Below, piece by piece: positions 1 through 64,000 of a stretch of 64,000 bases of DNA. The DNA comes from Methanospirillaceae archaeon (lineage in GTDB: Archaea > Halobacteriota > Methanomicrobia > Methanomicrobiales > Methanospirillaceae): contig JAFGOM010000052.1 of the NCBI GenBank assembly GCA_016926505.1, forward strand, positions 1 through 64,000, given 5' to 3'. The notes beneath the pieces were generated by a model. It worked only from the letters and a program-made list of their open reading frames with translations. It searched no databases and was not told the origin of the DNA. The translations under genes and the position numbers were made by a program. Numbering within the stretch: position 1 is the stretch's first letter; each line of letters begins with the position of its first letter.

Positions 1-3000
1 AGAACCCGGTAATAATCTTTGATATGGGTGGAAACTGGGATGTATCGCTCACGGTCACTGATTTCTATGGAAGGACTGCTACAAAGACCATATCACAGTA
101 CATTCATGTAGGGGGATCCAATCTCCCCTACGCCTCGTTTACCATCTCACCAGAGAGTGGGATTGCCCCACTCACAGTGACCTTTACCGATACTTCTACC
201 GGTGAGATATCTTCCTGGCACTGGGATTTTGGTGACGAAAGCACATCAACAGAGAGAAACCCGGTTCATACCTATGAAGAGGCCGGCGAGTACTTCGCGA
301 CCCTGCAGGTCTCAAACGTTCAGGGATCCACGAAAGCATCACGTAAGATCGTTGTGAAGAATGAACCGCACCAGTCCTCTCTCTCCCTGCCCGGAGGGGT
401 GTTTTACCGAAAAGCCGGGGAGACTACCTGGCAGTATCACCAGATACAGCCGCTCGCAGACCAGTTTAACTGCTGGGAGTATACCACCTCGTATCAACCC
501 TCTCCGCAGCGTCTTGGACCTCCCTATGTCGTACCGTATGAGAATTATCCGCAGTCAGCCTTTACCCTTGTCATCACCGACTACAACAGGAATCTCATCC
601 TTGATGATACCTACCCGTTCATCTACTGTGTCGCAGATGAGAAGAGACGTGACCAGTTGTCATTTGCCATCCCTGACGGGACCGACATGGTCGTCCAGGC
701 AGTGTATTACGAATCACGTGATGATTCATTTACGCTCGCTTTTATCAGTCCGATCGATGGGGCGATCATCCTCCCGGCAATGACTGATATCAGGGTTGAG
801 GCAAAAGGATCCGGCCTGGATCCGGATCATGTCCAATGTATTGATCCAACAGGAACACCTATCTATTTGATTTATAACCAGCAGAGCGGTCTTTTTGAAG
901 GTTCCTTTGATGCAACACCCTACCTTGGACAGACGATTACCCTCTCCGCCCTTGCAGAGCGGACAGGAGGGTATCCTCCTGTCAGAACCGGGATTGCTGT
1001 TACGGTCAGTACCGAGCCGGTCATAGCCGGATTTATCGGCTCCCCCCGTACCGGGACTGCTCCGCTTACCGTGGCATTCTTGGATCAGTCCAAGAATAAC
1101 CCGACAACCTGGCAGTGGATGTTTGGAGACGGGAGTATCTCAACCGTACAAAATCCGACCCATTCCTATGAAAAACCCGGGAGCTACCCGGTGAGCCTCT
1201 CTGTTGCCAATACCCGGTCAGAAGACACGATTACCTGGGAAGATTACATTACCGTCGGTGACCCCGGGCTGGTGGCTGATTTTGAGGTAATTCCGCGTTC
1301 AGGAAAAAAACCGCTCACCATAGCTGCCTATGATCTCTCTCTCGGTGATATTGTCACCTGGGAGTGGACATTTGTCCATGATTCCGGTAGTACACCGGTT
1401 CAGTCGTTTGAACAGGATCCGGTAGTAACACTGGATAAGGGAGGGAACTGGGATGTCACGCTCACGGTTACCGACTCAGGTGGTCTGACTGCAACCTGCA
1501 TGAAAAAGAACTACGTTCATGTCGGAGGGCCGCAACCGGTATTAGAGCCTCCTATTTTCTCTGCTGACCCTGTGTCGGGCAACCAGCCGCTCGAGACGTT
1601 CTTTACGGTTATCTCCCCTGATACTGCCAGGCAGTGGTATTGGGACTTTGGTGATACGAAAACGTCATCTGAGAAAGAACCGGTTCACACGTATGAGATG
1701 GCAGGAATCTACTCCCCGCAGCTGACGATATGGAGCGATGAGAACTCGGCAACCACCGTACTTCCCAGAGCAATCACCGTCAAAAAGATTTCAGATGATC
1801 CAATCGCCTTATTCTCTGCTGATCCGGTCTGCCTCGTTGCCCCGGGAAAAGTCTGGTTCACTGATGAATCTGTTGGATCCATCGTGTCATGGGCCTGGGA
1901 CTTTGGCGATGGTTTGCAATCAGACAAACAAAACCCGGTTCATACATACACGGAAGCTGGTATCCGGACCGTAACGCTCACGGTTACCGATGCAAAAGGA
2001 AGGCAGGATACCCTTACAAGGGATACTTACATCACCGTGAATCCGGCAGGAGGCGGAACTCCGAATAACGCACTTATGCAAAAGACACAGGGAACCATCA
2101 GCGAGGGTCAGACCAGTACTGACACCGTAATGATTGACTCAAGCATCGACTCGTTCTCAACCCTTCTCAACTGGCCGGGAAGCATCCTCGGATTCTCGTT
2201 AATCCTTCCTGATGGTACCCGGATTATCACGGATCCTGCGAGTCAGACCGGAACCACCAGTTCCAATGTCTACTACTCGTCCGGTCCCACGTTTGCCGTG
2301 TATGACGTTAAGAATTCCGTGCCCGGTGAGTATACGATAGAAGTGACTGCCTATGAGACCGGTGGAGATGAACCGTATGCATATGTTGTTATATCCCAGA
2401 CAGAGGTATACATCGAGGCAGAGCTGGGGTCAGAGGTAATTGTCCCGGGAACCCCGATTGAGGTCTCTGCACGTCTCCTATCGGGGGATACCCCGATAAC
2501 AGAGCCGCCTCTTTCTGCGACCTGCATAACCCCGGGCGGATCGGTGTATGATATTCCCCTCACCCTTGTTGAGAACTTTAGTTATACCGGCCGGTTTGCC
2601 GGTACCATGACTCCCGGCATCTACACGGTAACCATCACTACCGATAGCGAAGAGGTACAACGGACGGCCATCCTATCCTGTGAGTCACAGGGATTTGTCA
2701 TCGAGACGGTTGCCGGTGCCAATGGCAGTATCAGTCCTTTTGGAGATGTCTACGTCTCCGCAGGGGATACTCCTGCCTTTACGATAACACCTGATAACGG
2801 GTTCCGCGTATCGGATCTCATCGTTGATGACGCATCCCTTGGTCCGGAGACATACTATCAGTTTGATCCGATCCATACCGATCATACTCTTGAAGCGATG
2901 TTTACTCCTGATACTCCTGTATATGACTTTGTTCTTCCCCTCTCGTCTGGATGGAATCAGGTGAGCATTCCCCGATACCCGATTGTCGGCCAGGATACGC

Positions 3001-3437
3001 TGGGAAGGCTTTTTGGCGGTATCAATAATGACGGACATAGTATCTTTATGTACAATGCCACAACCCAGTCATGGGATATCCCGGTTGATACCCACCCGGT
3101 AACACCCCTTGAGGCATATTTCGTATATTCGGCAGAATACCTTGATATCGGTATTATGTTTGCCAGGGAAAAGCCGATAGACGGCGTCATGCTGATGCCG
3201 AGATGGAACCTGGTAGGGTATTCAGAGACCAACCCGTACGAGGCACGGGCGTTCCTTGCATCTCTGGGAGAAGCATGGACATTTATTCTGGGATTTGATG
3301 CGGAAAGCCAGATCTACGAAGAGACGATAATCAGGGACGGGACTGGTCCTTACAGTGATATCCGGCTCGTTTTCCCGGGCAAAGGGTACTGGCTGTACTG
3401 TGAAGAAGAGATCTTTTTCCTCCCCGTATGGGGATAA
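1..3437 (+). CDS. Large secreted PKD-repeat surface protein (5' end outside window)
   Basis: The reading frame is open from base 3, and the residues before the first ATG (base 24) match an internal repeat of the same protein (compare DPVVTLDKGGNWDVTLTV further on), so that ATG is internal and the true start lies upstream. Counted from base 24, PKD domains with WDFGD-type cores lie near residues 34-113, 330-412, 415-505, 510-590 and 597-675. They are followed by a beta-rich PPC-like region (about 680-890), a GSISP-type repeat (about 895-965) and a C-terminal module with two related halves (GWNQVSIP and RWNLVGY) from about 970 to the end. No C-terminal membrane anchor or PGF-type sorting motif is visible. 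PKD domains are typical of archaeal cell-surface proteins, so a role in the envelope or adhesion is inferred; the exact function is unknown. Confidence 0.85.
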   Translation, partial: NPVIIFDMGGNWDVSLTVTDFYGRTATKTISQYIHVGGSNLPYASFTISPESGIAPLTVTFTDTSTGEISSWHWDFGDESTSTERNPVHTYEEAGEYFATLQVSNVQGSTKASRKIVVKNEPHQSSLSLPGGVFYRKAGETTWQYHQIQPLADQFNCWEYTTSYQPSPQRLGPPYVVPYENYPQSAFTLVITDYNRNLILDDTYPFIYCVADEKRRDQLSFAIPDGTDMVVQAVYYESRDDSFTLAFISPIDGAIILPAMTDIRVEAKGSGLDPDHVQCIDPTGTPIYLIYNQQSGLFEGSFDATPYLGQTITLSALAERTGGYPPVRTGIAVTVSTEPVIAGFIGSPRTGTAPLTVAFLDQSKNNPTTWQWMFGDGSISTVQNPTHSYEKPGSYPVSLSVANTRSEDTITWEDYITVGDPGLVADFEVIPRSGKKPLTIAAYDLSLGDIVTWEWTFVHDSGSTPVQSFEQDPVVTLDKGGNWDVTLTVTDSGGLTATCMKKNYVHVGGPQPVLEPPIFSADPVSGNQPLETFFTVISPDTARQWYWDFGDTKTSSEKEPVHTYEMAGIYSPQLTIWSDENSATTVLPRAITVKKISDDPIALFSADPVCLVAPGKVWFTDESVGSIVSWAWDFGDGLQSDKQNPVHTYTEAGIRTVTLTVTDAKGRQDTLTRDTYITVNPAGGGTPNNALMQKTQGTISEGQTSTDTVMIDSSIDSFSTLLNWPGSILGFSLILPDGTRIITDPASQTGTTSSNVYYSSGPTFAVYDVKNSVPGEYTIEVTAYETGGDEPYAYVVISQTEVYIEAELGSEVIVPGTPIEVSARLLSGDTPITEPPLSATCITPGGSVYDIPLTLVENFSYTGRFAGTMTPGIYTVTITTDSEEVQRTAILSCESQGFVIETVAGANGSISPFGDVYVSAGDTPAFTITPDNGFRVSDLIVDDASLGPETYYQFDPIHTDHTLEAMFTPDTPVYDFVLPLSSGWNQVSIPRYPIVGQDTLGRLFGGINNDGHSIFMYNATTQSWDIPVDTHPVTPLEAYFVYSAEYLDIGIMFAREKPIDGVMLMPRWNLVGYSETNPYEARAFLASLGEAWTFILGFDAESQIYEETIIRDGTGPYSDIRLVFPGKGYWLYCEEEIFFLPVWG

Positions 3438-3442
3438 CATCC

Positions 3443-3449
3443 TTTTTTT
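3443..3449 (+). terminator. T-run terminator after the PKD gene
   Basis: Seven consecutive T residues begin six bases after the stop codon. Archaeal transcription commonly ends at such oligo-T runs without a required hairpin. Inference from position and composition only. Confidence 0.5.
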
Positions 3450-3632
3450 GAACCATACCCACAGATACGCTATCCGAACGGGAACCTGATATTTTCTGCA
3501 AACTGCCTGTTTCCGTATGGTTCCTGTTTGAGTCTCCCTTTAGGGAGTAGTTCTGTAAAAAAGATAAAAGGATTGATTTTTATGTCTGGTACCGGTACCA
3601 GACAGATCTATCATGAAATTCGATACCTGGTA

Positions 3633-3743
3633 TCATGCGACAAAACCCGGGATCAGGATCATAAAGACGGTCACAAAAAACAGGACCGGTGTAATCAGGT
3701 GGATAATGAATGCACATGCCAGAGCAGATTGTTTCATTGTCAT
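3633..3743 (-). CDS. Small single-span membrane protein (36 aa)
   Basis: An ATG at 3743 is preceded on the minus strand by a GGAAGAGGT ribosome-binding sequence about five bases away, and opens a 36-codon frame ending in TGA. The peptide starts MTMKQSALAC and is then almost entirely hydrophobic (one predicted transmembrane helix, about residues 8-34, with a single His near residue 15). Upstream on the same strand a CTTAAATA box near 3815-3825 could be the promoter. No family is recognised. The overlapping plus-strand frames look like shadows. The good SD and helix support a real gene, but conservation is untested. Confidence 0.45.
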   Translation of the reverse strand: MTMKQSALACAFIIHLITPVLFFVTVFMILIPGFVA

Positions 3744-4114
3744 GAATTACCTCTTCCAGGGACTTTTAAGGGAATTTATCCCTGGTCCACTGGACATATG
3801 GCATACATCTCATGTATTTAAGATGATTCTGCTCATGGAAGTGATACCCGGGAACCGGGAAGTAGTATCACAGGACAGAAAAAGACTGCAAAAGCACTCA
3901 TACATTCATATTGGCGTGATCGAAACCCCGATTCCTGTCAAAACAGAAACGATTCCGAATTAAGCTGGAAATCTATTAAAAATTCCTCTATTCATAGAAA
4001 CAGGTTCATGAACCTGATTTTTTGGCATTTCACCTATCTTATGATCCCAAGCAGATTATTCAGGGGTCGCAACAGATATCTTCTGCAATGATGTACCCAT
4101 AAAGGAATTATTGC

Positions 4115-5128
4115 ATGGAACCGTTTATCACTCCTTATCTCTCACTCTACAACGAAGATTGTATCACGGGAGCACAGCGGTGCATTCCTGATGAATCTGT
4201 TGATCTCATCATTACTGATCCCCCGTATGGTATTGAGGGCGGTCAGCTTCATCGCCATTATCATCGCAATGAAGGGTTTGTTGTTGACGGGTATGTCGAA
4301 ATTGATCGATCTGAGTACCTTGATTTTTCCCATCAATGGATAAAAGAAGCAGAAAGAATCCTCCGACCCGGAGGATCTGCATACATCGTTTCAGGGTACA
4401 CCAACCTGTATGCGATTCTGGATGCATTGCGGCATACTTCCCTTACTGAGATAAACCATATTATTTGGAAATATAATTTTGGTGTATACACAAAAACGAA
4501 GTTTGTCTCATCACATTATCATATTCTGTTTTATACTAAACCCGGGGATGACAGAACCTTTCACCAGGAATGCAGGTTTGGAACGGGAGAAAAGGATGAA
4601 TGGGGAGGTTCTCTTAATTACCAGGATCGGGAAGATGTCTGGATAATCAACCGGGAATATAAACCGGGACAGGTGAAGAATAAAAACGAACTTCCAACCG
4701 AACTGCTTGTAAAGATGATTCAGTATGCAAGTTCGGAAGGAGATCTCGTTGCCGATCTCTTCTTAGGCGGCTGTTCCACGGCACGGGTAGCAGTCGGTCT
4801 CTGCCGGCGGGCAATTGGATTTGAAATGTCAGAGGCTACCTTTGCAGCACGGGCCCGTAATGTCTCTGAGGTTATTCCTGGTTCCTTACTTGCAGATTGC
4901 AGAATACCTTGTATTACAAAACCAAATAACCAGGGAAAGAGCTGGACTAAAGAGGAACGTGACAGATTACAGATGCGATTTGCAACTCTTCGTTCTCAGG
5001 GAAAAAAGATCGGCGAAGCAGAGAAGATCCTCATGGAAGAGTTTGGCAGGGGGCGGTTTGCGATTAAAAATGCACGTGAACAATCAGAAAAGAGTAATCA
5101 ACAGTCACTTTATGATTATGATACATAA
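4115..5128 (+). CDS. Solitary DNA methyltransferase, DPPY type (probable N6-adenine)
   Basis: A 337-aa DNA methylase of the N-4/N-6 family. The catalytic motif DPPY is at residues 35-38, and the SAM-binding motif near residue 216 reads DLFLGG in place of the usual DxFxGxG. This order (catalytic motif first, SAM motif last) is that of beta-class enzymes; DPPY favours adenine-N6 methylation. The C-terminus carries a basic, helix-rich tail (from about 280). The ATG is preceded by AAAGGA at suitable spacing. No restriction endonuclease gene is adjacent, so it is probably a solitary, regulatory or defence-relic methylase. Target sequence unknown. Confidence 0.85.
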   Translation: MEPFITPYLSLYNEDCITGAQRCIPDESVDLIITDPPYGIEGGQLHRHYHRNEGFVVDGYVEIDRSEYLDFSHQWIKEAERILRPGGSAYIVSGYTNLYAILDALRHTSLTEINHIIWKYNFGVYTKTKFVSSHYHILFYTKPGDDRTFHQECRFGTGEKDEWGGSLNYQDREDVWIINREYKPGQVKNKNELPTELLVKMIQYASSEGDLVADLFLGGCSTARVAVGLCRRAIGFEMSEATFAARARNVSEVIPGSLLADCRIPCITKPNNQGKSWTKEERDRLQMRFATLRSQGKKIGEAEKILMEEFGRGRFAIKNAREQSEKSNQQSLYDYDT

Positions 5129-5604
5129 AACCGGCTCTCACACATCAGTGCGGGATAAATCGACTGTTTGATAGATGATGCAATACCGGAATGCAGAATT
5201 GATTGTATCGCAAAAATCTCCCATTATCTGAACATGGATAAAGGAAATGAACGGAATATGATGTGGTATCAGAATGAAAAAAACCGGCGGGTGTGATTTT
5301 ATCAGATACGGTTTTTCATATTGACCGGTTACCACGGAGATGAGAGATAAAATCACGAGATCGATATCTCATTGGCGTTCCCGGTTCCGCTACAAAAAAG
5401 GGCAATCGATGGTGACATCATCATTTCTCGTTTCCCTATACCGTGACAGACAGGAATGTTGACATTGGTGATAGGGGTTAATGGTGCGAAGATAACAGGA
5501 TTATGAATAAGGGGTAGTGTTACCATATCTTTATTGCAATATTGAGAAGAGAAGGAAAATAGAGAGATAGTATCTGAATTTTTACCAGATCTGAATTGCC
5601 TATA
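5129..5604. other. Gene-free interval
   Basis: About 475 bases between convergent genes. Short frames exist on both strands but none has a convincing SD, promoter or family match. I see no RNA gene or large repeat. Confidence 0.4.
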
Positions 5605-6855
5605 TTACCGTTTAAATTGAGGTTTAAGGTTTACCTGCATCATCTGGGGTTTTTTAATCTGGGAACCCGGGTTAATCATGACATCAGTTAAAAACTGCTG
5701 ATACCCGGCCTGACCAACCTGTATCTGGTGATTCCCTGCAGACAGATCCCTGATGGTAATGGGAGCAGTTCCTCTTTTTACTCCATCAATATAAACCTCT
5801 GCACCCGGGATATTAGAACGAACCTCAATCATTCCGGGATCTTTATTCTGATTCTGCAATGCCGATGGTTTTTGACCGGTGAAATCTTTGGGAACTACTA
5901 TTGTCGGGATAACGGTGGGGATTGGGTTTTCTTCGATAATGTGTGGTTTTGTAGTATCAGGCCTGATCGGTGTAGCTGATTCCCGTAACTGGGGGCGGGT
6001 GGGGATCGGTGTTGTTATTCTGCCATATCTCGGAAATGCTGTTTTTTCCGCATCCTCATCTTCTTTATCTTCAATGCCAGATTGTGCCCTGGCACCGGTA
6101 AACGAATCACTCAGGGGTCTGCCAGATGAGGAAGATACACCACTATCCGTATCGGTCTCTTCATCATCACCACCATCGTACTCTGACCCGGCACTGCTTT
6201 CTGTATCTTCCTCTCCGTCTCCTGATTCACTTTCTGTCGACGAGGAGGTCTCTTCTTCCGATGATGATGGAGTACCTGATCCAGACCCGGTTTCAGTCTC
6301 TGTTGCTGAACCAGTTCCTGACTCTGTCTCTGTTTCGGTTCCCGATCCAGTCCCTGATGAAGTTGGAGTGGGTGTAGGGGTGATTGGATCAGGGTTTACG
6401 ATGATAACAGTAGGGCCGTTATCCTCATAAATATAGCCGGGATATATCACAGGATAAGCATATCCGGAATAGATTATTTCAGACGAACTCACTTGGGTAA
6501 CGGTGTCGGATGAATAGTCCACAGTATCAGAATCCGGTTCTGTTCCCGTGTCACTGGCTGATTCACTCTGGTTTAAGGCAATATAGACAGCATACCGGGT
6601 ATCATCAAGGATCTCAATCTCTGTCTGATAATCCTCATATCCGGGAATTGTGAGGAGGAATGGATAGGTCCCGGCAGATAACCCTATTATGGTTGCGGGT
6701 GTTGTTCCAGAAAGTGTTTCATTAAAGAGGAGTGATGCCCCTTCCGGTGTGGTGTTGATGACGAGTGACGATTCATCTGCAGTTGTGGCATACCCTGTAA
6801 AGAGGGAGAAGCAGAGTGTTATGATAAGAATAATTTTTGCATGGTCCATGAGCAT
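5605..6855 (-). CDS. Secreted protein with two PEGA domains and a Ser/Thr/Glu-rich linker
   Basis: The longest frame opens at 6921, but ATG at 6855 (or 6849) directly precedes a classic signal peptide (MDHAKIILIITLCFSLFTG), and a TATA-like ATATTTATTA box lies upstream, so 6855 is preferred. A first PEGA domain (VINTTPEGASLLFNE) follows the signal peptide. A long low-complexity linker rich in S, T, G, E and D occupies the middle. A second PEGA domain (SNIPGAEVYIDGVKRG) is near the C-terminus. PEGA domains are common in archaeal and bacterial surface proteins and pseudokinase-linked proteins; the linker looks like a glycosylated spacer (inference). No membrane anchor at the C-terminus. Substrate or partner unknown. 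Confidence 0.8.
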   Translation of the reverse strand: MLMDHAKIILIITLCFSLFTGYATTADESSLVINTTPEGASLLFNETLSGTTPATIIGLSAGTYPFLLTIPGYEDYQTEIEILDDTRYAVYIALNQSESASDTGTEPDSDTVDYSSDTVTQVSSSEIIYSGYAYPVIYPGYIYEDNGPTVIIVNPDPITPTPTPTSSGTGSGTETETESGTGSATETETGSGSGTPSSSEEETSSSTESESGDGEEDTESSAGSEYDGGDDEETDTDSGVSSSSGRPLSDSFTGARAQSGIEDKEDEDAEKTAFPRYGRITTPIPTRPQLRESATPIRPDTTKPHIIEENPIPTVIPTIVVPKDFTGQKPSALQNQNKDPGMIEVRSNIPGAEVYIDGVKRGTAPITIRDLSAGNHQIQVGQAGYQQFLTDVMINPGSQIKKPQMMQVNLKPQFKR

Positions 6856-7147
6856 AGTAGTACATTTGTTAATAGGGGTATAGTGTTTTTGGCAGGGATA
6901 TTTGACAGTAATAAATATCACTCTCCAAAAAAATGATGAGATGTCTTTGGAATCACCCGGATATTACATTATGATCCTTAACTTGATTAACCTCTAATTT
7001 AACTCGTTGTATTGATCTGCGATTTATCGGATTCGGATCAGTTATCCATAATAATGCCTGATTGTGAAGTATTAGGTTTCACAGGAGAGCATTTGATTCT
7101 TAAACGCAGATCAACAGGTATAAGAGGTAAAAATCAGAATACTCTTC

Positions 7148-8968
7148 ATGGGTAAAGAAAAAATACCAGCAATCACCAAAAACCGTGAGATCTATCTTCT
7201 CGTTGCTTTTTTCATTGTGCTCCTCCTGATAAAGATACTTCTTGTCCTACCCATGCAGTGCCCGTCAATTATCGGTGATGAGACCACCTATGCCGGGAAT
7301 GCAAAGGATTTTGCTTCAAACATCGGCATCCAGAGTATCATGGAGATGAAGAACCCTCCCGTCTATTCGATAATACTTTCAATAGCGTATATTTTGGGAG
7401 ATCCCTCCGGGGCGAATTACCATCTGCTGCTTATCATCAATGCTTTTATCGGGGCATGTATCCTGTTTCCTGCCTACTATCTTCTTCGCAATTATTGTGA
7501 TTTCTTGGTTGCATTATCGGGTGCAGTTCTTGTCTGTGTCGTTCCGGCGGTCTTTAACTGGGGATTTTATGTGATGACCGAGACTCTCTTTACGACCCTT
7601 TTTGTATGCTCACTGTATGCCATGAACCGGATGTTTTTAACAAACAAACTCATCTGGGTGTGGGGTATGGCAGTGACACTTCTTCTCATGGTTGGGACGA
7701 AAGCTGTCGGAATCTACGAGGTTCCCCTTGCCCTTATCGCGGCCCTTTTTTTTGTTCTGCTCTGCAGACGTACTGGTGTCTTTGATCAGGTGAAACAAAC
7801 ACAGGCCCTCTTTATTGGATTATGTGCATTACTTATAGCGGGTATCGCCTGGGTTTTTCTTACAATATCCAATGTCAATGCATATACTGCTTACAATACG
7901 GGCGGATATCTTTCCCATTTAATAACGATATTTATAAAACCCGATTTAATACTGACTTTCCTGATTCTTTTTATCCGTGAAACCCAAATCCTTGTGCTTG
8001 CCAGTTATCTTGTCCTGTTTGTATCTGCTTTCCTCCTCTTGTACTACCTGGTGATGATACCTATTTCGAGCACTTCTGATTGGGAAGAGATATTTTCGAC
8101 TGGCTTTTTTCGACTCACTCAGAGTAATAACCTACTTGTACCTGCATTAACCTCTCTGGTCTTTTTCGTTCTGCTTTCCGTTTTCGTCTCTCTTGTTCTT
8201 GTGACAAACCATATGATGTATGTCCCAACCTGGCAATACGTTGGTGAGGAACAGTTTTTCCAGATATTCAGCAGATACTTAGATCCTGTAATTCCTGGAC
8301 TGCTTATTATCGGAATTATCGGTATGAGTATTCTGAATTTTTCCAGGAATTATATAAAAACCAGGAATGTCTTTACAATCTCCCTTCTTGTTTCCATATT
8401 CCTTTTTTATGTTAATTTTCCATTTCTGGGATACCGCATTGGTGATACATTATCGATATTCTCATTTTCATGGCTTTCTGCACTAACCCACTCAGAGTTT
8501 ACCGGTTTTTGTATTGTTGCCTTTCTCTTGTCTGTTGCAACATCCCTCTTCCTGTATGCAATGAAAAAATCCAAAATCTACTATTTTCTCCTCTTTCTTG
8601 TTGCAGTCTCTCTGGTTCTTTCCGGGTATACCTACACCCTTTCAGTCTCTTCATCAGAGAATGCCTACTTTGGATGGGGAGGGGCCTGTGGCAGGGCACT
8701 GGCAGAGTCGATACCGGAAAATGCCAGGGTTTTTGTTTTTTATGGAGATGAGGGGGACTCTGCAGAGATATCCCGATATATTATTCCGTTTTACATCCAG
8801 AGAGCAATTTCTGTGGTAAGGAAAGAGGAACTGGAGTCAGAAAACTTTACTATATCACTATCTGAACAAGGAGTTCCTGTATACCTGGTTTCAGATGTCC
8901 CGTTGATAGTGGATCAGAGACCATCACTGTACGGATATCCTGGATATATCCTGCAGGTTTCAGGATAA
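7148..8968 (+). CDS. GT39/ArnT-like membrane glycosyltransferase
   Basis: A 606-aa polytopic membrane protein with about 12 hydrophobic segments. After the first helix the sequence has a GDETTY motif (Asp44-Glu45), corresponding to the acidic catalytic pair in the first extracytoplasmic loop of PMT/ArnT-type transferases, which use polyprenyl-phosphate sugars. A soluble C-terminal portion (about 510-606) follows the last helix. It ends 15 bases before the convergent GT2 gene, which makes a DPM1-like enzyme; that enzyme could supply the lipid-linked sugar donor and this one transfer it to a protein or lipid outside the membrane (inference). Exact sugar and acceptor unknown. Confidence 0.75.
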   Translation: MGKEKIPAITKNREIYLLVAFFIVLLLIKILLVLPMQCPSIIGDETTYAGNAKDFASNIGIQSIMEMKNPPVYSIILSIAYILGDPSGANYHLLLIINAFIGACILFPAYYLLRNYCDFLVALSGAVLVCVVPAVFNWGFYVMTETLFTTLFVCSLYAMNRMFLTNKLIWVWGMAVTLLLMVGTKAVGIYEVPLALIAALFFVLLCRRTGVFDQVKQTQALFIGLCALLIAGIAWVFLTISNVNAYTAYNTGGYLSHLITIFIKPDLILTFLILFIRETQILVLASYLVLFVSAFLLLYYLVMIPISSTSDWEEIFSTGFFRLTQSNNLLVPALTSLVFFVLLSVFVSLVLVTNHMMYVPTWQYVGEEQFFQIFSRYLDPVIPGLLIIGIIGMSILNFSRNYIKTRNVFTISLLVSIFLFYVNFPFLGYRIGDTLSIFSFSWLSALTHSEFTGFCIVAFLLSVATSLFLYAMKKSKIYYFLLFLVAVSLVLSGYTYTLSVSSSENAYFGWGGACGRALAESIPENARVFVFYGDEGDSAEISRYIIPFYIQRAISVVRKEELESENFTISLSEQGVPVYLVSDVPLIVDQRPSLYGYPGYILQVSG

Positions 8969-8983
8969 ATGTGATAATCCCAC

Positions 8984-9874
8984 TCACATCAGCCTGTTTT
9001 TCTTTAATATAATCGCAAGGGATTGCAGGGTAAGACCTGATGTACAGAGCAGGACACCGATGATGAGAAGGAGTATACTGAGTAACGCATATGAGAAGGG
9101 AAAAACCTTTGTAGTATCATATATCCGAAATGCCATTAATCCGGTTATCATTCCAAAAAATCCGATAATAAATCCAGGTATACCCAATAAAAAGGCTGGT
9201 CTTCCCATGATCCGTGATAAAAAAATGGTTGAAAAAACATCGAACCCGTGATGAATTGGATGAACCTTGTGTTGGTTCAAAAGATCATATCTGACGCGAA
9301 CCGGTACTTCTGTAACTCTCAATCCAAGAGATGCAAAGTGATTGAGCATATCAGACTCAAGAGAAAACCCTTCTGACCTGAAGGTAAACTGCGAGTATGC
9401 TGCTTTTCCGAGTGCACGGAACCCGTTCTGGGTATCTGAACACTTAAGCGTGGAATTCGTGTTGGTTATAAAATCCAAAGATTTCTGTCCCAGTCTCCGG
9501 TACCGGGGAACTTCAGATGAAGCGGTGATAAATCGCGATCCAACAACAAGATCGGCGTTATTATCAAGGATAGGTGAGATAACAGACGGGATGTCATCAG
9601 GATCGTGTTGACCGTCAGCATCGATAAGCACGATAACGAGAGGTTCTTCTTTTTTCGCCTCTTCAATCCCGCGAAACACAGCACGTGCTTTCCCTCCGTT
9701 ATCAGGGAGAGTTATCACTTTTGCACCTGCCAGAGAAGCTATCTTTGAGGTGGCATCCCGGGATCCATCGTCTATGACAATTACGGTTGAGACATAAATT
9801 TTTGTCTTAAGAACCACACTTCCAATCGCAGTCTCTTCATTATAGGCCGGTATAACAGCAACGATGGATCTCAT
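8984..9874 (-). CDS. GT2 family, dolichyl-phosphate glycosyltransferase (DPM1-like)
   Basis: A 296-aa GT-A glycosyltransferase. It begins with the family motif IPAYNEE, has DDGS at about 35-38 and the metal-binding DAD at 85-87 followed by GQHDPDD, and continues with GSRF and the QNGFRA region. Two hydrophobic helices at the C-terminus (about 230-285) anchor it to the membrane, as in archaeal dolichol-phosphate sugar synthases. It probably transfers a sugar from a nucleotide donor to dolichyl phosphate at the cytoplasmic face. Convergent with the GT39-like gene and divergent from a small EamA-type protein, suggesting one lipid-linked sugar pathway (inference). Confidence 0.85.
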   Translation of the reverse strand: MRSIVAVIPAYNEETAIGSVVLKTKIYVSTVIVIDDGSRDATSKIASLAGAKVITLPDNGGKARAVFRGIEEAKKEEPLVIVLIDADGQHDPDDIPSVISPILDNNADLVVGSRFITASSEVPRYRRLGQKSLDFITNTNSTLKCSDTQNGFRALGKAAYSQFTFRSEGFSLESDMLNHFASLGLRVTEVPVRVRYDLLNQHKVHPIHHGFDVFSTIFLSRIMGRPAFLLGIPGFIIGFFGMITGLMAFRIYDTTKVFPFSYALLSILLLIIGVLLCTSGLTLQSLAIILKKNRLM

Positions 9875-9931
9875 ATATCTGAATCAGGTTATTGTTGTAT
9901 GTTCAAATACTAAAAACCTCGACATATTATC

Positions 9932-10342
9932 ATGAATATTCCGGGGGGTATGTCCCCCCTCTTACTGATAATTATTGCAGGCTGGATTGTATTGTGTGCT
10001 TCAGCCCAGGTTCTCATAAAATATGGTATCGATATGATAGTCAATACCAATTTAATTCAGAATATCTTCTCAATAGACGGACTAAAATTATTAATAGGTA
10101 ACAAAATTGTGGTGATGTCAGGTATATTGTATATCTTTTCTTTATTTTTATGTATCCTGGCAATGACCCGGGCAAACATCAGTTTCTTATCTCCTTTTGG
10201 TGGAGGTCTCATTTTTGTGCTAACCGCAATAATAGCAGCCTTTTTTTTAGAAGAGAGAGTTACTTTATATGGATGGTTAGGTATTACTGTTACTTTTTTA
10301 GGGATTTTGATAACGATATTCGCTTATAATCAACCAAATTAG
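9932..10342 (+). CDS. Small EamA/SMR-type membrane transporter (possible lipid-sugar flippase)
   Basis: A 136-aa protein with four predicted helices and the EamA/SMR signature near the C-terminal half (a PFGGGLIF stretch, then FFLEERVT before the last helix). Size and topology resemble the ArnE/ArnF-type half-flippases for polyprenyl-phosphate sugars. Its position beside the GT2 gene fits translocation of the lipid-linked sugar across the membrane (inference). There is no SD before the ATG; an AT-rich box about 25 bases upstream suggests a leaderless mRNA. An alternative ATG lies at 9950. It could also be an unrelated drug/metabolite transporter. Confidence 0.65.
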   Translation: MNIPGGMSPLLLIIIAGWIVLCASAQVLIKYGIDMIVNTNLIQNIFSIDGLKLLIGNKIVVMSGILYIFSLFLCILAMTRANISFLSPFGGGLIFVLTAIIAAFFLEERVTLYGWLGITVTFLGILITIFAYNQPN

Positions 10343-10414
10343 ATCAATGAGCTGTCTTATTTTATTCATCTGTTCTTTTTAAAGAATTAAGATAGCATCC
10401 ATTTTATAATAGGT

Positions 10415-11875
10415 CTACTTCTCTATCTTGGTTAGTGAACTATTAATCTGTGTGATGAGATATCGGATTCCCAAAAAATATGACAATAGGCGTGTAATCC
10501 CAGTTGGAGATATCAAGTCAAGTAGTAGTCGGAATATAATGTGGGGCCTGAAGTAAAATTTTCGATACAAATCACGTTGTTTTTTTAAGAGGTATGCCTT
10601 ATCCAATCCATATGGAATAAATACCGGTGACCAGTAATTAAATTTATTCCAGTTTGATGTATCAAGAACACCATAGGTATTTACTTCTGAGTATTGAACG
10701 GTTCCAGGAATTGGAGTATTTATGGTTACAACGATATCATCGAAGGGGATATTTAATGCACAGCGAATTGTTTTTTGTATGGTATCTTTCGTTTCACCGG
10801 GATGACCAATAATAAAAAAACCGGTTGTCCTTATTTTTAATTTCCTGCAGTAGGTAATTATCCGTTTCGCATCCTTTAAGTTGATATTCTTTTTTATTGT
10901 TTTTAGTATTTCTTCATCTCCTGATTCTATCCCGAATTTTATTCTCCAGCAACCAGATTTTTTCATCATTTGTAAAATATCATAATCTACGGTGTTTATC
11001 CGACTCATACATGTCCATGGAATATAGATATTTTTGTTTTCCAGTAAGGAAAAGATAGATTTTAGACGATCTTTTCCAATGGTAAAGGTATCATCTACAA
11101 AAGCAATTTCCTTGACATCGAATGTGGTAACAAGGTACTCAATTTCCTTAACCACATTTTCAGGAGATCTCTGGCGTAATTGCCGGCCGAACACATTCCG
11201 ATCACAAAAAGTACAGTTATTTGGACATCCTCTGCTCGTAATGATATTAATAACCGGTTTAAATTTGTAATTAGAAGGATCCGGGTGGTATAAAGAGATA
11301 TCAGGAATTAAATCATAGGCTGGAAAAGGCAAATCATCAAGGTTTTTAATATACTCTCGCGGAGGATTTACCATTAACTCCCCGTTTTTCCGATATGCCA
11401 ATCCATCCACAGTTGTAGGTTCTCCTCTTTTCTTAAGAATGCTGACAAGCTGAAAAAAAGTTATTTCTCCTTCACCAAAGATACCATAATCAAAACAATC
11501 ATGAATCATTACATCATGGATATTCGAAGATATATGGGGACCACCGATGATGATTGGAGTTGAAATATTCCATTTTTTAATGGCATCTGCAAGTGAGAGT
11601 GCCCGTGAAAAGGCTACAGTAGTTGCGGTTATACCGATGTATGATGGTTTTATCTGGGCAATTTCAGAGACAATCTGATCATTTGAGAGATGCCTTGCTT
11701 CTCCGTCGATACAATGAACCTGAAAGTTATGTTCCCGCAGATAAGATGCCAGGTAAAAAATTCCCAGCGGGATCTGTGCTCCACCTAACGCACCTATGTC
11801 AGATGAATAACGCTCATATTTTGAGATTGGAGGATTAATTAATAATATTGTACTGTTATTACCTTTGTAATCCAT
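10415..11875 (-). CDS. B12-binding-fold radical SAM protein
   Basis: A 486-aa enzyme of the BchE/P-methylase-like class. Residues about 9-150 form a Rossmann-type cobalamin-binding domain (LLINPPIS, then IIGGPH), but the base-off DxHxxG motif is absent, so any B12 would bind without the usual histidine ligand. The radical SAM core has C217, C221 and C224 (CPNNCTFC), followed by FVDDTF and the GIESGDE motif. The C-terminal region is hydrophobic and basic. Such proteins modify lipids, cofactors or glycans; the substrate cannot be inferred. The gene and its flanks are clearly more AT-rich than neighbouring genes, with many AAA/ATT codons, hinting at horizontal acquisition. Confidence 0.8.
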   Translation of the reverse strand: MDYKGNNSTILLINPPISKYERYSSDIGALGGAQIPLGIFYLASYLREHNFQVHCIDGEARHLSNDQIVSEIAQIKPSYIGITATTVAFSRALSLADAIKKWNISTPIIIGGPHISSNIHDVMIHDCFDYGIFGEGEITFFQLVSILKKRGEPTTVDGLAYRKNGELMVNPPREYIKNLDDLPFPAYDLIPDISLYHPDPSNYKFKPVINIITSRGCPNNCTFCDRNVFGRQLRQRSPENVVKEIEYLVTTFDVKEIAFVDDTFTIGKDRLKSIFSLLENKNIYIPWTCMSRINTVDYDILQMMKKSGCWRIKFGIESGDEEILKTIKKNINLKDAKRIITYCRKLKIRTTGFFIIGHPGETKDTIQKTIRCALNIPFDDIVVTINTPIPGTVQYSEVNTYGVLDTSNWNKFNYWSPVFIPYGLDKAYLLKKQRDLYRKFYFRPHIIFRLLLDLISPTGITRLLSYFLGIRYLITQINSSLTKIEK

Positions 11876-12072
11876 TATTCAACATTCCTATACAGATATC
11901 ACTTTCAAAACAATATTTATTTTAAATAAGAAAATTAACCGGAATTGTCTGACCTTAGTTCCTATAAAAATGAATTTTGCATCAAGATTCAATTTTTTAC
12001 ACCTAAATTTAAGACATCATTTTATTTATTTGAATACTTTATTCAGATCATATTAGTGATACCAAAAAATGA

Positions 12073-13398
12073 CTAATCCACCTGAAAATACGTAACTGCA
12101 TACTCCCTGGTATCTGGTGAAGTTACAATGATATGATACTCATCAGGAGTAAAACCGGTGGTATCGAGAGGGAACTGCCATATACTCCTGCCGTCCTCAT
12201 CAGGTTGCAGGATAGAATATCCGGCAGCTCCGGATACGATCCCGGTTTTCTCCTCTGGTATGAATGTAGACGGAATAATACGGACAATAAGCCGTGATCC
12301 GGCAGGAAGAGTTGAAGTTCCCGAGACAATCTGTTTTGTCCCGGATGATACTTCCTTTATTGGATCGATGGTGATATCCTGGTTGATCGTCTCTTCATCA
12401 ATTAGGAACTGGAGTTTGGTATAAATATCATCTGTCATGGAGCTGGAAAGGGCAAGAATGAGATTATATGTAATAACCTGAGTTGGAATATCCCTAAACC
12501 CGGAGGAGAATATATCCTTAACTCCGTTTCCTGAATCCCAGAGAATATTCTGAACCTGTACCGTGTTATCAGGATAGATATCAAGAACGCCGTTTTTCCC
12601 CGGACTCTCGAGCAGAATGAGATATTGTCCGAACTCCATCTCTTTTGTATCTGAACCAGGAATCGAGAACGAATAGCTACCATCCGTTTCGACAGGAATG
12701 GCATAATACCGGATAAGATTCGGACCGAATACCCAGGCACCGACACGTGTTATCTCTTCTCCTGTGGTCAAACCGTAAAGAGTGATAGGAGATCCCGGTG
12801 CGATAAGCACCCCATCAAGCACACCGGAAATAGAGGAGGATGGTTTTGGATGTAATGCAGTATCTTCAGTATCCTGAATACCGGTGACAGAAGGACTCAG
12901 GGTGTTCTTATTAGTCTGGAGAATAAAAGAGACACAATCCCAATTTCGCTGAATCCTGCTGTCAGCTCCCACGGGTGTGTCAGATACAAAGACCATATAC
13001 ACCCCCGGATCGAGTCCCGCATGGGCACTATCCCATTCATATTCCCATGATCCGGTATCGGTACTATCCACCCGGGTAAAGGATTCAGGCTCACCATCAA
13101 TAACCTGGAAGAAGGGATGTGTCAGACCACCTCCATTTGGGGGCAGGTTTGGTCCTGTGAGATAAAGAAAAACGTTTCCTGGTTCTGAATGCGTTCCTGA
13201 AAAAGATATGATATCCCCGATTGCATATGACTGATCGCCAGCATGATTGGTTACCCCTATCGATAGATCAGTTTTTTGAGATATTCCTGTATCATGCCAG
13301 GGATCACCGGCCTGGATACCTTCTGCACTGCTGATAGCAACAAGGCTGGTTGTGATGATAAAAATCCCAATAAATGCGATTAATTTTCCAGATATCAT
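12073..13398 (-). CDS. Secreted DUF3821-like surface protein
   Basis: A 441-aa protein with an N-terminal signal peptide (MISGKLIAFIGIFIITTSLV). Residues about 75-150 contain a module (TGPNLPPNGGGLT, later GLDPGVYMVFV) that recurs in the 905-aa protein at 28072-30789 (TGPNLPSNGGRLT, GLDAGAYSIYA), so the two are paralogous over that region. Two further beta-sandwich-like segments follow (about 185-290 and 320-441). No C-terminal anchor is visible. I recall the family as DUF3821, found in Methanomicrobiales surface proteins; this name was not checked. Likely exported and envelope-associated; molecular role unknown. Confidence 0.75.
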   Translation of the reverse strand: MISGKLIAFIGIFIITTSLVAISSAEGIQAGDPWHDTGISQKTDLSIGVTNHAGDQSYAIGDIISFSGTHSEPGNVFLYLTGPNLPPNGGGLTHPFFQVIDGEPESFTRVDSTDTGSWEYEWDSAHAGLDPGVYMVFVSDTPVGADSRIQRNWDCVSFILQTNKNTLSPSVTGIQDTEDTALHPKPSSSISGVLDGVLIAPGSPITLYGLTTGEEITRVGAWVFGPNLIRYYAIPVETDGSYSFSIPGSDTKEMEFGQYLILLESPGKNGVLDIYPDNTVQVQNILWDSGNGVKDIFSSGFRDIPTQVITYNLILALSSSMTDDIYTKLQFLIDEETINQDITIDPIKEVSSGTKQIVSGTSTLPAGSRLIVRIIPSTFIPEEKTGIVSGAAGYSILQPDEDGRSIWQFPLDTTGFTPDEYHIIVTSPDTREYAVTYFQVD

Positions 13399-13609
13399 TG
13401 AATGTGCACACAGAAGATATGTACATTATTCTATGAATAGGTACCCTGTTACAAACCCTGACCGTGTTCCAGAAGAACTGCTTTCAATATCTCCTATTTC
13501 CCCGGGAGAGCAGGAAACCGTTTTTTCTAAAGGCAGAACGTGCATCATGAGATGTGTTTGTGTTCCTGTTAGGTACATCCCTGGCAGGGAGAGCACTGAC
13601 CGGTTGCAG

Positions 13610-14527
13610 TCAGAGAAGGATCATCCCTATCAGGGGAACGGTCACAATGCAGATGAGCGTAGAGATAAAAACTCCTTTTGATGCAAGTTCTGCATCAACA
13701 TGGTACTCTTCTGCAAGAAGCACCGTGTTTGCTGCAACCGGCATGGCAGCAAGGATAACGGTGACACCGATAATGAGGGGATCCTGGATAAACCTGCTGA
13801 TTATTAAGAACAATACGAGAGGGATACCAATCAGGCGGAACGCAGAGATGATATAAATCCGATAATCCCCGATCATGGTTGAGAGGGGGAGCGTTGCCAG
13901 AAGTGCCCCGATAACCACCATGGCAAGGGGGGAGGTCGTTGACCCGAGGAGCATAAAGGCATCTGAGAGAGGAGAGGGAATCCGGATATTGCAGAGAAAG
14001 AGGATGAGTCCGCATATCGAGGCAAGAAACCCGGGATTGATGATCTTTTTCAGGTTCAGTTCCTTTCCGATATCAGGCCTGAGCATGAGTACTCCTGCGG
14101 TGAAGACTAAAAACCCGAACGGGAGATTCACGAGGGAGACATAGAATAGTGAACCAGGTCCAAACAAGGCTTCGCAGATGGGATATCCCATAAATCCGAG
14201 ATTGGAAAAAAAGAGCATGAACCGGAACACACCACGTTCATAGGATGTTCCCGGAACAAATACGGGTATCACAAGGGCACACGCAAATGAGATGAGATAT
14301 AACACCCCCTGAATCGAGAATATCGTCACCATATCTGAGATGAGATCCGGCGATATCGGGATCTGCATGCTTGTTATGATAAGACAGGGGAGTGTTACAT
14401 TCACAAGCAGACTGGTAAGACCGGTTACCCCATGCCGGTTAATCATACCAAGGCGAAAGATGAGAAACCCGATGGTCATCAGAATAAAAAGAGTGCCGAT
14501 ACTACCGGTTATCAGGATAATGTCCAT
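13610..14527 (-). CDS. AEC-family permease (auxin efflux carrier/malate permease type)
   Basis: A membrane protein with about ten helices of the AEC family, which transports small carboxylates or auxin-like compounds. The longer frame starts at 14560, but ATG at 14527 has an AAGGAGAG SD six bases upstream and begins MDIILITGSIG directly into the first helix, so 14527 is taken, giving 305 aa. Recognisable family features are the TLPCLIITSM segment in the N-terminal half and the DPLIIGV...AAMPVAANTVLLAE segments in the C-terminal half. Substrate unknown. Downstream of the large sensor gene on the same strand, but no link is evident. Confidence 0.8.
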   Translation of the reverse strand: MDIILITGSIGTLFILMTIGFLIFRLGMINRHGVTGLTSLLVNVTLPCLIITSMQIPISPDLISDMVTIFSIQGVLYLISFACALVIPVFVPGTSYERGVFRFMLFFSNLGFMGYPICEALFGPGSLFYVSLVNLPFGFLVFTAGVLMLRPDIGKELNLKKIINPGFLASICGLILFLCNIRIPSPLSDAFMLLGSTTSPLAMVVIGALLATLPLSTMIGDYRIYIISAFRLIGIPLVLFLIISRFIQDPLIIGVTVILAAMPVAANTVLLAEEYHVDAELASKGVFISTLICIVTVPLIGMILL

Positions 14528-14626
14528 GATTCTCTCCTTCTTATTAGGTCCCCCGGACAATAAAGCAACAGAAGTGGTGCGGTGAAAATGCCCCTCAATG
14601 GTATCTGGACCGAAGAGCTGTGCACT

Positions 14627-17600
14627 TCAGGAATCCGGGTATCTGATATCCCAGGTTGTTGTCTCACCACGTGCATATCTGATAGTTCCAAGGAGCCTTA
14701 CCTGTACAAGGTGATAAATAAACTCGATCTCATTCTCCTCGGTTTCATCAGGATTCCATCCTTCCGGCATCGGTAATCCGTCATCACTGATCCGGAGATG
14801 ATATTCTCTTTCTCCGCTGCCGGAAGGATCACACTCCTGTGAGAATGAGATAATGATGGTTCCTTCCCGTGTCGCAGTAAATGCATGTCTGAGAATAAAG
14901 GCGAGAAGTTCGGTTACCATGAGACTTAACGGGATAAGGTGTCTTTGTTGTATGAACGTATTCCCGGCAGCAACAGAAACGGTAACCCGGGATGGATGAG
15001 GGATCCATGAGAGTACTCTCTGGGAGAGATTCAGGAGGTATGGATCTGCATCGGTCTCGTTCTCTCCTTCCAGGTACCATGTCTCATGTGCCGTTGCAAG
15101 AGCAAAAACCCTCTCTGCCGGAATTCTCGTATCAGGAGAGAGTAGAAAGCCATACGGTGGCGGGGCACTATCACCGGTTCGTGAGATGAGATCAAGAATC
15201 TCCTGCTCTTCCCGGTGCAACCCAAAGATTCGTGACAGCAGGTAATCTCTTTCTCTGACAATCCGGGTTATATCCTGAAGCGTTCCTGCAATCATTCGTT
15301 TGTCTTCGAATTCTACGGCCCTCAGATGGACGGCGTACTCTTTTTGCTCTCCGTTTTTGTGTGTTATTCCGATGCTGACATAATTTTTATCTGAAGCATG
15401 ACACAAAACCGGGGTTGCAGCCTCCAGAATCGGTTCGGCAAGTTCGGTCAGCATCCCGGCTCTATGATGACGGTTATCTGTTATTAGATCTTCGTGATAA
15501 TTTCCATAGGGTAACGTGGGAGAGTGAAGAGGAAATGATACAAAAGAACCTGATACAAGAAACGGTATCTGATCCCCTGCAAGAGATGATATCATGAGGC
15601 TGGTCATGAGTTCCCGCTCTCTTAAACCCTGTAGAATCCGATTGAAGGAGGGTTTTATCGCCTGTAGCACCTCTGTTATCTCTTTTTTTCTGGCGACCTG
15701 TTCGTTTCTTTTTCCATAAAGCAGAATACCGATGTATTCTTCCTCTTCTCTGCATAGGAAAAGGAACAGAGCAGCTCCCGTCTCTTCTGTCTCCTCTGCA
15801 GCAATAGTACCGGTGAGTGCCGGCCGGGGAAGAGAAAAGATTGGATCAAATCTCTCTTTTGGCGTCTCTTTTTGGTAAAGTCGGAATGCAGTAAGAATGT
15901 CTGTAATTACTGCATCGGATACGATATGGGTGCCTGTCCGGTATACAACGGAACCATCAGGGGAATGATTCCTTCCCTTTACGAGGATTCCCTCATCCAT
16001 CCCGGTCAGGGAAAGGATAGCAGGGATACAGGCTGCTCCTGCATCAACAAGGGTTTTTGCAGAGCCCATCTGGTGAAGAATGTCAGAAATACAATCCGTT
16101 CCTTTATTCTCACAGGGAATGCTGGTTCCGGAACTGCAAGGTACGATAAAACGGCCACCACTTACCATCCCACCCTCTTCATCGAACGTTCCGATGGTCA
16201 TCAGGCATGATGTCCACTCGTTTTTAATCCTGAACCTGAGATGAGTACTCATCACCGGTACCGGTGGATCCAAAAACCTCTCAAGAAACATGCGACCCTG
16301 CTTATTCTCATCAGGATGAACCAGGTGCAGAAGTGTATCGATTGAGAGTGACCGGTTCTGCCGGCTTATATCAAGAAGCCCTGCAGATGTCATGTCGAGA
16401 TCAATCGTATTATCTGCCTGGTTCCAGGAGAAAGTTCCGTATCCTGGAGATTCAAAGAGTGATTGGAAAGCATTGTGTTTTTTCTCGTCTTTTTCCCTCT
16501 CAATCTCTACTCCTATGTCACGGGAGATGGCTGCAACCAGTCCCTGCATTGGTGAGAAGAGGATAACTTCGTACCATCCTTCTGCAAGACGGCACCGGAA
16601 TGTTTTTTGTGAAAGATTCCACGATACCTCTGCATACCGATCAAGATAGGGAACCTGTTTTCGGGTAAAGATAATGGTTGCATACTGCCCGGTTACATCC
16701 CCCTGTTCCCTGTGAAAAAGAGAGGAAAATGCTTTATTTCCATGCCGGCAAAGCAGATCAACGGGTCTTCCAACCTCCTCGTCATAAATAACTTCCCAGA
16801 TAGAGCAGGGAAATGGGAATTCGTTCCAGGTATCCGAAAGAATCAGAGAGATATCCTGACTGGATTCGTCACCGGTTTCGGGAGATAAAATACATGGTAG
16901 TGGTACCGCAATTCCGTCAATCCGGGTGATTCGCTCTCCGTCATCCCCTGATACGGTACCGGAAATGAAAACCTGGCTGGGTGATTCACCGTTGTACCGG
17001 GAGATAATACAAAATTCATGAACGTTTCCGTTCTTGCATTGTTCTGCAGCCTCAAGAAGGCATTTTCTGTTATCCGAGTCAATCTGTAATGAGAGTGCCT
17101 GTAAACTGAGAAAAGAGACAGGAAATTCGACCTTCTCTGGTGTAATTATTGAGTAGGAATTTTTCTCCCTTTCCGGTACTGATATCAGCTCCCCATTTTC
17201 ATATACTGGTATACCAGAATCCGTCCTCTCAAGATCTCTCTCTCTCTCCCAGGTCCACCAGCGGATTCCCAAAGCCTGTGATCGTTTCTTTATTTCATTT
17301 ATCCAGGACTTCATCCTGATTAAGGTCTGGTGGCGATGAATGGAAGCCCTGATAGATGATGAAACAGTGTCAGGTTCCGCTGGAAGAGTAAGGTATCCAA
17401 AAAATCCTGAATTATCAGGAATCTGTATTCGGTTTTCTTTTTCCTGCCCTGAAAGCAGCAGGTAAGGAATTTGTGCAGCATCACATGCGGCAACTGCTTT
17501 CATAATATCTTCAGTGCCTGAAGAGAGGCTTTTATCGATGAGAACGATGGATGGCTTTTGTTTCTCAAACGACAGTATTAAACCGTCAGGATCCGTTACT

Positions 17601-17698
17601 GTTTTACTCTGCCCGAGTCCTGCACTCATAATCAGAGTTCGTATGGCCGCTGCTATTCTGCCATCTGAGCTTACGATACAGACACGTATCTCTTCCAT
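14627..17698 (-). CDS. Large sensor protein with decayed receiver and histidine-kinase-like ATPase
   Basis: About 1023 aa, no signal peptide or membrane helix. The N-terminal 120 residues have the receiver fold with the phosphoacceptor Asp kept (VLIDKS, about residue 55), but the acidic pair is reduced (VSSD) and the conserved Lys is Leu (YLTLP, about 105). The middle (about 170-800) contains several PAS/GAF-like stretches. The last 220 residues resemble HisKA_2/HWE-type kinases: TELLAFILRHAF replaces the usual NEL..NALKHAF, so both N-box asparagines are lost; ISDDGLPMP lacks the normal DDGxG glycine, and the Gly-rich lid is absent. It probably binds signals but may not phosphorylate (inference). 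The longest frame has a TTG two codons upstream (17704). Confidence 0.75.
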   Translation of the reverse strand: MEEIRVCIVSSDGRIAAAIRTLIMSAGLGQSKTVTDPDGLILSFEKQKPSIVLIDKSLSSGTEDIMKAVAACDAAQIPYLLLSGQEKENRIQIPDNSGFFGYLTLPAEPDTVSSSIRASIHRHQTLIRMKSWINEIKKRSQALGIRWWTWERERDLERTDSGIPVYENGELISVPEREKNSYSIITPEKVEFPVSFLSLQALSLQIDSDNRKCLLEAAEQCKNGNVHEFCIISRYNGESPSQVFISGTVSGDDGERITRIDGIAVPLPCILSPETGDESSQDISLILSDTWNEFPFPCSIWEVIYDEEVGRPVDLLCRHGNKAFSSLFHREQGDVTGQYATIIFTRKQVPYLDRYAEVSWNLSQKTFRCRLAEGWYEVILFSPMQGLVAAISRDIGVEIEREKDEKKHNAFQSLFESPGYGTFSWNQADNTIDLDMTSAGLLDISRQNRSLSIDTLLHLVHPDENKQGRMFLERFLDPPVPVMSTHLRFRIKNEWTSCLMTIGTFDEEGGMVSGGRFIVPCSSGTSIPCENKGTDCISDILHQMGSAKTLVDAGAACIPAILSLTGMDEGILVKGRNHSPDGSVVYRTGTHIVSDAVITDILTAFRLYQKETPKERFDPIFSLPRPALTGTIAAEETEETGAALFLFLCREEEEYIGILLYGKRNEQVARKKEITEVLQAIKPSFNRILQGLRERELMTSLMISSLAGDQIPFLVSGSFVSFPLHSPTLPYGNYHEDLITDNRHHRAGMLTELAEPILEAATPVLCHASDKNYVSIGITHKNGEQKEYAVHLRAVEFEDKRMIAGTLQDITRIVRERDYLLSRIFGLHREEQEILDLISRTGDSAPPPYGFLLSPDTRIPAERVFALATAHETWYLEGENETDADPYLLNLSQRVLSWIPHPSRVTVSVAAGNTFIQQRHLIPLSLMVTELLAFILRHAFTATREGTIIISFSQECDPSGSGEREYHLRISDDGLPMPEGWNPDETEENEIEFIYHLVQVRLLGTIRYARGETTTWDIRYPDS

Positions 17699-17704
17699 GT
17701 TCAA

Positions 17705-18320
17705 AAGCCCTGAACTGTTCTTTTCTGGTGGCCCGGTATCATAAAAGGAAAGTCTCCTTTGGCATAGAGTGGGTGAATTGCAGGGGATATTCTTAATTCC
17801 TTATGTATGTATTGCAAGTCTCTCCTTTACAGCTATCTGATAAGATAGTATTACTTACATCATCCTGATTAATCCGGTGATAGTTATGTATGTGCCATTC
17901 AAAAAACCTGAAATTTTAATCTATTCATCTTATTTGTCCTTCTCGGTTTCGATTTTTTATGTATTCGAATACAAACCGAAATTTCTCGATAGACTTCATT
18001 AAGACCCCGGGAAAAGGATCCCTCCTGCAGCGCGTTTCCGTACCTCTCTTGGGGTACGATGAAAAAGAAGGGAATAGCAGTTTCTTTTCGTATACATGTG
18101 CCTCAAGATGCATTGCGGATTACCAGTTAGGAAGAAGTGAGGTTTCATGCCATAATGATGGATCGGCCGCTTCGTATCCGTTGCTGTATCCGGGTGTCAC
18201 TACAACCAAATCAGAAAGAAAACATAGTAACCAGTATCACAGTACAGGGAAAGAGAACAGTATCAGATCGGTCATCGTGGTATCCTGTACTGGTACCACA
18301 TCGTAGTCGGGGAGTCAGAT
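17705..18320. other. Intergenic region upstream of thymidylate synthase
   Basis: About 600 bases, AT-rich in the first half (probable promoters for the divergent sensor and thyA). A 67-codon frame from GTG 18137 to 18340 overlaps the thyA start and reads as a basic protein, but no family is recognised and it is not annotated as a gene. Nothing else is supported. Confidence 0.35.
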
Positions 18321-18956
18321 ATGGAATTATTTGCGTGTAAAACGATTAGTCAGGCCCATGAAAAAGCAATCAGACAGATCATTTGGAAACACCGGGTTAT
18401 TACCACAGAGGACGGGGAAGAGACATGGGAGACAGATCCTCTCTGCTTTGAGATATCAGATCCCATGAACGATATGATTCATCCATCCTCATCGTTCCAG
18501 GAAAACCGGTGCCAGGAGTATGCCCGTCAGTTGATACATGGTGATGGCGGAGGATTTGACTACTCCTATAATGAACGATTGCGACATTATGTTGCAGCTG
18601 ACGGTTCCGCTCCCCGAGACCAGATTGGGTATGTCATCCAGAAACTAAAAAAAGAGCCCGATTCCCGCCGGGCCGTTGCAATAACCTGGAGGCCGGAAGG
18701 AGACTGGGATGTAACGAATGTTCCCTGTCTCCAGTTTGTCCAGTATGCGATACGGAACGGGAAACTTCACTGTTATGTGCTCTTCAGGTCAGAGGATATC
18801 CTGAGTGCCTTTGGACCGAACTGTTATGGTCTCTGTAAATTACAGGAGTTTGTATCAGAAGCATGCAATATTCCGATGGGAACATACAATCATATTGCAA
18901 CAATACCGCATCTCTACAATAAACGGGATCGTTCTGAACTTGATCGATGGATGTAA
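18321..18956 (+). CDS. thyA: Archaeal-type thymidylate synthase
   Basis: A 211-aa protein of the short archaeal ThyA group, which makes dTMP from dUMP using a reduced folate or tetrahydromethanopterin-type methyl donor. The catalytic cysteine is C136 in NVPCLQFVQY; the phosphate-binding arginines fit SRRAVAITW (about 115-123); RSEDILSAFGPNCYGL contains the conserved nucleotide-binding Asp/Asn region. Length is as in other methanogen homologues and shorter than bacterial ThyA. A GGGGAG SD lies six bases before the ATG. Cytoplasmic, nucleotide biosynthesis. Stand-alone gene; a degraded phzF lies downstream on the other strand. Confidence 0.88.
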   Translation: MELFACKTISQAHEKAIRQIIWKHRVITTEDGEETWETDPLCFEISDPMNDMIHPSSSFQENRCQEYARQLIHGDGGGFDYSYNERLRHYVAADGSAPRDQIGYVIQKLKKEPDSRRAVAITWRPEGDWDVTNVPCLQFVQYAIRNGKLHCYVLFRSEDILSAFGPNCYGLCKLQEFVSEACNIPMGTYNHIATIPHLYNKRDRSELDRWM

Positions 18957-18977
18957 TCCTGGTATCTGCCAGTACCG

Positions 18978-19348
18978 TTAAAAAGAGATTTTTTTATGCG
19001 TACATGCAAAGATTACCTGCATAACAGTGACTGCTTCTCCACCGAAAAGACCCCTGTTATCCCTGATTTTTATCATGATCATCCCTTTCCGGGATGAGAC
19101 TTGTTTTCCGGTCATCTCATTCTTCTTAAGATCTGTGAAAAATAAGAGGCAATACAGCAGTGGGTAGATCCCGTAACGGGATCTTCGGCAATTTTGACTA
19201 CTGGGGCAAAGAAACAGGAGACAATGTCATAGGGTTTGCAAGCGTCTGCACGAGCAGCAATAATGATACCCCGGTACAATAGGTATGTGATGATCCCTTT
19301 GCAGGATAGGGATGCGGTTCCGATCCCTGATAGGAAAGGGAACTGCAT
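18978..19348 (-). pseudogene. PhzF-family epimerase/isomerase remnant, truncated and frameshifted
   Basis: A frame at 19112-19348 encodes the hallmark C-terminal PhzF region (IVSCFFAPVVKIAEDPVTGS, then THC), which in intact proteins sits near residue 200 of about 280. It runs into a stop after SQILRRMR. In a second minus-strand frame, from about 19125 to the TAA at 18978-18980, the expected continuation appears (KKNEMTGKQVSSRKG, then GLFGGEAVTVMQV, like the usual GEAVTVFRGEL ending). So one frameshift separates the two pieces, and the N-terminal two-thirds of the gene are missing upstream. Intact members are isomerase-like enzymes of unclear substrate. Not expected to be functional. Confidence 0.75.
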
Positions 19349-19536
19349 CGTTCCTTGCTAATCCTTACGAATAAGCAGATATTATCTCTTTTTGCACAGC
19401 GGTATGCGTGTTAAAACCCCCGGTCTTCTCGCACATAGAACCCGCGTAGTGTCTGTCTTATCGGTATTGAGATAATTTCACTCTCATGCAGGGTTCGCGG
19501 ATAAAAAACTCCTGATACATAAAAGGGAAAAACCCG

Positions 19537-20238
19537 TTATTTACTGGAAATATCGTGATGTTTTCGAAGGTACTCGCGGATAGAATCCGATTTCAGGAAA
19601 CCAATATCAAGCTGGTCAATGATGGAATTTATGATGCGAACCTGTTCGGTTATCTTATCCCCGTACATTCCATTTTCAAGCTCGGCATACCCCATGATAA
19701 GAGTGAGCGGATTTCGAATCTGGTCATTAAGGATTGCAAGCTGAGAGATATTCTCCTCTATCTGGCGCATTGATATGAGTTCCCGTTCCTGCATCTCTAC
19801 AATTCCGGTGATATTCCTCCCGGCAATGATTACTGCCCGCATATCATTGTGCTCATCAAGCAGCGGAGACATCCGGATATCTGCCAGAAAGGTGGACCCA
19901 TCCCTGTTGTTCCCGGGAATAATGCACGAATAACGCTTTTTCTCTGCGATAGCCGTAATAAATTCAATAATGCTCTCTTCTTTAAGGAAGAGATTAGCAA
20001 AGAGTATACTGATATCCTTCCCCTGCATATCAGAGAGCGTATACCCAAACTCATTTTCTGCTGCTTTATTTGCATACGTTATCAGGCTGGTGTCTGAATC
20101 AATGGTTATCAGAAAGTCTGATACCTGCTCTGTTATTGAAGAGAGGAAATTCATTTGTTTCTGTTCTGAAACGATACTGCTGATATCATGAATCAGGGTA
20201 AGGATGGTCTCATCATCCTCAGCACTCAGACGCGTCAT
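19537..20238 (-). CDS. PAS-domain signalling protein, 3' part of an amber-split gene
   Basis: 233 codons from ATG 20238. The frame continues upstream without interruption for 34 more codons to a TAG at 20341-20343, and beyond it is the same frame as the 643-aa sensor, so this is most likely the C-terminal quarter of that protein. It contains the end of one PAS domain (TMTRLSAEDD, HDISSIV), a full PAS domain (about 28-150: TITYANKAAENEFGYTL-like region and GRNITGI) and a helical dimerisation segment with ILNDQIRNPLTLIMGYAEL. In related kinases the residue before IRNPL is the phosphoacceptor His; here it is Gln, and no ATPase domain follows. A separate start at 20238 would leave half a PAS domain. 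Confidence 0.7.
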   Translation of the reverse strand: MTRLSAEDDETILTLIHDISSIVSEQKQMNFLSSITEQVSDFLITIDSDTSLITYANKAAENEFGYTLSDMQGKDISILFANLFLKEESIIEFITAIAEKKRYSCIIPGNNRDGSTFLADIRMSPLLDEHNDMRAVIIAGRNITGIVEMQERELISMRQIEENISQLAILNDQIRNPLTLIMGYAELENGMYGDKITEQVRIINSIIDQLDIGFLKSDSIREYLRKHHDISSK

Positions 20239-20340
20239 GGTTATCTCAGTAATTATCTCTTCATTATCATCGCCGGTTATCTTCCATGAAAAAACTTCGG
20301 TATTCCCTTTCTTTACCGAGAGGATAATATGGAGGATCTT

Positions 20341-20343
20341 CTA
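20341..20343 (-). other. In-frame TAG interrupting a PAS domain
   Basis: The codons on both sides are in one frame: ...ATG CGA TCC ATA TAG AAG ATC CTC... The 34 codons after it carry no further stop and complete the PAS fold. A single base change from CAG, GAG, AAG or TGG would create it. TAG is also a genuine terminator for several genes in this window (rpl30e, the AI-2E-family permease, the DUF5611 gene), so general reassignment is unlikely. Confidence 0.85.
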
Positions 20344-22251
20344 TATGGATCGCATTCCGTCGGGCTGGTATTCCGGTGCATAATCAAGGAATGAAGATTC
20401 GTACAACTCAAAGGGATACTTGCCAAAAAGAAGGCTTGCCTGGTAATTGCAGTCAAATATCTCTGAATTGTGCAGAACGAGTATCGGTGTCCCGGCAGAC
20501 TCAAATAACTGCCGATAACGCAGTTCTGATGCAATGATCTCCATCTCAGCCTTTTTTCTCTCGGTAATGTCCCTGATGACGGTAAGAATCCGGGTTTTTC
20601 CATCATCATGCATCAGATGCAGGGTCATTTCACCGGAAAAAACACTGCTGTCATGCCTGATAAAATCAGTTTCAAAGGTGAGAGTGGGAGTATCATACAG
20701 CTGGTCTGCATGGTAACGCAGCAACTCATCACCCGATAGCATCATGAGATCTGAGATGGTTTTTTTGTATAACTCATTCCTTGAATATCCAAATGTCTCG
20801 CAACAGGTCTCGTTAACCTCTGATATCGGAGAGAAATCGTTCTTTTTAGAGATATCAAAGACTAAAATTGACTGGGAGATCCGGTTAAAGAGATCGTAAT
20901 ATCGCTCCTGTGTTCTTTTCACAGACTGGCTCATCTTTTCACGGGTAAGAGCTGCCCCTATTAAGGCACCGGTTACATTGCATGCAAGACGGTCAACATG
21001 TGACCAGGACCTGTTCTCATCCGGATCCGTGCATGCGATGACACCCCACCAGTTATTCCCGACAAATACCGGAACAAGGATACATGATCCGGATTGTAAC
21101 AGGGAGAACCGGTCTTTCTGATTCTCATCCATCCCGCTGCATAACACGATGATATCTTTTCCTGCCGAAAGATCCATCTCCCATGTTATGAACGGATCGT
21201 ACCCGATGACAATGGTATCAAAGCCGGTATCTTCTGATATTTTTGTCTCATTGTTCCAGCTCTCCTGTAAATATCCTGCGAGGGTTCCGTTCTCATCGAT
21301 CTCATTTTTAAAAAGAAGGATGCTGTTATATCCCAAAAGTCCTCCAAGACGGGAGAAGATATCATTTATGTTCTCTTTAAAATCAGTTTCAGGCAAAAAT
21401 TTTCCGGCAATGTATGATATGGTCTCAACAATGGCTTCCCGATGATCACGGTCTTTGGCAACCGAGACGATTACTTCTTCACGGGATATGGCATAGAGAG
21501 CATTGGCAAGATCATCAGCAATCTCATCAAAGATGGTTAACTCTTCTTTTAGATCCGGAACGCCTGAGGGTGCGACAGCATACAGGATTCCAAAAGAACC
21601 ATCTTTGGATACAAGTCGTCTTGAAAAAACCGACTGTTTTCCCCGATCAAAAAGAGCTACCTTACATCCTTCCCTGATGCAGCGATCATGATGGTATATG
21701 ACGGTGGTCTCTGTTGCAGTGACACCTGATGCACAGGGAGGGATATCTCCTGATTGTACCTGTGCAATAAATTCCTCTAAAAGGATATTGGTTTCCTGTT
21801 TGCAAGGAGAATGAATTATTCTGTCCGAATCACCGGTAAAGATCCATGCAGAAATAAAACCACCGTGAGTTGTGAGGGATTCGCAGACTTTCTCCGGTAA
21901 CATATCCCGGTCATGTTCCTGTGCAATCAGTTTCCTGATTGCGATAAGAGATCGCAGGAGATTGTTTACGTGGGTAGCTTTCCGTAAGGCATCATTTCGC
22001 GTTTTTATGTAGGTATATATCAGGAATCCGGTAAGGAAACAAGCGATTAAAAAAGTAATCCTGACGAAAAGAGCATGTTTGGAGATATTATAAAAAAGGG
22101 TATCAAAGATGCTCTCCGGCATCTCAAAGACCATGAACTGCAGGTTATATTTGTACAGGTAAAACCACAATACACTGTCGGCTATCCAGAAGAGAACTCC
22201 AAAAAGAAGCATACTCCCGATAATAACAAATGCGAGCCCTTTATTCTGCAT
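20341..22251 (-). CDS. Membrane-anchored GAF/PAS sensor, 5' part of an amber-split gene
   Basis: The longest frame opens at 22272; ATG 22251 has AAAGGA six bases upstream and is preferred. Two membrane helices lie near the N-terminus (GLAFVIIGSMLLFGVLFWI and a second at about residues 65-85), followed by GAF-like domains (about 90-240 and 260-420) and two PAS domains (about 445-560, and from about 570). The reading frame stops at TAG (20341-20343) inside the last PAS domain, right after QPDGMRSI; the domain resumes in the same frame beyond the stop. With read-through the product would be about 904 residues. No kinase domain is present in either part. Function: probable signal sensor whose output is unknown. 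Confidence 0.75.
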   Translation of the reverse strand: MQNKGLAFVIIGSMLLFGVLFWIADSVLWFYLYKYNLQFMVFEMPESIFDTLFYNISKHALFVRITFLIACFLTGFLIYTYIKTRNDALRKATHVNNLLRSLIAIRKLIAQEHDRDMLPEKVCESLTTHGGFISAWIFTGDSDRIIHSPCKQETNILLEEFIAQVQSGDIPPCASGVTATETTVIYHHDRCIREGCKVALFDRGKQSVFSRRLVSKDGSFGILYAVAPSGVPDLKEELTIFDEIADDLANALYAISREEVIVSVAKDRDHREAIVETISYIAGKFLPETDFKENINDIFSRLGGLLGYNSILLFKNEIDENGTLAGYLQESWNNETKISEDTGFDTIVIGYDPFITWEMDLSAGKDIIVLCSGMDENQKDRFSLLQSGSCILVPVFVGNNWWGVIACTDPDENRSWSHVDRLACNVTGALIGAALTREKMSQSVKRTQERYYDLFNRISQSILVFDISKKNDFSPISEVNETCCETFGYSRNELYKKTISDLMMLSGDELLRYHADQLYDTPTLTFETDFIRHDSSVFSGEMTLHLMHDDGKTRILTVIRDITERKKAEMEIIASELRYRQLFESAGTPILVLHNSEIFDCNYQASLLFGKYPFELYESSFLDYAPEYQPDGMRSI

Positions 22252-22478
22252 CGAAAATCCTTTTCGATTCATACTATTGTATCAGGCTTCTCTTTACTGT
22301 TCCGGTTTTATCAGAGAGAACTGATATCTGATGATACATACGAATATAACTGGGTTTACGATCCATACCTGTGGCAGTGTATACCATTGCCTATTTCCCA
22401 TCACCGGAATATCATCGCAGGAAATCAATTCTTTTCTGATAGCAGAAAGAAAAAGGGGCATGTAAAAGAGATAGTATC

Positions 22479-23528
22479 ATGATTGAAGAGAGGTTACACG
22501 ATATTGCAGGGCGGGAAGATATTCTGGAAGGTCTGTTAAAGAATATCTGCATCATTGTCGGGATTATCATCATACTTGCCGCAGTTCATTATGCTTCCGC
22601 TATCGTTCTTCTCGTGCTCTTTGCAATCTCCTTTACCATCCTGTTTCTCCCCCTGTTGCGATATCTCCGGAAAAAGGGGTTTTCTGACAGAATGAGTGCA
22701 GCGATAACCATCTGCTGTTTCATTGCTTCATTCTGCATTCTTATCCTTTTTGTTATCTTCTCCTTTGGTATTTTTATCGAGGCACTGCCTGCCTATCATG
22801 ATGAGATTGCAATAAAACTGGTAGATACCCGGTCTTTTTTTGCAGGGTATCAGATCAGTATCGACGCTCTTTTAAGCACGGTGAGCGGGCATACTGATGC
22901 TTTTATCGGGGCTGTCGGTCTTCTTCTTCTGCGATGTATCGATCTCATCATCAGTATCTGTCTTATTATCATCCTTACCTGTTTTCTCATCATTGAAGCT
23001 CCCCGTTTTCACTCGACACTACACCGTGCTTCGTTACCGGTTCCCCTGGTAGTTATCCAGTTTGAAGAACTGATCAATGACATGATGGTATATGTGATCA
23101 TCAGGACTAAGATCAATGCAGCAACAGGGGCAGGAGTAACCATCTTCTTTTATGTACTCGGGATAGAATTTGCCCTGCTATGGGGTGTACTTACTTTTAT
23201 CCTGAGTTATATCCCTTATGTTGGTCTTCTTCTTGCCGTGATCCCGGGCCTTGTTCTTGGATACATCCATCTTGGTCTCACCGGAGTTGTGCTGGTTGTG
23301 GCAGGTGTTTCCTTAATCAATTTCTTTGCAGAGAATGTTCTTTTTCCAAGCCTTGCAGGGGAATCCTTAGATATTTCTCCGTTTGTAGTGCTGCTTTCCC
23401 TTGCATTCTGGGTTTTCATTCTGGGTCCCGCAGCTTCGTTGATTGCAGTACCCTTAACCCTGTTTACCAAACTTCTCCTCATGCAGTACAACGAGACCCG
23501 ATGGCTTGCATTACTGATAAACAGGTAG
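22479..23528 (+). CDS. AI-2E/PerM-family membrane permease
   Basis: A 349-aa protein with eight or so predicted helices. The family pattern is clear: paired helices at the N-terminus, a soluble amphipathic middle (about 95-150), then LWGVLTFILSYIPYVG and the LFPSLAGESLDISP region typical of this transporter group. Members export or exchange small molecules such as autoinducer-2 or sodium/protons; the substrate here is unknown. The gene diverges from the amber-split sensor, with about 200 bases between, so they may share control, though nothing in the sequence proves this. Confidence 0.8.
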   Translation: MIEERLHDIAGREDILEGLLKNICIIVGIIIILAAVHYASAIVLLVLFAISFTILFLPLLRYLRKKGFSDRMSAAITICCFIASFCILILFVIFSFGIFIEALPAYHDEIAIKLVDTRSFFAGYQISIDALLSTVSGHTDAFIGAVGLLLLRCIDLIISICLIIILTCFLIIEAPRFHSTLHRASLPVPLVVIQFEELINDMMVYVIIRTKINAATGAGVTIFFYVLGIEFALLWGVLTFILSYIPYVGLLLAVIPGLVLGYIHLGLTGVVLVVAGVSLINFFAENVLFPSLAGESLDISPFVVLLSLAFWVFILGPAASLIAVPLTLFTKLLLMQYNETRWLALLINR

Positions 23529-23646
23529 TGTAATCAGGATCAAAGGAGCATGGTGTGGTACGGTACCCCCTCATGGACCGGTCACCTGCTCTTCCCTCTC
23601 TTTCCTATCTGATGCAGACAAACCCGAAAAAAAGAGAGTTTAAGAA

Positions 23647-24126
23647 TTATCTTGTGACAGTAACCGAGATGTCAGCATCAATGAGACTGTCAAAGGCAAT
23701 CTCTGAAAGCCATCCTTCCTTCTCAAACATACTCATAAAACAGATCCCGATAGTTGGTATATTGGGATGGGTTTTTAACACATCTTTCACCTGCCCTGCG
23801 CTGACCGGTATCTGGGGCATTGCAAGTCCTCCCATGATGACCAGGGCTGCCGGGTTGCTGACCGGTTCTGTTTCTGTCGCCTGAAAACCAACATCTTTTC
23901 TCTCACCGAGGAGAACTGCTTTTTTTTCATCAACAAACGGTACGAACACGAACCGGTACGGGAGCGATCTGACCGCATAACAGAGCAGTTCAACAAAGGG
24001 CGTACAGGTGCCGGGAACACCATAAAAGATGATCTGCGTTCCGCTTCCCTCTTTTAAACTCTCTATGAATGCCTTAAATGGTCGTAACATCCCCGGGACT
24101 CCTGATAATTTCTCTTGTGCAGTCAT
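23647..24126 (-). CDS. DUF2124-type methanogen protein
   Basis: The longest frame (from 24393) has an N-terminal 89 residues with no domain character; ATG 24126 begins MTAQEKLSGVPGMLRPFKAF and gives 159 aa, the usual size of the family, so it is preferred although no clear SD is seen. Recognisable features are IIFYGVPGTCTPFVELL, MGGLAMPQIPVS and GICFMSMFEKEGWL, with conserved Cys residues in GTCTP and GICFM. I recall this as DUF2124, restricted to methanogens (name from memory, not checked). Cytoplasmic; biochemical function unknown. The two conserved cysteines suggest metal or redox chemistry (inference). Confidence 0.7.
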   Translation of the reverse strand: MTAQEKLSGVPGMLRPFKAFIESLKEGSGTQIIFYGVPGTCTPFVELLCYAVRSLPYRFVFVPFVDEKKAVLLGERKDVGFQATETEPVSNPAALVIMGGLAMPQIPVSAGQVKDVLKTHPNIPTIGICFMSMFEKEGWLSEIAFDSLIDADISVTVTR

Positions 24127-24626
24127 GATATAGTGTAATAGCACTTCAGGCATCATTAGTGTTGTGATTGCCAGTATGGCATACCGATTATCTTCACTAT
24201 TCCCTGGTTCAAATATGGAATGAAAAGACGAATAATAACCGGATTTTTGTTCGCAGAAACAGTTATTCACGGTGTATAATGACCTCCGGATGATATCCCT
24301 GCAGAATAACTCCGGGTGAATATTCAGAATAATTCCTGTATCATGAGAAAAAGACACGAAAAAGATTGGTGGATGTAGGAGGAATCCAGGCACCCCCGGA
24401 CACTGAAGGGATGCCTGTGATACTCTTTCATCAGCACATGAGTATTTAAAGCAGTATATCAGGATGATTCCGTATCGTGAACCGGTTGGTTTTATTCGAT
24501 ACTTTCATGGTTCATCTTTTAGTACCTGCCTCTTCGTTATACTGTGGCTTTTATCAGGGTATGGATCTTTCGAACCAAACCATTTGGAATATGGATATTT
24601 TGGACCGCAACCGGACATCCTGCCCG
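24127..24626. other. Interval between DUF2124 gene and methyltransferase gene
   Basis: If the DUF2124 gene starts at 24126, about 500 bases have no supported gene. An imperfect hairpin (AGGCACCC paired with GGGATGCCT) lies near 24387-24417. The rest shows no recognisable coding pattern. Confidence 0.35.
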
Positions 24627-25856
24627 TCAGAATAAAACCAGTTGGTCTCCTATTTTTTTATCCTTCTTTAACCGTTCTTCTGCGGTTGCACAGTATTGGG
24701 ATGAGATGTCAATGCCGATATAATGTCGCTTTAAGCGTTGTGCAACAGCCGTTGTGGTCCCTGCCCCGTTAAAAGGATCAAGGATTACATCACCCTGGTA
24801 ACTGAAGAGCTTCAGACATCTCTCAACCAGTTCTTCCGGAAACATGGCAGGGTGATCGAACTGTTTCATCCGTCTTTCGGTTCCTATTGACCATTTTGCC
24901 ACGACCCAGGATTTGAATTCTTCATCTGAGATATCGATCTCTTCTTTCTCTCCGGTTTTTTTGAGGTCTCCTTTGCAGTATATCTCAATAAACTCCCAGG
25001 TGTATTTTAAATACGGGCTGCTCGGACTCTTCCAGCTTCCCCAGGAGGTATACTTGCAGTTATAGTTGTTCTTTTCCCAGATGATCTCACCCTTCCAGAT
25101 GAGTTTGTGTTCCATGAAAAAGTGGGAGATGATATGATGAATGGGTATATACTCTGAAAAGAGCGGCTGAACATTCACAATAATGCGACCCCCCCATTTC
25201 AGAACCCGGATCCCTTCTAAAAAGACTGCAAATAATTTCTGGAAATACTGTTCCCAGACTTGCGCATCCTCCTTTTTGTCAGATTCGTAATCAAGACCGA
25301 AATTGTAGGGAGGTGAGGTGATGATGATATCAATGCAGTTGTCGGGCAGTCGCTTCAGCACCTCCTCACTGTCACCACAGATGATGGTATCACGGTACTC
25401 TTCAGGCAATGCCTTATTGTTCCGGGTAAAGGGATGGCCTGTTGTGTAGTAATATGCCCCTCTCTCCTCTGCCTTCTTTTTTCTGGAGATAACTTTTCGT
25501 TCATCTGCATATCCAACAAAGATACGCCGTCCTCCCTTGATCCCGTAACTGCCTATTGCACATATCTTCTCAAGAAGTGTGATAAAGGGATTTCTGCACT
25601 GCTCTTTTGCGTACCGCTTCAGAACCGCAGTGCCTGCCGGCCCGGTGATAAAGTCCCGTACTTCTCCTGGTTCCATCTCGTGAAGATAACAGACCAGATC
25701 CCCTTCTTCAAAGGTCCAGAAAAAATCTGCTTCATAGAAGGTTCTTGCAAGACCGGCAATAAGAACCTCTTCTTCTGCAAAAGCTTCCCTTGATAAGGGT
25801 TCACGAAGAAGAATGTACTCATTTAGCTCTCTTTTTTTATGTCTTCGCCGTCCCAT
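24627..25856 (-). CDS. Solitary DNA methyltransferase, TSPPYN type (probable N4-cytosine)
   Basis: A 409-aa beta-class DNA methyltransferase. The catalytic motif TSPPYNFG is at residues 180-187, characteristic of N4-cytosine enzymes, and the SAM-binding motif DPFNGAGTT is near residue 366 followed by YIGIDIS. The first 155 residues are an extra N-terminal domain, without recognised motifs, that might contribute to DNA recognition or protein contacts. No restriction endonuclease is next to it. It is the second orphan methylase in the window and belongs to a different specificity class from the one at 4115. Target sequence unknown. Confidence 0.85.
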   Translation of the reverse strand: MGRRRHKKRELNEYILLREPLSREAFAEEEVLIAGLARTFYEADFFWTFEEGDLVCYLHEMEPGEVRDFITGPAGTAVLKRYAKEQCRNPFITLLEKICAIGSYGIKGGRRIFVGYADERKVISRKKKAEERGAYYYTTGHPFTRNNKALPEEYRDTIICGDSEEVLKRLPDNCIDIIITSPPYNFGLDYESDKKEDAQVWEQYFQKLFAVFLEGIRVLKWGGRIIVNVQPLFSEYIPIHHIISHFFMEHKLIWKGEIIWEKNNYNCKYTSWGSWKSPSSPYLKYTWEFIEIYCKGDLKKTGEKEEIDISDEEFKSWVVAKWSIGTERRMKQFDHPAMFPEELVERCLKLFSYQGDVILDPFNGAGTTTAVAQRLKRHYIGIDISSQYCATAEERLKKDKKIGDQLVLF

Positions 25857-26083
25857 GGTATCCTGGTTCCCCAGATTAATGCAGCTCTGTTCTATATCTG
25901 TTCTGTGATGGGAAGGACTTTGTATTATTCATCTCTATTTTTTTCGAGTCGGAAACAATGCATAAAGAGGGTAATAACAGGTTTATTGATTGACCCGGTA
26001 TTTTTAGTGTAATCCATATAAAATCAGACAGAAGAAGTCACGCAAAAAAGAGAATAAAAGGGCGTATCAGAGGATATTTGGGA

Positions 26084-27763
26084 TTATCGCACCGGGTATT
26101 CGATTGCGGTTCTTACAGTCTCTGCCTCAATTCCGTTTCCGACGGTAAGATTAACCGTGTGGGTTCCGGGAGCCGTAAACGTCCATGAAGCAGTCTGACC
26201 ACTGGCATCGGGGACCCCGTCATTGGTAAAATCCCAGTTCCATGTGGTGGGTGAAGGATACCCGTTCGAGGTATCCGTGAAGTATATCGTAATGGGAGCA
26301 ACTCCTGTTGTCGGCCAGTAGGAAAAGTCGGCATTAAGGGAACTTATTACAAACCCGTCTGTAAGAGTTGCAGATAATCCGTTTGGATTGGTCACAACCA
26401 CACTCCACGTTCCTCCTTCCTGTCCGGTCAGGTCAAACGTACCGGTGATGGTGTCCTCTGATGGAACTGAAACCCCTGTCGCAACGATCGGGGTCACCCC
26501 GGTCCTGGTGAGCCGTACATCAGCCCCGGTTCCAAACGTATCTCCTGAAATGGTAAATGAAGTGGTTTCACCGCTCCAGCCGTGATCCGGGGATATCCCT
26601 GATATGGAAGGCTGGAGGAGTGCCGATGGATCAAAGGAGATATCCATGGTGTAGTAGTAGGTTACATACATATTGTATCCCGGAACTTTGGCACCGTAAT
26701 TGATATACATGTCCTGGTAATAGGTCCCCATTGGCCGGTTTGATCTGGTTCCCCAACTGTTCAGGACGTTCCAGTACCCGTTTCCGGCTCCGTCATCATG
26801 GTAGCCGATGATCGTAACACCGTGTCCGGAGAGGGTTCCTGATGATCCCACTCCTGCAACCGGATCAAAGGTATCATCCTGTCCGTCATATCTCCAGAAG
26901 TTCTGGAACTGTTCGGTATTCGGGTACCAGTAAAAGGCAAGGTAGACCGCCTTGTTATTATCCAGCGCATTCTTGATATTGGCGATTGCCAGTTCATCAG
27001 AGGTCCAGGTGTTGAGCCTGCCATAATTCATGGACGTTATCGGATAATTCGGGGTGGTTGCTATTCCTGATGCCGGTTGTGCAGTCGGGTAACTGGAACA
27101 GCCTTTCCCTCCATCAGCATACCCTGCATTAATGTTAGACCATGGCACCATTCTCTTTCCGCCGGCATTATTGTAGAAACTGGTGAAATACCCGATGTTA
27201 CCCCCACAACAGGCCCAGGAGGTTCCGGTTCCGCCGTTGTAATTGGAATTAAAGTACTGGATTGAGATCTGATCTTTCTCTCCCGTCTTGACTGCCATCT
27301 CTACCTCGGCAAGAGCAGTACTTGCAAAGACCCAGCAGTTGCCACAGGATCCCTGGTTTCGCAGGCTGCCGAAGTACGGGATATACTGGCTTAAGTCCGT
27401 GTCCCCGGCAGACGATATTTTTAGTTCTTCTGCAGTCATGAGAGCCATGGGGAGGGCATGTACCTTTTCATAGATGTCCATCTCCTCGATCTCGTGTATC
27501 ATCTTCTCGTCAAGGATCATGACACCGTATGAATCGGTTTCAGTCTGGCATTCCGGGCAGGAAGAAGAGGTAACACGGTCTTCATCCGGGATAGCAGGGT
27601 GCTCATCGTTCCCGACTGAGGTGATAGGATCCCCTGATACCATTGGCACCTTCCCGTCATTGAGCCTGCCTGCCGGTATGAGATCACCGGAACCCGGTGA
27701 GAGGATCATGAGGATAAAAAGCAGGAATACCCCGGTTATGAGCAGGGGTCTGATAGATTTCAT
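26084..27763 (-). CDS. Secreted papain-like (C1A) cysteine protease with IPT and PKD domains
   Basis: 559 aa with a signal peptide (helix at about 5-22) and a propeptide-like stretch up to about 120. The catalytic domain (about 125-375) has every key residue of clan CA family C1A: Gln137 of the oxyanion hole, Cys143 in GSCGNCW, His314 in SGHGVTIIGY and Asn335 in NSWG. An IPT/TIG-like domain (about 380-470) and one PKD domain (about 475-555, WNWDF core) follow. It is probably an extracellular or envelope protease with adhesive domains. Promoter: CATTAAATA box about 27806-27817 on the minus strand; SD GGGAG about 12 bases before ATG. No membrane anchor. Confidence 0.9.
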   Translation of the reverse strand: MKSIRPLLITGVFLLFILMILSPGSGDLIPAGRLNDGKVPMVSGDPITSVGNDEHPAIPDEDRVTSSSCPECQTETDSYGVMILDEKMIHEIEEMDIYEKVHALPMALMTAEELKISSAGDTDLSQYIPYFGSLRNQGSCGNCWVFASTALAEVEMAVKTGEKDQISIQYFNSNYNGGTGTSWACCGGNIGYFTSFYNNAGGKRMVPWSNINAGYADGGKGCSSYPTAQPASGIATTPNYPITSMNYGRLNTWTSDELAIANIKNALDNNKAVYLAFYWYPNTEQFQNFWRYDGQDDTFDPVAGVGSSGTLSGHGVTIIGYHDDGAGNGYWNVLNSWGTRSNRPMGTYYQDMYINYGAKVPGYNMYVTYYYTMDISFDPSALLQPSISGISPDHGWSGETTSFTISGDTFGTGADVRLTRTGVTPIVATGVSVPSEDTITGTFDLTGQEGGTWSVVVTNPNGLSATLTDGFVISSLNADFSYWPTTGVAPITIYFTDTSNGYPSPTTWNWDFTNDGVPDASGQTASWTFTAPGTHTVNLTVGNGIEAETVRTAIEYPVR

Positions 27764-28071
27764 TGCCTATAAATCTCCCTTTTAGTCTGTTGGTAATGGA
27801 TCATGTGGGTATTTAATGGTTCTTCATGTGCGGAAAATTGCGCAAAAAAAACCGGTGAATTTACCCTGTTTTAAATCGATACAATTCCCTCTTCTCCTTC
27901 CCTGAAGAATGCCTGCATAAATAATCGACAATCCGGCCAATAAAAGACATTTTCTTAAGGATCGTTACTGCGCTTTCTTCCCGATATGGTGAATTATGAT
28001 AGACAATAAGAAAACCATATCTTTTTTCTATTCGTTTCCGGGAAGAAGAGAATGGGAACTGGATAAGGGTT
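27764..28071. other. Promoter-bearing interval
   Basis: About 308 bases. The part next to 27763 holds the protease promoter (CATTAAATA box) and leader; the remainder has T/A-rich runs that may serve as the terminator of the upstream minus-strand surface-protein gene. No gene is supported. Confidence 0.4.
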
Positions 28072-30789
28072 TCAGGGAGGGATTTCCTCCTCTATCTCTT
28101 TCTGATCTTCATCGTTATGATCAGCCTCTTCTTTCTCCTCATCTGATATCTCTTCGGTGCTCTCTTCCTTTTTCACATAACGATGCCAGAGTAGAATTCC
28201 CCCGATGAACAGGAAAAGGATCCCGCCAAGACCTATCCATGGGATTGAAAAATCCCATATATTAGAAGACTCTGTTGGTATTGGAGTGCTCTCTACCGGC
28301 TCCTGCATGGTTGTTGTGTCTGCAGGTACCGGTACAGATGGAGTTGGTTCCTGACTACTGATCTCCTCGTTCTCATCAGGAATCTCCTCTTCCTGTATCA
28401 CTGTCGGTTCCATGGGTACCTCTGCCGTTGTGGGAACCGGCCAGGCCAGTGTCATCATGGTTGAGTCAGAGACCTCTACCCTGATTCCGGACACCCGCAC
28501 CATGTATTCGCCAGGATTCATCCCTCTGGTGTCAGCAACAAACGAGAACCGGTTGTTTCCGTTGTACCCCGGGATAATCCGGGTAGTTCCGCTTATCCCT
28601 GAAAACTCCCGATTGTAACTCTTTGGGACCGGCCCGAACCAGTTTTCTGAGATCTCTATCAGCAGTTCATTATCAGTACCAAGGTTTGTCTCTCCGGTAA
28701 TTTCGATCCCCTCTCCCGGTGATAATACCGGGACCGGGTATATCACGATCTTCGGGTTTGTGACGATAAACTGGCTCGTATAATAGGTATCGTCAATAAA
28801 GGGACTGTCCAGTATAGTCTTTAGAGCATAGGCCGCATTGTCTGATTCCAATGCCCCCTGCCCACCTATCCTGAAGACGGGAGAGCCGGGATAGGGATAT
28901 ACTGAGAGGACATTCTCTATTCTTCCGTCCGGGTATACATCAAACTGACCATTGTACATGGGATGCTGTACAACGACCTGGTATTGTCCGGGAAAGAGAT
29001 AGGAGGTCTGTGCCGCATCAAGGGTATAATCAAATGTACCATCGCTCTCCACGTCAGTCGTGTCATAAAAGACGTAATTCTTCCCAAATATCCATATCGC
29101 AACACCACTGTTGGGATCTCCTGGTCCGATTCCTGTAATATGGAAGGCATCTCCCTTAACAAGGGTGTTTTGTGCAGGGGTTACTGACAGGTACGGGTTT
29201 CTGAAGGTGATGGGAATGATACTGTACGTGGCACCTTGGAGGTTATTTCGGCCGACCGGCCGGTTTACCGCGTATATGGAGTACGCTCCGGCATCGAGAC
29301 CAAGGTTGCCGGTATACCAGGTGTACTGCCAGGTCTCGCAGGAATCATCGGTAACACGGGTAAAGGAGTTGGGATCGCCATCGACGACCCGCTGTGTCGG
29401 GTTTGTTAGTCTTCCCCCGTTTGACGGGAGATTTGGTCCGGTGATAAAGAGATAGGTCTCACAATTATCTGAGTTCATCCCATAAAGCGGTATATCAGTG
29501 CCGAGGAAGAATATCCCTGACGATTCGGTTTTAATTGAGACAAAACCTTCAATAACCGAGATCTTTACCTCGTCAGATCGTGAACTTCCTGAATCATCTT
29601 CCTCGATTCGTATGGTGTACTGCCTGTCACGGGTGTCATCGGTTGTTCTCCAGCCAACCGTCGCCGTACCGGTTTTATCGGTTATCACCTGAGCATAGTA
29701 ATATACTCCGTTAAAGGGCAGAGCCGGAACATCATCACGAATAATCTGCCCGGGAAAAGACTGGACCGGGTGCATTCCAATCAGGTACGGTCCATACTCG
29801 GAATCCTGGTATATGCGTTCCTGGGATGGCATGATCATCGGGGGTTGATCGTCAGGACGTCCTGACATCTTTCCCGTTCCTTTAACCCAGATATAGTATT
29901 CTTTTTCAGGAGAACCGGTTATTGTTGTGGTAAATGTTCCCCCCTTCTGAATTGAATCAGTGTTCGTCTCAATAGAGAGAGCATCTCTCCCAACGGTAAG
30001 AAAGACCGGATTGTTCTTGTCATTTCCGACAGAGCCCGGGTAATTATCTGCAAGGTTATTTAAGCGTATCTCCGGCCAGATAATGTAGGTTCCTGAAGGG
30101 TAGAGATAGGTATTGGATGAATCGGTATAGGCGACATTCCACCCGCGATAGGTTTTGGGCTCAACCAGGTACCATGGATTCCGGTCAACAGAAAGATACT
30201 CCAGTGAGAGGAGACTTCCATCAGTGTTTCTGACTGCAGAATACGTACTCCCGTGTGGTGTCCGGATAGAGAGGGATACGTATCCGTCCAGTCCCGGATT
30301 AAAACCGAAGCGTTCTGTGACCTCATTCAGATTCGTCTCGATCCTGAAATTTATCGCTGAATCCCGAGAGATGGCACGGTTGGTGAGATCACTGTCCATA
30401 GGATTTGAGAGGAGTCGTAACAGTATTGTCGGTCTTCTGACAATGAAGGCCACACCTCCTACCCGGCCGCTCCCGATGTCATACTGGTACCATGTTCCGG
30501 TCCGGTCCTGAAATGATACCGGAGAGATATACCATGACTGCTTGTTGGATATTGCAAGTATTTCGGTTGGATTTCTCCTGTCCGGGCTGGTTCCCGGCTG
30601 GAAATACGCCACATGGGTGTAGGGATCCGGAACGGCCCGGGAGATGTCAAGCCCCTCTTCACCGAGGAACACCGTATCGCCCTGGCTGATGATGTTCGGA
30701 GATGCAGCAGCTGGTATGATACATGCAGACAGGATACAGACCGCAAAAAAGAGCATCCTGAATGGTTCCTGATGGTAATGGTTTTTCAT
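28072..30789 (-). CDS. Large DUF3821-type surface protein with C-terminal membrane anchor
   Basis: The longest frame starts at a TTG (30795), but ATG 30789 has GGAGG six bases upstream and is taken, giving 905 aa. A signal peptide (MLFFAVCILSACIIPAAAS) precedes SQGDTVFLGEEGLDIS, the typical N-terminus of this Methanomicrobiales surface family. Repeated beta-rich modules follow, one of which (TGPNLPSNGGRLT) is shared with the protein at 12073-13398. A Pro/Glu/Thr linker (about 770-840) leads to one transmembrane helix (about 845-865) and a strongly acidic cytoplasmic tail. Likely a cell-wall or sheath component (inference). Promoter elements are not obvious. Confidence 0.82.
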   Translation of the reverse strand: MKNHYHQEPFRMLFFAVCILSACIIPAAASPNIISQGDTVFLGEEGLDISRAVPDPYTHVAYFQPGTSPDRRNPTEILAISNKQSWYISPVSFQDRTGTWYQYDIGSGRVGGVAFIVRRPTILLRLLSNPMDSDLTNRAISRDSAINFRIETNLNEVTERFGFNPGLDGYVSLSIRTPHGSTYSAVRNTDGSLLSLEYLSVDRNPWYLVEPKTYRGWNVAYTDSSNTYLYPSGTYIIWPEIRLNNLADNYPGSVGNDKNNPVFLTVGRDALSIETNTDSIQKGGTFTTTITGSPEKEYYIWVKGTGKMSGRPDDQPPMIMPSQERIYQDSEYGPYLIGMHPVQSFPGQIIRDDVPALPFNGVYYYAQVITDKTGTATVGWRTTDDTRDRQYTIRIEEDDSGSSRSDEVKISVIEGFVSIKTESSGIFFLGTDIPLYGMNSDNCETYLFITGPNLPSNGGRLTNPTQRVVDGDPNSFTRVTDDSCETWQYTWYTGNLGLDAGAYSIYAVNRPVGRNNLQGATYSIIPITFRNPYLSVTPAQNTLVKGDAFHITGIGPGDPNSGVAIWIFGKNYVFYDTTDVESDGTFDYTLDAAQTSYLFPGQYQVVVQHPMYNGQFDVYPDGRIENVLSVYPYPGSPVFRIGGQGALESDNAAYALKTILDSPFIDDTYYTSQFIVTNPKIVIYPVPVLSPGEGIEITGETNLGTDNELLIEISENWFGPVPKSYNREFSGISGTTRIIPGYNGNNRFSFVADTRGMNPGEYMVRVSGIRVEVSDSTMMTLAWPVPTTAEVPMEPTVIQEEEIPDENEEISSQEPTPSVPVPADTTTMQEPVESTPIPTESSNIWDFSIPWIGLGGILFLFIGGILLWHRYVKKEESTEEISDEEKEEADHNDEDQKEIEEEIPP

Positions 30790-30800
30790 CTCCAACCTCC
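30783..30800 (-). promoter_or_regulatory. SD that fixes the start of the DUF3821-type gene
   Basis: GAGGAGG on the minus strand lies six bases before ATG 30789, whereas the in-frame TTG two codons upstream would fall inside the SD spacing. This decides the start. Confidence 0.7.
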
Positions 30801-30954
30801 TCGTTTCTCTTTCCCTTTGGTTCAGAAGTTATATCTCACTTATGATGGGTGCCACTAATTTTGAACCTATTACCTGACTCAGAAAAAAGAAATTTTTCCT
30901 GATGAGAACTCGTATTTTCATCAGATTTTCAAAAGATAAGGAAAGATGCAGGAG

Positions 30955-31905
30955 TCACTGGAAACCGGCATGATTACCCTGGTCCTGGTATGTATATGCA
31001 TCAGGAAGGTGAATTTTCTCTTGTTGTGCCCGGATTACATACTGACCGCAGTTGCTGCCGATATAATTCTCTTCCCCTTCCCCCGTACTGACGATCACTT
31101 CATATCCTGCATTTCGCATATCCTGTATAATTCCTGGAATTTTCCCGTCTTTTTTGATTGATGATACAATGTTGCTCTCTCTTGCCCGGTAGGTCGGGTT
31201 AACCGGTGTAACTTTGATAAGAAAGATATCAGTGGGAAAATAGCGTATCAGTACACTCGTCTTTACCGGAATGCCCTCTGCCAGAGCGAAGTTGAGTGTT
31301 ATTTTCCGGTCACCGGCCCGATAAAAAGACCGGCCATAGTCAGATATCTGTTGAAAGTCCCATTTTTTAATGGGAATGAGCCAGTCCCGAACCTTATCGT
31401 CGGTTGTGTGCAGTGAAAACTGCAGTTGAAAAGCCTCCGGGAAGAGATTATTCTTTATTTTTAAGAGTTCCTCAAAGAATTTCTCTCTCCCCTGTGGTGC
31501 AATCGTTGAGAACGATACGATAAGGCCGGGAGCCTCATATCGTTCCTTAAGTTTCTTTAAGACCGGGAGGACATGAGGGTTAAAGGAGGGTTCACCCATC
31601 CGTGCGAACTGAATCTTGAACTTGTGAACCGGAATGGTTCTATCCGGGTAGCGGTTAGATACCATAGTATCTATCTGGAAGAGCAGTTCATCATATGAGA
31701 GCACACCCTGGTAGGTGCCCCCCGCATCACAGAACCGGCACCCTGCCGGACAACCGGAGAGGGATGATATGATTAGTACCCATTTCTCCTCTCTTGGTAC
31801 CGGGGGTTGAACTGATTCAACAAATTCTATCAGGCTGTTGTCATTCCGCTCGGCAACATAGACAACTGCGATATCGTCCCTACCTATCTTTTGTATTACT
31901 CTCAT
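30955..31905 (-). CDS. RlmN-like radical SAM enzyme
   Basis: 316 aa. The 4Fe-4S/SAM motif is C52-x3-C56-x2-C59 (SGCPAGCRFCDAG). Further RlmN-type marks are MGEPSFNP, FSLHTTDDKVRDWLIPI and, near the C-terminus, SNCGQ, which matches the position of the resolving methyl-cysteine motif of RlmN/Cfr. The N-terminal accessory domain of true RlmN is absent, so the substrate may not be 23S rRNA. It is the last gene of a three-gene operon; its ATG overlaps the stop of the flavoprotein gene by four bases (ATGA). Partner redox protein and hydrolase upstream suggest a shared pathway (inference). Confidence 0.8.
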   Translation of the reverse strand: MRVIQKIGRDDIAVVYVAERNDNSLIEFVESVQPPVPREEKWVLIISSLSGCPAGCRFCDAGGTYQGVLSYDELLFQIDTMVSNRYPDRTIPVHKFKIQFARMGEPSFNPHVLPVLKKLKERYEAPGLIVSFSTIAPQGREKFFEELLKIKNNLFPEAFQLQFSLHTTDDKVRDWLIPIKKWDFQQISDYGRSFYRAGDRKITLNFALAEGIPVKTSVLIRYFPTDIFLIKVTPVNPTYRARESNIVSSIKKDGKIPGIIQDMRNAGYEVIVSTGEGEENYIGSNCGQYVIRAQQEKIHLPDAYTYQDQGNHAGFQ

Positions 31906-32804
31906 GAATTTGTCATCTCACCCGATTGTTCCTGTTGTTTCTCTTTTTCATGAATCGTCATTGCTGCTGATATTCCGTCTCCGATAGCGATACCAGCCTG
32001 TCTGTGTCTTTTGTTTGAGACATCCCCAATGAGATGCAGAAGACCGGATTTTCGAAGAGATCCGCAGATTTTTTGTAGATCACTGGTGATAAAACCAAGG
32101 GCAGGTCTTCTCCCTGTTGCATAGAGCACGTAATCTGCATGCAGGGTACATGTGCCGGTGGTATCGAAACAGGTCAGTTGAAGCATATTGTTTCTTTTCC
32201 GGACAGAGTGTACTTGCGTGTTTTTCCTATAAGAAATCCGAGGTGAATTCATGGCCCGATGGAAGAGCAGATCCAGACACCTGGTCTTATCTCCCCTGTT
32301 CAGGATGATGATCTCATTTTGTGCTGCAAGATGAAGTGCGTAATCAAATGCTGCATCCCCTGCACCGATTATTACAATTAACTTATCTTCTCTCTCTAAT
32401 AGCGGCAGAACGCTCTGGTATATGTGAGTTCCTGCTTCCTTGTCAATAAAAGGGGTTGCTACTGGTCGTGGAACGGTTCCCGATGCAATGATGCAGTATG
32501 GTGCGGTTATGGTCCGGTAACTGGTTTTTACAAAAAATGCATCATCATAAAACTCAAGTGAGAATACTTCTTCGAAAAAGAGGTCTGCAGATGCGGCACG
32601 TAACTGGTGAACAAGGATATCAGCAAGACAGGAACCAGAAATACCATGGGGAAACCCGGGATAGTTCTCGACACAGTATGCTTCCCGCAAAAGGCCTCCG
32701 GGTTGATTCTTCTCGAATATTAGAGAATGTATTGAATAACGGTGCAGTTGAATGGCTGCTGCAATGCCTGCAGGTCCTGCACCAATGATGATAATCTGTG
32801 TCAC
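31902..32804 (-). CDS. Thioredoxin-reductase-like flavoprotein lacking the CxxC motif
   Basis: 300 aa with two Rossmann folds: GAGPAGIAAA for FAD at about 8-17 and GAGDAAFDYAL for NAD(P)H at about 148-158; ATGRRPALGF and GDVSNKRHRQ near the C-terminus complete the FAD-binding pattern of the TrxR family. The redox-active CxxC that thioredoxin reductases carry before the second Rossmann motif is missing (there is no cysteine pair there), so it must reduce something other than thioredoxin, perhaps a ferredoxin or quinone-like partner (inference). Starts with GTG, overlapping the preceding stop by four bases (GTGA), and overlaps the following radical SAM gene likewise. Cytoplasmic. Confidence 0.8.
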   Translation of the reverse strand: MTQIIIIGAGPAGIAAAIQLHRYSIHSLIFEKNQPGGLLREAYCVENYPGFPHGISGSCLADILVHQLRAASADLFFEEVFSLEFYDDAFFVKTSYRTITAPYCIIASGTVPRPVATPFIDKEAGTHIYQSVLPLLEREDKLIVIIGAGDAAFDYALHLAAQNEIIILNRGDKTRCLDLLFHRAMNSPRISYRKNTQVHSVRKRNNMLQLTCFDTTGTCTLHADYVLYATGRRPALGFITSDLQKICGSLRKSGLLHLIGDVSNKRHRQAGIAIGDGISAAMTIHEKEKQQEQSGEMTNS

Positions 32805-33475
32805 CCCTGTTCTATTCCTCCAGGTTTACTCAATAATTCCCGGGTTGTAACGATCGATGCAAATCCGTCAGAAAGAGTAGTAAGACTTGCGAGGTATAAC
32901 CGGTATGTGCTTGTTGCAGTAGCATCAAGCGGGATAAAGACGTTATACCCCCTGATAAAAGCAGACCTTGCGGTTGTCTCACAACAAAGGTGGGTCATAA
33001 CGCCGGTAATCACAACGGTTTTTATATCCCGGTTCTGTAATTCTGATTCAAGTTCGGTCTGGTAAAATCCGTCGTACTGGGTTTTTTTTATGGTATACGC
33101 TCCGGGAATGATGAGATCACTGGTGATGGAAGAGTATCTGTTCTCCTTATTCAGCAGATCTTTCCACCAGACTGCCATTCTCCCGGCATCGGCATCAGTA
33201 TTGCAGTGCATGGTGCAGAATACCGGGCGGTCCTGTGCAGAAAATGCCTCTGCCAGCTCTTTTATCCGGGGTATTATCGGCTTACAAGCAGGAATATAGG
33301 CATGAGAATGTGGATCGGTGAAGTACATCTGCATATCAATAATGAGAAGTGCACTCTCTTCCGGGATAAAGGGGATGTCTCGCTGACGAATGTCCCGTCG
33401 TAATTGGGACAGAACTTCGGATGTAATGGTATTGATATTCTCTGCTGTAAGATAGGATTCTTTTGTTGCCAACAA
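32801..33475 (-). CDS. Isochorismatase-fold cysteine hydrolase
   Basis: 224 aa. The catalytic triad is visible: Asp47 in LIIDMQ, Lys131 in KKTQYDGF and Cys164 in MTHLCCETTAR. The cis-peptide region GVMTH precedes the Cys, as in nicotinamidase/isochorismatase relatives. An N-terminal extension of about 40 residues comes before the fold. The frame starts at TTG 33475, preceded by GAGAGGTG at four to five bases; no better start is seen. First gene of the operon with the flavoprotein and radical SAM genes. Substrate (nicotinamide, a carbamoyl compound, or other) is unknown. Confidence 0.82.
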   Translation of the reverse strand: MLATKESYLTAENINTITSEVLSQLRRDIRQRDIPFIPEESALLIIDMQMYFTDPHSHAYIPACKPIIPRIKELAEAFSAQDRPVFCTMHCNTDADAGRMAVWWKDLLNKENRYSSITSDLIIPGAYTIKKTQYDGFYQTELESELQNRDIKTVVITGVMTHLCCETTARSAFIRGYNVFIPLDATATSTYRLYLASLTTLSDGFASIVTTRELLSKPGGIEQG

Positions 33476-33995
33476 GCACCTCTCTTTACTGCTTTTAGTT
33501 TTACGGTGAAGTAAGAAGGAAAGGCGACCTTCCTCTTCTCTTTGTAATCATCAGGTACATTACCTGAATAACCACAGACGGGAATGAAGGGATCTCTCTC
33601 TCTCTCTCTCTCTTTGTTTTATACCGGGTGAGATATATTCCCCATAAGTAAAGGATACTTCCGGTTTTAAACTGCTCTGGCGGGTGATAATGTGGGTATA
33701 ATCCGGTCCAAAATCAAGCTTAAACCAGATATCCACTGCTTTCCTGTTTGAGAACTGTCATGGTTTTCTCAAAACAGAAAATGAGGATTTCAGGCAGTGG
33801 ATCAGCTGATTGGATTGTATCCTGATAACAGAGAAAGAGGGAAAAAAAGTATAATTCTGGCCGAATCCTATCCAGGGAAACCGGAAATGCGAGAAGTTGT
33901 TCTTTCACGGTTACAAAAAGTATTAATGAAAACAGGTAATAAAATTAGCCAATACTTTTTACTTCTCTGTCTCATGAAGTTCTGGAAAAAATCCG
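33476..33995. other. Intergenic region between divergent transcripts
   Basis: About 520 bases holding the TC repeat and, presumably, the promoters of the leftward three-gene operon and the rightward kinase. Short frames here show no family resemblance. Confidence 0.4.
33593..33612. repeat. (TC)10 dinucleotide repeat
   Basis: Ten uninterrupted TC units, about 118 bases upstream of the isochorismatase-type start and about 380 bases upstream of the CHASE4 kinase. Such tracts can change length by slippage. Whether it affects either promoter is unknown. Confidence 0.9.
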
Positions 33996-36128
33996 ATGAA
34001 ATTACGGCATTTCTCCCTGGTAATCCTTTTTGTTGTCCTTGTAACAGGGTTATCCTTTATCACCTTCGTCTCAGTATCGGTTATCGAGAATACCAGCAGG
34101 CAGCTTGAAGAGGAAGCAGTACAATCAGTATTGGATAAATCAGTTACTGCTTTGCTGTATCAGCAGCGGGAACTGTCCAAGCTTACCCGGGACTGGGCAG
34201 AGTGGGATGATACTTATAACCTCATAACGGTCCGTTCAGATGATAACATCGATTATTACTATAATAATAATCTGAATATCCGGACTCTCGAAAACCTGCT
34301 CATTGATTTTGTTCTTATTACAGATCTCTCCGGAGAAGTTATCGCATCCCGTTTCCTGACCCCTGACAGGAATAATTTTTTGCCGGTGCCTGATGATCTT
34401 CTCATCATTGCACGTGGCACCGTTTTGTCTCAAAACCTTTCACTTGAGGAGAGGATGGAGAGGACCGGAATTATATCCCTTTCCCATGGTTTTGCAATGT
34501 TATCATGGCATCCTGTCGTACCCAGTGACTTAAGTGCAGAACCGGTAGGCATTCTCATATTTGGCAGGTACCAGGATGAAGAGACAAGAGCTGAATTTGC
34601 AGACGTTATCGGGGAATCGTATGTCATTACAGAATCACCGGGAGGGATTGATCTTTTGCATGAGGGATTACTGGCGCCTGTAGGAAATACAAAGGATAAA
34701 TGGATGGTTCGAACCGGGGACACTGTCACCGGGTATACTACCATCTCTGATTTTGCTAACCATTCACCCTTGTATATCCAGGTTGTCACTTCGGTAAAAG
34801 AGATTGTCCAGCAGAAAAACACGCAGGTATTATCTGTTATTCTCCTGATACTCATCTCAGTTCTTTTCTTTATCATCTCGTTCCTGTACTTTGACAGAAA
34901 AATTCTCAGTCGTCTTGAGTCTATCAGTGATCAGGTAAAGAAGATCTCTCCCGATCGAACCGATCTGAGACACAACCCGGTATCTGTAAGAGGAGACGAT
35001 GAGATCGCCTTTCTTGCTGATACGATAAACCAGATGGTCGCGGATCTGATTGGTTCCCAGCGGGAATTGTCAGAGAGTGAAGCATTAAACCGGAAATTAA
35101 TAGATAATCTACCGGAATATGTCCTTGTTTACGGGAAAAATAAAAAGATTCTGTATGCAAATCAGAAAGTACGTTCGTTTACCGGTCTCTCTCTTCCGGA
35201 ACTGGAGATGAGATCGATCCATGATTTTATTGCAGATGGAACCGATGAGATGTTCCCGAAACCCGGAACGATAGAGAGTTTGGAGTCACGGTTATTCTCA
35301 CCAGATGTCAGTCTTGTCTCTCCCTCGGGAGAGAGACAGTCTGGTATGGTTAGTACAACTGAGATATCATACCAGAACCAGGTAGCCACCTTACTTCTTA
35401 TCAGCGATGTCAGTGCGCTGAAGATGACTGAGCAGGCATTATACTCAGCAAATAAAAAACTGGCACTTCTCTCAAGCATCACCAGGCATGACATCCTCAA
35501 TGTCATAACCGGCCTGATGCTCAGGCTGGATCTTCTCATCATGGATGGGGAGAATGAGGCAATAGCATCACAAAACTCTGCAGCAATACGAAATATCCAG
35601 TCAGGTCTTGCCAGGATCCAGGATCTTATCGAATTTACCGGTTTGTACCAGTCTATCGGGACAGATCTCCCGGTATGGATCTCTATTGGCACGCTTATTG
35701 CTGAAGGTGAGAAGGATCTGGATCTGGATCGTATCACGGTACAGCACAACCTGATAGAAGGAGAGATCTATGCAGACCGCCTCATTTCCCGGGTTATCTT
35801 TACGATACTGGAAAATGCGCTGCGTCATGGGGGGGATCATCTCACAACAATTACCATATCGGCTGAGGTCATAATAGACTCCCTGCAGATCACCATAGCA
35901 GATGATGGATCCGGTATTCCGTACGAAGAGAAAGATGCCATCTTTTTACAGGGATATGGGAAAAATACCGGTTTTGGTCTTTATCTTGCCCGTGAAGTCC
36001 TCTCTATTACCGGGATATCAATCATCGAGGCAGGAGAGCCGGATAGGGGTGCTCTCTTTCTCATAACGATCCCCCCCGGGCTTTTCAGGATATCGTCAGA
36101 AATGCAGGCAGGTAAAGGAGGAGAATGA
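33996..36128 (+). CDS. CHASE4-HAMP-PAS sensor histidine kinase
   Basis: 710 aa. First transmembrane helix about 6-30; extracellular CHASE4 domain about 35-270 with the hallmark DWAEWDDTY; second helix about 278-298; HAMP about 300-350; PAS about 362-475. The histidine-phosphotransfer region has His498 in SSITRHDILN, the form usual in methanogen kinases. The ATPase domain is intact: ILENALRHGG (N-box Asn), IADDGSGIP and GFGLYLAREVL. So this is an apparently active membrane-bound kinase sensing an external ligand. No response regulator gene is adjacent. Contrast the sensor at 14627-17698, where these residues are lost. Confidence 0.9.
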   Translation: MKLRHFSLVILFVVLVTGLSFITFVSVSVIENTSRQLEEEAVQSVLDKSVTALLYQQRELSKLTRDWAEWDDTYNLITVRSDDNIDYYYNNNLNIRTLENLLIDFVLITDLSGEVIASRFLTPDRNNFLPVPDDLLIIARGTVLSQNLSLEERMERTGIISLSHGFAMLSWHPVVPSDLSAEPVGILIFGRYQDEETRAEFADVIGESYVITESPGGIDLLHEGLLAPVGNTKDKWMVRTGDTVTGYTTISDFANHSPLYIQVVTSVKEIVQQKNTQVLSVILLILISVLFFIISFLYFDRKILSRLESISDQVKKISPDRTDLRHNPVSVRGDDEIAFLADTINQMVADLIGSQRELSESEALNRKLIDNLPEYVLVYGKNKKILYANQKVRSFTGLSLPELEMRSIHDFIADGTDEMFPKPGTIESLESRLFSPDVSLVSPSGERQSGMVSTTEISYQNQVATLLLISDVSALKMTEQALYSANKKLALLSSITRHDILNVITGLMLRLDLLIMDGENEAIASQNSAAIRNIQSGLARIQDLIEFTGLYQSIGTDLPVWISIGTLIAEGEKDLDLDRITVQHNLIEGEIYADRLISRVIFTILENALRHGGDHLTTITISAEVIIDSLQITIADDGSGIPYEEKDAIFLQGYGKNTGFGLYLAREVLSITGISIIEAGEPDRGALFLITIPPGLFRISSEMQAGKGGE

Positions 36129-36363
36129 CAGAAAACTCCCAAAAAACTGTCTCAAATGGTTGTTTCAGTTAGTCATGAGTTTAAACCTTACCGGGGTTAT
36201 CTGATATTCCGGCTGTCTACGTGATTTATCACCTCACTTTCCTATCAATGGCTATGAATTAAGGACAATTGAATCTCCGGTTAACCCATAAATACACCGG
36301 AATAATCACTATCTCATCAGATAGAAAAAATGATTCAGGATACTGCAGACTGCACCCCGGTAT

Positions 36364-38145
36364 TTACTTTCTCTTTTTGGGTAAAGGGGGATTTCCAGGG
36401 GCGGTATGATAAAAATCGCGGGTATATGTTTTATTCACGTGACGCCTCCAGTCTTCGATTATCATCTGGACGTCAACATCTGACTTAAGCGTTCCCATCT
36501 GTCCTTCAATCCCTGCTCTTTTCAGAGTATTTCTGAAATCCTCTGACGTATGTGCCAATCTGAGAGATATTCCCTGTTCGTGTAACTCCCTGAAAAGATC
36601 GAGAAGAACCAGAACACCCGTGTGATCAATGACCGGTGAGGACTCCAGATCAATAATCAGGAGTTGAACCGGTTCTTCCTGTTCTCTGAGAAGTTTGATG
36701 ATTCTTGAGTAGATGACCTCGGTATTTGCAAAAATAAAGGGAAGATCAATCTTTACGATGAGCACCTTTGGTGTTGGTTCTTTTTCCGGTTCCCGCTCGA
36801 TATCACCATAAAGGGTAGTACCCGGGAAACGACCCAGCATTGGAACCGGTGGATAACTGATCTGGTAAAGTACTGAGAGGAGAGTCAGAATGATGCCGAT
36901 AATCATTCCCGGGATTATTCCACAGATGATAACCCCTGCACCGGTAATTACTGCCAGGATGCGTTCACTTCTGTTTATGAATCCTATCTCCATGAGACCG
37001 GAGATATCAACAGACCAGATAACTGATGCAATGATGATGGCAGCCAGAAACGAGACAGGAAGATGATAGAGGAGGGGTACAAAGAAGAGGATGGTTATGA
37101 AAAGAATAATACTGGCAACAAGACCGGCAACCTGGGTTGCAGCCCCGGCCATGAAATTATCCTCTGATCGTTCGGTATCTGCCGAGACAGGAAATCCTGA
37201 AAAGAGACCTGATATTATGTTACCGGTTCCGAGTGCCAGCAGTTCCTGGGTGGTATCCACCTCGTACTTTTTTTTATTGGCAAGACAGCGTGTTACTGTT
37301 GCAAGTTCGACATATGAGATGAAAAACAGAACAAAGGCGAGAGGAATGATCTGCATCAGGTCAGAGAAAGATACGAGTGGGAGGGTTACGGGGAAAAGAC
37401 CGGCAGGTATTGATCCGATAACAGGGACTCCCTGATCTGCCATATGCATCCCTCCTGAGAGGAGGATTGCTACCGCCATCAGGATAAATGTCATCGGAAT
37501 ACTGCGGTGCAGTTTTTTTACCACAACCAGGAGAATGAGGGTGAAAAACCCGATACCAACCGAGTAGGCATTAACCAGAGCTGCCTGTTTCATGATACCG
37601 GTAACCATCCCGACCAGGTCAGGCGAAACGGTTTCCATTCCAAGGAGAAGAGGAATTTCGAAGATGATGATGAGAATGCCGGCTCCAAGGATGAATCCTT
37701 TGAGGATAGGGAGAGAGAGGATGTTCTGCAAGAATCCGAGATTCCATCTCCATGCAATAAGTGAGAGGATTCCGGTAATGACTGCCGTAGCCGACGCAAG
37801 GGCCAGGTACCGTGTCAAATCACCTGCTGCCATTGCACCGATGACGGTGATAACCAAAAATGACTGGATAAGGCAGGGACCAAGAATTACCTGTCGTGAT
37901 GTTCCAAAAAGGAAATACAAAAAGGGTGCAATGATACCTGCATACAGCCCGTACTGGGCAGGTAGTCCGGCAAGGGTCGCATATGCCATGCAGATGGGAA
38001 TTGATCCAAGGGCAATCAAAAGACCGGCAGGAATATCATGCCAAAGCCAGGAAAGCCGGTACGCTGAAATCCAGTTAAAAACCGGGAGAATGGAGAGGGT
38101 CTGTTCTTCCTGCAGATCAAACCCTTCGAATGTATCGTTTTTCAT
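36364..38145 (-). CDS. SulP-family anion transporter with STAS domain
   Basis: 593 aa. About 12-14 hydrophobic segments form the SLC26/SulP transport core; family signatures include SIPICMAYATLAGLPAQYGLYA in the first part (signature for sulfate permeases) and NIISGLFSGFPVSADTERS. A cytoplasmic STAS domain spans about 455-560 with the VIDHTGVLVL motif that corresponds to the regulatory loop. Transported ion (sulfate, bicarbonate or other) cannot be told from sequence. A short basic tail ends the protein. Upstream on the same strand about 95 bases away is a small membrane protein gene, but an operon is uncertain. Confidence 0.9.
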   Translation of the reverse strand: MKNDTFEGFDLQEEQTLSILPVFNWISAYRLSWLWHDIPAGLLIALGSIPICMAYATLAGLPAQYGLYAGIIAPFLYFLFGTSRQVILGPCLIQSFLVITVIGAMAAGDLTRYLALASATAVITGILSLIAWRWNLGFLQNILSLPILKGFILGAGILIIIFEIPLLLGMETVSPDLVGMVTGIMKQAALVNAYSVGIGFFTLILLVVVKKLHRSIPMTFILMAVAILLSGGMHMADQGVPVIGSIPAGLFPVTLPLVSFSDLMQIIPLAFVLFFISYVELATVTRCLANKKKYEVDTTQELLALGTGNIISGLFSGFPVSADTERSEDNFMAGAATQVAGLVASIILFITILFFVPLLYHLPVSFLAAIIIASVIWSVDISGLMEIGFINRSERILAVITGAGVIICGIIPGMIIGIILTLLSVLYQISYPPVPMLGRFPGTTLYGDIEREPEKEPTPKVLIVKIDLPFIFANTEVIYSRIIKLLREQEEPVQLLIIDLESSPVIDHTGVLVLLDLFRELHEQGISLRLAHTSEDFRNTLKRAGIEGQMGTLKSDVDVQMIIEDWRRHVNKTYTRDFYHTAPGNPPLPKKRK

Positions 38146-38239
38146 GTATCTACCCTGATACGATGGTATTTGTGTATACCTATCCTTCTTCCGATATTTG
38201 GCGGGAGAAGTAAAAAATGATTGGTCTCTCTTCTTTGTT

Positions 38240-38776
38240 CTACCAGAATATCCCGATGGTCAGGATAAGGAAGAATATCGATACGATAAAAAAACCAAGG
38301 ACCGTGAACAGTATCGCAGGAATTCTCTTCCAGGCAAACAACCAGGCGATAACCGGGGTGCCATAGAGACCGATTGCCGGTATCCATGAGATGCAGATAC
38401 AGGAAAAGACACCATATCTCTGAACTACGGTTATCGTATGCATCTTTTCTTCTACTTTTGATAACCATTTCTGAACCCGGTCAGATGTCTGTGCAAAGGT
38501 ATCACAGATCTCAAAGATAAGGAGGGTCATCCCGATAGCATAGGAGAGCATGATGAGAAGGATGATCACGGGTTTAATGCCCAGTCCCAACCCGATGGGA
38601 GATGCGGTCGCCTGAAACAGGATTGCCGAAGAGACCATGGTGATTACCTTCCCATCCGGTACTCCGGTGTACCTCCCCAGGAAGAGAGGAATTCCGATAA
38701 TAAATACAAGAATAAAGAAGAGTGATTTAATAATCTGTCTGAGCAGCATCGTCCAGACAGGGAGGACCTCGTTCAT
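38240..38776 (-). CDS. Small multidrug-export-like (COG2426-type) membrane protein
   Basis: The longest frame begins at 38890, but its first 38 residues are not hydrophobic and have no domain features; ATG 38776 (MNEVLPVWTM) enters the first helix directly and gives 178 aa. Five or so helices are predicted, with a charged loop (about residues 90-115) and a RYGVFSCICISWIPAIGLYG segment resembling the small multi-drug export family (PF06695, from memory). Resemblance is moderate, so this could be another small membrane family. No clear SD at either start. Substrate unknown. Confidence 0.55.
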   Translation of the reverse strand: MNEVLPVWTMLLRQIIKSLFFILVFIIGIPLFLGRYTGVPDGKVITMVSSAILFQATASPIGLGLGIKPVIILLIMLSYAIGMTLLIFEICDTFAQTSDRVQKWLSKVEEKMHTITVVQRYGVFSCICISWIPAIGLYGTPVIAWLFAWKRIPAILFTVLGFFIVSIFFLILTIGIFW

Positions 38777-39078
38777 GCTCAAGGATATGTGTACTGAACA
38801 CAAGAAAGCATGGGATGCATCAGAAAGAACGGACATTCCTGGTTTTTCAAACACAGGGGGTAATCTGCAGGACCGGGGCATATCGATCATACAATCGATA
38901 CCCGCAGGATGTATGGAAGATATACATAAACCCGGATGAGATTGATATGATCGTGTACTGTGCTGTTATTCTGACTACAGAAAAGATACCGTTTTTCCTG
39001 CGATAGCGGCAGGCTTAACGGATCATGTGTGGACTATCGAAGAGTGGATTCGCTTTCCAACTGTGCAGTTATGTTAGA

Positions 39079-39291
39079 TCACGACCAAGGTTCTCTGATT
39101 TTATTTTTTACTATTGAACAGAATTCGTTGAGAAATGTGTCTGAATATTGCGGATGAATGACAATTTTTTCATCTTCAATCTCAAATAGCGGGTTGACAC
39201 CTGGTTTTAAATTGAATTGCTCACGGATACATTTGGGTATGACTACCTGACCTTTATTGCCCAGAGGACGGATGTTGGAAATTCCTACCAC
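39079..39291 (-). CDS. AbrB/SpoVT-type DNA-binding protein without a partner toxin
   Basis: 70 aa from a GTG start. The swapped-hairpin AbrB motif is clear: IRPLGNKGQVVIPKCIREQF followed by FEIEDEKIVIHP. Such proteins are transition-state regulators or toxin antidotes. No PIN, MazF or other toxin gene is adjacent on either side, so it is either a stand-alone regulator or an orphan antitoxin. A TTTTAAAA box near 39338-39349 on the minus strand could be its promoter. Confidence 0.8.
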   Translation of the reverse strand: MVGISNIRPLGNKGQVVIPKCIREQFNLKPGVNPLFEIEDEKIVIHPQYSDTFLNEFCSIVKNKIREPWS

Positions 39292-39610
39292 AAGGTATGA
39301 ATTGGTGGTTTTCTGAAATAATTTTACTGCTTACCCGCTTTTAAAATGAGAGTCAAAACCACTCAGAGAAAAGATACCAATCAGAGCTTTTCTGGCATTA
39401 TTCCCCATTTCAAAGGGGGCTATTGAGAAAGTAAATCAATTCTCACCTCTAAAAACCTGTAGAACCTGCTCCCGTAATAACCCCATATAAGAACGGGACC
39501 CTGAGCTGGGTTACTAAACCAATATTATCCATAGACAATCGACTCCGTACCGGGGTATGGGTGATATCGTGTTGCGGAACGATCAGAACGAACTGACTGT
39601 GAAAAAAAAT
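39292..39610. other. Intergenic region with AbrB promoter and ferritin terminator
   Basis: About 320 bases. The left end carries the probable promoter of the AbrB gene; the right end has an eight-T run on the minus strand after the ferritin stop codon. Nothing else is recognised. Confidence 0.45.
39602..39609 (-). terminator. T8 terminator of the ferritin gene
   Basis: Eight T residues on the minus strand immediately after the ferritin stop codon, the common archaeal termination signal. Confidence 0.55.
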
Positions 39611-40129
39611 TCAGGTTTTCTCAACAACCGGAGGAGTATAAACCCTTGTTGCAAGTTCCTTATCAAGCATGAAAAGAACCCCTGTTCCTTTCTCCCCTTC
39701 AATGAGTTTTAATTTATCTAAGATATCCCGTGCATTCTCTTCTTCCTCGACCTGCTCATCGATAAACCACTGAAGCATGTTATACGAGGCATGGTCCTTC
39801 TCTTTCTGGGCAAGATTGACGAGATTGGTGATTAGTTCTGTCACCTTCTGCTCATGTTCCAGCTGGAAGGCAAATGCATCTGCAGGTGTTCTCCATTCGG
39901 TTGGCGGTCCGGCGATGGGGGTAAGGGTCACCGCACCGCCTCGGGCAAGAACATAGTCGTAGAATTTCAGGGCATGGTCCCGTTCTTCCTGTGCCTGGAT
40001 ACGCTCCCAGTTGGCAAATCCCTTCAAACCGGAAGAGCTATACCATGCAGCCATTGAGAGATACAGGTATGCCGAGTACAGTTCAGCATTAATCTGTTCA
40101 TTAATTGCTTTCTCCATCTTCGTGTTCAT
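39611..40129 (-). CDS. Ferritin (FtnA type)
   Basis: 172 aa, four-helix bundle. Ferroxidase residues fit Glu in INAELYSAYLYLSM, the EERDHA motif (Glu, His) and Glu in the LEHEQKV helix; YNMLQWFIDEQVEEE supplies the last helix pair. Oxidises and stores iron in the cytoplasm, also limiting oxidative damage in a strict anaerobe. ATG 40129; a TATA-like box lies about 40215-40226 on the minus strand and a 6-1-6 inverted repeat sits between it and the gene. Divergent from glutamate synthase. Confidence 0.92.
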   Translation of the reverse strand: MNTKMEKAINEQINAELYSAYLYLSMAAWYSSSGLKGFANWERIQAQEERDHALKFYDYVLARGGAVTLTPIAGPPTEWRTPADAFAFQLEHEQKVTELITNLVNLAQKEKDHASYNMLQWFIDEQVEEEENARDILDKLKLIEGEKGTGVLFMLDKELATRVYTPPVVEKT

Positions 40130-40193
40130 GCAGATTACCTCTGAAATAGTGTTCTATATCTCCTGATGATACTTATCTGTTGTCTCTCGTTAA

Positions 40194-40206
40194 AAGAAGG
40201 CTTCTT
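40194..40206. promoter_or_regulatory. Inverted repeat AAGAAG-G-CTTCTT upstream of ferritin
   Basis: A perfect 6-1-6 palindrome about 65 bases before the ferritin ATG and about 15 bases downstream of its TATA-like box, i.e. near the expected transcription start. The position suits a repressor operator, perhaps for a metal-responsive regulator (inference). Confidence 0.35.
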
Positions 40207-40358
40207 CTGAATAGCCGGTATAAAATTTTTCACACTTCTATTAATACCCGGGATAGAAAGAAAGTGTTTATAACCTTTCCATATAAAAAAGAGCTTTGTG
40301 TCTGGATCACCAGACAAGAGTCACATGAACGCTAACACCGTGCATGAGAGGAATTTTT

Positions 40359-41948
40359 ATGAATTTGAGACAACCAAATGCAAATGACGCCACTCATACC
40401 AGTAACCGCTCAAAAAGTGTCGTGCCCATGTCAGGCTTATGTACCCGGTGCACTGACGGATGCAAAGGGAACTGTGAGATCTGGTTGGCATCGTTCCGCG
40501 GTCGTGAAGTTCTGTATCCCGGGCCTTTTGGAGAGGTCACTGCAGGGGCAGACAAAAACTACCCGATTGACTACTCCCATCTGAATATCCATGGGTATGC
40601 AATGGGTGCCAAAGGTCTTCCGGAGGGAGTCGAGGCAAACCCGGATACGGCAGTCTTTTACGATGTAAATACCGAGACCGGGTATGGGTGGGATATAAAG
40701 GTCCCCATGCGGGTCCCTATCTTCACCGGAGCTCTCGGATCCACTGATATTGCCAGGATAAACTGGGAACACTTTGCCATCGGGGCTGCAATATCTGGTA
40801 TTACGCTGGTCTGCGGTGAGAACGTGTGCGGGGTTGATCCCGAGCTCAAAATTGGATCAGACGGCCTTGTCTCGTCTTCACCTGAAATGGACCGGAGAAT
40901 CAATATCTACAAGAAATTCCATGAAGGATATGGTGAGATTCTTGTTCAGTTGAATGTCGAGGACACCCGGCTTGGAACCGCAGAATATGTTGCATCGAAA
41001 CACAATCTTGAGACCATCGAACTGAAATGGGGCCAGGGTGCCAAGTGTATCGGTGGAGAGATAAAGGTACGATCTCTTGAACGTGCAGCAGAATTAAAGA
41101 AGCGGGGATATATTGTCCAGCCCGATCCGACCCGCCATGATGTGCAGGCAGCTTTTAAGGACGGTGCGATACAGGAGTTCGAGAGACACTCACGTCTTGG
41201 ATTCGTCTCAAAGGAAGGATTTCTCAATGAATGTGACCGTTTGCGTGATATCGGATTTAAGCGCATCACATTAAAAACAGGCGCATACTCCATGAACGAA
41301 CTGGCAATGGCCATGAGATGGGGTTCTGAAGCAAAGATCGACCTCCTTACCATCGACGGCGCCCCGGGAGGTACCGGGATGAGTCCGTGGCCAATGATGA
41401 ATGAATGGGGTATCCCGACCTTCTATATCCAGTCACTGGCATACCAGATGGCCAGCGCACTCCAGAAGAAAGGCATGCGGGTTCCTGACCTTGCAATAGC
41501 AGGGGGGATCGCTGATGAGGCAAATGCATTCAAGGCGCTTGCCATGGGTGCACCATACTTCAAGGCAGTCTGCATGGGTCGTGGACTGATGATACCGGGT
41601 ATGGTCGGCAAAAATATTGACAAATGGCTGAAAGCCGGAGAACTGCCAAACACAGTCGCCAGATATGGAAAGACGGTCGAAGAGATCTTTGTCTGCTATG
41701 AAGAGCTGAAAGAGAAATACGGCAGCAGGATAAATGAAATACCACTGGGAGCAGTCGGAATTTATACCTACAGTCAGAAGTTTCGAACCGGGATGCAGCA
41801 GATCATGGCAGGAAGCCGTAATTTCAGTTTAGAGTCAGTAAATCGGAATGACCTGATGGCGCTGACAAAAGATGCTGCCGAGGTATCTGGTATCCCCTAT
41901 GTCATGGAGTCCTACCGGGAACAGGCCTTCTCACTATTACTTGATTAA
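40359..41948 (+). CDS. gltB: Archaeal FMN-binding glutamate synthase, large-subunit core
   Basis: 529 aa from ATG 40359, which has GAGAGG eight bases upstream; the longer frame starts at 40344 inside that SD. The N-terminus has clustered cysteines (GLCTRCTDGCKGNC) that may bind an Fe-S cluster. The FMN-binding barrel follows, with QPDPTRH, LTIDGAPGGTGMSPWP and LAIAGGIADEANAFKALAMGA corresponding to the synthase domain that makes glutamate from 2-oxoglutarate and glutamine-derived ammonia. The glutaminase and C-terminal GltB domains of bacterial enzymes are not in this polypeptide, as is usual in archaea. TATA-like boxes at about 40266-40275 and 40280-40290. Confidence 0.88.
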   Translation: MNLRQPNANDATHTSNRSKSVVPMSGLCTRCTDGCKGNCEIWLASFRGREVLYPGPFGEVTAGADKNYPIDYSHLNIHGYAMGAKGLPEGVEANPDTAVFYDVNTETGYGWDIKVPMRVPIFTGALGSTDIARINWEHFAIGAAISGITLVCGENVCGVDPELKIGSDGLVSSSPEMDRRINIYKKFHEGYGEILVQLNVEDTRLGTAEYVASKHNLETIELKWGQGAKCIGGEIKVRSLERAAELKKRGYIVQPDPTRHDVQAAFKDGAIQEFERHSRLGFVSKEGFLNECDRLRDIGFKRITLKTGAYSMNELAMAMRWGSEAKIDLLTIDGAPGGTGMSPWPMMNEWGIPTFYIQSLAYQMASALQKKGMRVPDLAIAGGIADEANAFKALAMGAPYFKAVCMGRGLMIPGMVGKNIDKWLKAGELPNTVARYGKTVEEIFVCYEELKEKYGSRINEIPLGAVGIYTYSQKFRTGMQQIMAGSRNFSLESVNRNDLMALTKDAAEVSGIPYVMESYREQAFSLLLD

Positions 41949-42029
41949 AAAAGAAGTTCCGGCTTCATTCTCTTTTTTTGATTCGTTCCCGGCAGTATTT
42001 CAGTTCCCATGCTCTTTTACCGGTAATAG

Positions 42030-43205
42030 TTACGGGATCTCATCATGGGGTATCTGGAGGGCATAGGGGATCAGGGTTTTGATGATAGTAAGTGAGATAT
42101 TTGTGCCAAGTTGTGGTTCTAATGACTCAAGCCAGAGATAAAAGCCAACCTTGGGCGGTGTCCTCCGCTCGTACTTAAAAACTCCGGGGTGATGATAGAC
42201 CAGCTTATGATACTCCTTTTTCTGCTGGTTCCGGAGGTACAGGAGCGGGGTATAATCTGGGAGATCAGCTGCGAGGATAACCTTTGAGTACCGTTTCATC
42301 ACGGTCTCAAACGAGAGATCCTCTCCCTTGACATGAATGGTATACTGCTTACAAATCTGCTTAAACGCTGAGATGTATACCGAACCAAAGAGGATCTTCT
42401 TGACAAGAGGTGCTGTCCGCTCCGGTGACGGTAACACGAGTTCAGACCCATTCCTGTTGCAGATCTGCTGAATTGCCCAGTTCCGTTCGGTTGCATGAAT
42501 CGTCTCGTAATGAAACGGAGCAGCGATAATCAAATCATGGAGATAACAGGTATTGGCATCAGGGGTCTTTGGTTTTTCGATTTTCTTTGGCCAGTTGCCT
42601 GAGATATAGGATCTCATCTCGGTGCAGGGAAGGGTAGAGATACTGATATGCTCATCAGATCCAAGAACCTTTCTTCCCCCCTTGTAATTTGAGAGGGGAA
42701 AGGAGGTAACGAGAATGAAGGTAACTGCTTTCTGGTCAAACAGGTACCTGATAACCTGCTTCTTGTAATAGACTTCCTGGAGAAAATCCTTCAGGTCGGC
42801 AGGAGATGTCACCACTTCTACAAAAACAATGGATCCGTCTTTTTTCTGCAAAAGCAGGTCAAATTCTGCGAGATCCTGCCCGTTTCCCCGCAGGGTGAGG
42901 TCACCGTTTCTTGAATAAAAAAATCCGTTCTGTCCCATCTTTACCGGTTGCCACCGGTATGGTGCATCAGCACCCTTTAATACAACCTTTTTGATGGTAT
43001 CTGTTTTTGATACGAGATCTAAAAAGAGTTCATAGGTCATCATCTCAAACCAGTGGCCTTCAGCAGACCGCATAAAAGAGATATCAGGTGAGAAGAGCTG
43101 CTTTTTTTCATGCCTGCTAAGATGACGCAGTGCACGGATAGCATGCTCTCCTGTCGGCTGGCAGCTCTCATCATGAGCATGCAGCCATGCCTTGAGCTTA
43201 GTCAT
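42030..43205 (-). CDS. PD-(D/E)XK-like protein with altered catalytic motif
   Basis: The longest frame opens at TTG 43235; ATG 43205 (MTKLKAWLHAH) is likelier, giving 391 aa. In numbering from 43235, GHWFEMMTYELF (60-71) is followed by AEFDLLLQKKDGSIVFVEVV (123-142). This is the order of a restriction-endonuclease-like core (helix Glu64, Asp126, then ExK), as in Card1/DUF1887-type nucleases, but the motif reads Glu140-Val-Val142, so the lysine is missing. The C-terminal half (about 200-401) has no recognised domain. It may be an inactive nuclease fold that binds nucleic acid, or may use another basic residue. No partner gene suggests a system. Confidence 0.55.
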   Translation of the reverse strand: MTKLKAWLHAHDESCQPTGEHAIRALRHLSRHEKKQLFSPDISFMRSAEGHWFEMMTYELFLDLVSKTDTIKKVVLKGADAPYRWQPVKMGQNGFFYSRNGDLTLRGNGQDLAEFDLLLQKKDGSIVFVEVVTSPADLKDFLQEVYYKKQVIRYLFDQKAVTFILVTSFPLSNYKGGRKVLGSDEHISISTLPCTEMRSYISGNWPKKIEKPKTPDANTCYLHDLIIAAPFHYETIHATERNWAIQQICNRNGSELVLPSPERTAPLVKKILFGSVYISAFKQICKQYTIHVKGEDLSFETVMKRYSKVILAADLPDYTPLLYLRNQQKKEYHKLVYHHPGVFKYERRTPPKVGFYLWLESLEPQLGTNISLTIIKTLIPYALQIPHDEIP

Positions 43206-43235
43206 GCAGTAAACCTGTAATGCGTCCGTGCGCAA

Positions 43236-43678
43236 CCGGTATCATCCGGCCTCTTATTTTGTTTGATGATGCCATGGATAGCCATGGTGAGAAGAAGTAT
43301 ATTCGTATCTTTTGTATTGCACGTCTTCTCTATGGTGGTTTATGTGGGGGTCTTGGGGTTTATCGGAGAGAAATATCTGATTTTTAGGTGGTTAATCAGA
43401 GACTGCTGCTTCCTGTATGCAGGGAAGAATCCCCTGGGAGGAGTAACAGATATTATTCCAAAAACAGGAAAATGCCTGTTTTAGAATACAGTATAATTCA
43501 TGTCTGAATCGGTATTATAATTTATTGCACGCATAGGGATCAAAAGACCTGTTCTTGTGAGGATGAGATTTTTCTTGGTTTGTTATCAGAAAAGTTGTTT
43601 TTTTTATCAGTTAAATAACAATCTATATATGTGCAGGTATCATTATATTTATGCTGCAAAATTTGTCTGTAATGTGGG
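43236..43678. other. Gene-poor region before tRNA-Lys
   Basis: About 440 bases. Two short overlapping plus-strand frames occur (73 codons from 43263, hydrophobic; 36 codons from ATG 43274), both without SD and not annotated. The right end is AT-rich and holds the tRNA-Lys promoter. Confidence 0.4.
43643..43652 (+). promoter_or_regulatory. TATA box of tRNA-Lys (and possibly the RNA polymerase operon)
   Basis: TTATATTTAT centred about 31 bases before the tRNA 5' end, as expected for an archaeal promoter. A second TATATATG box lies at 43624-43631. Confidence 0.6.
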
Positions 43679-43752
43679 GGGTTCGTAGCTCAGTTAGGTA
43701 GAGCGCCTGGCTTTTAACCAGGTGGTCGGGGGTTCAAATCCCCTCGAGCCCG
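43679..43752 (+). tRNA. tRNA-Lys (anticodon TTT)
   Basis: A complete cloverleaf: acceptor GGGTTCG pairs with CGAGCCC (one G-T pair), D-arm GCTC/GAGC, anticodon stem CCTGG/CCAGG around loop CTTTTAA giving anticodon TTT, T-arm around TTCAAAT, discriminator G. The 3' CCA is not encoded. It lies 64 bases before rpoH. Confidence 0.95.
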
Positions 43753-43755
43753 TTT

Positions 43756-43775
43756 ACTACAGTATCGTAGTTTTT
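43756..43775 (+). terminator. Short hairpin with T-run after tRNA-Lys
   Basis: ACTAC-AGTATC-GTAGT followed by TTTT. It may end tRNA-Lys transcription or be read through into rpoH, since no separate TATA box is obvious before rpoH. Confidence 0.4.
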
Positions 43776-43776
43776 C

Positions 43777-43791
43777 TGCCAGAATCTGGCA
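43777..43791. promoter_or_regulatory. Perfect palindrome TGCCAGA-A-TCTGGCA before rpoH
   Basis: Seven-base arms with a single central base, 24 bases before the rpoH start. The shape suits a dimeric repressor site; as RNA it would form only a five-pair hairpin. Confidence 0.4.
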
Positions 43792-43815
43792 AATGCATCC
43801 AAGAAGAGGGGGTTT

Positions 43816-44076
43816 TTGGCGTTGATCGCCCAACAATTAAACGTGCTTAAACATGAGATGGTACCTGAACACAGTATCATGACTGACGAGGAAGTTCAGG
43901 CGCTTTTTTCCCGTTATGAGATCTCGGCAGAACACCTGCCAAAGATCTATCATGATGATCCGGCAGTTATCGCAACAAATGCCAGGATATCTGATGTAAT
44001 AAAGATTGTGAGAAAAAGCAGGACGGCAGGACGCGCTGAATCCTACCGGCTTGTTGTAAAAAGACCCAAAAAATAA
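43816..44076 (+). CDS. rpoH: RNA polymerase subunit H (RpoH/Rpb5)
   Basis: 86 aa from a TTG start with GAGG six bases upstream (another TTG lies at 43822). The conserved core reads [19 protein letters not shown], then [11 protein letters not shown] and SYRLVVKRP at the C-terminus, the normal ending of archaeal Rpb5 homologues. The subunit forms the lower jaw of the polymerase that grips downstream DNA. First gene of the polymerase operon; the stop is followed after two bases by the rpoB2 start. Confidence 0.92.
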
Positions 44077-44078
44077 TA

Positions 44079-45653
44079 TTGGGGCTGATTCATCTGATAG
44101 ACAGGAGTATTTTATCCCAGGCCTATTTTGCCCGCGATCACGTAGCCCGCCACCAGCTCGATTCGTACAATTATTTTCTGAAGAATAATCTGCAGAATGT
44201 GGTAGCAGAACAGAAGATCATTGAGACTGATATTGAGCAGCGTGGAAAAGGCAATGATGCGGTTTCTGTTGAGCTCGGGGAACTGACCGTATTAAAACCA
44301 CTTGTCCGGGAAGCTGATGGTTCCCAGTCTGAGCTCTTCCCGTGCGAGGCACGGCTCCGGAACATTACCTATGCTGCACCGATCCAGCTGCAGCTGACCC
44401 TTATTCAGGGCGGGGTAAGACAGGAGCCGGTTACTGCAACGATCGGCCAGCTCCCGATCATGGTGGGTTCAACCGCCTGCAACCTCCATGGTATGTCTGA
44501 CAAGGAGCGGACAGATCATGGTGAAGATCCGCTTGATCCGGGTGGTTATTTCATAGTAAACGGGACTGAACGTGTCTTAATGACACTTGAAGATCTGGCC
44601 TCGAACAAGATCATGACCGAGTACACCGAGCGGTACAATGAACGTATTTATGTTGCCAAGGTCTTCTCCCAGTTCCGTGGGTATCGTGCACTGGTCGTTG
44701 TTGAGAGGAACCGGAAAAACCTGCTTGAGGTTACCTTCCCTTCTGTTGCCGGGCACCTGAAATTCGTTGATCTGATGCGTGCTCTCGGTATGGTAAACGA
44801 CGAAGAGGTCGTAAAGGCGGTCTCGACCGACAAAGAGATCCTCACATTTCTCATGCAGAACCTCGAGGAGAGCGAGTGTGAAACGATTGAATGTGGTGTC
44901 ATGTATGTCGGCAAGAAACTTGCTCCCAACCAGACCCGTGAATACCAACGTAAAAGGGCTGAATTTGTACTTGATAACTACCTTCTTCCGCACCTCAATT
45001 ACATGATGCCCCGTATCGTCGACGAGGATGACGAGGAGTGCATGCGCCAGGTTCACGGGGTTCGTCTTGCAAAAGCCCATTTCCTCGGAAGAATGGCAGA
45101 ATCCTGCTTTGATCTCGTCCTTGACAGAAGACGTATTGATGACAAGGATCACTACTCAAACAAGAGGCTAAAACTCGCCGGTGATCTCATGGAAGATCTC
45201 TTCAGGATCTCTCTGAACCGTCTCACCCGTGATATCAAGTACCAGCTGGAACGTGCCAGCATGCGTCACCGTGACCTCTCGATAGCGACTGCAGTTCGTG
45301 CAGACGTTCTGACGGAACGCCTCCTGCACCCGCTAGCGACCGGAAACTGGGTGGGAGGCCGGACCGGTGTTTCACAACTTCTGGACCGCATTGATCATAT
45401 GAGTGTGTTGTCACATCTGCGGCGTGTCATCTCTCCCCTCTCCCGTTCCCAGCCGCACTTTGAGGCCCGTGATCTTCACCCGACACAATGGGGTCGTATC
45501 TGTCCCAGTGAGACTCCTGAAGGTCCGAATTGTGGTCTTGTTAAAAACTTTTCCCAGATGGTTGAGATAAGCAAGGGAGTACCTGATGACACCGAGATCA
45601 TCCGCCTGTTGTATACGATTGGAGTCGATCAGATCAGGAGTGAGATTTCATGA
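44079..45653 (+). CDS. rpoB2: RNA polymerase subunit B'' (RpoB2)
   Basis: 524 aa from a TTG start two bases after rpoH. This is the N-terminal half of the beta-like subunit, split as in many methanogens. Clear features: protrusion/lobe region with [38 protein letters not shown], and the fork region with [20 protein letters not shown] and [17 protein letters not shown] at the end. Its final codons overlap the rpoB1 start by four bases (ATGA), so translation is coupled. Confidence 0.95.
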
Positions 45654-47470
45654 TCACCACGAAATCGAGGGTATTTGTTGATGGTGCACTGATAGGTCTT
45701 ACCGACAGTCCGAAGGAGCTGGTTGAGCGGATCCGTCTCATGCGCAGACAGGGTGCCATCTCAACCGAGGTGAACTGCTCGTACAAGGAGTTTAATGGTG
45801 ATGTCATCATCCATACCGACAGGGGTCGTGCAAGAAGGCCGCTTATCGTATTATCAGATGGCAGACCACTCATATCAGATGATGATCTCGCGAAGTTAAA
45901 AATTGGTGAAATAGACTATACCTACCTGATTGCGAAAGGATACATCGAGTTTATCGATGCAGAGGAGGAGGAAGATCTGTACCTTGCCATCAATCCCGAA
46001 GATATCACTCCTGAACATACTCATCTTGAGATCGATCCCTCCCTTATTCTCGGACTTGGTGCAGCCCATGTTCCTTTCCCTGAGCATAATGCCAGTCCCC
46101 GTGTCACCATGGGAGCAGGAATGGTCAAACAGGCACTCGGCTTTGCTTCTGCAAATATGAAGCTGAGGCCTGATACCCGCGGTCACCAGTTACATTATGT
46201 CCAGAAACCACTCGTTCGCACCCAGACCTCAAAGGTCATCGGATCAGATGACCGGCCTGCAGGTCAGAACTTCGTGGTTGCCATCCTCAGTTATGAAGGA
46301 TACAATATTGAAGATGCTCTCATCTTTAACAAGTCCTCGATTGAACGGGGTCTTGGCAGGTCACACTTTTACCGGACATATGAGGGAGAAGAACGCCGTT
46401 ATCCGGGTGGTCAGCTTGACAGGATTGAGATACCTGACGAAGAGGTGACAGGGGCTCACGGAGCAGATTATTATGCCAATCTTGATGATGACGGGATAAT
46501 CAATCCCGAGACCGTTGTCAGGGAGAAGGATGTCATCATCGGCAAGACCTCTCCGCCGCGTTTCCTTGAAGAACCGACCAGTGAACTCATCACGGTAGAG
46601 AAGAGGCGCGATACCTCGGTTACCATGCGCAGCAATGAACACGGGATTGTTGACACAGTCATCCTTACCGAAGGGGAGAATAACTCAAAACTGGTCAAGG
46701 TCAGGACCCGTGATTTACGGATACCTGAAGTTGGTGACAAATTTGCATCACGTCACGGGCAGAAAGGTGTCATCGGACTCATCACTCCTGCAGTAGATAT
46801 GCCCTTTACCGAGAGCGGCATGGTGCCGGATCTCGTGATAAATCCCCATGCTATCCCGTCACGTATGACCATAGGTCATATGCTTGAGATGCTTGGTGGT
46901 AAGGTAGGATCCATGGAAGGGCGACGTATTGACAGTACCGCTTTTTCAGGAGAACGCGAGGAGTATCTCAGGGCATCCTTAAAACAGCACGGTTTTTCCC
47001 ATACCGGACGTGAAGCTATGTGGGATGGAATAACCGGCCGCCGGTATGCAGCAGATATTTACATGGGTGTTATTTACTACCAGAAACTCTACCACATGGT
47101 CTCGTCAAAGATGCATGCACGATCCCGCGGGCCTGTCCAGGTTCTTACCCGGCAGCCGACCGAGGGGCGTGCCCGTGAAGGTGGTCTCCGGTTTGGTGAG
47201 ATGGAACGTGATGTGATGATCGGGCACGGTGCTGCAATGGCCTTAAAGGAACGTCTCCTGGATGAGTCTGACAAGGTGTCAGAGTATGTCTGTGCCCGGT
47301 GCGGAATGGTCGCCATGCTTGATCGGAAGCTCAACTCAACACGGTGTCTGAACTGTGGCGGTGATACCGATATCTACCCGGTTGAGATGAGTTACGCATT
47401 CAAACTGTTACTTGATGAGATGAAGAGTATGACGATTGCACCCCGGATGTGCCTTGAGGATGTTGTGTAA
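45650..47470 (+). CDS. rpoB1: RNA polymerase subunit B' (RpoB1)
   Basis: 606 aa, C-terminal half of the split beta-like subunit. It contains the [18 protein letters not shown] region, the [12 protein letters not shown] motif (about 362) of the active-centre wall, the [13 protein letters not shown] segment and a zinc ribbon near 547-575 (CARCGM, later CLNCGG). These contribute to the hybrid-binding site and the clamp. ATG overlaps the rpoB2 stop; rpoA1 follows after 15 bases with a GGAGCGTGAG-like SD. Confidence 0.96.
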
Positions 47471-47485
47471 GGAGCGTGAGTAGAT

Positions 47486-50146
47486 ATGCCAAGCCCAAAG
47501 AGAATTGGAAAAATAGATTTTGGCCTGCTCTCCCCGAAAGAGATTCGCCAGATGAGTGTCAGGAAGATCATCTGGGCAGATACCTACGATGATGATGGAT
47601 TTCCGTATCCCCAGGGTCTGATGGATCTCCATCTTGGAGTTATCGATCCGGGTTTACGGTGTAAGACCTGTTCCCAGAAGTCAGGGGAATGTCCTGGTCA
47701 TTTCGGACATATCGAACTGGCAAAACCGGTCATTCATGTCGGGTATACCCGGCTTATCAGAAAACTGCTGCGTGTGACCTGTCGTGAGTGTGGGAGGCTC
47801 CTGCTCTCTTCTGATGAGATAGAAAAGATCATCGGCACCGATATATCTGCAACAGGGGATTCATTAACTGAGAAAGATATTAAAAAAGAGCGAATCTGTC
47901 CGCATTGTGGTGAGCAGCAGTTAAAGATTAACTTCGAGAAACCGACGACCTTTGCCGAGATTGCAACCGATGAACGGGGAAAGAAGGTTGAGAATAAACT
48001 GACTCCTGCAGACATCAGGGCACGTCTCGAGAAGATACCTGACGAGGATCTCCGTCATCTTGGTATTGATCCCGTGGTTGCACGTCCGGAATGGACTGTT
48101 CTCACGGTTTTACCCGTTCCTCCGGTTACCATGCGTCCGTCAATCATCCTAGAGAACGGTCAGCGTTCTGAGGATGATCTGACCCATAAACTTGTTGATA
48201 TTATCAGGATAAATCAGCGGTTTAAAGAGAATCAGGATGCAGGAGCACCTCAGCTCATCATAGAAGATCTCTGGGAACTGCTCCAGTACCACGTAACAAC
48301 GTACCATGATAACGAGGTGGCAGGATGTCCGCCCGCACGTCACCGGAGTGGACGGCCCTTAAAAACCCTGTCCCAGCGGTTGAAAGGAAAAGACGGCAGG
48401 TTCAGGGGCAGTTTATCAGGGAAACGTGTCAACTTTTCATCCCGTACGGTAATCTCTCCTAACCCCAATCTCTCTATCATCGAGGTTGGAATCCCCTTAC
48501 GGATTGCAAACGAGATGACGATACCCATCAGGGTGACCCAGTTTAACATCGAGGAATTACGGGAGATCGTCAGGAATGGTCCTGACCGGGAAGATGTACG
48601 GGATCCCTGCGGTGCCAACTATGCCATTCGTCCTGATAAGCGCAGGGTACGACTCACGAAAGGTGCTACCTCGGAGGATGGAAACCTTGAGTTTATCGCC
48701 GAACAGATGGAACCCGGCTGGACAATCGAACGCCACCTGCGGGATGGGGATATTGTGCTCTTTAACCGTCAGCCTTCGCTGCACCGGATGAGTATCATGG
48801 CTCACCGTGTCAAGGTGATGGATGGCAAGACATTCCGGTTAAATCCTGCGGTATGTCCTCCTTATAACGCAGATTTTGATGGTGACGAGATGAATCTGCA
48901 TATTCCCCAGACCGAGGAGGCACGGGCTGAGGCATTTCTTCTCGCATCAGTCCAGGAGAATATTCTCTCACCCCGGTTTGGAGGTCCGATCATTGGTGGT
49001 ATCCATGATCATATATCAGGGATCTTCATGCTCACCCATACCCGCCGGTGGTTTAACAAGGGTGACGCAATCAGCATGCTGCAGAATTGTGACATAAAAC
49101 GGATGGGAGAGCCTGATAAGATCGAAGATGATGTTCCGTACTGGACAAACAAGCAGATATTCTCTCATATTCTCCCACCAACCCTTAACATGGTATTCCA
49201 GGCATCGTCATGTGAGAACTGTGATCAATGCTTACGTGAGAACTGTGACAGGGATGCCTATGTCAGGATAGTCGATGGAGAACTGCTCTGTGGTACCATC
49301 GATAAAAAAGCCATTGGTGCATTTGATGGTGCAATTGTACATCGGATTATCAGGCAGTACGGCTATGCACGGGCAGTGCAGTTCATCGATGACGTTACGA
49401 GACTCTCAATCCGGGCCATCATGTATGATGGATTTACCTTTGCCATTGATGATGAAGATCTCTCAAAGAGTGATTACGGGCAGATCCGGGAGGTTCTTGA
49501 ACGTGCAACTCATGACGTGGGACGCCGGATTCAGATATACGAGGACGGACAGCTCGAACCGATGCCGGGAAGAACAGAGGAGGAGACACTTGAGATGCAG
49601 ATCATGCAGGTTCTCGGGAAAGCCCGTGATAATACCGGAGAGATTGCAGGGAGACATCTTGGTCTCTCTAACAGTGCTGTTGTCATGGCAGTATCAGGAG
49701 CCCGGGGTTCAATGCTGAACCTGACACAGATGGCAGGTTGTGTCGGCCAGCAGGCAGTTCGTGGTGAGCGTATCATGCGTGGATACGAAGACCGGACTCT
49801 CCCTCACTTTAAGAAGGGAAACCGGGGAGCAGAAGGGCATGGGTTTGTCAAGAATAGTTACAAATCCGGTTTAAATCCGACTGAATTCTTTTTCCATGCG
49901 ATTGGAGGTCGTGAAGGTCTTGTTGATACCGCAGTCAGGACCAGCCAGAGCGGGTACCTGCAGCGGAGGATGATAAATGCACTTCAGGATCTTAAAGTGG
50001 CGTATGACGGGACTGTCAGGACCACGGGTGGCCGGATTATCCAGTTCAATTACGGAGAAGACTCAACCGATCCGATGAAGAGCAGTTTCGGACAACCGGT
50101 GGATGTTAAGGGCATCGTTGAGAATATTCTCAAGGAGGCGGTCTGA
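47486..50146 (+). CDS. rpoA1: RNA polymerase subunit A' (RpoA1)
   Basis: 886 aa, the larger N-terminal part of the beta'-like subunit. Zinc-binding motif near the start (CKTCSQKSGECPGHFGH), second cysteine cluster (CRECG, later CPHCG), and the catalytic NADFDGDEMN near residue 460, whose three aspartates hold the active-site magnesium. The bridge-helix region and GAEGHGFVKNSYKSGLNPTE follow toward the end. It also has an inserted cysteine-rich stretch (SSCENCDQCLRENCD, about 575-590). The gene abuts rpoA2 with no space. Confidence 0.96.
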   Translation: MPSPKRIGKIDFGLLSPKEIRQMSVRKIIWADTYDDDGFPYPQGLMDLHLGVIDPGLRCKTCSQKSGECPGHFGHIELAKPVIHVGYTRLIRKLLRVTCRECGRLLLSSDEIEKIIGTDISATGDSLTEKDIKKERICPHCGEQQLKINFEKPTTFAEIATDERGKKVENKLTPADIRARLEKIPDEDLRHLGIDPVVARPEWTVLTVLPVPPVTMRPSIILENGQRSEDDLTHKLVDIIRINQRFKENQDAGAPQLIIEDLWELLQYHVTTYHDNEVAGCPPARHRSGRPLKTLSQRLKGKDGRFRGSLSGKRVNFSSRTVISPNPNLSIIEVGIPLRIANEMTIPIRVTQFNIEELREIVRNGPDREDVRDPCGANYAIRPDKRRVRLTKGATSEDGNLEFIAEQMEPGWTIERHLRDGDIVLFNRQPSLHRMSIMAHRVKVMDGKTFRLNPAVCPPYNADFDGDEMNLHIPQTEEARAEAFLLASVQENILSPRFGGPIIGGIHDHISGIFMLTHTRRWFNKGDAISMLQNCDIKRMGEPDKIEDDVPYWTNKQIFSHILPPTLNMVFQASSCENCDQCLRENCDRDAYVRIVDGELLCGTIDKKAIGAFDGAIVHRIIRQYGYARAVQFIDDVTRLSIRAIMYDGFTFAIDDEDLSKSDYGQIREVLERATHDVGRRIQIYEDGQLEPMPGRTEEETLEMQIMQVLGKARDNTGEIAGRHLGLSNSAVVMAVSGARGSMLNLTQMAGCVGQQAVRGERIMRGYEDRTLPHFKKGNRGAEGHGFVKNSYKSGLNPTEFFFHAIGGREGLVDTAVRTSQSGYLQRRMINALQDLKVAYDGTVRTTGGRIIQFNYGEDSTDPMKSSFGQPVDVKGIVENILKEAV

Positions 50147-52129
50147 ATGGCAAAAGAACTTACCACGAACCATGCCTTCGCGATAGAAGTCCTTTTGTAT
50201 TTCTCTGATCGGAAGATAACAAAAAAATTTCCTGACGATGTCCCTGATGAGATTCGTGAATGTCTTCTGACGATGTATGAGGACCAGAAGAAGGTGGAAG
50301 ACCCTGATTTTATCCTCGACGATGCAGGATTTACCGCAGAGATGGACAACCTCGTCTCATCAGGCCAGTTTTCAGACTGGCTTGAGGAAGTATTCCGTCC
50401 CCTTGCAGAAGAGGTGATAGCAGAAGATGCAGAGAAGTCAGAGACTGATAAGACCGTCCCGGTTTCCTCTCCTATCATCCCGGTTACCAAACCCTTTGTT
50501 CCTGATAAAAAATCACAGGAAATACGCGATTTTTTTGCAATTCATCAGATTAATGGGGCTGAAATTCCGGAACTTCCCGCTAAAATCGAGAAAATTCTGA
50601 AAGATAAGGTGCGTGACATCAAAAAGGAAGAAAATCCTGCTTTCAGACTGACCCAGAAACAGTTCCTGATGTACCTCACTGAAGTTACAGAAACAGTGGG
50701 ATTCGAAGCATGGCTCTGTAAAACTTTCCCTCTCTCTGATAATGAATCCGAGTATGCACATGATGAGGGAAGTTCGAAAATTCTCTATTCCGAATCACAG
50801 GTACCCCTTCCGGAATGGGTTAGTATTGATAGATTTAACCTGTTGGAGCGGTTTAACCGGGATAAATTCAGGTGGCTGATGCGGGATCATGCCCGGGTAT
50901 TAGAAGAACTCTCTTCTGATCCGGCGGTCATATCCCGAATTCATGACCGTATCTTTTCACTGATAGAAAAAGACCTGCCTCACCAGACTAATACCGATCT
51001 CGCAACCATCATCCTTAACCGTGAACTTGAAGGACTAACTGATCCCTCCCGGGTGATCACCGATGAGCAGGTAGAACAGATACTAAACCAGATGATCAGG
51101 GAGTACGAGCACACCCGGATTGAACCCTGTGAAGCCGTCGGTATTATTGCAGCCCAGTCAATAGGAGAACCCGGTACCCAGATGACGATGCGGACATTCC
51201 ATTATGCCGGTGTGGCCGAGATCAACGTTACCTTAGGTCTGCCCCGTCTTATCGAGATCATGGATGCAAGGAAAGAACCCTCAACGCCTACCATGACCAT
51301 CTACTTACGAAGTGGATACGCGACAGATCGTGACAAAGCCCGTGAAGTATCGTGGTATATCGAAGCAGCCAAGCTCCTGGAGTTTGGTGATATCACGACA
51401 GATATGGCAAACATGCAGATCGTTGTCACTTTAAACAAGCAGGTCTGTGATAAACGCAAGATATCTGTCGCAGATATTCTTGAAGCAGCACCACGCAAAA
51501 TCAAGGATCGTCGTCACTATCGTGATTTTGAGTGTGAGATCGATGAAACTATCCCGAAAATGACCTTCATCCCCAAGGACCGGGAGAGTTACCAGAACCT
51601 GTTTCAGTTAAAGGAACATGTGCGAAATGTCATCGTGCAGGGAATTGATGATATCGAACGTGTTGTTGTGCGAAAAGAGAACGGCGAATATATCCTCTAT
51701 ACCGAAGGATCAAACCTAAAGGATGTCTTTGCCGTAAACGGGGTTGATACAACCCGCACGCGGACAAACAATATAAACGAGATATCACACGTTCTTGGGA
51801 TAGAAGCTGCCCGTAATGCAATTATCTTTGAAGCTATCGCAACCCTGCAGGAGCAGGGTATCATGGTTGATGTCAGGCATATCATGCTTGTGGCAGATAT
51901 GATGTGCATGGAAGGGGAGGTCAAACAGATCGGCAGACATGGTATTGCAGGAGAGAAAGAGAGTGTCCTTTCACGGGCAGCATTTGAGGTCACGGTCAAC
52001 CATCTGCTGGATGCAGCTGTTGCGCACGAATCAGATATTCTCTGTGGTGTGACCGAGAATGTGATTGTCGGCCAGCCGATTCAGCTCGGGACTGGAGATG
52101 TTAAATTAGTTGTAAGACATACCTCATAG
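50147..52129 (+). CDS. rpoA2: RNA polymerase subunit A'' (RpoA2) with a large duplicated N-terminal extension
   Basis: 660 aa, against about 380-400 in most archaea (from memory). The canonical A'' part starts around residue 255 and carries [20 protein letters not shown] (about 326-345), the trigger-loop segment [12 protein letters not shown], and the C-terminal [12 protein letters not shown] and [12 protein letters not shown] regions. One oddity is Cys in EPCEAVG where Gly is usual. Residues 1-255 are extra. Within them residues 33-86 and 144-196 align without gaps over 51 positions with 15 identities (shared P..I...L, D.KK.E.P.F.L, F..WL...F), so the extension is a tandem duplication joined by a Pro/Val/Glu-rich linker. 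Function of the extension is unknown. Confidence 0.92.
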
Positions 52130-52140
52130 GAAGAATTGAT

Positions 52141-52428
52141 ATGGATTTTAATACGTCGCTCAGGCGAGCAATAAAGACCGGAAACGTTATTCTCGGACAG
52201 AATGAGACCGCTGTCTGTATCGAAGAGAAGAAGGCAAAACTTGTAGTGATGGCTGAAAACTGCCCTTCCGCATTCCGGAAAAAGGTAGAAGAAAGAGAGG
52301 ATACTTCCCTTTATATTTATGAAGGCTCAAGTGTTCAGCTCGGTCGTGCCTGCGGTAAACCGTTTATGGTAAGTGCCCTTGCCATTGTCGAGCCGGGAGA
52401 ATCAGATATTCTCTCTCTTTCCAGGTAG
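52141..52428 (+). CDS. rpl30e: Ribosomal protein L30e
   Basis: 95 aa, usual length. L7Ae/L30e fold with IKTGNVILGQNETAV, KLVVMAENCP and YEGSSVQLGRACGKPF, the RNA-binding loop. Normal partner in this archaeal operon between rpoA2 and nusA. Ends with TAG, nine bases before nusA. Confidence 0.95.
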   Translation: MDFNTSLRRAIKTGNVILGQNETAVCIEEKKAKLVVMAENCPSAFRKKVEEREDTSLYIYEGSSVQLGRACGKPFMVSALAIVEPGESDILSLSR

Positions 52429-52436
52429 GTCGGGAT

Positions 52437-52865
52437 ATGGGGGTTGTTCTCACTGAAGAGAGCATGGCTCGTATTGCCCAGTTTGAGAAACTGACCGGTG
52501 CGGGAAGCAGAGACTGCGTCATGGATAATGAACATGAGCGGCTGATATTTGTTGTAAACACCGGGGAGATGGGATTTGCAATCGGAAAAAAAGGTGTCAA
52601 CATCAAAAAAGCAGCAGATGCCTTTGGTAAGGAAGTCCAGGTGGTTGAGTACTCAGACGATCCGGCACAGTTTTTACGGAACTGTTTTCATCCTGCAAAG
52701 ATCAGGGAGATTCAGTTTACCGATGTAGATGATGGAAAAATTGCTCATGTCATGGTCATGGACGATGACCGTGGTATCGCCATCGGAAAATCAGGGCGCA
52801 ATATTAACCGGGCTAAAGAATTAGCCCGCAGACAGCATCAGATCGTCAATGTAATCCTTGAGTAA
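52437..52865 (+). CDS. nusA: Archaeal NusA-like transcription factor
   Basis: 142 aa with two KH domains and without the N-terminal and S1 parts of bacterial NusA, as in all archaea. KH cores: GFAIGKKGVNIKKAADAFG and GIAIGKSGRNINRAKELA. Thought to assist elongation or termination by binding RNA. Last gene of the operon; in many euryarchaea rps12, rps7 and elongation factor genes follow, but here they do not. Confidence 0.93.
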   Translation: MGVVLTEESMARIAQFEKLTGAGSRDCVMDNEHERLIFVVNTGEMGFAIGKKGVNIKKAADAFGKEVQVVEYSDDPAQFLRNCFHPAKIREIQFTDVDDGKIAHVMVMDDDRGIAIGKSGRNINRAKELARRQHQIVNVILE

Positions 52866-52880
52866 CAGATTATTCGTATA

Positions 52881-52899
52881 TCTTCTTTTTTCTTTTTTT
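52881..52899 (+). terminator. T-rich terminator of the RNA polymerase operon
   Basis: Two runs of T (six and seven bases) separated by one C, starting about 15 bases after the nusA stop. Confidence 0.6.
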
Positions 52900-52945
52900 A
52901 AAGAGAACTATCCTGCGTAACAATTCGCAGGAATGCAGGCCATAC

Positions 52946-52955
52946 TTATATATTG
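52946..52955 (+). promoter_or_regulatory. TATA box of the two-repeat lipoprotein gene
   Basis: CTTATATATT is centred about 26 bases before the ATG at 52977, which predicts a leaderless or nearly leaderless mRNA; no good SD is present. Confidence 0.55.
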
Positions 52956-52976
52956 TCTGAAGAAAGATAGTCTCTT

Positions 52977-53726
52977 ATGACCATTACAAAGCGGTATACC
53001 GTACTCATCGGGGTGATTCTGTTCGTTCTCTTATTCGTTTCCCTCGTTTCTGCCTGTGATTCTGTTGCGCAACCTGAAAAAGAGAAGGAAGTAGCTGTTC
53101 AGATAAACCAGATGGGCAAGGATTACACCTTTATCTTTCGTGGTGGCGCAGGTCAGTCACAGGTGAAGGATATAACCGTGGAGGTGATAGCCCCGGACGG
53201 AACAAAACAGACCGGAACTCTCTCTCCGGACCGGGTCGGTAATGAGGTAACGATCACCGGTACCGGGTGCGGGGACCGGGTTTTAGTCACCGTTACGTAT
53301 ATGAACGGGTATTATTATGTTATCTATGATGATCTCATGGATGTAATCAGCGGTTTTTGTGATACCCCGTACTATGTTGCACAAAATCCCTGTGAGGGTA
53401 CATCAGAATCATCTTATATGCAACCGGGAGGAGTTGCTGTCATCCCTGATGACCGGAGTGTAATAATCCAGGCAAACCCGAATTTAAACGAACTTGAAGT
53501 TCAGTTTCGCGGAGGATTCGGGCAGAATATACTCTCGTATATCGAGGTTGAATTTATCGAGCCTGACGGAACCCATGAAGTGAAAGAGCTGAGTAATGCA
53601 TCAGGTGATGAGGTAACCTTTACCTCTACCCAGTGTATCGGAAGGCTTGTTGCAACAGCATACTTCATGGATGGGATGTCATACCGTTTCTACGACAGTC
53701 TCATCAGATTTTTAGGCAGATATTAG
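52977..53726 (+). CDS. Secreted lipoprotein-like protein with two tandem repeats
   Basis: 249 aa. A signal sequence (about 7-25) ends in LVSAC, a lipobox-like motif that would place lipidated Cys at the new N-terminus. The mature part holds two homologous modules, about 38-120 and 160-245, each with F(I/V/R)RGG.GQ, VE.I.PDGT, a G.EVT.T.T.C segment and a YM.G..Y..YD.L ending; each has one conserved Cys. No family is recognised. It follows the polymerase operon but has its own promoter and is probably unrelated to it. Cell-surface location inferred. Confidence 0.75.
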   Translation: MTITKRYTVLIGVILFVLLFVSLVSACDSVAQPEKEKEVAVQINQMGKDYTFIFRGGAGQSQVKDITVEVIAPDGTKQTGTLSPDRVGNEVTITGTGCGDRVLVTVTYMNGYYYVIYDDLMDVISGFCDTPYYVAQNPCEGTSESSYMQPGGVAVIPDDRSVIIQANPNLNELEVQFRGGFGQNILSYIEVEFIEPDGTHEVKELSNASGDEVTFTSTQCIGRLVATAYFMDGMSYRFYDSLIRFLGRY

Positions 53727-53728
53727 GA

Positions 53729-53734
53729 TTTTTT
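53729..53734 (+). terminator. T6 terminator after the lipoprotein gene
   Basis: Six T residues two bases after the stop codon. Confidence 0.45.
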
Positions 53735-53779
53735 ACCATCTTTCTCTTTTATCGGTCAGACGATTCCGGGATTATCCGG

Positions 53780-53787
53780 AAAAAAAA
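53780..53787 (-). terminator. T8 terminator after tRNA-Arg
   Basis: Eight T residues on the minus strand, about seven bases beyond the tRNA-Arg 3' end. Confidence 0.55.
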
Positions 53788-53793
53788 GAAGAG

Positions 53794-53868
53794 CGGACCT
53801 GAGGGGATTCGAACCCCCGACATTCGGGTTAGAAGCCCGACGCTCTATCCTGGCTAAGCCACAGATCC
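53794..53868 (-). tRNA. tRNA-Arg (anticodon TCT)
   Basis: Complete cloverleaf on the minus strand: acceptor GGATCTG with CAGGTCC (one G-T pair), anticodon stem TCGGG/CCCGA around CTTCTAA giving anticodon TCT (reads AGA), T-arm GGGGG-TTCGAAT-CCCCT, discriminator G, no encoded CCA. An AAATATT box about 40 bases upstream may be its promoter. Confidence 0.95.
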
Positions 53869-53932
53869 ATCGCCTTTATAGTGTACTCATCAAAGGAAAT
53901 GAATATTTGGGTTTTCCATGATGGGGTAACAA

Positions 53933-54325
53933 TTATTTTGCCCGGAATCGCACCGGACGCACAACCTCAACCCTTCTCGGGGTGATTAACGTACACTCAA
54001 GGATCGCTTTTATTGTTGAATCTCCGATATATTTTGCCTTTATCCGGGCGAATGTCTGTTCCCGTTCGATGACATACATTCCATGGGCAACATCCACAGA
54101 CTGCTTGATATTTATCGATGATGCTATCAGTTCAAGGATGATTCCTGTGTCACCCGGGTTTAAGTCTTCACAGTTCTCAGAGGTCATAAAGATCGACTCC
54201 CCTGGTTTTACACCTGCAACCGAGATGATATTATGTGCACTGTTCAGCTCGATCGTCCTTGGGATTCCTTTTTTCAGTTCCCTGATAACATGAGCTGAGA
54301 TTCCGGTAAGTATTACGCATTCCAT
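53933..54325 (-). CDS. DUF473 family archaeal protein
   Basis: 130 aa from ATG 54325, which has a GGTGA sequence about seven bases upstream; a GTG three codons earlier (54334) overlaps the PAC2 stop and is the alternative. Small beta-rich protein with TIELNSAHNIISVAG, FMTSENCEDLNPGDTGI and GMYVIEREQTFARIKAKYIG. Known only as a conserved archaeal family (DUF473, name from memory). It is translationally coupled to the PAC2 gene, a pairing that suggests a role in proteasome or protein complex assembly (inference). Confidence 0.8.
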   Translation of the reverse strand: MECVILTGISAHVIRELKKGIPRTIELNSAHNIISVAGVKPGESIFMTSENCEDLNPGDTGIILELIASSINIKQSVDVAHGMYVIEREQTFARIKAKYIGDSTIKAILECTLITPRRVEVVRPVRFRAK

Positions 54326-54330
54326 TTTTC

Positions 54331-55065
54331 TCACCCGTACATGGGAAGATTCTCCCGTTTCATGATCGTATCCTCTTCTGCACTTTCAATTTCAGCAGCC
54401 AGCTGATGCATTGATGATTCTATCTCTTCTGCCTGTTCATACAGGGGTTCGAGGTCGATCCCAAGAGAGAAGAGTTTATTGACCAGGTCAACGATAGAGG
54501 CAGCAGCACGGGGATCCGGTGCATTTATTGTCTCTCCCATCAGACCGAGGGCCGGTATTCCCCGGGTTTTACACTCAATGAGAATGCTTGCGGCAATACC
54601 TGATATACTCCCGATAGGAAGAACAAATGCCATGTCACCAATCTTTTCAAGCATCTCTGTAGTTGTTGCAACACAGAAGAGGCGTTTCTCATTCTCATTG
54701 GTAATAAGTCCGGCAAGGTTTATGACAGCACTGACCTCAAAAGGCTGGATCCAGTCAATGATTGCATCAGCAACCTCGTAGCAAATTGAAGGAGGGACAG
54801 GAATATCGGCAAGAATAGCAATTAGTCCTTCCCGTTCATAAATCCGTACCGGGATATTTATTATCCCGTTCCCCATCATGGCCATAGGTGGAAAGAACCT
54901 GCTTGTTATCCATCCGATCTCAGCAAATTCCAGTTGATCTATCAGATATGCGAGAGCGATGCTGCCAACAAGTCCGCTTCCGGGAAACCCGATGATAACA
55001 TGAGGATTTTTCTCTTTTGGTGGGGAGGCATGGATGATAACATCGGTCCTTTTCTCATCTGTCAT
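54331..55065 (-). CDS. PAC2-family (proteasome assembly chaperone-like) protein
   Basis: 244 aa. Family marks: VIIGFPGSGLVGSIALAYLI at the N-terminus, FFPPMAMMGNGIINIPVRIY, and GLMGETINAPDPRAAASIVD near residue 180. A helical C-terminal tail (about 205-244) is rich in Glu. Homologues help assemble the 20S proteasome in eukaryotes; archaeal members are thought to act similarly or as ATP-independent chaperones. Cytoplasmic. First gene of a two-gene unit with DUF473. Confidence 0.88.
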   Translation of the reverse strand: MTDEKRTDVIIHASPPKEKNPHVIIGFPGSGLVGSIALAYLIDQLEFAEIGWITSRFFPPMAMMGNGIINIPVRIYEREGLIAILADIPVPPSICYEVADAIIDWIQPFEVSAVINLAGLITNENEKRLFCVATTTEMLEKIGDMAFVLPIGSISGIAASILIECKTRGIPALGLMGETINAPDPRAAASIVDLVNKLFSLGIDLEPLYEQAEEIESSMHQLAAEIESAEEDTIMKRENLPMYG

Positions 55066-55498
55066 TCATAACAGTATTGTCATCCTCGGAAAAAGGGTTA
55101 TCTCTTCTGAATTTTCCTGCCGGATACCAATTTTATTCCGCGTTTTTTTCTTCTTTCTTTGGAATCTGTCAGGTTGAATGCCGGTATCTGTCCTGGTTAC
55201 GGTTTCCCTGTCTTTTACGTACGCCTGTTTATTCCGGTTTTTCGCATACGAATCGGAAAGGATGCCTGCAGATCCACATTTTTCAGACTCGCTGTCTTAT
55301 CCCCGCACTGAAACCGGTTTGCACTGCTCCATTGGATTATTAAGAGACAAATTACAACACTATGTGCAGTTATGCAGGTCTGGTCAATACCGGATACATC
55401 GCCCTGTTATTCACCGGGATTGTGTAAAACATGTACCATCTTCGTCCAGGACCTGCCGGTACGGTAATTCCCTGATGCAGAGATACAGGAGAGATACG
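55066..55498. other. Intergenic region before the DUF5611 gene
   Basis: About 430 bases. A plus-strand frame from 55178 runs through into the DUF5611 gene, but its first 107 codons have no SD, promoter or domain character and are rejected as coding. No RNA gene or repeat is recognised. Confidence 0.4.
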
Positions 55499-55813
55499 AT
55501 GCAGGAATACAAAGTTAAACGAACGGTTATAAAAGAACTTGAAAAGAACGCAAAAGAACAGTTTACGGTCTGTTTCGGGGTACAACCAAACGAAGAGAAC
55601 AATCACTTCTGGATAGAGTATGGTGTGCTGGATAAACTCGAAGTGTGGCTGGGTGATACGAAAAAGACCCTGCTGGTTCGTACCATCACCAAAGACGGAG
55701 TTACCGATGATGAACTCATTATGGATACCAACAGGCGTTTCCGGAGGTACTTAGATGCAGTGACCGGATACAACTCCAAAGAACGTGCAAAAACAATGAA
55801 AAGTGTAGAATAG
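55499..55813 (+). CDS. DUF5611-type small archaeal protein
   Basis: 104 aa. ATG 55499 is preceded by AGGAGA at six bases, which settles the start against the longer frame from 55178. The protein begins MQEYKVKRTVIKELEK and contains FWIEYGVLDKLEVWLG, LLVRTITKDGV and MDTNRRFRRYLDAVTGY; highly charged, no cysteines apart from one in VCFG. I recall a methanogen-restricted family (DUF5611, unchecked) of unknown function. Cytoplasmic. Convergent with leuS, 12 bases away. Confidence 0.75.
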   Translation: MQEYKVKRTVIKELEKNAKEQFTVCFGVQPNEENNHFWIEYGVLDKLEVWLGDTKKTLLVRTITKDGVTDDELIMDTNRRFRRYLDAVTGYNSKERAKTMKSVE

Positions 55814-55825
55814 ATCCGGCACCTG

Positions 55826-58615
55826 TCACATAATAATAATAGCCGGTTTATAGGGAAGAGCAGACTGTGCCTTGCTGTGATGGCACTCCCCTGCTTTATA
55901 CACCGTCACGGTAAGGGAAAATTCCCGTTCCAGGAATTCTTTTGCAGCGATAAAGAGATCATATTCTGAAAGCCGGCTCTGTACAAGGCTGGATACGAGG
56001 TCCGGCGGGAGCCGGTGGAGATGGGAGGTACATTGCTTTACCGTATCAATGGTCTCCTTTCCCCTCTGTTTCATGGTCTCATCCTGCATGATCTCCTTAA
56101 TCAGGGTTTTATTTTGGGGAGATTGTGCAACCTGACTGAAAATTTTCCATTTCCATTCAGGAGCGATGCAGATAGAGAGTTCTTCCGGCTTTATCTTTAT
56201 TATCCGTAAAATTGACTCGATATCTTCGACAGTCCGTGCAAGGAGTTCCTCACCCAGTTCTGCGTCTGTGCATATGGCTGATGTATCAACGACAGGCCAG
56301 GGTGCAGTAGAGACCAGTCTGCCTTCGTTGGTCTCCTGATACAGTTCCTCGCAGGTATAGGGGATAATGGGAGCGACCAGCCTCAACCATACTGATGCAA
56401 AGGAACCAAGGATTTTACTGGCATCTTTCCCCTGTATACTCCCGGTTCTTCGCCGGTACCACCTGAGATCGGCTTCGACCGCATAAAACATCTCGTACAG
56501 TGCCTGCCGGGTCTGAAACCGCTCCATTGCAGCGGTTCCCTTTGCAACATGATCCTGCATCCGTGACATGAGCCACGGATCAACGGGATGAACAGGGCCG
56601 TCTGCCTCCATGCAGCTTTGAATCGTTGCAGCAAATTTATCGATCTGCTTCTTTGTAGAGGCAACGAGATCGTTTCTCCAGTCAAAGTCCTGCCAGGGTT
56701 CACCACTCCCGATAAGGAACATCCTGACCGTATCGGCACCGAAATCATTGATGGCATCCTCAAGGAGGTAAACATTCCCTTTGGATGAGGACATCTTTGC
56801 CCCGTTTAGAAGACCCATACCAAAGACAACCATCCCTTGGGGAAGGAGTTCTCTCGGGAATATTGCACAGTGATGGAATATCTGGAAGGTAAGATGGTTT
56901 GAGATGAGATCTTTAGCAGAGAACCGGTAGTTGTACGGGTACCAGTACAAAAATTCTCTCCTTAACTCGTCGAGGAGTTCGGGATTTGGAAGCCCTTCCT
57001 GCTTTTTTCCAAGGAATATATAATCAAAAACCGCCGGCGTCAGAAGCGTATGATCAATCTTTTTGATACCTGCTGCTATCGTGTAATACGCCATGTAGAC
57101 GGTCGAATCAGACAGGGGTTCAATGAGCCATTCCGGATCCCACGGCAACCTGGTTCCAAGACCGATTCGGCGGGTACATGCCCAGTCGTTCAACCAGTCA
57201 ACGGTCCGGTCAAATTCTGCCCGTACCTCCGGAGGAACAAGATCCATCCTTTGTAACTGTTCATGAACCTGTTCTTTCCATTGGGGATTACTGTACGAGA
57301 GGAACCACTGGTCATGGAGAACCCTGACAAAGACCCTGTTGTTGCATCTGCATACCACCGGTCTTGTATCAAACTCATACATGATTATCGAACCATGCCG
57401 ATCCGTGAGGATAATGCTTACCTCTTCACGCGCTATCTTTACCGGTTTTCCGCCGTATTTTTCACGCATCTTTCCGGTTGCATGTTCTGCCGAGTAGACC
57501 TGCTGGGTCAGCTCCAAAAGCCTGGGATCGTTCTGGTCTGTGATCCCTGCAGATTCAACTGCTTCAACCGCGGGTGCCGTGCCGAATCCATCAACCTGGA
57601 TAAGACCGACCGGTGTAATGGTGGAGTACTTCCCCTTCTGCTGCAGGTCACGCAATGCAATATAATCGTATGGTGCATGAGCCGGGACACTCATGACAAG
57701 TCCGGTTGCCATGTCAGGATCGACAAAGGACGCAGGCAGAATGGGGATATCACCACAGAGATCATGGTGAACAACCCGATCAACGAGGTAGGATCCATGA
57801 ATGGTTCCCAACTCTTTGATATCATGATCCTGCAGGCTCAGCTTTCCCATTGCTTCCCGGCTTACAATCCAGATCTGTCCGTCGATTTCTATTCGCACAT
57901 ACTCGGTTTCAGGATTGACCCAGAGATTCGTGACCCCGTACACGGTCTCGGGTCGCAGCGTAGCACAGGGGATATATCCCTCTTCGGATGAGAAGAGAAC
58001 GAGCGTAAACTGTTGAATCTGTGCGGTATCCCCTTCGAGAAGATCGTGATCCCCGACAGGATTGTCACACTGGGTACAGTATCGTACCGGGTGTGCACCC
58101 TTTACGACATAACCGGCATTTTTGAGGTGATCCCACTGCCATTCAATGAATTTGCTGTATGCCGGTTCAATCGTAGTAAAGGTCCGGCTCCAGTCGATTG
58201 AAAGACCGGCTGCCGTCATAACCCGCTGATACTCGCGGGAAAAGTACGTGACGATATTAATGGGATCCGTGAATGTTGCAAGAACATCGTCCGGGACACG
58301 ATAGAGATCCCGGTAAAGGGTGATAGCACTCTGGTCCTGTCGTGCAATCCGTTTGGATATCCCGATAACCGGTGCCCCCGTTACATGGAAAGCCATCGGG
58401 TATAACACTTCCTTTTCCCGCATCCGCCAGAAGCGTGCGATCACATCAGGGACGATATAGGTTCTGCCATGACCGACATGCATCGCACCGCTCGGATACG
58501 GGTATGCAACAGTGAGATAGAATTTTTCCTTGTCAGAGGGTTTTGCAGTAAATGTCTCTTTCCATCTCTGCATGAGGTTAAGAGGGCCTGCTTCTCTGGT
58601 TTTTCTGGTATCCAA
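55826..58615 (-). CDS. leuS: Leucyl-tRNA synthetase, archaeal type
   Basis: 929 aa, class I synthetase that charges tRNA-Leu. HIGH signature in [15 protein letters not shown] (about 34-48), a CP1 editing domain (about 200-400), KMSKS signature as KMSSSKGN (about 620), and a C-terminal domain of the archaeal/eukaryotic form (about 810-929). Starts at TTG 58615, supported by a near-perfect GGAGGTGA SD seven bases upstream; the first ATG is 14 codons later. The PIN-ATPase gene ends 16 bases upstream on the same strand. Confidence 0.95.
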
Positions 58616-58631
58616 TCCTGGTCACCTCCCC

Positions 58632-60632
58632 TTATACGGTCTTTAACCTGATAGGTTCCCCGTCTTCGTACCTGCGGATCATCTCCTGTGCGATTGTACT
58701 GTTCTTGGCAAGATGAATCTCTCCGGTATCAGCGACCGTTGCTGTAAAGAGGTACTCCCGCCCTGCAAATACATCGACAATCCTTCCTTTATTCTCCTGG
58801 GAGATGATGGTAAGCTGCTTTTTATCCATCCGGATGGTGATTCCTTCTGATACCTCAATCTCCTCCTCCGGTGGAGATACCACGAGACGGGTTTTCTCGA
58901 GATTTGAGAGTGGCCTGATATCGATACCGACTCCGACCTTATTTACAATCGCAGCGATATTCTTTCCACCCTTTCCGATGGCAGCAGGCACATCCTTGTC
59001 CTCTATGTAAACGATAGCCTTCGTGGCACTGAGCATCTCTACAGAGATTGCACCACTGGTATACCGCCCGATCTCCCGCTGGATATCCCGCTCGGTTATC
59101 TCCCATGAGATGTTCTCTTCCTCGTCGTCATCGATAACCTCCTGTAGAGGAACTCCTTTTTCTATCTCTTCCGTAACCTCTTCTTCCGGTTCAAGATTCA
59201 GTACCGGTTCAGGTTTTTGTTCTGCCTTTACCGGGATATCCCTGCTCTTCTCTTTTGGTTTAGCCGGCACCGGTGCAGGTTCTTTCTTTAATTGCAGAAC
59301 CGGCATCACGAACGTCTCCTGTTCATGGGTAAAGATCTCAAAGGCGGTCTCGCCGTTCTCCATCACTGATGATACCGGTTGGAGATGCATATTGTTCTCC
59401 ATTCCGTCAGGGATCTTTATTGCAAATCCGGTCGAGAAGATATTCTCAATGGAACCGTTTTTGACAAAGAGGATCGTGGAACAGACCTGTGGCAGCATCG
59501 AGAAATCAACCCGGTTACAGAAACGCTGCAGTGCTCCCTGAGGAGAGTCAGCATGCATGATCCCAATCATTCCGATCCCGGCGAGTTGCATATCTGAATA
59601 TACTGAAAAGTCCTCTTTTTTATGCAATTCATCAAATATCACAAAATCCGGTCTGACCAGGAAAAGAATATCTGCCGTGTTCTCCATGCTCCCTTCAAGG
59701 GTTGTGTACTGGGTGATATTATCCGGGACCTGAAGTTCACGGGGAGACTCCATCGTCTTTACGATATTTCCTGAATGAGCAAGAAAGAGAGCGATACTCT
59801 GGGCAAGGGTTGTTTTCCCCGAACCCGGTGGTCCGGTGATAAGGATACCTCCATGCCTCCCCTGTATTATCTCCTTTATCTCTCCTGATCTCTTGTAATC
59901 ATCAAGTGAAAGGTCAACAATGGGACGTACGGCTGTTATTTCCATACCGTCTGAGAGAGGTCTCCGGATGATGGTTATCCTCATCGATCCGATCTGGGCA
60001 ACAGTAATTCCCCGTTTCTCTATCTCGATAAAACCGTCAGGGTCACGTTTTGCCCGTTCAAGAACCTCCTGTGCAATAATCCGGAGTTCGTACTCATTTG
60101 ACGGATATTCGCGTATCTGAACGAGTTCTGTTGCTCCGATACTGCCCTTCCTGGCAACCGGACTTGCCCGCTCTTTTAAAAAGACAGCACTGGTAAATTC
60201 GTCAAAGAACTGGTCGATTGCCAGGGGAGTAAAATCCTCAACCTGAGGTTTTAAGTAGATGACATCCAGTCCTTTTGCTTTTGCAACCTCTGACTGAACG
60301 ACATCACTGGTAATAAAAAGGGCCTTGTTCTCGATAGCCACATTCCTGATGAGTGCATCGATCTCTCCACCGCTTGCCAGTTTTACCTGTTCCAGTGTTG
60401 GCCGGTGACCGATAAACTCGATCTCTATTGCACCTTCACTTGCGCGTTTGCAGAGTGCCTGAAGTTCAGCGAGTCCTGCAAAACCTATTTCACGTCCCTG
60501 GTTTGCCTGTGACTCCAGTTCTGCAACAACGGCTTCCGGTATTATTATTTTTGCCCCGTCATATTCTCCGGTATCGAGTAACGAGGTGATGCGTCCATCA
60601 ATGACAACGCTTGTATCTGGTACTATTATCAA
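58632..60632 (-). CDS. PIN-ATPase-KH protein (PINA type)
   Basis: 666 aa. PIN nuclease-like domain at the N-terminus (DTSVVIDG with Asp6; further acidic residues in GGEIDALI and FITSD). A PilT/VirB11-type ATPase follows with Walker A GPPGSGKTT (about 267-275) and Walker B VIFDELHKKE; HADSPQGALQRF is the downstream motif. A Pro/Glu-rich linker (about 430-500) leads to a KH domain with IGKGGKNIAAIV, then a TRAM-like end (GRIVDVFAGREYLF). Archaeal homologues form hexameric ATPases linked to RNA or Holliday-junction processing. Starts at TTG 60632 with GTGGTGA six bases upstream. Confidence 0.88.
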   Translation of the reverse strand: MIIVPDTSVVIDGRITSLLDTGEYDGAKIIIPEAVVAELESQANQGREIGFAGLAELQALCKRASEGAIEIEFIGHRPTLEQVKLASGGEIDALIRNVAIENKALFITSDVVQSEVAKAKGLDVIYLKPQVEDFTPLAIDQFFDEFTSAVFLKERASPVARKGSIGATELVQIREYPSNEYELRIIAQEVLERAKRDPDGFIEIEKRGITVAQIGSMRITIIRRPLSDGMEITAVRPIVDLSLDDYKRSGEIKEIIQGRHGGILITGPPGSGKTTLAQSIALFLAHSGNIVKTMESPRELQVPDNITQYTTLEGSMENTADILFLVRPDFVIFDELHKKEDFSVYSDMQLAGIGMIGIMHADSPQGALQRFCNRVDFSMLPQVCSTILFVKNGSIENIFSTGFAIKIPDGMENNMHLQPVSSVMENGETAFEIFTHEQETFVMPVLQLKKEPAPVPAKPKEKSRDIPVKAEQKPEPVLNLEPEEEVTEEIEKGVPLQEVIDDDEEENISWEITERDIQREIGRYTSGAISVEMLSATKAIVYIEDKDVPAAIGKGGKNIAAIVNKVGVGIDIRPLSNLEKTRLVVSPPEEEIEVSEGITIRMDKKQLTIISQENKGRIVDVFAGREYLFTATVADTGEIHLAKNSTIAQEMIRRYEDGEPIRLKTV

Positions 60633-60786
60633 AAATATTCACCACTAATACGTTGGTTACTTATCCATTATAGTATGTGGCGCCATGTCCGGACATCTGC
60701 ATACGACAACCTGGTGATCATCTCTCTTTCCTCCGTCAGACACGGTTGAATCATCTCAAGACCCTGTCAGTTTAAGAGATGTTTTT

Positions 60787-61614
60787 TTACAGGAATGATC
60801 CCAGGATGATTGTAAAGATATCACCGAAAAACGCTGCTGTGAAAAGACCGGCGGTTATTGGTATGAGAAACGGAACCCCGTAACTGATCCATATCGATCC
60901 GGTTCCGTGGTACAGCTGGATAAGATCCCGGTATGTCTCTGGTTCTTCTTTTAAGTTTTTTGTATATATCCGTGTTTTACTGCCCCGAATCATATCGCAT
61001 ATCGCCTGTTTCATACCAATAAACCGATGTTCAATACCTGAGTCCGTTTGTTTTATCTCTTCCATGATAATACCAAACTGGTTTTCTATCTCTGCTCCTG
61101 GAACAGGAAACCCTAATACCATATATCTGAGCGGAGCCCGGTTCCCTTTCGCGATATTATAGACTAATATCCCGGCTGGCACGAGGAGATTGAGGAGCAC
61201 TGCATTGACCAGGACCGAGAACGGGAAGAAGACAAACGGTGGGATCCCCATATAACTGTAGCCACAGATCGGTACAAACGGAAAACAGGGGATAAATAAC
61301 GTGATAAATATAAGTGCTTTCGCATCAGCCATTCCAAAGAGATGAAAGCAGGTAAAGAGAAAGAATGCAATCGAGAAGAAGACGACCATCACGAGAACGG
61401 GGATGAGGTATGCTCCCCACCCGGCGGTAAACATCGAATAATAAAACCAGAGAGTGGAAGGGACGGCAATGAGGAGCATTGGGTACCAGAGGACAACCGG
61501 AACGGCACGTTCCCTGATATCATACCAGCAGCCGGGCAGTAACGTTATGAGTAGTGCGGCAAAACTGAGAACAAGGGGAAGAAAACCATCAGGAACGGAA
61601 AGGAATGGGCACAT
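60787..61614 (-). CDS. FlaK-like archaeal prepilin/preflagellin peptidase (A24)
   Basis: 275 aa with six or so transmembrane helices. The catalytic aspartates of aspartic family A24 are visible: CWYDIRERAVP (about residue 32) and FGMADAKAL (about 98), the archaeal form of the GxGD motif. A soluble insert occupies about 170-240. The enzyme removes class III signal peptides from pilins and archaellins at the membrane. The ATG has no well-spaced SD (ATAGGT touches it). No pilin or archaellin genes are in the window. Confidence 0.85.
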   Translation of the reverse strand: MCPFLSVPDGFLPLVLSFAALLITLLPGCWYDIRERAVPVVLWYPMLLIAVPSTLWFYYSMFTAGWGAYLIPVLVMVVFFSIAFFLFTCFHLFGMADAKALIFITLFIPCFPFVPICGYSYMGIPPFVFFPFSVLVNAVLLNLLVPAGILVYNIAKGNRAPLRYMVLGFPVPGAEIENQFGIIMEEIKQTDSGIEHRFIGMKQAICDMIRGSKTRIYTKNLKEEPETYRDLIQLYHGTGSIWISYGVPFLIPITAGLFTAAFFGDIFTIILGSFL

Positions 61615-61674
61615 ACCTATGGATAAGACCTGGTTGTATTTGGCAATTTGGAAATGATACCTGAGAATCCGGGA

Positions 61675-62787
61675 TCAGATGATCCCCATATCAGAGAGAC
61701 GGGCGGGCAGGTATTCTCTCGAAACAAAATCCAGTCCACGTGCGGCAAACGCCTGTTGTTCTGATTTAAGATTCAGTTTTAACTGCAGGTTAATCTGATC
61801 ATGCCAGTACTGATTATGAAACCGCGGGTCGGTCAGTTCAGATTTGAGTGCACCAATGTCACGTTCGGTCAGGATATCTGACGGGAGATTGTAATCCCTG
61901 ATATCTGAAGGCTGAACCCCGATAAACCGGGCCTGTGGAGTTGCGAGCAGCTCAGAGATATGGGCACTCTTGATTGCTCCATAGGCAACACTGGCATAGA
62001 TGCGGTACGACCAGGGGTCACCGTCGGTAAAGATACAGATCGGGATGTTACAGGTGTTTTGGATCTTGTTCAGGATTCTGCGTGTGGATCGCGCCGGTTG
62101 ACCTTTTAAGTGGACGAGAATAGCATTATAATCAGCATCAAAATTATTCTCAATAAGGCGGGCATACATACCACCGGTCTCGATTGCTATCAGAAAGTCA
62201 GCATCATGCCCGATGCATTCTATCTGCTCGACATTACTTGGGATCTGGTATCCTGCCTCCCCTACGTCATCCTGGCAATGGATCTCCCGTGTTCCGCGCC
62301 GCGTCTCTTCACGCAGTTTCAGTGGTCCAAAGATGCTTGCTCCGTCTTCTTCAGGGCGCAGGTGAAAAAATTCCCGCTGGGTATCGGTCAGGATCTCAAG
62401 ATCCTCAATCAGCATGTTCGAGTCATTCTGGGCTGTAAATTTGGCTCTTTTCCATCCTTCTGAGATGTAATACAGTTCTCGTAATGTGGATGACCGGTTC
62501 TCAGCAACCTGTTGCTTGATAAACCAGATAACATATGCCATGCGAAGGATGTGCAGCGCACTCTTCTCCTGTGCTGCCGCCCGGGTATGTTCCCGTTCTC
62601 CGTATTTCCAGACCTCTGTCTCGTTATCGAATGCCAGATTATTCTTTGTCCGTGAAGGCAGTGAGATCGACGGGATCTCTCCCTGTTCCATCTGGGAGTA
62701 CCATCGTTCTGATATGGCGAGGAGTTTTTGTATGGCATTGGTTCCTGGTTTCCCGCCGTTTTTTTTCGGTTTCGTATCAGATGTCAC
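61675..62787 (-). CDS. top6A: DNA topoisomerase VI subunit A
   Basis: Spo11-related cleaving subunit of topoisomerase VI. In numbering from the TTG at 62793, the catalytic tyrosine is Y109 in RELYYISEGW; the Toprim domain has Glu in AIETGGMYARL and the DGDPW motif (FTDGDPWSYRIY). GTG 62787 is preferred because GGTGAT lies six bases before it, giving 370 aa. The start overlaps the end of top6B by 11-17 bases, so the subunits are translationally coupled. Confidence 0.93.
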   Translation of the reverse strand: MTSDTKPKKNGGKPGTNAIQKLLAISERWYSQMEQGEIPSISLPSRTKNNLAFDNETEVWKYGEREHTRAAAQEKSALHILRMAYVIWFIKQQVAENRSSTLRELYYISEGWKRAKFTAQNDSNMLIEDLEILTDTQREFFHLRPEEDGASIFGPLKLREETRRGTREIHCQDDVGEAGYQIPSNVEQIECIGHDADFLIAIETGGMYARLIENNFDADYNAILVHLKGQPARSTRRILNKIQNTCNIPICIFTDGDPWSYRIYASVAYGAIKSAHISELLATPQARFIGVQPSDIRDYNLPSDILTERDIGALKSELTDPRFHNQYWHDQINLQLKLNLKSEQQAFAARGLDFVSREYLPARLSDMGII

Positions 62788-64000
62788 AGTCAATCACCAC
62801 TTTTTTTGTCTCATCGATCCCCCTGAGGTCGATAGTCACAGTATGGGTCCCCCGAAATGATACCGACCAGCTCGCCTTGTCAGGCAGGTGGATCTGCCAG
62901 ACAACGGTCATTTCATCATTTTTATCCTGAATAAATGTTGGTTGTATCGTTGGTTCCTTCAATTCACCATACAGGAAGGCATATGCCATGAGATCAACCG
63001 GTCTGCTGGTATAATTATCGATAGTAACAGTGACGATGCCGTCTTCTGTCCGTTTCTTTGCGATCAGTTTCTTCATGATCCTCCCTTCGATCGGAGCAGT
63101 GTCGGGTACCGGTTTTTCAATAGTCTTTGCAACAATCATTGCAATCTCAGGAATTACGGCGCAGATTGCCTGGGCACGGGCTTCATCTGCCTTTTTACGG
63201 TCTCTTCTTGAGAGAAACTGCTTGAGATCCCTCCCAAGGTCCTGCAGCACAAGTCGTATCTCCCGCTCAATGTCCGGGATGGATGCGATAGCATCCTTAC
63301 TCTCACTGGTGAAGGGAACGTTGGTCGATGCAATATGGACAAGGATGATAAGCGGCCCCAGGGGGAGACCCTGCTGGCTGATATTATATGATTTCCAGTT
63401 GATATCAGCGATTGTTGTAGTAATTGCACAGGCCCCCTGCTGATAGAGGAGGGGTACCCGGTTGGCAAACCTGAGAATCCGGGCATTTCCTTCCTGCAAA
63501 AGGAGGCCGCCGTACCCGATTGCAGCCTCGATGAGAAAGGGATGGCCACTAAATACTGCAGCAGGTCGTGTGCGTGCTGCAACATAATCAAGAGAGAACT
63601 CCTTCTCAAGTCCCTGACGGATAAGTGGTTCTCCGATAGGCGACAGGCATAATGCTGCCAGGGGAGGCTGGATCCGTGTCTGTTGCATAGCAGAGAGGAG
63701 CGAGGTTATCTCCGGCATTATGAGATTTTTTGTGATAACATCAGGGGAGAGGTGTGCAGATGAGCAGATCAAAGCAGCAGCCTTCTCTCCAACCCGCGAG
63801 AAAGATGTCATCAGAAAAGATGCCAGTGGTATTTCTGCATCAGATACAAGACGTTTGAGATGACCTAACTCGATCCCGTGGGGGTGGGGTAAGATGCTCT
63901 GCGGACTTTTTATGGGATCATCACTGGTCCGGTCAAAGACGAGTTCTTCCTCGTCGATGGTCGCGGTGATACGTGCGTGAGGGTTTACGATGGAAGTATA
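62777..64000 (-). CDS. top6B: DNA topoisomerase VI subunit B (5' end outside window)
   Basis: The frame is open to the last base. Residues encoded beyond the apparent ATG at 63811 continue the protein (YTSIVNPHARITATIDEEE and PHPHGIELGHLKRL), so that ATG is internal. The visible part is the H2TH and transducer domains (RFANRVPLLYQQGACAI, then the C-terminal immunoglobulin-like fold). The GHKL ATPase domain lies outside the window. With subunit A it relaxes and decatenates DNA with ATP. Confidence 0.92.
   Translation of the reverse strand, partial: YTSIVNPHARITATIDEEELVFDRTSDDPIKSPQSILPHPHGIELGHLKRLVSDAEIPLASFLMTSFSRVGEKAAALICSSAHLSPDVITKNLIMPEITSLLSAMQQTRIQPPLAALCLSPIGEPLIRQGLEKEFSLDYVAARTRPAAVFSGHPFLIEAAIGYGGLLLQEGNARILRFANRVPLLYQQGACAITTTIADINWKSYNISQQGLPLGPLIILVHIASTNVPFTSESKDAIASIPDIEREIRLVLQDLGRDLKQFLSRRDRKKADEARAQAICAVIPEIAMIVAKTIEKPVPDTAPIEGRIMKKLIAKKRTEDGIVTVTIDNYTSRPVDLMAYAFLYGELKEPTIQPTFIQDKNDEMTVVWQIHLPDKASWSVSFRGTHTVTIDLRGIDETKKVVIDCDI

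Follow-up and report, generated by a model that had tools for sequence, protein, structure and literature searches.

A sensor gene on the minus strand of the window (the whole stretch of 64,000 nucleotides of Methanospirillaceae DNA that was analysed) is interrupted by one in-frame TAG codon, and this interruption probably reflects a nonsense mutation that recently struck one member of a large redundant set of PAS sensors, making the gene a pseudogene of recent origin or a null allele at the strain level. The locus would represent a single gene for a membrane-anchored GAF/PAS sensor of 911 residues that ends in a HisKA-like domain and lacks an ATPase domain. A recent single-base change would have generated the TAG inside the second PAS domain, and termination at residue 643 would cut the product off midway through PAS 2, so that PAS 3 and the output domain would be missing as well. 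This truncated product is most likely non-functional. The host genome has more than 150 PAS-domain matches, and damage was also seen in at least two of its other PAS sensor genes. A sequence-only reading of the region had placed four explanations side by side: a recent nonsense mutation, a sequencing error, programmed read-through and amber decoding. Our analyses favoured the first of these; amber decoding was unsupported and read-through specific to TAG was unlikely, and an error, hard to tell from a mutation, was less likely.

The organization of the interrupted gene is given in Table 1. An ORF of 643 codons, encoding 643 amino acids, is terminated by the TAG at codon 644. The same frame remains open past this stop for 34 codons that contain no ATG, GTG or TTG, reaches an ATG at position 20238 and continues from there for 233 codons to a TAA at 19537. 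These coordinates and this frame agreed with those of the sequence-only reading. When read through, the frame (19537 to 22272) comprises 911 codons, and the single TAG is the only lesion in it. Mean codon scores per codon were 0.27 in the linker, 0.23 in the 3' part and 0.16 in the 5' part. The linker and the 3' part are no less coding-like than the 5' part, and the sequence that follows the TAG is coding.

Table 1. Features of the interrupted sensor gene, in positions of the window
Feature	Positions	Strand	Remark
5' part, 643 codons: N-terminal membrane segment, GAF, PAS 1, first half of PAS 2	20341..22272	-	
N-terminal hydrophobic region, residues 21-110	21943..22212	-	43% identity to N-terminus of intact 324-aa gene of G025
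GAF, residues 304-441	20950..21363	-	PF01590
PAS 1	20539..20913	-	TIGR00229, 56.4 bits
PAS 2, interrupted by TAG	20158..20529	-	over TIGR00229 cut-off only across TAG
In-frame TAG, codon 644	20341..20343	-	
Start-free linker, 34 codons after TAG	20239..20340	-	codon score 0.27
3' part, 233 codons from first ATG: end of PAS 2, PAS 3, HisKA-like end domain	19537..20238	-	
PAS 3	19783..20160	-	TIGR00229, 53.4 bits
C-terminal HisKA-like domain, residues 844-889, no ATPase domain	19606..19743	-	PF00512

Profile searches (Pfam and TIGR00229) detected a GAF domain and three PAS domains in all in the read-through protein. The second PAS domain scored 24.9 bits with TIGR00229 when read across the TAG, above the cut-off of 22.9, while the left piece scored 18.0 bits and the right piece had no match. 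A similar pattern was obtained with PF00989: the domain scored 30.0 bits across the TAG and 22.4 bits in its left piece, and the right piece went unmatched. Hence the earlier proposal that this PAS domain is complete only across the stop was borne out by TIGR00229. The HisKA-like domain lay close to the PF00512 cut-off of 26.9 bits, scoring 26.6 bits in the read-through protein and 28.5 bits in the 3' part alone. The read-through protein had no HATPase match, and its frame ends about 60 codons after an IRNPL motif.

The frequency of comparable arrangements was examined in a 464-kb sample consisting of the window and 20 stretches of 20 kb, or about 16% of the genome. Fifteen pairs of same-frame ORF neighbours passed the length and score filter, and the window pair was the only one with a linker of more than 19 codons. 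Four of the other same-frame pairs were translated, each of which reads as two adjacent genes. One of them (L115), the only other same-frame pair in the sample separated by a TAG, was considered as a sign of reassignment and rejected, as its proteins are those of two adjacent genes with a 19-codon gap. Two rows of the homologue search marked as having one TAG, from genomes G025 and G029, were likewise set aside, the codons being ordinary terminal stops and not interruptions.

Relatives of the interrupted gene were examined for evidence of a single polypeptide. In a genome from another family of the same order (G025), an intact frame of 324 amino acids matches residues 21 to 110 at 43% identity and residues 712 to 909 at 32%, and a second frame of 1,686 amino acids matches residues 86 to 266 at 36% and residues 770 to 910 at 45%. 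As the N- and C-terminal parts are present in one frame in this genome, the 5' and 3' parts of the interrupted gene most likely formed one polypeptide. The alternative is that the TAG is a true stop and that the 3' part is translated separately from the ATG at 20238 as a small protein with PAS 3 and the HisKA-like domain. An intact PAS 3 and end domain do follow this ATG, and short sensors with PAS domains and a HisKA-like end exist, such as the 324-residue protein of G025. However, this codon falls within the interrupted PAS 2 and is separated from the stop by the 34 start-free codons, and no Shine-Dalgarno-like site above background precedes it: three matching bases were found, the mode being three for 8,394 random ATGs and four for 276 ORF starts. 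Separate translation of the 3' part is thus quite improbable.

Orthologues were sought for comparison at the site of the stop. There was no close orthologue among 41 relatives, the best match being 29% identical, and the 5' part had nothing closer than partial matches at 24% to 35% in 108 genomes of the family. A search for related loci gave one distant bacterial match at 22%. A comparison of orthologues at the TAG residue had been proposed in the sequence-only reading. Among the homologues aligned, 18 rows from 17 loci cross this site, and the column is variable, so that the residue formerly present at the TAG is not readable from them.

The possibility that the TAG encodes pyrrolysine or is read by a suppressor tRNA was raised by the identity of the codon and by the fact that some methanogens decode TAG in this way, as described in a 2010 review (PMC2933860); according to that review, the archaeal pyl genes then known are from Methanosarcinales only. 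TAG is commonly used as a stop in this genome, terminating 31 of 300 coding-like ORFs in the 464-kb sample and 9 of 41 hand-picked window genes, the interrupted gene included. This usage bore out the earlier view of TAG as a normal stop codon in this DNA, and the rpl30e gene cited in its favour, which we took as the short frame following the gene at 50147 to 52129, does end in TAG at 52426. A search of the genome for the pyl genes, as had been suggested, detected no match to the PylD profile, and the best PylS match scored 25.6 bits against a cut-off of 178, a level typical of other class II synthetases. None of the 41 genomes searched had PylS or PylD above the curated cut-offs, compared with 1 of 14 control genomes in each search; Methanosarcina acetivorans was among the control genomes that were positive in these searches.

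A cognate tRNA was also sought. No CTA anticodon was present among 42 tRNA matches. ARAGORN assigned an anticodon to 40 of these loci, and the other two contain introns and have anticodons, read by eye, of CCA (Trp) and CAT (Met). Six expected anticodons (Cys GCA, Tyr GTA, Ala TGC, Thr TGT, Leu CAG and Leu TAG) were also absent from the 42 matches, so this tRNA inventory is incomplete; the six may lie in assembly gaps or in intron-containing tRNAs. A pattern for the anticodon arm of tRNA-Pyl had no exact match in the genome, and its one-mismatch matches numbered 37 as opposed to 48 for a reversed control. The pyrrolysine reading was rejected on the results for PylS and PylD, with the tRNA and pattern searches as support, and amber decoding of this codon is extremely improbable. 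The window gene shares with the pyrrolysine-containing methylamine methyltransferases MtmB, MtbB and MttB an in-frame TAG beyond which the frame continues. In contrast to those genes, it belongs to an unrelated protein family, is not accompanied by pylS or pylD above the cut-offs and has a TAG at a position that is not conserved.

A survey of PAS domains in the same genome, in which 150 of 214 candidates were scored, gave at least 154 matches, and two among the matches listed had a stop inside, TAA in both cases. Within this genome, the paralogue that matches the window gene best lies on contig C77 (L078:243-3341) and encodes a receiver and several PAS domains. It has a single in-frame TAA at C77:5450, inside a PAS domain, with 37 codons from this stop to the next ATG, and is otherwise open over 1,033 codons. 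This gene is a twin of the window case with another stop codon. A receiver-PAS-histidine kinase gene on C22 (L119, minus strand, 5500-9800) contains TAA, TGA and further stops together with apparent frameshifts. These lesions lie between the last PAS domain and the ATPase part, and kinase sequence reappears in the same frame after the stops; this gene is a decayed sensor kinase, and the process is plain decay. In a relative (G031, contig C17, L118:207-2396), a gene of 730 codons for receiver and PAS domains is interrupted within a PAS domain by one in-frame TAG, and PylS and PylD above the cut-offs were absent from that genome.

The recurrence of single stops inside PAS domains was also considered as a sign of programmed or leaky read-through, by which some full-length sensor would be made, perhaps as part of a regulated pair of short and long forms. 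Preservation of the frame and of the coding signal beyond the stop would fit with such read-through, as would the finding that in the C77 and G031 genes, too, the frame is broken by just one stop and this stop falls within a PAS domain. The stops in these two genes differ, being TAA and TAG, respectively, and the genes are of another architecture, with a receiver and PAS domains, while the C22 gene exhibits ordinary decay; all of this argues against read-through, for which we see very little likelihood. The broader version, that single in-frame stops inside the PAS domains of sensors from these archaea (TAG in the window gene and G031, TAA in C77) act as leaky switches, is equally hard to credit. 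If it were true, termination would produce a receptor without an output domain and read-through would produce the full sensor. If a large redundant family is subject to nonsense mutation, more than one type of stop is expected to appear repeatedly in its genes, as was observed for PAS sensor genes; a mechanism specific to TAG does not lead to this expectation. Read-through specific to TAG is unlikely for the further reason that the sister sensor genes in this genome are broken by TAA or by several lesions.

A recent nonsense mutation is consistent with the lack of any other lesion in the 911 codons and with the coding signal on both sides of the TAG and in the linker. About 3.7% of random substitutions in the interrupted gene would produce a stop. 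With the whole frame assumed to be free to change and with indels ignored, drift since the event amounts to fewer than about 80 substitutions, or 2.9% of sites, at the 95% level. Absence of a second lesion only bounds neutral decay, if there has been any, to less than about 3% of sites, and is no proof of decay. The main rival to a nonsense mutation is a base-call or assembly error, with a sense codon in the real genome and an intact gene. Such an error would require one substitution in an otherwise perfect frame, and the genome is a draft of 121 contigs. Against this, completeness and contamination of the genome are estimated at 99.97% and 0.55%, no similar break was found in the other genes examined in the 464-kb sample, and the C22 PAS gene has several lesions, beyond what one base error could produce. 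We infer that the change is a real mutation, an error being unlikely.

Nonsense pseudogenes in large paralogous families share with the window gene a single stop, a frame that is otherwise open and other broken copies in the genome, with no difference in what was tested. The window gene resembles an ordinary damaged member of a very abundant gene family; it does not resemble a new reading of the code. The other broken copies suggest that ordinary stops are eliminating PAS sensor genes of this genome one at a time. Gene content and domain types point to a probable methanogen of the Methanomicrobia. In such an organism an in-frame TAG is readily taken for pyrrolysine, a reading for which this genome gives no support, and this correction is relevant wherever signalling genes are counted or genetic codes are inferred from such frames. 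The titles and abstract openings of literature retrieved on histidine kinase pseudogenes in Methanomicrobiales contained nothing on this point.

The end domain of the window gene resembles that of non-enzymatic histidine-kinase-like proteins ("HisKA, no HATPase") of Methanomicrobia and Archaeoglobi, which have a conserved His according to PMC5847659. Both have N-terminal PAS or GAF domains and a C-terminal HisKA-like domain and lack a HATPase domain. The window gene differs from the proteins described there in being interrupted by a TAG and in having an Asp, and not the conserved His, at the aligned place. In a weak alignment (E = 0.18) of LNDQIRNPL from the window with ISHELRTPL from chain 4jas_A, this Asp aligns to the phosphoacceptor His. 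An Asp three residues before the Arg of IRNPL was present in the window gene and in the other coding rows. Matches to IRNPL came from loci L007, L009-L015, L017, L018, L020, L078-L086 and L093 and from positions 19606-19743 of the window. All 21 coding rows had the pattern N/G-D-x-IRNPL, with Asp in place of the phosphoacceptor His, a 22nd row being an unrelated frame of the window; the His given as conserved in PMC5847659 was not seen at that place in the 21 rows. Twenty of these 21 coding frames end within 80 codons of the motif, which leaves no room for an ATPase domain.

Follow-up and report, generated by a model that had tools for sequence, protein, structure and literature searches.

By sequence comparison, the RNA polymerase A'' subunit (RpoA'', Rpo1C) encoded in the window, that is, the whole 64,000-nucleotide stretch of Methanospirillaceae DNA analyzed here, carries a translated N-terminal extension of ~270 residues. 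Two stretches of this extension, M1 and M2, are identified by profile alignment as true repeats of one helical module. The usual view of archaeal RNA polymerase is of a fixed core plus a few small optional subunits, and lineage-specific additions to RNA polymerases are already a known kind. In the present case, a repeat-built domain of ~270 residues is kept family-wide on the subunit bearing the trigger loop, which indicates that additions as large as a domain can be accommodated at the A'/A'' junction, where Pol II has its foot. The extension, its repeat structure, and its place appear to be undescribed: no description of any of them was found in the literature searched, which covered few subscription papers, and the genome paper of Methanospirillum hungatei JF-1 presents the polymerase gene set as "typical" (PMC4704411). 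The gene comprises the following features.

50133-50138 (+): Shine-Dalgarno sequence AGGAGG, read from the sequence, within the 3' end of rpoA', with 8 bases between it and the rpoA'' ATG
50147-52129 (+): rpoA'' (Rpo1C), 660 aa, with the N-terminal extension (open reading frame; TIGR02389)
50171-50422 (+): module M1, residues 9-92, repeat of M2, charge -12 to -16, four helices in the AlphaFold2 model
50423-50497 (+): variable acidic/proline linker, residues 93-117, with the highest dN/dS (alignment; pLDDT <50 at 92-119)
50498-50758 (+): module M2, the second module copy, residues 118-204 (hhalign against M1)
50759-50800 (+): variable linker, residues 205-218 (alignment; low pLDDT at 198-218)
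50801-50932 (+): third conserved helical stretch, residues 219-262, PxWV...DKxRxLxRDH (alignment; hhalign)
50933-51121 (+): ancestral helical element of the A'' N-terminus, residues 263-325 (hhalign with the N-termini of short A''; alignments)
51122-52126 (+): conserved A'' core from EPCEAVG, with the trigger-loop region, jaw, and C-terminus (identity; PF04998/TIGR02389)

The identity of the gene is clear from the family models. TIGR02389 matches residues 291-656 with 488 bits (cut-off 420.65), and PF04998 also matches. The frame, its length, and the EPCEAVG motif beginning at residue 326 are as the initial annotation gave them. From about residue 263, the protein is an ordinary archaeal A''/Rpo1C (TIGR02389; 2pmz_C, 4qiw_C), and its core is 78-89% identical to that of short relatives. 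However, 325 residues precede the motif, compared with 52-54 in short relatives and 316-328 in extended ones. Similarly, the solved A'' chains, 2pmz_C and 4qiw_C among them, are 391-397 aa long, whereas the window A'' has ~270 extra residues before the core. Thus, the extension that had been put at 255 residues is present, and its extra length is rather ~270.

The gene lies directly behind rpoA', in an operon with the order rpoH, rpoB'', rpoB', rpoA', rpoA'', an L7Ae/L30e-family protein, and a NusA-like KH protein; this order is ordinary for archaea, in agreement with the earlier reading of the operon as otherwise normal. The rpoA' stop codon TGA (50144-50146) immediately precedes the rpoA'' ATG at 50147, and the Shine-Dalgarno sequence lies inside the rpoA' end. 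In the relatives examined, both short and extended, AGGAGG in the A' end likewise leads A''; in every extended gene, the extension also runs on into A'' without a break. Since the start is led by the same Shine-Dalgarno sequence as that of short A'', the extension is read as the translated N-terminus. Furthermore, the extended genes contain no conserved internal start led by a Shine-Dalgarno sequence near the old N-terminus, including near residue 255, where the initial annotation had proposed to look for one as a sign of an upstream frame. Together with purifying selection and occurrence in 13 genomes of one clade, the conserved start makes it vanishingly improbable that the extension is an upstream frame that is not translated or that the start is wrong, and we rejected this artefact. 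An intein in A'' was also rejected, as the extra sequence is at the N-terminus, nothing interrupts the core, and no intein family of Pfam or NCBIfam matches. Separately, the A'' frames of G111, G115, G117, G126, G133, G143, G184, G187, G201, G214, G216, and G219 are ~640-955 aa long, and in them the match to the family is interrupted near profile position 60-64; most likely, these frames contain inteins located immediately ahead of or inside the conserved EPCEAVG/trigger-loop region.

The repeat is supported at several levels. The 15 identities over 51 ungapped positions reported earlier were reproduced between residues 33-83 and 144-194; this is the best offset in the whole extension and exceeds every one of 300 shuffles, the best of which gave 14. 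When the two halves were aligned with gaps (Smith-Waterman), the score was 66, compared with a mean of 28 for shuffles (Z 7.6; 0/2000 as high), and hhalign of M1 and M2 profiles from 12 genomes aligned 72 columns with a probability of 97% (E 3e-10). The proposed internal duplication therefore holds. Its two copies were correctly recognized, while the unit, ~75 aa at about residues 13-88 and 125-198, is longer than the limits first assigned (33-86 and 144-196). In the third stretch (residues 219-262), hhalign detected no similarity to M1 or M2. Residues 263-325 match the N-termini of short A'' proteins (hhalign E 2e-15), with an inter-helix loop that is longer than in relatives. Across the three genera that carry the extension, >50 of its positions are invariant, aromatic and hydrophobic ones among them; these go together with an acidic surface.

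AlphaFold2, run on the extension with nine sequences, predicts an all-helical chain with four helices per module at moderate confidence (mean pLDDT 71, pTM 0.35). The linkers are of low confidence, with pLDDT <50 at residues 92-119 and low values also at 198-218. The fold of full-length A'' was poor (pLDDT 60) and was left unused. Among close relatives with unsaturated synonymous sites, dN/dS in M1 and M2 is mostly 0.01-0.14; the core has about 0.01-0.03, and values in the linkers reach 0.35. This purifying selection on both modules indicates that the extension does something. Additionally, the net charge of residues 1-262 is -21 to -28 in the six proteins compared, and that of M1 alone is -12 to -16.

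The extension is restricted to one clade. In a survey of 108 genomes of the family, it is present in the window genome (G000), genus g8, and genus g13. Its profile matches 15 of 232 genomes of the order well, with G075 and G081 partial owing to contig ends, and only members of this clade match well among 394 genomes sampled across the phylum. No convincing match lies outside the clade in either set; a weak match in G268 (E 0.005), which spans a portion of the profile and contains a stop, was treated as chance. All 13 genomes with an assembled gene front carry the extension, and they represent three genera, namely Methanospirillum, Ca. Methanofilum, and that of the window. The matching records include Methanospirillum, Methanomicrobiales, and Candidatus Methanofilum arcanum; Methanospirillum and Candidatus Methanofilum both belong to Methanospirillaceae. 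The extended proteins group as one clade with support 98/98 in a tree built from the A'' core; the unlabelled row L013 in this clade comes from a contig that starts inside the extension. This distribution is best explained by a single gain in the ancestor of Methanospirillaceae, the simplest history the sequences suggest. The polymerase domain is thus lineage-specific, as had been suggested, being confined by profile searches to Methanospirillaceae and not general to Methanomicrobiales. Moreover, the cultured type strain M. hungatei JF-1 carries it, which makes purification, structure determination, and pull-down directly possible.

As for the source of the modules, no relatives of the extension were found in Pfam, NCBIfam, or PDB sequences: residues 1-255 gave no Pfam match at E up to 10, and a profile search of PDB chains was empty. 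A fold search gave no significant match; this search is insensitive, since the ancestral A'' unit itself brought no polymerase match. Phage and plasmid sequences contained no match to the extension, and no module paralogue was found elsewhere in the window genome or in 40 relatives (best outside match E 0.015). A common pattern is found in the modules and in the canonical A'' N-terminus, namely a proline-capped helix followed by a helix that starts from an Asp/Thr cap plus Gln-Phe/Tyr or similar. Aligned in register by hhalign, the combined module profile scored 24.3 against the canonical A'' N-terminus (probability 53%). In the controls, 96 core windows reached at most 14.5, and 300 column shuffles reached at most 16.2 except for one that outscored the real pair at 130.7 with a nonsense alignment. 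M1 and M2 may derive from the A'' N-terminal element itself, which is suggestive only.

To place the extension on the enzyme, we aligned the subunits with yeast Rpb1. The alignment of the A' end stops at residue 875 and that of the A'' core starts again at residue 1038, and we take the limits of the Rpb1 foot to be about 876-1057. The extension thus occupies the Pol II foot position and not the jaw; in the chain, it comes after the post-bridge-helix segment and ahead of the cleft segment that precedes the trigger loop. In Sulfolobus Rpo1C, the jaw comprises residues 147-236 (PMC2675907). The earlier placement at the junction of the split A' and A'' subunits stands, whereas its proximity to the jaw and cleft does not. 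The eukaryotic foot has the same place in the chain (between Rpb1 875 and 1038) and is also multihelical, a comparison of how the two might work only. No sequence similarity between them is detectable, and the insensitive fold search gave no match. Because the extension is confined to one archaeal family, it is most likely independent of the Rpb1 foot. In eukaryotes, the Pol II foot contacts Mediator (PMC6130968) and is touched by the capping enzyme (PMC6981093) and CDC73 (PMC13175633).

By analogy with these contacts, our best guess, which keeps the regulator docking initially suggested and to which we give an even chance, is that the extension is an acidic helical docking domain on the polymerase surface for a lineage-specific partner. 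It would fold as acidic helical bundles outside the polymerase, near the foot position, and would offer a docking platform for a lineage-specific transcription or RNA-processing factor, much as the eukaryotic foot is used by Mediator, the capping enzyme, and Cdc73. The catalytic core would be unchanged, and DNA would not be bound. Nothing unusual is seen in the A' and A'' core, Rpo6, Rpo7, or Spt5, and the frame lengths of Rpo6, Rpo7, and Spt5 are ordinary as well (the Rpo7 of G017 is fragmentary); these features point to an added surface and not a rebuilt enzyme. On their frame lengths, Rpo6, Rpo7, and Spt5 were rejected as co-changed partners. A further-reaching version is unlikely. In it, the N-terminal element of A'' was multiplied within this archaeal family to give a foot of its own, which would have arisen independently of the eukaryotic one and would serve, in parallel to it, to recruit a lineage-specific factor.

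One of the two main alternatives, fairly unlikely, is that the extension is a structural brace that rests against A', Rpo6, or the stalk base and stabilizes the split A'/A'' assembly with no outside partner. Its location at the split and its strong conservation are consistent with such a brace, as is the dissociation of Rpb4/7 in yeast foot mutants (PMC8875030). However, all other Methanomicrobiales manage this assembly with no such extension, no corresponding change in length is seen in the core or in Rpo6/Rpo7, and the long flexible linkers suit tethered domains better. Contact with nucleic acid, either downstream DNA or exiting RNA, would fit a part of the polymerase made of repeated helical units, which can bind nucleic acid, yet the conserved negative charge of the extension and of M1, the foot position away from the jaw and cleft, and the lack of any match to a DNA- or RNA-binding family make it very improbable; the DNA-contact module initially suggested is disfavored by this charge. 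The other main alternative, near-neutral accretion at a junction that tolerates additions, with the extension kept for little function, is somewhat strengthened by the different, unrelated N-terminal additions that further Halobacteriota families appear to carry there, and the extension also evolves faster than the core. Nevertheless, the clear purifying selection on M1 and M2, the number of positions invariant in three genera, and the absence of any loss of the extension among the assembled genes of the clade leave this explanation quite improbable.

The additions at the same A'/A'' junction in other Halobacteriota were observed as apparent A'' N-terminal additions in L117 and L119 (family f10) and in L118 and L120 (family f19). 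They are shorter than the Methanospirillaceae extension (very roughly 60-80 residues), differ in sequence, and are unrelated to M1 and M2; that of f19 weakly resembles a helix-hairpin-helix (HHH_5 E 0.001, below the curated cut-off). Rpo13 of Sulfolobales is likewise a lineage-specific part of an archaeal polymerase (PMC2675907, PMC7289017). In contrast to the fused extension at the foot, Rpo13 is a separate small subunit that lies close to Rpo5 and the clamp head at the downstream DNA channel.

Two further observations concern the neighborhood of the operon in the window. Behind it, positions 52977-53726 encode a 249-aa protein that appears to start with a signal sequence and matches nothing in Pfam; visual inspection shows two copies of a ~80-residue domain, FRGGxGQ...EPDGT...TxxxCxxRxxVTxxxMxG. 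The open reading frame at 53633-53857 is spurious, and its end (GPEGIRTPDIRVRSPTLYPG) is an antisense reading of the tRNA-Arg gene at 53793-53868 (-).
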